IMG/VR virus record: IMGVR_UViG_3300050121_000016
Span: 1 to 20,418 of that record
Length of the DNA: 20,418 nt
Direction: 5' to 3' (one strand)
Origin: a virus
Part shown: piece by piece, positions 1-20,418 of the stretch
Numbering within the stretch: position 1 is the first letter of the stretch
How the letters are laid out: every line of letters starts with the position of its first letter
Notes under the pieces: model-generated
The model's database searches: none
The model's input: only the letters and a program-made list of their open reading frames with translations
What the model was told of the DNA's origin: nothing
Translations under genes and position numbers: made by a program

Positions 1-151
1 AGATTGCCATAAGTAAAGCAAACCCATAGACTTTCCAATCTACTGTTCCTGAAGTTGTTGTAAGAAGTTCTTGTAAAGAAACTCCAATTGCACCAAGTAA
101 TCCTGAAAGGAAAACTTTATACTTTAGTAAAAAATCTGTAATTGCATTCAT
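1..151 (-). CDS. Holin-like small membrane protein (partial, C-terminus outside window)
   Basis: An ATG at 149-151 opens a reading frame that runs off the window edge; 50 residues are visible. They begin MNAITDFLLKYKVFLSGLLG, contain one clearly hydrophobic stretch (about residues 8-25) and end with a second hydrophobic run (DWKVYGFALLMAI). The pattern of a short N-terminal helix, a hydrophobic segment, a Thr/Ser-rich turn and another hydrophobic segment resembles small holin-like proteins of Bacteroidota phages; this is from memory, and no diagnostic motif exists. It starts two bases after the stop of the exported 100-residue gene and is probably co-transcribed with it. A holin role would fit the end of a late operon, but any small phage membrane protein would look similar. 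Confidence 0.6.
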   Translation of the reverse strand, partial: MNAITDFLLKYKVFLSGLLGAIGVSLQELLTTTSGTVDWKVYGFALLMAI

Positions 152-153
152 TT

Positions 154-456
154 TTATTTAGTTTTAAGGTTTGATTTATTATCTTTAGGTTTAACTACTT
201 CTTTAGGTTTAGTTCCTACAAATTCAGGATTAGGTACAAATTTAGCATTTCCTAGAAAAGGTGCTACTATACTTTCATACAGTGTTTTACCTGTCTCAGT
301 TTTAATATTAAGATTCTCCTGAAGTAATCTTAAACTATGAAATACTCTTGCAGTATCACTTGTCATTTGTAAGACAAGACTATCTACTCTTCTTTGCTGT
401 GCCATTGTTACTAAACTTGTAACAATCAATAGTGCCAAAATTAAACTCTTCTTCAT
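154..456 (-). CDS. Small exported protein with signal peptide, function unknown
   Basis: 100 residues. The N-terminus MKKSLILALLIVTSLVTMAQQ is a textbook Sec signal peptide: basic start, hydrophobic core at residues 5-16 and a cleavage site after TMA (residue 19). Gln would become residue +1, as is typical for Bacteroidota signal peptidase I substrates. The mature part is about 80 residues, with an amphipathic segment (VDSLVLQMTSDTARVFHSL) and a Lys/Pro-rich tail ending LKTK. There is no lipobox, so an outer-membrane spanin lipoprotein is not supported. It lies 11 bases after the four-helix membrane protein and 2 bases before the holin-like gene, so a role in lysis or envelope modification is possible but only inferred. 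I do not recognise the family. Confidence 0.7.
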   Translation of the reverse strand: MKKSLILALLIVTSLVTMAQQRRVDSLVLQMTSDTARVFHSLRLLQENLNIKTETGKTLYESIVAPFLGNAKFVPNPEFVGTKPKEVVKPKDNKSNLKTK

Positions 457-467
457 AAATAATAAAT

Positions 468-818
468 TTAGTTAGTGATTATAAAATAAATGGTTATCAA
501 AATTAATACAATTTTAAGAATAAATCCAATTTTTCCAAAATAAATATCCCACTTACTTGTTTTTCCTATATAAAACATACTTTGCTTCATCATAAGATTT
601 ATTACAATATCATATAGTGTATAAGATATATTAGCAAGTATCAACATTACCAACCAGTTATCCCAAAACATAGCAACAAGTAATCCACGTAAAGCAAATC
701 CTACTATGTGGTAGTATTGGTTATACTTCATATTTTTTGTGTTAAAGAAATTTATTCCGCACCCATTCCAAACTGCAAAAAGTAGCATGATTAAACACGC
801 TGTTATTATTTGTATCAT
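468..818 (-). CDS. Small polytopic membrane protein, function unknown
   Basis: 116 residues, with hydrophobic segments at about residues 2-20, 42-55, 57-75 and 96-114, so three or four membrane spans are likely. Notable pieces are a Cys-Gly pair after the first segment (WNGCGINFF) and a conserved-looking loop KQSMFYIGKTSKWDIYFGK between the third and fourth. The ATG at 818 follows the preceding fibre-like gene after 23 bases, and the next gene follows after 11 bases, so it belongs to the same transcript. Its place between fibre genes and a holin-like gene suggests a role at the host membrane late in infection, but no family is recognised. A holin, a superinfection-exclusion protein or an envelope modifier are all possible. 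Confidence 0.65.
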   Translation of the reverse strand: MIQIITACLIMLLFAVWNGCGINFFNTKNMKYNQYYHIVGFALRGLLVAMFWDNWLVMLILANISYTLYDIVINLMMKQSMFYIGKTSKWDIYFGKIGFILKIVLILITIYFIITN

Positions 819-841
819 AGCTTAATTTATTGTTTCCATAA

Positions 842-2125
842 TTAATTTATATCAATCATGTTACTGATTATTATATTAATATTCCCCTTATCACAACTAT
901 ATTTCATCCTAATATAAATATCATAAGGAACCGTGACCACTTGGTGTATTTGAGTTGTGGTTCCTTGTGATAATCCAAAGGATAATACATTTAAAAGAGT
1001 GGATAAAAGAAACTGTCCCAGTCCCGCGGTGGTTGCATTAACTATAACTGATGCTATTTGTAGTAATGATTTATTACTATCATCTTTATAATTAATATTT
1101 ACCCCTGTTATTCCTTTAGTAGACGATGGCATGTGTATTTTTATGACAATAGAATCACCATCATGTATTGGTTTATTATACCTTGTTGCATATGCAGCAT
1201 ATGTGTCAATTTCATAGCCATTTATTAAAATATATGCAAGATACACCAACCCATCTCCATAGTCTTGTGCGGGACTAGGATTATATGATACTATCAAAGA
1301 ATTAGTACAACCCTGGCTACCTGGTGGAGGTATTGCTATACAAGAACCATTTGCATTTGCGTATGCCGGACCATTGTAGTTAACAGTCGTTATGGCTTTC
1401 ATGTCTGCATCCTCTTGGCTTATATTTGAGGTGTACGTGTTCGCAGGTATTGTATATGTAACTGTTGAACCCGTATATCCTGTACCGCAGTCATTTTTAA
1501 AAAACACATTTGAATATGCTGCATTGTAGTACAATCCCGTACCTGTAAACATACTTCCCTCAATATTCAATACGCCATTTCCATTGTGATAGGTGAACGT
1601 TTGGCTAGCTGTTACATCAATACCCGTAACAGGAACATTGTAAGCTAATCCTCTTGTACTTGATATTGATACATTTGATGTTCCATAAGCGACATAGCCG
1701 TTCATCGAGACATTTACAGTAACTACGTCCCCATCATTTATGGTTAATGAACCCGATTGGCTCAAATCGTCAACATACACAACCGATGAATAATTGACTG
1801 TTATTTGTAAATATCCACCCCCTGCATATGACGTTTTTGTAAAAGACCAATTAAGGTTAGCCGTTGTAATGCCAACGAGTTGAGACTTTGTTACGAGTTG
1901 GTTTTTTGGCATTCCTGCGAGATATGATGTGTCTATATTTAAATAATACATAACTGCCTGTTTTGTCATCCAGTTAGTTCCATTAGGTAACGGGTTTTTC
2001 TGAAATATCCCACTCCCCTGTGCATCCTGAAACGATACCCATTGATTTGAAGTAAGACTCCCCCATCCAATTTGAGCCTGACAGACAGAACTAAACAGTA
2101 GTAATATTAATAGTAACTTTCTCAT
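842..2125 (-). CDS. Exported adhesin/fibre-like protein with DUF5977-like domain
   Basis: 427 residues. The N-terminus MRKLLLILLLFSSVCQAQ is a Sec signal peptide with predicted cleavage after CQA (residue 17), leaving Gln at +1. Residues about 28-85 (NQWVSFQDAQGSGIF, then MTKQ, then NQLVTKSQL) resemble the N-terminal repeats of Bacteroidota phage fibres. Residues about 100-200 are Ser/Thr/Gly-rich beta sequence. Residues about 205-262 (CGTGYTGSTVTYTIPANTY, then SQEDADMKA, then NGPAYANANGSC) match my memory of DUF5977, a short module of secreted Bacteroidota proteins. The C-terminal 150 residues contain one hydrophobic stretch at about 360-385. Its start overlaps the stop of the S74-domain gene by 4 bases, so translation is coupled. 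It is likely a receptor-binding or surface protein; the role is inferred. Confidence 0.75.
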   Translation of the reverse strand: MRKLLLILLLFSSVCQAQIGWGSLTSNQWVSFQDAQGSGIFQKNPLPNGTNWMTKQAVMYYLNIDTSYLAGMPKNQLVTKSQLVGITTANLNWSFTKTSYAGGGYLQITVNYSSVVYVDDLSQSGSLTINDGDVVTVNVSMNGYVAYGTSNVSISSTRGLAYNVPVTGIDVTASQTFTYHNGNGVLNIEGSMFTGTGLYYNAAYSNVFFKNDCGTGYTGSTVTYTIPANTYTSNISQEDADMKAITTVNYNGPAYANANGSCIAIPPPGSQGCTNSLIVSYNPSPAQDYGDGLVYLAYILINGYEIDTYAAYATRYNKPIHDGDSIVIKIHMPSSTKGITGVNINYKDDSNKSLLQIASVIVNATTAGLGQFLLSTLLNVLSFGLSQGTTTQIHQVVTVPYDIYIRMKYSCDKGNINIIISNMIDIN

Positions 2126-4074
2126 TTCTTTGTAATGTATTTGTAAACAACTCTTTTACTTGTGTTTTTCAAGAACATTTCTTTCAGTTCGTTTACTTCT
2201 TTTCTAAGTTCTTTATTTTCCTCGGTAAGCTCCTGAATAGCCTTGATCTCTAACCCGTGCAAGGTGTAGGTGTTAATTGCAGTGCCCTTATTCATCAAGA
2301 CATACTTTGCAACTGATTGAGGAATTTCATCTATAATGAACCCCAACGTGCTGTCAACTTCAGGTCTTGCCTTGTAGTTAAAATCCCGTAATTTAAACTT
2401 GCTTAATTCATCGGTTGCAGTACCTACCCAATCTTTGTGAATGTTTTTAAGTGAACGTGACGAGTTAAAACCCCCCCCGTTTGCTGTTATACTTCCACTT
2501 GTGTACAAGTTTCCTGATACGTCTAATGTGGCATATCCTGATATGGTTTTTAGTTTAATCCCTGCCCATCCCTGTAAGGTCACTACTGACCCGTATCCAT
2601 TTGTTGTTCTTAATCCAAGTCCATAATTAGGGTTTCCATCGCTATCATTATCGCCAACTGCCAACGATATATAACCTGCACCCTGTTTAGCCCAACTGTA
2701 AATTGTGGGGTCAGTTTCAGAATATCCCGTTATAAAACCTGCCCCGTTAGTAAGCTGATTTGTGTTCGTAGGTATAGTAAATACACCTGTTGTTGAGTTG
2801 TATGCACCCGAACCTGCTGTGAAAGATACTGCTGACCTTGCAAGTGCATCTGTATATTGTGTTATCGTGTTTGTGATTGTATTGCCTGTTCTTGAAAGTC
2901 CTGTCGAGAAAGTCAATGCAGGTTCATAATCAGTTCCTGATGTTGCTGCCGACATTGCAGTTCCATTTCCTTTCAGTAAACCTGTTACTGATGTTGAAAG
3001 TGTCAAAGCGGGATTAACACCTCCACTAGATGTACCTGCAAATCCATTTGCTGAATTTACACTTACCGATACAACAGTCCCACCCAGACCTCCAGATGGT
3101 ATTGCTTGTGTGCTTAGTATTCCTGTATTGTCAGCAACTACCATTCTTGTGCCGGTGCCTGATAGTCCACCTATTGTCATACCTCCCGTTAATGAAATAT
3201 TTCCTCCTGCATACAAGTTTATTGTAGGGATAAAACTACCACCATCACTATAATAACCAGTTCTCCATGCATTATTAGCTACCTGACCTAGACAATTATC
3301 TATAACTATTCCTGAATATCTTCCAAGATACCAATCATTGATACCTGAACCTCTTGGATAAATAGAGTATCCAGCTGTATAATTTAGGTCTGATGCAGAA
3401 TTAAGAACGCTGGCAGTCCAGGGGGTTGATGTGTTATTTGAATTATTATCATCCCATAGAGTTTTCCAATTAGTCCACGAATTGTGTCCAGAAGCATCGT
3501 AATTGCCAAATCTAACTTTCATGCTATTCCCCCCGGATGTTGGACTTGCAGGTGCGTAAAACTGCATTGCACCCCCTGCATCTGTATTTTCGCTTATTGC
3601 AGTAATTACAGTTCCATAGTGAGGAAATCCCAAGGCAACATTAACGTGATCAACTCTTAAACTAGCACTAAATGAAGCTGGTAAAACAGAAGCATATAAT
3701 ACATCATAGTTTGCTCCAATATATGTGATGTTATTTGTAAATTGGCTTAATGTAGTAGGAAAATCGCTTACCTGTGATTTGGTGATTGATATCCCGGTAC
3801 TTTTGTTCCATGCAGTGAAGACTGGATCAGTCTCTTGTTTTGACTCCAAATCAGTACCGATCACGCACGTTGCAATGGTCTTAGTCGAAAGTAATGGAAC
3901 CTTTGTGAAGTACTCATTGAACGTGTTGCAGTCAATGATCATAGTGCCTTTCGGCAAATTGATACCAAACTCTGTAACGTTGTTTGGCACTCTCAAAGTT
4001 AATCCGGGTGTACCCTGCCCGAAACCAATCAGGCAGGAACTAACCAGTAAAAGAATTATCAGTAGTCTTTTCAT
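2122..4074 (-). CDS. Exported tail-fibre-like protein with C-terminal S74 self-cleaving chaperone domain
   Basis: 650 residues. Residues 1-20 form a signal peptide (MKRLLIILLLVSSCLIGFGQ). Cleavage after GFG leaves Gln20 at +1, but VSSC (11-14) also fits a lipobox. Residues about 24-76 are homologous to the N-terminus of the 528-residue fibre (PN, then PL, then TC(I/V)xGTD). Residues about 140-212 end in SWTNWKTLWDDNN and resemble phage fibre 'knob' repeats. Residues about 330-460 contain common fibre motifs, including DYEPALTFSTGLSRTGNTI. Residues 538-650 form a Peptidase_S74 intramolecular chaperone: S538xxxxK543 matches the Ser/Lys dyad spacing of endosialidase chaperones, GFIIDEIP is the usual core, and a coiled coil (about 605-635) closes the protein. 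In known S74 proteins the domain folds the trimer and then cuts itself off. A G8 tract lies at codons 533-535. Confidence 0.85.
   Translation of the reverse strand: MKRLLIILLLVSSCLIGFGQGTPGLTLRVPNNVTEFGINLPKGTMIIDCNTFNEYFTKVPLLSTKTIATCVIGTDLESKQETDPVFTAWNKSTGISITKSQVSDFPTTLSQFTNNITYIGANYDVLYASVLPASFSASLRVDHVNVALGFPHYGTVITAISENTDAGGAMQFYAPASPTSGGNSMKVRFGNYDASGHNSWTNWKTLWDDNNSNNTSTPWTASVLNSASDLNYTAGYSIYPRGSGINDWYLGRYSGIVIDNCLGQVANNAWRTGYYSDGGSFIPTINLYAGGNISLTGGMTIGGLSGTGTRMVVADNTGILSTQAIPSGGLGGTVVSVSVNSANGFAGTSSGGVNPALTLSTSVTGLLKGNGTAMSAATSGTDYEPALTFSTGLSRTGNTITNTITQYTDALARSAVSFTAGSGAYNSTTGVFTIPTNTNQLTNGAGFITGYSETDPTIYSWAKQGAGYISLAVGDNDSDGNPNYGLGLRTTNGYGSVVTLQGWAGIKLKTISGYATLDVSGNLYTSGSITANGGGFNSSRSLKNIHKDWVGTATDELSKFKLRDFNYKARPEVDSTLGFIIDEIPQSVAKYVLMNKGTAINTYTLHGLEIKAIQELTEENKELRKEVNELKEMFLKNTSKRVVYKYITKK
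2471..2478 (-). repeat. Homopolymeric G8 tract in the fibre gene, just before the S74 domain
   Basis: Eight consecutive C on the plus strand, read as GGG GGG GG(T) on the coding strand (Gly533-Gly535). It is immediately 5' of codons F-N-S538, where the self-cleaving chaperone domain begins. Long G runs are rare in AT-rich DNA and are prone to slipped-strand mispairing. A one-base change would remove the whole C-terminal domain. The slippage role is inferred; the tract itself is plain in the sequence. Confidence 0.9.
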
Positions 4075-4109
4075 AGTGTTTTAGTTAATTATCATTAATA
4101 TTTATTTCC

Positions 4110-6071
4110 TTAAAATGTGTAACTTACTGTAACAGAATCATACTGATATACAGGTATTGACACTCGAACTGTATTTGTTGAGACTGTATATTGAGAAGGT
4201 TTTAAAACTCCCCCATTTAGACTTACCTGTACTGCTGTTACTGCTTTTGGGGTATTAGTCAAAGTATTTACCTGACCTGTTGAACCTGCTGCTGCTTCGG
4301 CAAATGTTTCTACCTTATAGAGTGTAGGTACATCTGCATTTACAATAGCAACGTGATTCCATGTAGTTCCGTCACTTCTTAAAAAGTCACCTGCTGTTGG
4401 TGCGCCTGATTGAATAGCATAACCTTGTATTTTTACAACTGATAAAGCAGCTGCGTTTGTAGAGTTGGTCACATCACCATTGTGTGTAACATTTGAAACT
4501 AATCCAGAATATAGGGAGTTGACTGCATTGTCTCCACTATTAGTATTAGTAGTATTATTCAGTACTGTAATCTTTGCATCGGTTACATAGTTCTTATCCG
4601 TTGAAGCTGCCACATTTGCAGTTGTTAAAGTAACTACTCCTAATTGACCATTTACTGACACTACCTTATTATTATTGTAAACCTGTTGCCAAATAGTGCC
4701 ATTTGATACAATCCAGTCACCAATAGAAAATGCTATACTTTGCTGTGTACCTGCTGCTGAAATGGTGTAATACTTTCCTTTATTTCCTACTGCCGAGGGT
4801 AAGGTAGGAGTGTTATTTGAAGCATCATAAGTACCTTGGTAGCTGACAGAACCAAGTAAAGAAGCATCCATTTGAGTTAAAGGCACATGACCTGATGCAT
4901 CCAAAGAGGCTACACCGTTATTTGCACCAATAGCAGTATTGCTTATTTTTGTTGCTAAACTTGAAGTAAGTCTGTCACGTCTCACATAACCATCGGTAGC
5001 AGTTGAATCGCTATGATCCATCTTTGTATTAACAAGTGCTATTTTAGCATAATGAGCTAACATTGCAGCCGAATCAGAAAGATTTAACTTTAAATTAAGT
5101 GCATTCTGTTGTGCTGTTGAAACAGGTTTACCTACATCGGTTGTGTTATCTACGTTTGCAAGTCCTACCTGTGTTTTAGTTACCGAATGAGGGTTATCAG
5201 TTCGTGCTATATGTCCTTGAATATTCGTATTTGCAGGTTCAAAATCAGAAGTAGATGAATTTGCTGCTGATCCGAATGTTCTGTAATTTAACTTAGTTGC
5301 CAGTGAACTGGTTAGCCTATCTCTACGAACATAACCATCTGTTGCTGTACTGTCACTTTTATCTTTTTTAGATAGTGCCTTATAATTTGTATAAAATCCT
5401 GAACCAACTACACTATCATTTTTTAACTTAAAAGATAAAATAGTAGATGCTAATCTATCTCTTCTAACATATCCGTCTGTTGCTGTTGAATCACTCTTAT
5501 CCTTCTTACTTAATGCCTTGTAATTGGTGTAATATCCTGTGCTTGTTATAGTGTCATTCTTGTCTTTCTTTACTGAAATATCTGGTATAGTTGGTTTGTT
5601 TAAAAGACTATCATAAGTCTCATGAACTGTCCAGTATCTATATAATGATTTATTTAATCCTACAAGTTTTAAACTATCTGTATTTGTGTAATCTTTAGTA
5701 GACAGTTTCTTCCCTGTAATTTTATCTACTTTTAAATTTAGTTGATTATTAAGATAAGTAGGTGTAATATATTTATTTAATGAATCTGCTAAATTAAGTT
5801 TAAGAGAAAGTAAACTATCTACTTTAACCTTAGTATAACCTAATGCAGCCAAACTATCAATAGAGTGGTATAATCCTCTAGCAGTTGCTAATTTTCTCCA
5901 TCCATATTGTGAGGTTAGATAAATCCATACTGTATTATCAGTTGTATAATAACTAAATGAGAATGGAGATATATTCTTAAAGTTTGCATCAGTAGGTTTA
6001 GTATCTGATTGAGCAAAAGAAGTTTTTGCTAATATTAAAAATAGTGAGAAAAAAAATAGTATCTTTTTCAT
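4110..6071 (-). CDS. Exported tail-fibre-like protein with TDGYVRRDRL repeats
   Basis: 653 residues from the ATG at 6071. A longer frame opens at 6209, but its extra 46 residues overlap the upstream fibre gene, whereas the ATG at 6071 follows that gene's stop after 4 bases and begins a clear signal peptide (MKKILFFFSLFLILAKTSFA, then Gln21 at +1). Residues about 60-165 are Lys/Leu/Ser-rich and look helical. Three repeats with the core SDSTATDGYVRRDRL lie at about 178-207, 224-253 and 353-375. Residues about 287-330 (ARTDNPHSVTKTQVGLANVDN, then KPVSTAQQNAL) are the widespread phage tail-fibre motif. Residues about 400-500 include GDWIVSNGTIWQQV and VSVNGQLGVVTLT, also typical of fibres. The C-terminus is a beta-rich tip. 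The N-terminal half is markedly more AT-rich than the C-terminal half. Confidence 0.85.
   Translation of the reverse strand: MKKILFFFSLFLILAKTSFAQSDTKPTDANFKNISPFSFSYYTTDNTVWIYLTSQYGWRKLATARGLYHSIDSLAALGYTKVKVDSLLSLKLNLADSLNKYITPTYLNNQLNLKVDKITGKKLSTKDYTNTDSLKLVGLNKSLYRYWTVHETYDSLLNKPTIPDISVKKDKNDTITSTGYYTNYKALSKKDKSDSTATDGYVRRDRLASTILSFKLKNDSVVGSGFYTNYKALSKKDKSDSTATDGYVRRDRLTSSLATKLNYRTFGSAANSSTSDFEPANTNIQGHIARTDNPHSVTKTQVGLANVDNTTDVGKPVSTAQQNALNLKLNLSDSAAMLAHYAKIALVNTKMDHSDSTATDGYVRRDRLTSSLATKISNTAIGANNGVASLDASGHVPLTQMDASLLGSVSYQGTYDASNNTPTLPSAVGNKGKYYTISAAGTQQSIAFSIGDWIVSNGTIWQQVYNNNKVVSVNGQLGVVTLTTANVAASTDKNYVTDAKITVLNNTTNTNSGDNAVNSLYSGLVSNVTHNGDVTNSTNAAALSVVKIQGYAIQSGAPTAGDFLRSDGTTWNHVAIVNADVPTLYKVETFAEAAAGSTGQVNTLTNTPKAVTAVQVSLNGGVLKPSQYTVSTNTVRVSIPVYQYDSVTVSYTF
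4947..5540 (-). repeat. Three in-gene repeats encoding SDSTATDGYVRRDRL in a fibre gene
   Basis: Copy A is at 5451-5540, copy B at 5313-5402 and copy C at 4947-5015 (C is shorter). A and B encode identical protein over 27 residues from YTNYKALSKKDK to VRRDRL. By my codon-by-codon comparison they differ synonymously in 15 of the 27 codons. Copy C shares the SDSTATDGYVRRDRL core and a following TSSLATK with copy B, again with different codons. Confidence 0.9.
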
Positions 6072-6075
6072 AAGT

Positions 6076-7662
6076 TTAAAGTTGATAATCAAATTGTAAA
6101 GCAAATGATGATGTACTTGTAGTTGTTGCGTGATAGTAAAAATATCCAGTAGTAGCTGAATTAATAATAATGAGCCCAGAAGTAAATGTAGTACTAATAT
6201 TTCCTTCATTAATTGTTGCTACTCCTACACCTTGTGGATAATTAGAATTTATAACAGGGAGTGAAAAGCCTAACTGTACTGAACCTGTAGCTGTTGGGGT
6301 TACAGACCCATTAATTGAAACATGAACAACACTACCAAGTCTTATATAACTAACAAAAACAGCAGTACTACTTGTTATATTTGTAGTATTTGTTAGTGAT
6401 GGAACATAAGTACCACTTATAAAATTAGATGCAGTCACACTACCATCTATATTTACATTTCCTTGATTAAATTGATAAGCAAATTTATTAGTAGAATGTC
6501 TCCAATCTACTGTAAACCCATTGTTTACTAAGTAAATCCCTGCTCTAAATATCTTTCTGTTATCAGTAGAATCTCCTGCTACAGCATTTAATCCATAAGT
6601 AGAGGAGCTATCATTATTAAGAGTTCCTACATCTAAAGAACTAATACCTTGTGGTGCAGTAAGTACTGAATATCCAACTGTTGAAATGCCACCACTATTA
6701 AGATTTATATCCCCCCTGTTAAACTTATAACTAAACTTTGATGTAGAATTTATCCAATCAATATTTAATCCATCATCCCCTGTATCAAATCCTACTTTAA
6801 ATAACTTTCTATTTGCACCAATATAACTAATTACAGATACACCATATACTCCTGTACTATCTCCATTATAAGAGAAGAAATCAGCAGTTGCATATCCAGT
6901 ATGTCCTACCATTCTTAACTCAGTTCCTATAAGTGGAGTAGTAAGTGTACCACCTGTTAATCCATAATCTGCAAATATGGTAGGGTGATATCCACTATAC
7001 CACTGTGCATTATTGGTAACATTAGATAACCCTACTTCAGCTTTAGTATAATTAGGTTTAAGTGGTTGCTTAGCCCAAGGATAAACATCAGAAGCTGGAA
7101 GTGTTATAGGATAATCAGGAAGCCCATACCCAATAGGTGTAATAGGGTGAAATCCTGAGTACCATTGTTTATGATTAAGTACACTATCTAACCCTATTTC
7201 TGATTTAGTATAAGTAGGTTTTACAGATGCTTTTGCCCAAGTATAAATAGTTGGGTCACTTTCTGAAGATATATAACCAGCAGGATTAGTTGAATTATAA
7301 GGAGTAAATCCTAAATTATTTTGTTTAGTGTTATTAATAGCAAGTATAGTAGAATAGAATCTTGCTAAACTTACATATCCTGAAGTAGTCCCAGTGCTAT
7401 CATTAGAATATTTATAAGAACCTAACCCTGATTCAATAATATCAGTACCTAAAATACAGGTAGATAAACTCTTTATACCAGATAAAGGTTGTAATACAAG
7501 ATATTCCTTATAATTGGATTGATTAATGATCTTTACAAACGCAGGAATATTATCTACAAATGATAAAGTAGCATTGGGTATTTTTACTATTTTAGTGGTA
7601 ACTACCTGACTATTAGAATAGAGAGTAAATAATAATAGTAAGATAGTTAAATATTTTTTCAT
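6076..7662 (-). CDS. Exported tail-fibre-like protein with two internal duplications
   Basis: 528 residues. The signal peptide MKKYLTILLLLFTLYSNS is followed by Gln19 at +1. Residues about 24-78 match the N-terminal domain of the 650-residue fibre (KEY, PL, then STCILGTD). Residues 142-170 and 196-224 are a repeat of the form WAKxxxKPxYTKxE(I/V)GL ending QWYSG(F/Y)HP; the YTKAEVGL element is common in phage fibres. Residues 268-321 and 351-405 are a second duplication, with shared NRK(L/I)F, DW, STxKF and a closing N(I/L). Residues about 416-528 form a beta-rich C-terminal tip starting SGTYVPSLTNTTNI, a pattern I recall from Bacteroidota phage and prophage fibres. It starts 3 bases after the 290-residue tail gene ends, so it is co-transcribed with virion genes. 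Confidence 0.85.
   Translation of the reverse strand: MKKYLTILLLLFTLYSNSQVVTTKIVKIPNATLSFVDNIPAFVKIINQSNYKEYLVLQPLSGIKSLSTCILGTDIIESGLGSYKYSNDSTGTTSGYVSLARFYSTILAINNTKQNNLGFTPYNSTNPAGYISSESDPTIYTWAKASVKPTYTKSEIGLDSVLNHKQWYSGFHPITPIGYGLPDYPITLPASDVYPWAKQPLKPNYTKAEVGLSNVTNNAQWYSGYHPTIFADYGLTGGTLTTPLIGTELRMVGHTGYATADFFSYNGDSTGVYGVSVISYIGANRKLFKVGFDTGDDGLNIDWINSTSKFSYKFNRGDINLNSGGISTVGYSVLTAPQGISSLDVGTLNNDSSSTYGLNAVAGDSTDNRKIFRAGIYLVNNGFTVDWRHSTNKFAYQFNQGNVNIDGSVTASNFISGTYVPSLTNTTNITSSTAVFVSYIRLGSVVHVSINGSVTPTATGSVQLGFSLPVINSNYPQGVGVATINEGNISTTFTSGLIIINSATTGYFYYHATTTSTSSFALQFDYQL
6448..7239 (-). repeat. Two pairs of internal coding repeats in the 528-residue fibre gene
   Basis: Pair 1 lies at 7153-7239 and 6991-7077 and encodes the WAK-KP-YTK-E-GL-QWYSG unit. 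Pair 2 lies at 6700-6861 and 6448-6612 and encodes a unit of about 54 residues with NRK(L/I)F near its middle and STxKF(S/A)Y near its end. The copies have diverged at protein level, so these are old duplications of the kind that lengthen fibre shafts. Confidence 0.8.
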
Positions 7663-7665
7663 AAT

Positions 7666-8538
7666 CTATTTCTTTAATACAATATACCCTGATACATTAG
7701 ACCCTATATCATAAGTTATAGAATCTAATTTTCCACTTATTCTTGTTAATTTAGGAGTTGCCTGACTAATTTGTTCTGTATCAAATTCATCTACTATAAC
7801 AAGTATAGTAGTAGGATATTGTCCATAAGCAGGATAAATAGTATTATAAGATGTTATTGAAGGAGTTGGGGTATCTACAAAATAAATAATTGCATTTTCT
7901 AATGTTCCTATTGGAACAACACTTGTAGAAAGCACATTCTTACCAATTCCATAAATTATAAACACTTTTTCATATTGAGTAAGTGGTGTAGCAAAAGAAA
8001 TCTGTCCTATTAAATTACTAAACCCATAATCAGTAGTAGTTAATGGTTGTGTCTCTCTTATAATCTGAATAACAGTAGCATTAATAAGTTCTGGTATAGT
8101 AATTTGTGATGTACTTCCTGTAGCTATATAAGTAGTACTTAAAGTCCTTTCATACCTTAATACATTAGATAAATTAAGAGCTACATTATAGTTAGGTATC
8201 ATCATTCCACTTAATCCTGATTCGTCCTCATGTTGGTAATTATCATAAATAACTCCCTGCATTATAGTAGCTACTAAATCATCTAATTGTTTTGAACTAA
8301 TAGACACATTAAGCAAACTAACTAAATGTTTAATAATAGTAATTACTTGCGAAGATACAATATTTGTAGTTGTTCCTAATTTAATAATCATCCATGTATA
8401 CATAGAGATTATATTTAAATCAGTAAGTTCTCTTGAAGTATTATTAACACCTATTCTCCAATGTTTTATAAGACTATCAATCCTTTTAAGGTAGGAAGTA
8501 TTTACTAATTGCCCAAATATACTTAAGTTTGTATCCAC
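7666..8538 (-). CDS. Probable tail/virion structural protein, function unknown
   Basis: 290 residues with no signal peptide and no membrane segment. The first 110 residues look helical (LVNTSYLKRIDSLIKHW, then a stretch with SSKQLDDLVATIMQG). From about residue 125 onward it is beta-rich, with TSQITIPELINATVIQIIRE and later segments ending SNVSGYIVLKK. The gene sits 2 bases after the 198-residue gene and 3 bases before the first fibre gene, a tight cluster between ring/structural proteins and fibres. This position suggests a fibre-attachment or distal tail component. The assignment rests on context and style of sequence, since I do not recognise a named family. Confidence 0.65.
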   Translation of the reverse strand: MDTNLSIFGQLVNTSYLKRIDSLIKHWRIGVNNTSRELTDLNIISMYTWMIIKLGTTTNIVSSQVITIIKHLVSLLNVSISSKQLDDLVATIMQGVIYDNYQHEDESGLSGMMIPNYNVALNLSNVLRYERTLSTTYIATGSTSQITIPELINATVIQIIRETQPLTTTDYGFSNLIGQISFATPLTQYEKVFIIYGIGKNVLSTSVVPIGTLENAIIYFVDTPTPSITSYNTIYPAYGQYPTTILVIVDEFDTEQISQATPKLTRISGKLDSITYDIGSNVSGYIVLKK

Positions 8539-8540
8539 AG

Positions 8541-9137
8541 TTATTCCAGATTTTCAACATCAAAGGTTAATATATCATTAATTGCATTAAGAGTAATACC
8601 AAACTTGGTTACATCATAGTAGATAGCAGATTCTATTAATGCCTGAAGTAGCATAAATAAAGTAGTAGTTTCTTTAATATATAAAGATTCCTGGTTTGGT
8701 TTATAATAAAAAGGAATATTTACTATTCTTTTAAATACTTTATCCTGTACTACATAATAAGTCATAATATCATAAGTTGATATATAACCTGTACCAAATG
8801 GATCAGTTGTAGATATTTTATAAACAACAGAATAAGTACCATCAGCAAGTACATCACCTAAACTTCCACCTATTAAAGCACTTGGAATATTATAAACTAA
8901 TTCATCTACAGTAGCAGTTTGGAAATCAATACCTAAATCATTTATAATATCCAAATCATAAATAATTCCAGAAGGATTGGTTACAAATAAATGAGCATAT
9001 ACCACAGCAGTAAGTGCTAGATTATGCACTCCCCAACCAGTAGGGTTTGTATCTGCATTATATAAACCAGTAGAATCAACTAAAGTTAGTTGACTATAAC
9101 TTGTTAATCTGTTTTGTAATGTGAGTTGTAGTGCCAT
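8541..9137 (-). CDS. Probable tail/neck structural protein, function unknown
   Basis: 198 residues with no signal peptide. The N-terminal half is beta-rich and contains DSTGLYNADTNPTGWGVHN, a D-x-TG-x-Y plus NPTGWG pattern that I recall in structural proteins of Bacteroidota phages. The region around residues 110-130 continues as strands (GTYSVVYKI). The C-terminus (about 155-190) is helical (LFMLLQALIESAIYYDVTKFG). It is the first gene after the terminator at 9147-9190, so its transcript must come from read-through or from an unseen promoter in 9191-9270. It is 2 bases from the next gene and is likely part of the same complex as that protein. Confidence 0.65.
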   Translation of the reverse strand: MALQLTLQNRLTSYSQLTLVDSTGLYNADTNPTGWGVHNLALTAVVYAHLFVTNPSGIIYDLDIINDLGIDFQTATVDELVYNIPSALIGGSLGDVLADGTYSVVYKISTTDPFGTGYISTYDIMTYYVVQDKVFKRIVNIPFYYKPNQESLYIKETTTLFMLLQALIESAIYYDVTKFGITLNAINDILTFDVENLE

Positions 9138-9146
9138 ATCTTTTAA

Positions 9147-9190
9147 GTAAAACAGGGAGATAAATACTTTTTATAATACTTACCTCCCTG
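9147..9190 (-). terminator. Intrinsic terminator after the 426-residue structural gene
   Basis: On the minus strand CAGGGAG (9190-9184) pairs with CTCCCTG (9159-9153). The pairing continues inward for seven more pairs, two of them G-U, giving a stem of about 14 base pairs and a loop of about 10 bases. TTTT follows directly (9152-9149). It lies in the 133-base gap between two structural genes, and no other coding sequence is visible there. Confidence 0.85.
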
Positions 9191-9241
9191 CAAATTTAAG
9201 TTAAAAACTAATTTATTCCTAAACAATACAATTCAAATTTA
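9191..9241 (-). promoter_or_regulatory. Two TAAATTTG boxes in the 9138-9270 gap (weak promoter candidates)
   Basis: TAAATTTG, an exact match to the Bacteroidota -7 box TAnnTTTG, occurs on the minus strand at 9198-9191 and 9241-9234. The first has TTG 25 bases upstream, longer than usual; the second has no TTG at normal spacing. Both lie before the terminator stem, so a transcript from either would have to pass it. Chance matches in AT-rich DNA are likely. Confidence 0.2.
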
Positions 9242-9270
9242 TAACATATTATATTATATATTATAATGAA

Positions 9271-10551
9271 CTATGATGCTATTTCAGTAGCTAATGAAGC
9301 TACATTAGAAGTAATATTAGTATTAGCTGTAAGATATGCCTGAAGGGTTACACAAAGTCCAGTATTTGCATCAGTAAATACTGTTCCAGTAGCAGGTTTA
9401 GCACAAGCAAGATAGAGTTGTTTGTAAGAAGTCTCTACATCACCAAGAGTAGTTCCCATTTCATTAACAAACTCAATTACAATCATTCCATAAGTAACTG
9501 TTGATACAGCTTCAGTACGGAAAGTTGGATAAGGAACTTGTGCTCTGTAGAAGTTGCCTTCATTACCTTGAAGTAATTGTTCCATAGAAGCAATTTCTTC
9601 ATAAGTACCATCACCTTCTTTAGCAGCAGCAGAATTGGTAATAGTAGTTACACCACAATCCTGAAGATTCAAAGCCCAACGTGGAAGTAAATAATTAAAT
9701 TTAGGAGCATCAAACTTGAAAGTTGATCCTGTTAATTTAATCCCCCAATCTCCACCAGTAGCAGCACTTAAGAAACTTGCATTAGCAACTGTTCCATTAG
9801 CACCCTGATAAGGAGTAGTAAGAGTTACAGTTCCTGTAGCAACACTATCAACTACATAAACTGGAGTTGTAAGAGCAGTTCCACCAATACGAATAAATGT
9901 ACCTGCAACTAATCCATGATTGTCAGCACTTACAGCAAGTACTTTAGAACCTTTGGAAGCAGCAGTTACAGTAACAGCATTAGTAGCAACTGTACCAGCA
10001 CCACTATAAACCATCTCTACCTTGATATTGTTAGTACCATATTTAATGGTTTCAGGTTCTCTGCTTAATTGAGTAATTAAAGCAGAAGCTAAGCCTACAG
10101 CAACTTCAGCTTGTGTAGCAGAAGAATCTGATAAGTAAGATGCAGTTTTAACTCTCTGTTGTGCAAAACCAGCAATATCAATAGGTTTCATATACAGACG
10201 TGCAGTATACCAGTTACTATTAATTAAATCAATTGCACCTGAAACTCCATTATAACCAATATAATCCAACTGTTGTGTTGCAGCAGCAGCTCTAGTTGCA
10301 TTAATTGATTTAATTTTGTTAGCTTTGATAGTATCACTATAATTAAGTGTACCATCAGACAATTTAGTTGCTATCTTAAACTCTGTAGGCAGAGTTCCAG
10401 CAGCATTTACTATAATTCCACCTGGACTCATAACTACAGATTCACCATTAAACATACCAGCAAGGTCTGTATCAATATTATGTGAATGGGTTAAAGTCTT
10501 AGTGTCATTCTTTACTATAAGTAAATTTGCAACATTGTGTTGAGTAATCAT
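9271..10551 (-). CDS. Probable high-copy virion structural protein (tail or head), function unknown
   Basis: 426 residues with no signal peptide. The N-terminus MITQHNVANLLIVKNDTKTL is followed by mixed alpha/beta sequence to about residue 175, including a helix AEVAVGLASALITQLSREPE. Residues about 200-262 look like an inserted beta module (ADNHGLVAGTFIRIGG, then TTPYQGANGTV), the 'HGL..G..(V/I)RI.G' pattern seen in phage structural proteins. The main fold resumes at GDWGIKLTGSTFKFDAPKF. Apart from the major capsid gene, it is the only gene followed by a strong terminator, which suggests high expression. A tail tube, tail sheath or head surface protein would all fit; I cannot choose between them from sequence alone. 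Confidence 0.7.
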   Translation of the reverse strand: MITQHNVANLLIVKNDTKTLTHSHNIDTDLAGMFNGESVVMSPGGIIVNAAGTLPTEFKIATKLSDGTLNYSDTIKANKIKSINATRAAAATQQLDYIGYNGVSGAIDLINSNWYTARLYMKPIDIAGFAQQRVKTASYLSDSSATQAEVAVGLASALITQLSREPETIKYGTNNIKVEMVYSGAGTVATNAVTVTAASKGSKVLAVSADNHGLVAGTFIRIGGTALTTPVYVVDSVATGTVTLTTPYQGANGTVANASFLSAATGGDWGIKLTGSTFKFDAPKFNYLLPRWALNLQDCGVTTITNSAAAKEGDGTYEEIASMEQLLQGNEGNFYRAQVPYPTFRTEAVSTVTYGMIVIEFVNEMGTTLGDVETSYKQLYLACAKPATGTVFTDANTGLCVTLQAYLTANTNITSNVASLATEIAS

Positions 10552-10577
10552 GATTTATTGGTATTAAGTTAAACTAA

Positions 10578-10967
10578 TTATATGATGTGATATGCAAAAA
10601 TTAATGTTCCATTCAATGCATCAGTTGCATGATTGTTTCTAAATGTAAATGTAATTGTATTAGTAGTTGCTACAGCACTGATAAGTGAAGGATAAACAGT
10701 TGTGTTAGTCCCACCTGTAATAGTAGCTACTATTTTATTAGAAGAAGTAACTCCAGCAACTGTTGCAGCAGAAGTTGCTACAGTAACTCCAGCAGTAGTA
10801 AGGGAAGTAGTTGTAAATGAACCATCCTTAGCTACAATTGCAGCTATTGCAGTGGTATTAGTATTAATCTGATCTACAGCAGGATTAAACTTATCTGCAA
10901 GTACAGGTGTAGGGTCTTTTACATTTTTTGAATAGGTGTACTTCGTCACCTTTTGAATTGTTGCCAT
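10578..10967 (-). CDS. Small head-decoration or fibre-like virion protein
   Basis: 129 residues. The N-terminus (to about residue 45) contains FNPAVDQINTNTTAIAAIV, an anchor-like segment that I recall at the start of short phage fibre or head-fibre proteins. Residues about 48-60 (KDGSFTTTSLTTAGV) are a Thr-rich linker. The C-terminal half is alternating beta sequence (IVATITGGTNTTVYPSLI, then TFTFRNNHATDALNGTLIF), compatible with a trimeric knob. It begins two bases after the stop of the 228-residue ring-type gene and precedes the 426-residue structural gene by 26 bases. A capsid-surface or collar role is inferred from size and position. Confidence 0.6.
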   Translation of the reverse strand: MATIQKVTKYTYSKNVKDPTPVLADKFNPAVDQINTNTTAIAAIVAKDGSFTTTSLTTAGVTVATSAATVAGVTSSNKIVATITGGTNTTVYPSLISAVATTNTITFTFRNNHATDALNGTLIFAYHII

Positions 10968-10969
10968 AA

Positions 10970-11656
10970 TTATTTTGTTTTGTTAGTTAAATTGTTATTC
11001 ATTATTGCTATTTCTAAAGCTATTTTAACAGCTTCATCTACTATATCCTGATGAACTAAAGGAAGTAAATTAGATGAAGTAGAAGTTTCTATAGATATTT
11101 GTGCAGGTGTATTAAGATATGCAACATGGTACATATAAATCTGTACTCCTGCTATTGTAATAAGTTCATGTAAACTTTCATTAGTTACATTGTTTCCTAT
11201 ATCAACTCTCCAAACACAACCTTCATAGGGTTGTTTAAATGGATTATTTATGTGCCTGTTATAAGTGTCAAGAGTTATAGGTCTTGTGTAAACTCTCTGA
11301 TAATCTGCAACAGTTGAAGTAACAACCCCATTAACATCAATATTAAGTGTACATTCTTCCTTTAGAGTGTACATCATTCCTGTTGGTAATTTCCAATACT
11401 CTCCATTAGGGTGATGTCCAGTTTGAGTAGATGATACAGCACTTCTAGTTAAGTCAGTATTTATTGCTATAGGAGCTAATATTCTCCTTGCTTTCTCACT
11501 CTGCTCATAAATAGAATAATAATATTCTACAATTCTTCTCTGTCCTTCATTCAGATAGTAAGTAACATCTGAAGTAGTTCTTTGAAGATTTGCAGGAACA
11601 TCATTAAAACTATTTAGTTTTTCCTGAAAAGCATATAACATTTCATCTACTGTCAT
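10970..11656 (-). CDS. Head-tail connector/ring-type protein (paralogue 2)
   Basis: 228 residues. It begins MTVDEMLYAFQEKLNSF and shares with its upstream neighbour the elements DVTYYLNEGQRRIVEYYY (about residues 29-46) and, near the C-terminus, VHQDIVDEAVKIALEIA. These helices flank a central beta domain (about 60-170) with NGEYWKLPTGMMY. The 'MTxxEM ... LNxAQxxIV ... IVxxAVxxAL' layout is how I remember the ring/gatekeeper proteins below the portal in crAss-like phages. Its start codon overlaps the stop of the 217-residue paralogue by 4 bases (ATGA), so the two are probably made in linked amounts. A connector-ring role is inferred from family resemblance and position. Confidence 0.7.
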   Translation of the reverse strand: MTVDEMLYAFQEKLNSFNDVPANLQRTTSDVTYYLNEGQRRIVEYYYSIYEQSEKARRILAPIAINTDLTRSAVSSTQTGHHPNGEYWKLPTGMMYTLKEECTLNIDVNGVVTSTVADYQRVYTRPITLDTYNRHINNPFKQPYEGCVWRVDIGNNVTNESLHELITIAGVQIYMYHVAYLNTPAQISIETSTSSNLLPLVHQDIVDEAVKIALEIAIMNNNLTNKTK

Positions 11657-12306
11657 GATTGTGTAGTTATTTTACTAAGTTTTGTTGCTTTTAAAGCTTC
11701 CTGTACTGCATATTCAACTATCTTAGCATGAAGCATAAGATTGAGTTCACAAGATACTGTAGTATCTTCTATTTTAATCCTTAAAGGGTATCTTACATAA
11801 ACAAGCTCTGCTGTAGTTGGAGTAGTAGTATAATTATCATAGAGTATTACAAGACTGTTTCCTTTTGCAGTACTATCAAATATATTTTCAAAGTAAACTT
11901 TAGGATATTTAAACAGTACTTTATTAAGTGTAGTTTTAAAGAATTTTTGTGCTAAAAGAATATCTATTACATCATTAGTAAAGTATTCATTAGTTGCTAC
12001 TGGATTAGTCCTTGTAGCTATTAAAGTTCTTGAACTTACATAATACAAATAATCAGTTATCCCTGTAAGACTATTATAAACAGCATTAGTTATAGTAGGA
12101 TGTGCTGATAGAGTTAAGTTCCCTAAATTTCTTACAATATTAGACATGTTAGCAAAGTTTTTACTAATGTATAACTCCTCAACAAGTCTATCTTGTGCAA
12201 GATTAAGAAAGGAACTTAACTCTGAATCTTCCCAACCAGGAGAACTAAATGATGTAGCAGCATCATATTGTACTAAGAAGGAAGCTTTCATTTCAGCAGC
12301 AGTCAT
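11653..12306 (-). CDS. Head-tail connector/ring-type protein (paralogue 1)
   Basis: 217 residues. It begins MTAAEMKASFLVQYDAATSF, then SELSSFLNLAQDRLVEELYI (about residues 27-46), a central beta domain (about 60-185) and a C-terminal helix (LMLHAKIVEYAVQEALKATK). This is the same plan as the following gene, so the pair arose by duplication. The N-terminal helix pattern resembles ring proteins between portal and tail in crAss-like phages (from memory). It follows the 324-residue gene after 5 bases. Its likely place in the particle is the neck, contacting the portal or the next ring. Confidence 0.7.
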   Translation of the reverse strand: MTAAEMKASFLVQYDAATSFSSPGWEDSELSSFLNLAQDRLVEELYISKNFANMSNIVRNLGNLTLSAHPTITNAVYNSLTGITDYLYYVSSRTLIATRTNPVATNEYFTNDVIDILLAQKFFKTTLNKVLFKYPKVYFENIFDSTAKGNSLVILYDNYTTTPTTAELVYVRYPLRIKIEDTTVSCELNLMLHAKIVEYAVQEALKATKLSKITTQS

Positions 12307-12311
12307 ATTAT

Positions 12312-13286
12312 TTATTCTTTAATTGTTTTCTCTCTTTTATTACTGTCAATTTGTGCCAGTAATCTTAATTTTTCTTCATTGTTTCTTTCATCCTTGAAAT
12401 AGAGAATTGCATCTGTAACAGAATTTCCAATAGGAACACCATCACTTAGCATAAAGGTAGTTCCACTTCTTCTGATTGCACCACACATCATTCCATTATG
12501 AATGATAAGTTTCTGCTCATAATCAGATTTAATAGTTGTAAGAAATGATTCAATATCCCTATCAATAATCTTAGTAATTTCTGCCTTTAGCCAATCTACT
12601 GTACTATCCATAGAGGGTTTAATTGCAACCCTGTTTTCCAGCCAGTAAACATTTAAGAAGTCAAACATACTTCCATGTGATTTAGATATTTTATGTGCAA
12701 AAGCAAAAGCTTCAGACATTTGATCTAATCTATTAGATTTAGTTGCTTCTTCATATCCAGCATCAACTACAGCAATCCTGTAAGTACCTTGGTCAAATCT
12801 TGCATCCCAAGAAGGAGCAATAATTCCACCCAGTCCTACATTAGATAAAAGCACTTTGTATTTGATATAATCCATAGGTTTACTAAGGTCTAATATATCC
12901 AATACTGTTTCATCAGCTACAACTCCCTGATTCTTAATAAGTCTGTATTCAAATGTATGCCAGTAATTGTAAGCACCTGTAGAAGGGTTACTTTTTCTGT
13001 ACACACTTAAATCACCTACTTCAAAATCAAGTCCAGATACTTTCTTATTTTCAAAGAACTTTCTTTCTTCATCAGTTAAGGGATCAACTAAATCTCCTGA
13101 TAAAGCATTAATTGGAACAGTAATTATCATCTTTGTATTCTCATACATGAAATTACCTGAATGTTCCTTACCAAGCCATTTACCTTCTTTTGTAATGGGT
13201 TTAACCATTATCTTTTTTCTAGGTAATGTAAAACTTGATTTAATTTCTTCAACTTCCGCCACTGTTTCAACTTGTTGTTTTGCCAT
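12312..13286 (-). CDS. Post-capsid virion protein, function unknown
   Basis: 324 residues, soluble, with no signal peptide. After an acidic start (KQQVETVAEVEEIKSSF) comes PRKKIMVKPITKEGKW (about 22-37), then GLDFEVGDLSVYRKSNP and DLSKPMDYIKYKVLLSNVG (about 135-155), and a stretch with APSWDARFDQGTYRIAVVD. I recall similar proteins directly downstream of capsid genes in Bacteroidota phages, without a settled function. The gene starts 37 bases after the T tract of the capsid terminator, and its ATG is preceded by purine-rich AAGAAGAAGAAACA, an unusually SD-like leader for this window. Head completion or an accessory capsid role is inferred from position. Confidence 0.65.
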   Translation of the reverse strand: MAKQQVETVAEVEEIKSSFTLPRKKIMVKPITKEGKWLGKEHSGNFMYENTKMIITVPINALSGDLVDPLTDEERKFFENKKVSGLDFEVGDLSVYRKSNPSTGAYNYWHTFEYRLIKNQGVVADETVLDILDLSKPMDYIKYKVLLSNVGLGGIIAPSWDARFDQGTYRIAVVDAGYEEATKSNRLDQMSEAFAFAHKISKSHGSMFDFLNVYWLENRVAIKPSMDSTVDWLKAEITKIIDRDIESFLTTIKSDYEQKLIIHNGMMCGAIRRSGTTFMLSDGVPIGNSVTDAILYFKDERNNEEKLRLLAQIDSNKREKTIKE

Positions 13287-13323
13287 TGTTTCTTCTTCTT
13301 AAGTTATTAGTTTGTGACCAATT

Positions 13324-13361
13324 TAAAAAAGAAACTGGTGAGGTGGTCAGTCCCACCAGTT
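13324..13361 (-). terminator. Intrinsic terminator after the major capsid gene
   Basis: On the minus strand AACTGGTG (13361-13354) pairs perfectly with CACCAGTT (13340-13333). The intervening bases can form a nested GTGG/CCAC stem. After T and C, six T follow (13330-13325). It sits 25 bases beyond the capsid stop codon, inside a 99-base gap with no other coding signal. It probably sets capsid expression above that of the downstream genes, which would need partial read-through. Confidence 0.88.
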
Positions 13362-13385
13362 CTTTAATCTAAAGCAAGCAGCAGT

Positions 13386-14855
13386 CTATCCTAGTATGTT
13401 AGGTTTAAATGTTGCAGTACGAGTTGGGTCTTTAATCATAGCACCACCAATAAAGGCTCTGTGTTCTGTCCAACCATCAACTGAAGAAGCCATTACCCTA
13501 TTAGGTTTACCTACTGTGAATGGGTCACGTAATCCTGGAATAAATCCACGAATATCACCATTATTCTTCAAGTAAACTTTCTGGATATTTGGGCCACCAT
13601 CAGAAGTTCCCATATTCAGGATATCATATACATAAGACTCAGCAAGTCCCTGTTTACCAGGCATGTAAATCTTATTTCTTTCCAAATCATCCTTAAGTGA
13701 ATCATGTACAATGTTTACTTTGATTCCATTAGGGCCAGTATACTCAAGGAACTGTCCTCTGAATCCCATTGTGTTACCACCTGCATTATAAATACGGTAG
13801 TTATCACGAGCAGGTAAATAAAGAGTTGAATGATACTCAAGAGCTTCTGAAAACTGATACATTCCCCATTCACCTGTAAGAACTGTAACTTCTCTTTGTC
13901 CCTGTACAATCTTACCAACTGTTAAGTCAAGTAACATTTCAGTAAACTTCTTGATGTTAAATTCTGTATAAGTGTTAAAGTTGGCAGCTTCCATTTGCTG
14001 TTTAATACCAGCACCCATTTGAATAGTATAACCAGATTTTCCTTTCTGCATATAGTTGTTAGCAGCAGTCCTATTAGCTGTTGCATACATTAACATCTTA
14101 GAAATTTCATCCTGATACTGCATTTCAAATTCATAAGTTCTGTAGTCCATCCAAGTAGTCATAATTTTCTTGGTAGTAGGATCAACCCAACTAAATTTAA
14201 CAGGTCTTTCAATCATGTTACCTGGAACAGTATCTTCCATACGAATCATAGTGAAAGCATTCTGCATTTTGAATGGGAAAGTATAATGCACTCCACCACC
14301 TTTTTTAGACAGAGTTCTTTCTACAGGAGAGAAGTCTTTACTAAATCTCTTACCAGCAGCTAATTCTTCAAAAGGAATAAATAAGTCAGGATTACCTGTC
14401 ATAAGTCTACATTGGAACTGATAGTTATTTCCAAGAGGTTTAGCATCACTCATTATCTGAATGGGATAAACTTCATTTCTTTCACCTACAATAAGATTTA
14501 CATCTGTAAAGTAAGCTTCAGGGAAAGTCAGGTAAAATTCTGTATAGTTTTTACCTACCTTGTCAGCAGCAGTAATAGCAGAACCACCATCTGTAAGGCT
14601 AGCCTTTACCAATGGAATATTCTTTTTACCATTACTTACCAAATCCCAAGTAAAATCATCATCAGAGTCTAAATAAAGTGCTGGAAATCTTTCCAGATAA
14701 GCAGCAACTGTAGCTCCGAAATTAGCCTGATGTATCATTGTGGCAACTTTGGTAGCCTGTTGTGGCTCAATACCAAATCTATATCCTAAATTTGCTTGTG
14801 TTACCAGCCCTGTGATATCATCATTTTCATACATTTGAAATGGTGAAATTCTCAT
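13386..14855 (-). CDS. Probable major capsid protein
   Basis: 489 residues, close to the size I remember for capsid proteins of crAss-like phages (about 490-510). It begins MRISPFQMYENDDITGLVTQ, has a helical N-terminal segment with EPQQATKVATMIHQANFGA, and continues as mixed alpha/beta sequence without signal peptide or membrane segments, compatible with a HK97 fold. RNYMQKGKSGY-type elements (NNYMQKGKSGYTIQMGAGIK, about 267-286) and a C-terminal AFIGGAMIKDPTRTATFKPN are notable. The gene directly follows the acidic putative scaffold after 30 bases and ends in a strong terminator, the usual arrangement for the most abundant virion protein. It ends with TAG, and the next in-frame codons fall in the terminator, so TAG is not recoded here. 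Assignment is by context, size and resemblance. Confidence 0.8.
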   Translation of the reverse strand: MRISPFQMYENDDITGLVTQANLGYRFGIEPQQATKVATMIHQANFGATVAAYLERFPALYLDSDDDFTWDLVSNGKKNIPLVKASLTDGGSAITAADKVGKNYTEFYLTFPEAYFTDVNLIVGERNEVYPIQIMSDAKPLGNNYQFQCRLMTGNPDLFIPFEELAAGKRFSKDFSPVERTLSKKGGGVHYTFPFKMQNAFTMIRMEDTVPGNMIERPVKFSWVDPTTKKIMTTWMDYRTYEFEMQYQDEISKMLMYATANRTAANNYMQKGKSGYTIQMGAGIKQQMEAANFNTYTEFNIKKFTEMLLDLTVGKIVQGQREVTVLTGEWGMYQFSEALEYHSTLYLPARDNYRIYNAGGNTMGFRGQFLEYTGPNGIKVNIVHDSLKDDLERNKIYMPGKQGLAESYVYDILNMGTSDGGPNIQKVYLKNNGDIRGFIPGLRDPFTVGKPNRVMASSVDGWTEHRAFIGGAMIKDPTRTATFKPNILG

Positions 14856-14885
14856 AATTATATTTGTTTTAAACGGTGTTTCTCT

Positions 14886-16106
14886 TTATATTTTAATTCT
14901 ACTAAATGCAGCTCCAAACTCTTTAGCATATTCACTTTCACCACCACCACCTAAACCATCTCCACCAGAGATATAGTTTGTATTGTTATTGGTTGAAAGC
15001 TTAGTCTCAAGTTCTTTAACTGCTTGTGTTTTTGCCTTTGCAACAATCTTATCAAACTTACCATCAAATAATCCAAGTTTAACAAAGTAAGCTTCCATTA
15101 AAGCATACTTAATTGGGTCTTCAGCCCTCTTAGCCATTACAGCATTAAGTGCTTGTCCATTAGCATCCTGTTTAACTGGAGTTGTAATCATTGAAAAGAT
15201 TGAATCTTTTACTTCTTTATTAAGAATCATACCAGGAATAATTTCCTTAGTATCTGTAATAGTTTTTTTAAGATGTTCTATTTGAGCCTTTTGAGTTTTA
15301 ATAGATTCTTCTTCTCTTTTCTTAGCCTGAATAACTAATTCTTTTTCATCATCCTCTTGAGCTTTCTTAAGATTTTTAAATGAATTCTTAGCTTGTTTAT
15401 CAAGTTTTCCAGTATCTTCAAAACTTTCAATAGTTTCCCTAATAGTTTCATCATCCATTCCTTTTCTCTTAAGGTCTGTGAGAATAATTGACTTTTGCAA
15501 ATCAATATCAGACTCAATAGCAGAATCATCTATGTCCTTATATTTAGCTTTAAGTTCCTGACTTTTAGCCCAATCATTAAGGTCTACACCTGCTTCTTTA
15601 GCTTCTAAGAAAGACTTATATTCTTCTTCAGATTCACTTTTATAAGATTCAATTTCATCTAATAAGGTTCTCTTATTAAGTTCTATTAAAGCTTCAGCAG
15701 GCCCAACTTCTTCAACTAATTGTTTAAATTCAGCTTCATCATAAGAAGTAAGAACACCCCCTTCGTATAAGGCTTTGGCAAAAGACTCAAACAATGGCGA
15801 AGAAGAAGAGTTACCCTTAACTTCAGGGGAGTCCTTAGTCTCTTTATTTACTTTAGTTTCTACAATTTCTTTTTCTTCATTCTCTAAACTCTTCTCAATA
15901 TCATCTACCTTAGTTGTGATAGGTTCTACTGTATCAGGAATTTCAATGAAGTTATCTTCTTCCTGTATAGCTGTATCAGTAGGTTTATCCTTACTTTTAT
16001 CAGTTTCAACTACAGGTGCAGTAGTTACTGAAGTCTCGCCAGCTCCAGGGACTTCTAAAAAGTCCATACTACTTAAATTAACATTGCCAAATAAACTCTT
16101 GTCCAT
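14886..16106 (-). CDS. Putative capsid scaffolding protein
   Basis: 406 residues. The first 100 are acidic and Thr/Glu/Lys-rich, probably disordered (TDKSKDKPTDTAIQEEDNF and a later ENEEKEIVETKVNKETKD). Residues about 105-150 contain LFESFAKALYEGGVLTSYDE and a helical VGPAEALIELNKRTLLDEI. Residues about 155-300 are long charged helices with coiled-coil character. The C-terminus has a Gly-rich linker (SGGDGLGGGGESEY) and a final helix (AKEFGAAFSRIKI) that could touch the capsid. Charge, coiled coil and position just upstream of the capsid gene fit a scaffold. A promoter with a Bacteroidota consensus lies 24 bases upstream of the ATG, so the scaffold-capsid pair can be expressed as its own unit. 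Confidence 0.72.
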   Translation of the reverse strand: MDKSLFGNVNLSSMDFLEVPGAGETSVTTAPVVETDKSKDKPTDTAIQEEDNFIEIPDTVEPITTKVDDIEKSLENEEKEIVETKVNKETKDSPEVKGNSSSSPLFESFAKALYEGGVLTSYDEAEFKQLVEEVGPAEALIELNKRTLLDEIESYKSESEEEYKSFLEAKEAGVDLNDWAKSQELKAKYKDIDDSAIESDIDLQKSIILTDLKRKGMDDETIRETIESFEDTGKLDKQAKNSFKNLKKAQEDDEKELVIQAKKREEESIKTQKAQIEHLKKTITDTKEIIPGMILNKEVKDSIFSMITTPVKQDANGQALNAVMAKRAEDPIKYALMEAYFVKLGLFDGKFDKIVAKAKTQAVKELETKLSTNNNTNYISGGDGLGGGGESEYAKEFGAAFSRIKI

Positions 16107-16129
16107 ATTATTATTTTGTTTTATTGTTA

Positions 16130-16161
16130 CAAATATATATTATTAATTTCAGTAAAATCAA
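16130..16161 (-). promoter_or_regulatory. Bacteroidota-type promoter for the scaffold-capsid operon
   Basis: On the minus strand TTG (16161-16159), a 21-base spacer and TATATTTG (16137-16130) match the Bacteroidota consensus TTG-N17-23-TAnnTTTG. It lies in the 121-base AT-rich gap between ferritin and scaffold. A start roughly 5-7 bases after the -7 box would give a leader of about 20 bases before the ATG at 16106. This would be read by the host's primary sigma factor. The rest of the gap (16162-16227) holds nothing I can identify. Confidence 0.55.
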
Positions 16162-16227
16162 CGGTTTATACTACTTTATTTTTTCTGTATAGCTATAAAC
16201 TAATTTTATTTATTATATTTTATATTA

Positions 16228-16740
16228 TTATCCAAGTAAATCCTTAAATTCTTCTTCCATATAATGTTTCATATTAGGATTATCCTCTCCTATAAGGTTG
16301 AATGAATCTATTAATTTTCTTGCTTTTACAATTTCTTCTCTCTGCTCATTAATAAACCAAGTACAGAATTCAAATGTAGGTCTGTCATTATCTCTAAGTG
16401 CTTTTGCAGATAAAATATTATATACCTTTTCAGTATCAACTTCTCTCTCAAATACTTTAGTAAGTACTTCACTCATTCCTGTAAACTCTATTATAGGTTT
16501 ATCTAATGCAGGAACAATTATTTTTCCATTCCTATCATCAATATATTCCTTTACTTTAGTTGCATGAGTGTGTTCTTCTTCACCCCAATTTTGAAATACT
16601 TCAGCAGCACTATTAAATCCTGTCTTACTAAAGTAACTAGACATTCCAAAATAGATATGCCCATTAGTGTATTCATGTAACACTGCTTTATTAAGCATTG
16701 CTTCAATTTCATCTGATATTAATTTAGGTAATGTTATCAT
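16228..16740 (-). CDS. ftnA-like: Ferritin (FtnA-type, non-haem) encoded in the phage capsid operon
   Basis: 170 residues, the usual length for bacterial ferritin. Compared by eye with E. coli FtnA, every ferroxidase-centre ligand is present at a constant offset of 6: Glu23, Tyr30, Glu56, His59 (ExxH), Glu100, Gln133 and Glu136. The flanking sequence also matches (PTFEFCTWFINEQREE against the PTFNFLQWYVSEQHEE of FtnA). Family knowledge: such proteins assemble as 24-subunit cages that oxidise Fe(II) and store ferric mineral. There is no signal peptide, so it acts in the cytoplasm or inside the virion. The start codon overlaps the stop of the lysozyme-like gene by 4 bases. It could protect phage DNA or the infected cell from iron-driven oxidation, or hold iron for the host-cell programme; its role in the particle is unknown. 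Confidence 0.93.
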   Translation of the reverse strand: MITLPKLISDEIEAMLNKAVLHEYTNGHIYFGMSSYFSKTGFNSAAEVFQNWGEEEHTHATKVKEYIDDRNGKIIVPALDKPIIEFTGMSEVLTKVFEREVDTEKVYNILSAKALRDNDRPTFEFCTWFINEQREEIVKARKLIDSFNLIGEDNPNMKHYMEEEFKDLLG

Positions 16741-17633
16741 ATCATTATAGTTTTATTTTTCTTTAAATACCCACCCTGTCCTTTTTTATTTATATATTGT
16801 TGGATATAATCATTTTTCTTAATCACATTCTCTCTTTTATCAATAACATCTTTTCCATATAAAGGATTAGTTTTTAAACTTATCCCACCTTTAGGAACAT
16901 TAACTCCGTAAGCATTCCCTTTTAACCAATCCCCATTGTACATTTGAAGTCTATTAGTTTCATTAGTAATCCCTAATCTATCAGCATCTTTCATTTTAGT
17001 AGCAAAAGCTCTGGTAAATCTATCTACAGGAAGTTGTTTATTATACTCCTCTGAATGAACTGGCTGTCTTACCCAATCAGAATTATTTGTATCAGTTCTA
17101 TCAAGTATTCTTGCAAGCATTTGATCTCCAGGACTAGCATTACTATAATCATGCTCATATGCAGGAGCAACAATATCCCCCATTTGATTAAAATCTATTA
17201 ATTTAGAAGGCACTTTTATTTCTTTATCTGACATACCTACTTCACCTATAGTAGCTTTTTTAGAAGTACCTAATCCAGACTCTTGCATACTCATTGCTAA
17301 AAGAGTATTAGGATCAATTCCATATCTTTTAGATGAATCAATAATATTATCAATATTTTCTTTAGGATAATTACCTTTAACTAAATCAACATTTGGATTA
17401 ATAGGTTTCCCACTTGTAACTCTTATTTTACGTGGATCATTTATATAAACAGTATCTCCATTATTATTAACAGTTCCACCTTTATCATACTTAACAAAAG
17501 GATTTATAGTTTCAATAGTACCACCTTGAGAATATTGTTCATAATCTTTAATAACCCCAAGGTAGTGTCCTTTACCACCTTGAGATTTATATTCCCTTAT
17601 TAAAGCAAGTTTTTCTGATGTAGAAAGTCCCAT
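16737..17633 (-). CDS. Lysozyme/transglycosylase-like virion protein with Gly-Gly motifs
   Basis: 298 residues. The core (about 92-125) reads IIDSSKRYGIDPNTLLAMSMQESGLG, written here only as the SLT-type signature YGIDP then AMSMQESG; Glu118 would be the catalytic acid of a lysozyme-like fold. A MYNGDW segment (about 231-236) may be the later aromatic part of the site. Flanking regions carry Gly-Gly motifs of the form (K/Q)GG: SQGGKGHYLG (17-26), SQGGTI (35-40), DKGGTV (50-55), PKGG (247-250) and GQGGYLKK (285-292). There is no signal peptide, so it is unlikely to be a simple exported endolysin; a virion-borne peptidoglycan-cutting protein carried into the cell wall at entry is more likely. 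It is coupled by a 4-base overlap to ferritin. Some fold residues cannot be checked by eye. Confidence 0.7.
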   Translation of the reverse strand: MGLSTSEKLALIREYKSQGGKGHYLGVIKDYEQYSQGGTIETINPFVKYDKGGTVNNNGDTVYINDPRKIRVTSGKPINPNVDLVKGNYPKENIDNIIDSSKRYGIDPNTLLAMSMQESGLGTSKKATIGEVGMSDKEIKVPSKLIDFNQMGDIVAPAYEHDYSNASPGDQMLARILDRTDTNNSDWVRQPVHSEEYNKQLPVDRFTRAFATKMKDADRLGITNETNRLQMYNGDWLKGNAYGVNVPKGGISLKTNPLYGKDVIDKRENVIKKNDYIQQYINKKGQGGYLKKNKTIMI

Positions 17634-17658
17634 TATTCTTTACTATTTAATCTTCTAA

Positions 17659-17720
17659 TAATTGTTTGATAGTTATAGTTATTTGTTTTATAAAATAAAC
17701 TATAAACTACCAAACAATTA
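17659..17720 (-). repeat. Long imperfect inverted repeat (hairpin) upstream of the lysozyme-like gene
   Basis: TAATTGTTTG (17720-17711 on the minus strand) pairs with CAAACAATTA (17668-17659), ten perfect pairs. With one G-U pair and one bulged base the pairing continues through two AACTAT/GTAGTT-type blocks to about 22 pairs, leaving a loop of 17 bases. The wobble pair forms only in minus-strand RNA. No T tract follows, so it is not a classical terminator. It fills most of the 98-base gap between the 50-residue gene and the lysozyme-like gene. Confidence 0.65.
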
Positions 17721-17731
17721 AAGTTTTATTC

Positions 17732-17884
17732 TTATTTTTTCTTCTTTAACTTACCACCTTTTTTCATTTGCTGGGGTTGTTGCATAGGCATTTGATAAGG
17801 TGATTGCTGTTGCATTTGTACTGGAGGTGCTACTCTTTTAGGAGCTACATGTACTTCTTTTTTTACTACTTTTTTAGTTGCCAT
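17732..17884 (-). CDS. Short Lys/Gln/Pro-rich basic protein, function unknown
   Basis: 50 residues, too short for many gene callers. It starts with ATG at 17884, five bases after the portal stop, and ends with TAA at 17732. The sequence has a basic start (MATKKVVKKEVHVAPKRVAP), a Gln/Met/Pro-rich middle (QMQQQSPYQMPMQQPQQ) and a basic end (MKKGGKLKKKK). The KKGGK element echoes the Gly-Gly motifs of the next gene. Position between portal and lysozyme-like gene, tight spacing and the motif argue that it is real. High positive charge suggests binding to DNA or to an acidic partner inside the virion; this is inference. No family is recognised. Confidence 0.75.
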   Translation of the reverse strand: MATKKVVKKEVHVAPKRVAPPVQMQQQSPYQMPMQQPQQMKKGGKLKKKK

Positions 17885-17889
17885 AATTG

Positions 17890-20262
17890 TTATTTATTTG
17901 AGGTTACTTTATTTGGTTTATTTAATGCTTTTTCTTTGAGTTGTAAATCTTTATCCTTCTGTTGTTCCTTAATAAGAGATTGTCTAACAGACTCTTGTAA
18001 CTCCTGTTGTCTTAACTGGGTATCAGTTTCAAACTTTTCTCTTTCCAATGGATTTTCAGTTTCAGGTGGAGGTGTTCCAGAACCTTCAAGTTTCATTAGT
18101 TCAACTTCAATCTGAGTATTCATTTCAAGAGTTTTAATCTCCATTTCATGAGCTTGGATATCCTCTCTATTCTCAATATTCATTTGAGCTAAATCCTTTT
18201 CATGTTGTTGTTGTGCAGTAATATTATCCTGTTGTCTTTGCAAAGATTCCTGTTCATAAGTTTCAATCTTACGTCTTGTATCAGCAATTGATTGAGACAT
18301 AAATATATCCATGAATGAGCTAAAGTTAAGTTTATCATTCTGAATACCTGCTTGTGCAAGTTGTAACATCATATTTCTTAATTCTCCCTGGAATGAACTA
18401 TCAGTCATTACTAATCCATAGTCAGCTTCAGATAACTGCCCACCATCTAACTTATATATTTCTTGAGCAAGATCAGTATCCATAATATACTGTGCTACCT
18501 TACTATCATTCATATAAGCATACTTAGCAGTCTCAAGTAAAACTTCTAAAGCTCTTAACTTAGTAAAATCATGTATTAAGAAATATTCTTCAGTAGAGTG
18601 TGATGATTGAGTAACTGACCTTTCAACCCCACCTACAGTCTCCCTATTATCAATAGAACCTTCTCTTTGAGGAGTTATGCCAATAGAATGACCTAAAGCT
18701 TCTTCAATATAAGCAATAAGTCCCATAGTATCCTTAATATAGTTTCCCATATCAGGATTAAATACCTTCTGAGAAGTATTAAAATTACCAGCTAATTTTC
18801 CTGTAGCAGCACCTTTATCAGCTTCTTTAAATGAATCAATAGGAAGATATCCCATCTCTTCACCATAGTAAATCCACTTATCAAAGTCCCATCCATCAGG
18901 AGCTTTAGCAAGGTCTAACTCAATCATTGGGCCTTTATACTTTGCAATAGCTTTCTCAAGTCTGTACATTAAAGTATTATACATGTATAGATAAGGTTTA
19001 GCCTTATCCATTAAACTATGACTCTTGTTAGAATTAGTATTATAAATAGTTCCTACATAACCTGAACCACAGATAGATAAATTATCCATTCTTCTGAATT
19101 GTACAGGTCTAGGTTGGCTTTTTAAATAAATATCATAACCAACTCTCCAACCTTCCCACCATTCATTAATCCACATCCACTTAACTTCCTGTCCAAGAGT
19201 TTTATCCACAGTATAGTTTTCATCAACTATCATGTGTTGCTCCTCATTCTCTTCATAATATTTTAAGTCACCAACCTTACGTCTTGATTTCCATACTACT
19301 CTGGTAACTCTAATATTACCTTCTTCATCATAAGCAGCATTACCATAATTATTATCAGCTATCTCAATACTGCCATCAGGCATATTAGCATATCTCATAA
19401 AAGGATTATTGGCAGCAGGATAGTCTATAAGTGGTTTACCAGAACTTCTTTGCTGATTACCCCTCTCAATTTGTTCCACCTGATCAGGAGTTAATTCATC
19501 ATAAAATACATCTATAACCCAACCAATTGAATGATAAGTATCTTCTACTATAATATCTGCATCTTCAATATAAGGGGATGAAGTCATACCTACTGTATAG
19601 ATAGTTAAAGGATTAACCCTTCTCATAATAGGTTTACCACCTATAATATCTGCACAGTAAATTTCTTCACCTGCTATTAAAGCATCTTTATATCCTTGAT
19701 TAAAAGTAAGTTTAAGTTTCTGCTCCTGATATAAATGATTCAATACTTGTGTTCCAATTCTTTCTCTTAAATCCTGAGCTTCATATTTACCCCATCTTTG
19801 AATTGCAGCAGCCTTTTGTTTAGCTTCATTTTCATCAGTAACTCCCTGAACTGCAAGAGCCATTAATTCCTGAATCATGTGATCCTTAATGAATTTCTCC
19901 TTTTCAGAAACAGCATCATCATTAGTAACTCTAAGTCTCCAATCAAATTTCCTTTTAGATTCTTCTCCAATTAAGACAGCTATCTTATTGGTTACTATTG
20001 GATAGCACTGCATCTTTGCAGGAAAAGTATTGGCATCTAAGCCCCAAGGATTAATAGTTTTCTCAATATCTCTCTGATCTAATACACCATCATAAAGCCT
20101 ATAATTAGCTCTCATGTTATATTTAGATTCTCTTAATCTTGTGTCAGAATTATATAAAGCTAAAGTAAGACCAGCATCCACACATTTTTTAGTCCATTCA
20201 GCATCTTTTTCCTTAAATGCCAACTTCTGTGGAGGGAAATTTTTTCTAATGATCGGATACAC
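17890..20262 (-). CDS. Portal protein
   Basis: 790 residues from a GTG at 20262. An in-frame stop lies at 20269-20271, and the only alternative start before residue 50 is a CTG two codons upstream, so GTG is the best choice. NFPPQKLAFKEKDAEWTKKC (8-27) is the N-terminal pattern I recall in portals of Bacteroidota phages. Residues 52-105 (NYRLYDGVLD, then NPWGLDA, then NKIAVLIGEESKRKFDW) are also portal-like. The middle (about 190-470) is mixed alpha/beta, and residues 500-560 include GHSIGITPQREG and the helix bearing ERSVTQSS. From about 665 to 790 the protein is a Gln/Glu/Lys-rich coiled coil, like the barrel region of long portals. The portal forms the ring through which DNA is packaged. 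Terminase would be expected upstream, outside the window. Confidence 0.85.
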   Translation of the reverse strand: MYPIIRKNFPPQKLAFKEKDAEWTKKCVDAGLTLALYNSDTRLRESKYNMRANYRLYDGVLDQRDIEKTINPWGLDANTFPAKMQCYPIVTNKIAVLIGEESKRKFDWRLRVTNDDAVSEKEKFIKDHMIQELMALAVQGVTDENEAKQKAAAIQRWGKYEAQDLRERIGTQVLNHLYQEQKLKLTFNQGYKDALIAGEEIYCADIIGGKPIMRRVNPLTIYTVGMTSSPYIEDADIIVEDTYHSIGWVIDVFYDELTPDQVEQIERGNQQRSSGKPLIDYPAANNPFMRYANMPDGSIEIADNNYGNAAYDEEGNIRVTRVVWKSRRKVGDLKYYEENEEQHMIVDENYTVDKTLGQEVKWMWINEWWEGWRVGYDIYLKSQPRPVQFRRMDNLSICGSGYVGTIYNTNSNKSHSLMDKAKPYLYMYNTLMYRLEKAIAKYKGPMIELDLAKAPDGWDFDKWIYYGEEMGYLPIDSFKEADKGAATGKLAGNFNTSQKVFNPDMGNYIKDTMGLIAYIEEALGHSIGITPQREGSIDNRETVGGVERSVTQSSHSTEEYFLIHDFTKLRALEVLLETAKYAYMNDSKVAQYIMDTDLAQEIYKLDGGQLSEADYGLVMTDSSFQGELRNMMLQLAQAGIQNDKLNFSSFMDIFMSQSIADTRRKIETYEQESLQRQQDNITAQQQHEKDLAQMNIENREDIQAHEMEIKTLEMNTQIEVELMKLEGSGTPPPETENPLEREKFETDTQLRQQELQESVRQSLIKEQQKDKDLQLKEKALNKPNKVTSNK

Positions 20263-20302
20263 AGGCAGTTATGTTTAAAAAGTTTATTTTATATCTTAAA
20301 AT

Positions 20303-20332
20303 ATTATAGCATCTCATAATTTAAACTTACAA
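20303..20332 (-). promoter_or_regulatory. Candidate promoter upstream of the portal
   Basis: On the minus strand TTGTAA (20332-20327), an 18-base spacer and TATAAT (20308-20303), preceded by TGC, match a general bacterial -35 and extended -10. This would start transcription about 30-35 bases before the portal GTG. It does not match the TAnnTTTG box of Bacteroidota hosts, so it may be fortuitous or read by another sigma factor or polymerase. Confidence 0.3.
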
Positions 20333-20336
20333 TAGT

Positions 20337-20355
20337 AATAACTTAAGTAGTTATT
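20337..20355 (-). repeat. Small inverted repeat beside the candidate portal promoter
   Basis: AATAACT (20355-20349 on the minus strand) pairs with AGTTATT (20343-20337), a 7-base stem with a 5-base loop, ending 4 bases before the -35-like element. It has no T tract. It could be an operator or a weak end signal for the upstream gene; AT-only stems arise easily by chance here. Confidence 0.3.
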
Positions 20356-20376
20356 TCCTAATGAAAATTCATATTT

Positions 20377-20418
20377 TTAATTTCCATATAGCTTTTCTCT
20401 TCTTTGGAAGTGTTTATC
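20377..20418 (-). CDS. Possible C-terminal end of upstream gene (perhaps terminase large subunit)
   Basis: Reading in from the window edge, one frame gives DKHFQRREKLYGN followed by TAA at 20379-20377. The order terminase-portal is usual, so this could be the terminase tail. A second frame is also open to a TAG, giving INTSKEEKSYMEIKNMNFH, so the assignment is tentative. The 114 bases from 20263 to 20376 show no coding signal. Confidence 0.3.
   Translation of the reverse strand, partial: DKHFQRREKLYGN

Follow-up and report, generated by a model that had tools for sequence, protein, structure and literature searches.

The assembly of tailed phages is usually described as cytoplasmic. For variable fibre-like proteins, lack of a signal peptide has been taken as support for an origin in phages (PMC6199706, accessible text). 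The crAss001 protein gp22, like the putative fibre considered here (P0001) a tail fibre of a Crassvirales phage, differs in docking through its residues 1-26, and its report mentions neither 'signal peptide' nor 'signal sequence' (PMC10172136). Among other Bacteroidota phages, Ingeline and Nekkels are described as having lyase proteins with signal peptides (Bartlau 2021, PMC8776804), and phages of P. gingivalis as having Q-rule genes whose function is unknown (PMC10367356). A combination of signal peptide, conserved N-domain, fibre with diverse bodies and S74 end is known from the Bdellovibrio MAT fibres, for which self-cleavage at S782 was shown in the C-terminal region of Bd3182. As far as the accessible description goes, P0001 has a similar layout; however, MAT fibres are cellular surface fibres of a predator with an N-domain of ~130 residues, whereas P0001 is encoded by a phage tail-locus gene and has an N-domain of ~60 (PMC10769870).

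The window, meaning the whole stretch of 20,418 nucleotides analysed here, contains both a crAss major capsid protein and a portal protein and is assigned to Crassvirales; the P0001 open reading frame is a real gene within this fragment (Table 1). The original prediction had pointed to an S74 chaperone and an export signal on this one protein. The larger finding, which it did not report, is that the signal of P0001 belongs to a run of signal-bearing genes, P0001 to P0005, with fibre genes among them. The start of P0002, the most conserved gene of this cassette, overlaps the stop of P0001, and the start of P0004 was set at 6071, the longest reading frame beginning at 6209.

Table 1. Positions of the cassette genes, the parts of P0001 and two context genes in the window (all on the minus strand)
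Feature	Position	Description
P0001, S74 fibre protein, 650 aa	2122..4074	signal peptide, small N-domain, modular fibre body, S74 chaperone
P0001 signal peptide, residues 1-19	4018..4074	predicted cut before Gln20
P0001 Cys14 codon	4033..4035	lipobox candidate, not conserved
P0001 N-domain, residues 20-80	3835..4017	common to P0003 and the 217-aa S74 protein of L106; phmmer domain E 8e-9 and 3e-11
P0001 S74 chaperone/protease domain, ~residues 538-640	2155..2463	
P0001 putative catalytic Ser538 codon	2461-2463	
P0001 putative catalytic Lys543 codon	2446-2448	
P0002, 427 aa	842..2125	DUF5977; signal peptide (CQA↓QIG)
P0003, fibre-like, 528 aa	6076..7662	signal peptide (SNS↓QVV); same N-domain as P0001
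P0004, tail-fibre-like, 653 aa	4110..6071	signal peptide (SFA↓QSD); phrog_13892 E 1.1e-26
P0005, 100 aa	154..456	signal peptide (TMA↓QQR)
Crassvirales major capsid protein (context)	13386..14855	PF23898 E 4.9e-121
Portal protein (context)	17890..20262	phrog_6547 E 4.9e-126

The predicted S74 chaperone was borne out by a profile-profile match and a predicted fold, though Pfam misses it: PF13884 gave no match reaching E 1 on P0001 and none anywhere in the window, and searches of P0001 in Pfam, PDB sequences and PHROG returned no S74 name. Comparison of three close relatives with other S74 domains by hhalign supported homology (E 1.2e-8, probability 95.6%). The AlphaFold model is of moderate confidence (pLDDT 80.5, low at residues 515-535), and its ten best Foldseek matches were all S74/ICA chains (7dc3, 3gw6, 3gud; best E 3.8e-3, prob 1.0), the best being the MyRF, endosialidase and GA-1 chaperones; VIA gave Z 7.2, 6.3 and 5.8 for S74/ICA entries, the entry ranked after them reaching 3.2. 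The three close relatives do not vary at Ser538 and Lys543, which show the +5 spacing given for MyRF S587/K592 and endoNF S911/K916 in the accessible part of PMC8326128. The residue directly after the Ser is Ser in P0001 and Leu in its counterparts on contigs L105 and L106, instead of the usual Asp. The role of catalytic Ser was assigned to Ser538 by spacing and conservation; MAFFT gave another register at the motif, but hhalign and hmmsearch both align Lys543 with the catalytic Lys. Profiles and model together indicate that the C-terminus of P0001 carries an S74 intramolecular-chaperone domain, resembling those of endosialidase NF, the GA-1 neck appendage and MyRF in predicted fold, C-terminal place, dyad spacing and long end helix, and differing from them in lying below Pfam detection, in lacking that Asp and in being joined to a signal peptide.

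The N-terminus of P0001 (MKRLLIILLLVSSCLIGFG, then Q20) has a basic n-region, a hydrophobic core and a signal peptidase I site with small residues at -3/-1 and Gln at +1 (GFG↓Q20), the features of Bacteroidota Q-rule signals. Signal peptides were called by a home-made rule, not by SignalP, and by this rule the N-terminus is predicted to be a Sec signal peptide of the Q-rule type, in agreement with the export signal originally proposed. The predicted site lies before Q in all five signal-bearing window proteins, with a joint chance of ~2e-5 when post-core residues are shuffled. The S74 domain and the signal peptide are both real and probably functional.

Matches in a first scan with whole P0001 were for the most part to a widespread fibre repeat, on contigs that lack such signals; a scan of genome contigs gave one weak match, probably due to chance (L108), which was used only as a Bacteroidota centre, and scanning again, with the P0002 family as query, found no further cassette. 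Only two independent cassette relatives were found, L105 and L106 (the latter the same as L107, identical over 12,300 bases). In both, the S74 protein and the adjoining P0002 orthologue keep Q-rule signals and the bodies differ: in L105 the same S74 is joined to a GDSL esterase and to an N-domain of the P0004 type, the 217-aa S74 protein of L106 comprises signal, N-domain and S74 only, and a beta-helix domain occurs in the L106 cassette. The crAss capsid was absent from the L105 and L106 contigs (with G000 as positive control), indicating that the cassette moves between phage kinds. When the tail stretches of eight crAss relatives were inspected, two had a signal-bearing fibre-like gene of >200 aa.

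Comparable signals occur on proteins recorded in virions of Cellulophaga phages. Among the 56 virion-recorded CDS examined in five phages, eight start with Q-rule signals, namely 4/12 in phi10:1 (gp091-094), 3/4 in phi18:3 (gp085-087) and 1/21 in phiSM (gp08), versus 0/14 of those checked in crAss-like phi14:2 and 0/5 in phi40:1, whose S74 fibre has no signal; the virion labels are MS/MS notes of the depositors and could include contaminants from vesicles or cell debris. These fibres resemble P0001 in bearing signals, and those of phi10:1 and phi18:3 lie in runs; they differ in that no S74 was noticed and in having no direct homology to P0001. No direct sequence homology of P0001 to any MS-recorded virion protein was detected, and the sole link to such proteins is L113, on the same contig as L106, which matches phi10:1 gp094 (E 7e-10). 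The same layout of signal-bearing fibre genes is found in phi46:3, phi13:2 and Ingeline. The body of phi10:1 gp093 sits on the start of phi46:3 gp081 (93% identity), and sequence comparison indicates that fibre bodies are exchanged between two distinct N-modules, both signal-bearing, so that the signal is retained. Since signal-tagged fibres are recorded in particles of other Bacteroidota phages, fibres may cross the cell membrane before attachment.

S74 domains with signal peptides are also encoded by chromosomes. Of 296 Bacteroidota genomes, 87 had a PF13884 match, and for 40 of the positive genomes the best match was fetched with its upstream DNA. By a heuristic and generous start rule, accepting a signal at any Met within the first 80 frame residues, 30 of these 40 proteins start with a Q-rule signal, about a dozen of the 30 looking like one family; ten have no signal by the rule, some of which are signal-like by eye, and two are cut by contig ends. 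They differ from P0001 in mostly having an SDxxxK motif and in being chromosomal, although single cases may be prophage-borne. These proteins and the MAT fibres correct the premise of the original prediction that S74 domains normally work in the cytoplasm: their combination with a signal peptide is by itself nothing strange, and the phage setting is its unusual part.

Our favoured explanation, which we hold to be somewhat probable, is that P0001 belongs to a group of tail fibres or spikes of the virion which a Bacteroidota phage sends through the Sec pathway of its host. P0001 would be translated with its Q-rule signal peptide and exported, host signal peptidase I would cut before Gln20, and the new N-terminal Gln, following the Q-rule, would probably be cyclised to pyroglutamate. 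In the periplasm, S74 would then join three chains, fold the fibre and cut at Ser538 with Lys543. The fibre could meet finished heads and tails when lysis breaches the envelope, or late at the envelope, and dock through its N-domain, thereby becoming part of the released particle like the signal-bearing proteins recorded by MS/MS in virions of other Bacteroidota phages. Of the two options left by the original prediction, folding after export or avoidance of export, the first is the better one and is partly supported. Counting against this reading are the lack of such signals on the virion CDS checked in phi14:2 and phi40:1, their presence in only two of the eight crAss relatives inspected, the lack of direct homology between P0001 and the MS-recorded proteins, and the need for some route from the periplasm to a cytoplasmic tail.

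The signal-bearing fibres could instead be exported for a task at the infected cell or in its vicinity, by surface display, matrix degradation or blocking of a second phage, without being virion parts. The exported chromosomal S74 proteins, which are presumably at the cell surface, the enzyme domains of the L105 and L106 cassettes and the signal-bearing lyases of Ingeline and Nekkels (PMC8776804, accessible part) are in line with such a role, but the same signals stand on the eight virion-recorded Cellulophaga proteins. Moreover, the window has no signal-free fibre-like gene between 7666 and 154, although 7666-8538 has no assignment and the fragment may be truncated; a non-virion role would thus leave the particle fibreless in this locus. 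We regard this role as unlikely. Still less likely is a retained hydrophobic anchor, with P0001 folding in the cytoplasm and its N-terminal helix serving docking or membrane contact. In phi17:2_18 a homologous fibre body has a signal-free start, which indicates that export is not needed for the folding of that body, and the N-terminal docking of crAss001 gp22 points the same way; however, an anchor would have no obvious use for the signal peptidase I site that precedes Q in all five window genes and in relatives.

A lipoprotein held by Cys14, raised in the original prediction, is very improbable: VSSC14 fits a loose lipobox as a string match only, hydrophobic residues follow the Cys, such a Cys is missing from the L106 S74 protein with the same N-domain and from P0003 and P0004, and the Gln20 site is common to all. 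Cysteine counts of the proteins compared gave no clear pattern. That the signal-like start is due to chance or a wrong start codon, conceivable as the signals are rule-based and the start codons predicted, is hardly credible given its presence in five of five genes, its retention in two other phages and a frequency of signal-bearing ORFs of 4/19 in the window versus a base rate of 1/641 in loci of relatives of the major capsid protein.

The export of P0001 as a virion fibre might exemplify a wider pattern, which we propose tentatively and would put just short of probable: several unrelated Bacteroidota phage lineages could divide particle assembly between two compartments, with heads and tails made in the cytoplasm and adsorption fibres exported by Sec, trimmed and capped with pyroglutamate by enzymes of the host, folded in the periplasm (here by S74), self-cut there and fitted at lysis, with an exchangeable signal-bearing N-module deciding the compartment of fibre maturation. 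Mature fibres would then begin with Gln, not Met, host periplasmic enzymes may modify them, and they may be displayed on or released from infected cells ahead of lysis, with consequences for superinfection and for laboratory fibre production. The absence-of-signal rule, as given in the accessible text of PMC6199706, would fail for the large group of Bacteroidota phages. No statement of Sec-signal-bearing fibres as virion parts was found in the accessible passages of the open literature, including the available parts of PMC10367356, PMC4615864 and PMC5723332, which is a weak sign of novelty since most subscription papers lay outside this scope; nor did the open literature return anything for Crassvirales together with signal peptide, or for peptidase S74, signal peptide and phage combined.

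The predicted model of the N-domain (pLDDT 69.8) matched no known fold significantly, the best E being 0.8. Between the window and L105, signal codons 1-18 of P0002 differ by one synonymous and four non-synonymous changes, too few synonymous ones for a selection test, and their scarcity possibly reflects recent recombination. D[ST][AILVMT] is a motif of periplasmic O-glycosylation, and its frequency was examined because it might point to export. It was observed 73 times versus 62 expected in 24 signal-bearing proteins and 78 times versus 89 in 18 signal-free ones, being high in P0004-type proteins and low in Cellulophaga proteins.

P0001, the S74 fibre protein, is predicted to begin with a classical Sec signal (MKRLLIILLLVSSCLIGFG/QGTPG), in which Gln directly follows the predicted signal peptidase site, as in the Q-rule of Bacteroidota reported in PMC5837995. 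Four further genes of the window (P0002 to P0005) have predicted signals of the same kind, supporting the N-terminal export signal of the original prediction. The joint chance of the five Q sites was ~2e-5 when residues past the hydrophobic core were shuffled. Applied by first Met, the same signal rule selected 1 of 641 ORFs in 53 capsid-related viral loci and 4 of 19 in the window, where an upstream Met in the same frame hid P0004 from the rule. The suggested lipobox (VSSC, Cys14) was not borne out, being absent from the relatives of P0001.

Coordinates of the features discussed (slash, predicted signal site)
Feature	Record	Position	Strand	Remark
P0001 ORF	window	2122-4074	minus	intact, 650 aa
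P0002	window	842-2125	minus	DUF5977; CQA/QIG
P0003	window	6076-7662	minus	SNS/QVV
P0004	window	4110-6071	minus	SFA/QSD
P0005	window	154-456	minus	TMA/QQR
Hydrophobic 116-aa protein	window	468-818	minus	lies between P0002 and P0005; probably spans the membrane several times
Ferritin-like gene	window	16228-16740	minus	PF00210, E 2.6e-24
Signal-bearing S74 fibre	L105	1016-4315	plus	GDSL esterase mid-protein
217-aa S74 protein	L106	5689-6342	plus
Signal-free S74 fibre	L098 (G006)	1841-5842	minus	beside 507-aa signal-bearing fibre-like gene
Fibre body, signal-free (phi17:2_18)	L194	1565-4453	plus	homologous to next row
Fibre body, signal-bearing (phi10:1)	L189	44100-46433	plus

The S74 end claimed for P0001 was undetected by PF13884 (Pfam) on the protein and in the window. 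With its last 125 residues as query, three viral contigs matched at 71-81% identity, two of them identical across 12,300 bases and therefore giving two independent relatives, L105 and L106. A profile of these and P0001 matched a profile of S74 domains (20 chromosomal Bacteroidota and two crAss) with an hhalign E of 1.2e-8. The AlphaFold model of residues 515-650, built on a 23-sequence alignment, had a pLDDT of 80.5, and its ten best Foldseek matches were MyRF ICA, endosialidase and GA-1-type chaperones (3gud is presumably the GA-1 protein); structure comparison gave Z of 7.2, 6.3 and 5.8, the next entry reaching 3.2. The domain, missed by Pfam, is thus supported by profile match and predicted fold.

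Ser538 and Lys543 are invariant across P0001, L105 and L106, and their +5 spacing is that of S587/K592 in MyRF, which are equivalent to S911/K916 of endoNF and are both required for MyRF cleavage, as reported in PMC8326128. Most S74 family members have Asp after the Ser, where P0001 and its relatives have Ser or Leu, and one alignment favours a shifted register that would break the Ser-Lys dyad. Despite this, P0001 is likely to cleave itself, because the pair is conserved at +5 and two profile methods place Lys543 on the catalytic Lys.

The combination of S74 and signal peptide is not strange in Bacteroidota: PF13884 matched in 87 of 296 genomes, and a heuristic found Q-rule starts in 30 of 40 best matches (one, with upstream DNA, from each of 40 positive genomes). 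An experimental precedent that, like P0001, joins both in one protein is the Bdellovibrio MAT fibres described in PMC10769870.

A signal peptide on a virion fibre seems little noticed so far. In the records of five Cellulophaga phages, 8 of 56 checked CDS that the depositors had marked as virion proteins by MS/MS carried Q-rule signals: gp091-gp094 of phi10:1 (4/12), gp085-gp087 of phi18:3 (3/4) and gp08 of phiSM (1/21), all within the first 50 kb, and none in phi40:1 (0/5, first 50 kb) or phi14:2 (0/14, last 40 kb). Some of these labels break off at 'part of structural virion' or even at 'part of'; they were counted as virion proteins, and one truncated phi14:2 gene was excluded. Similar runs of signal-bearing genes were seen in phi46:3, phi13:2 and Ingeline; records of phages with such runs or proteins name Assiduviridae, Pachyviridae, Duneviridae or no family. 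On the simplest account, P0001 and its kin are true virion fibres whose maturation would take place outside the cytoplasm and which would be added to particles at a late stage, putatively from the periplasm. The main rival holds that their target is the infected cell and that they adhere to particles. Nearby phages without such signals count against both, and export would therefore be an option rather than a need.

The gp093 body of phi10:1 recurs at 93% identity on a different signal-bearing start (phi46:3 gp081) and at ~49% on the signal-free start of phi17:2_18. Bodies and starts thus recombine, making the start an exchangeable module and suggesting that the body manages with or without export; phi17:2_18 versus phi10:1 offers a natural experiment on the signal's role.

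The P0001 signal itself belongs to a cassette. The L105 S74 protein (1,099 aa) carries a GDSL esterase (PF13472, E 2.7e-15) between an N-domain of P0004 type and the same S74; that of L106 has signal, P0001-type N-domain and S74 only, apparently a minimal or decayed S74 fibre without fibre body. In both, a signal-bearing P0002 orthologue is the next gene. P0002 is the best-conserved cassette gene; in 3/3 phages it comes directly after the S74 gene, the two either overlapping or almost abutting. No crAss capsid was found in the L105 and L106 contigs (G000 as positive control), and the cassette therefore moves from one kind of phage to another. Among eight crAss relatives whose tail stretches were read, G002 has a signal-bearing fibre-like gene (833 aa) at the same place and G006 one (507 aa) at a different place, adjoining a signal-free S74 fibre; the others had no signal-bearing gene >200 aa with a Q site there.

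The 20,418-base window is an IMG/VR fragment, by its genes from a crAss-like phage, with major capsid (PF23898, E 4.9e-121), portal (phrog_6547, E 4.9e-126) and, by synteny, head-tail genes followed by fibre genes; capsid relatives occur in 125 phage records, including Bacteroides, Flavobacterium and Cellulophaga phages. The ferritin-like gene lies between portal and capsid genes, with matches at the same position in L038, L039 and L051. The hydrophobic 116-aa protein is a possible lysis or membrane gene.
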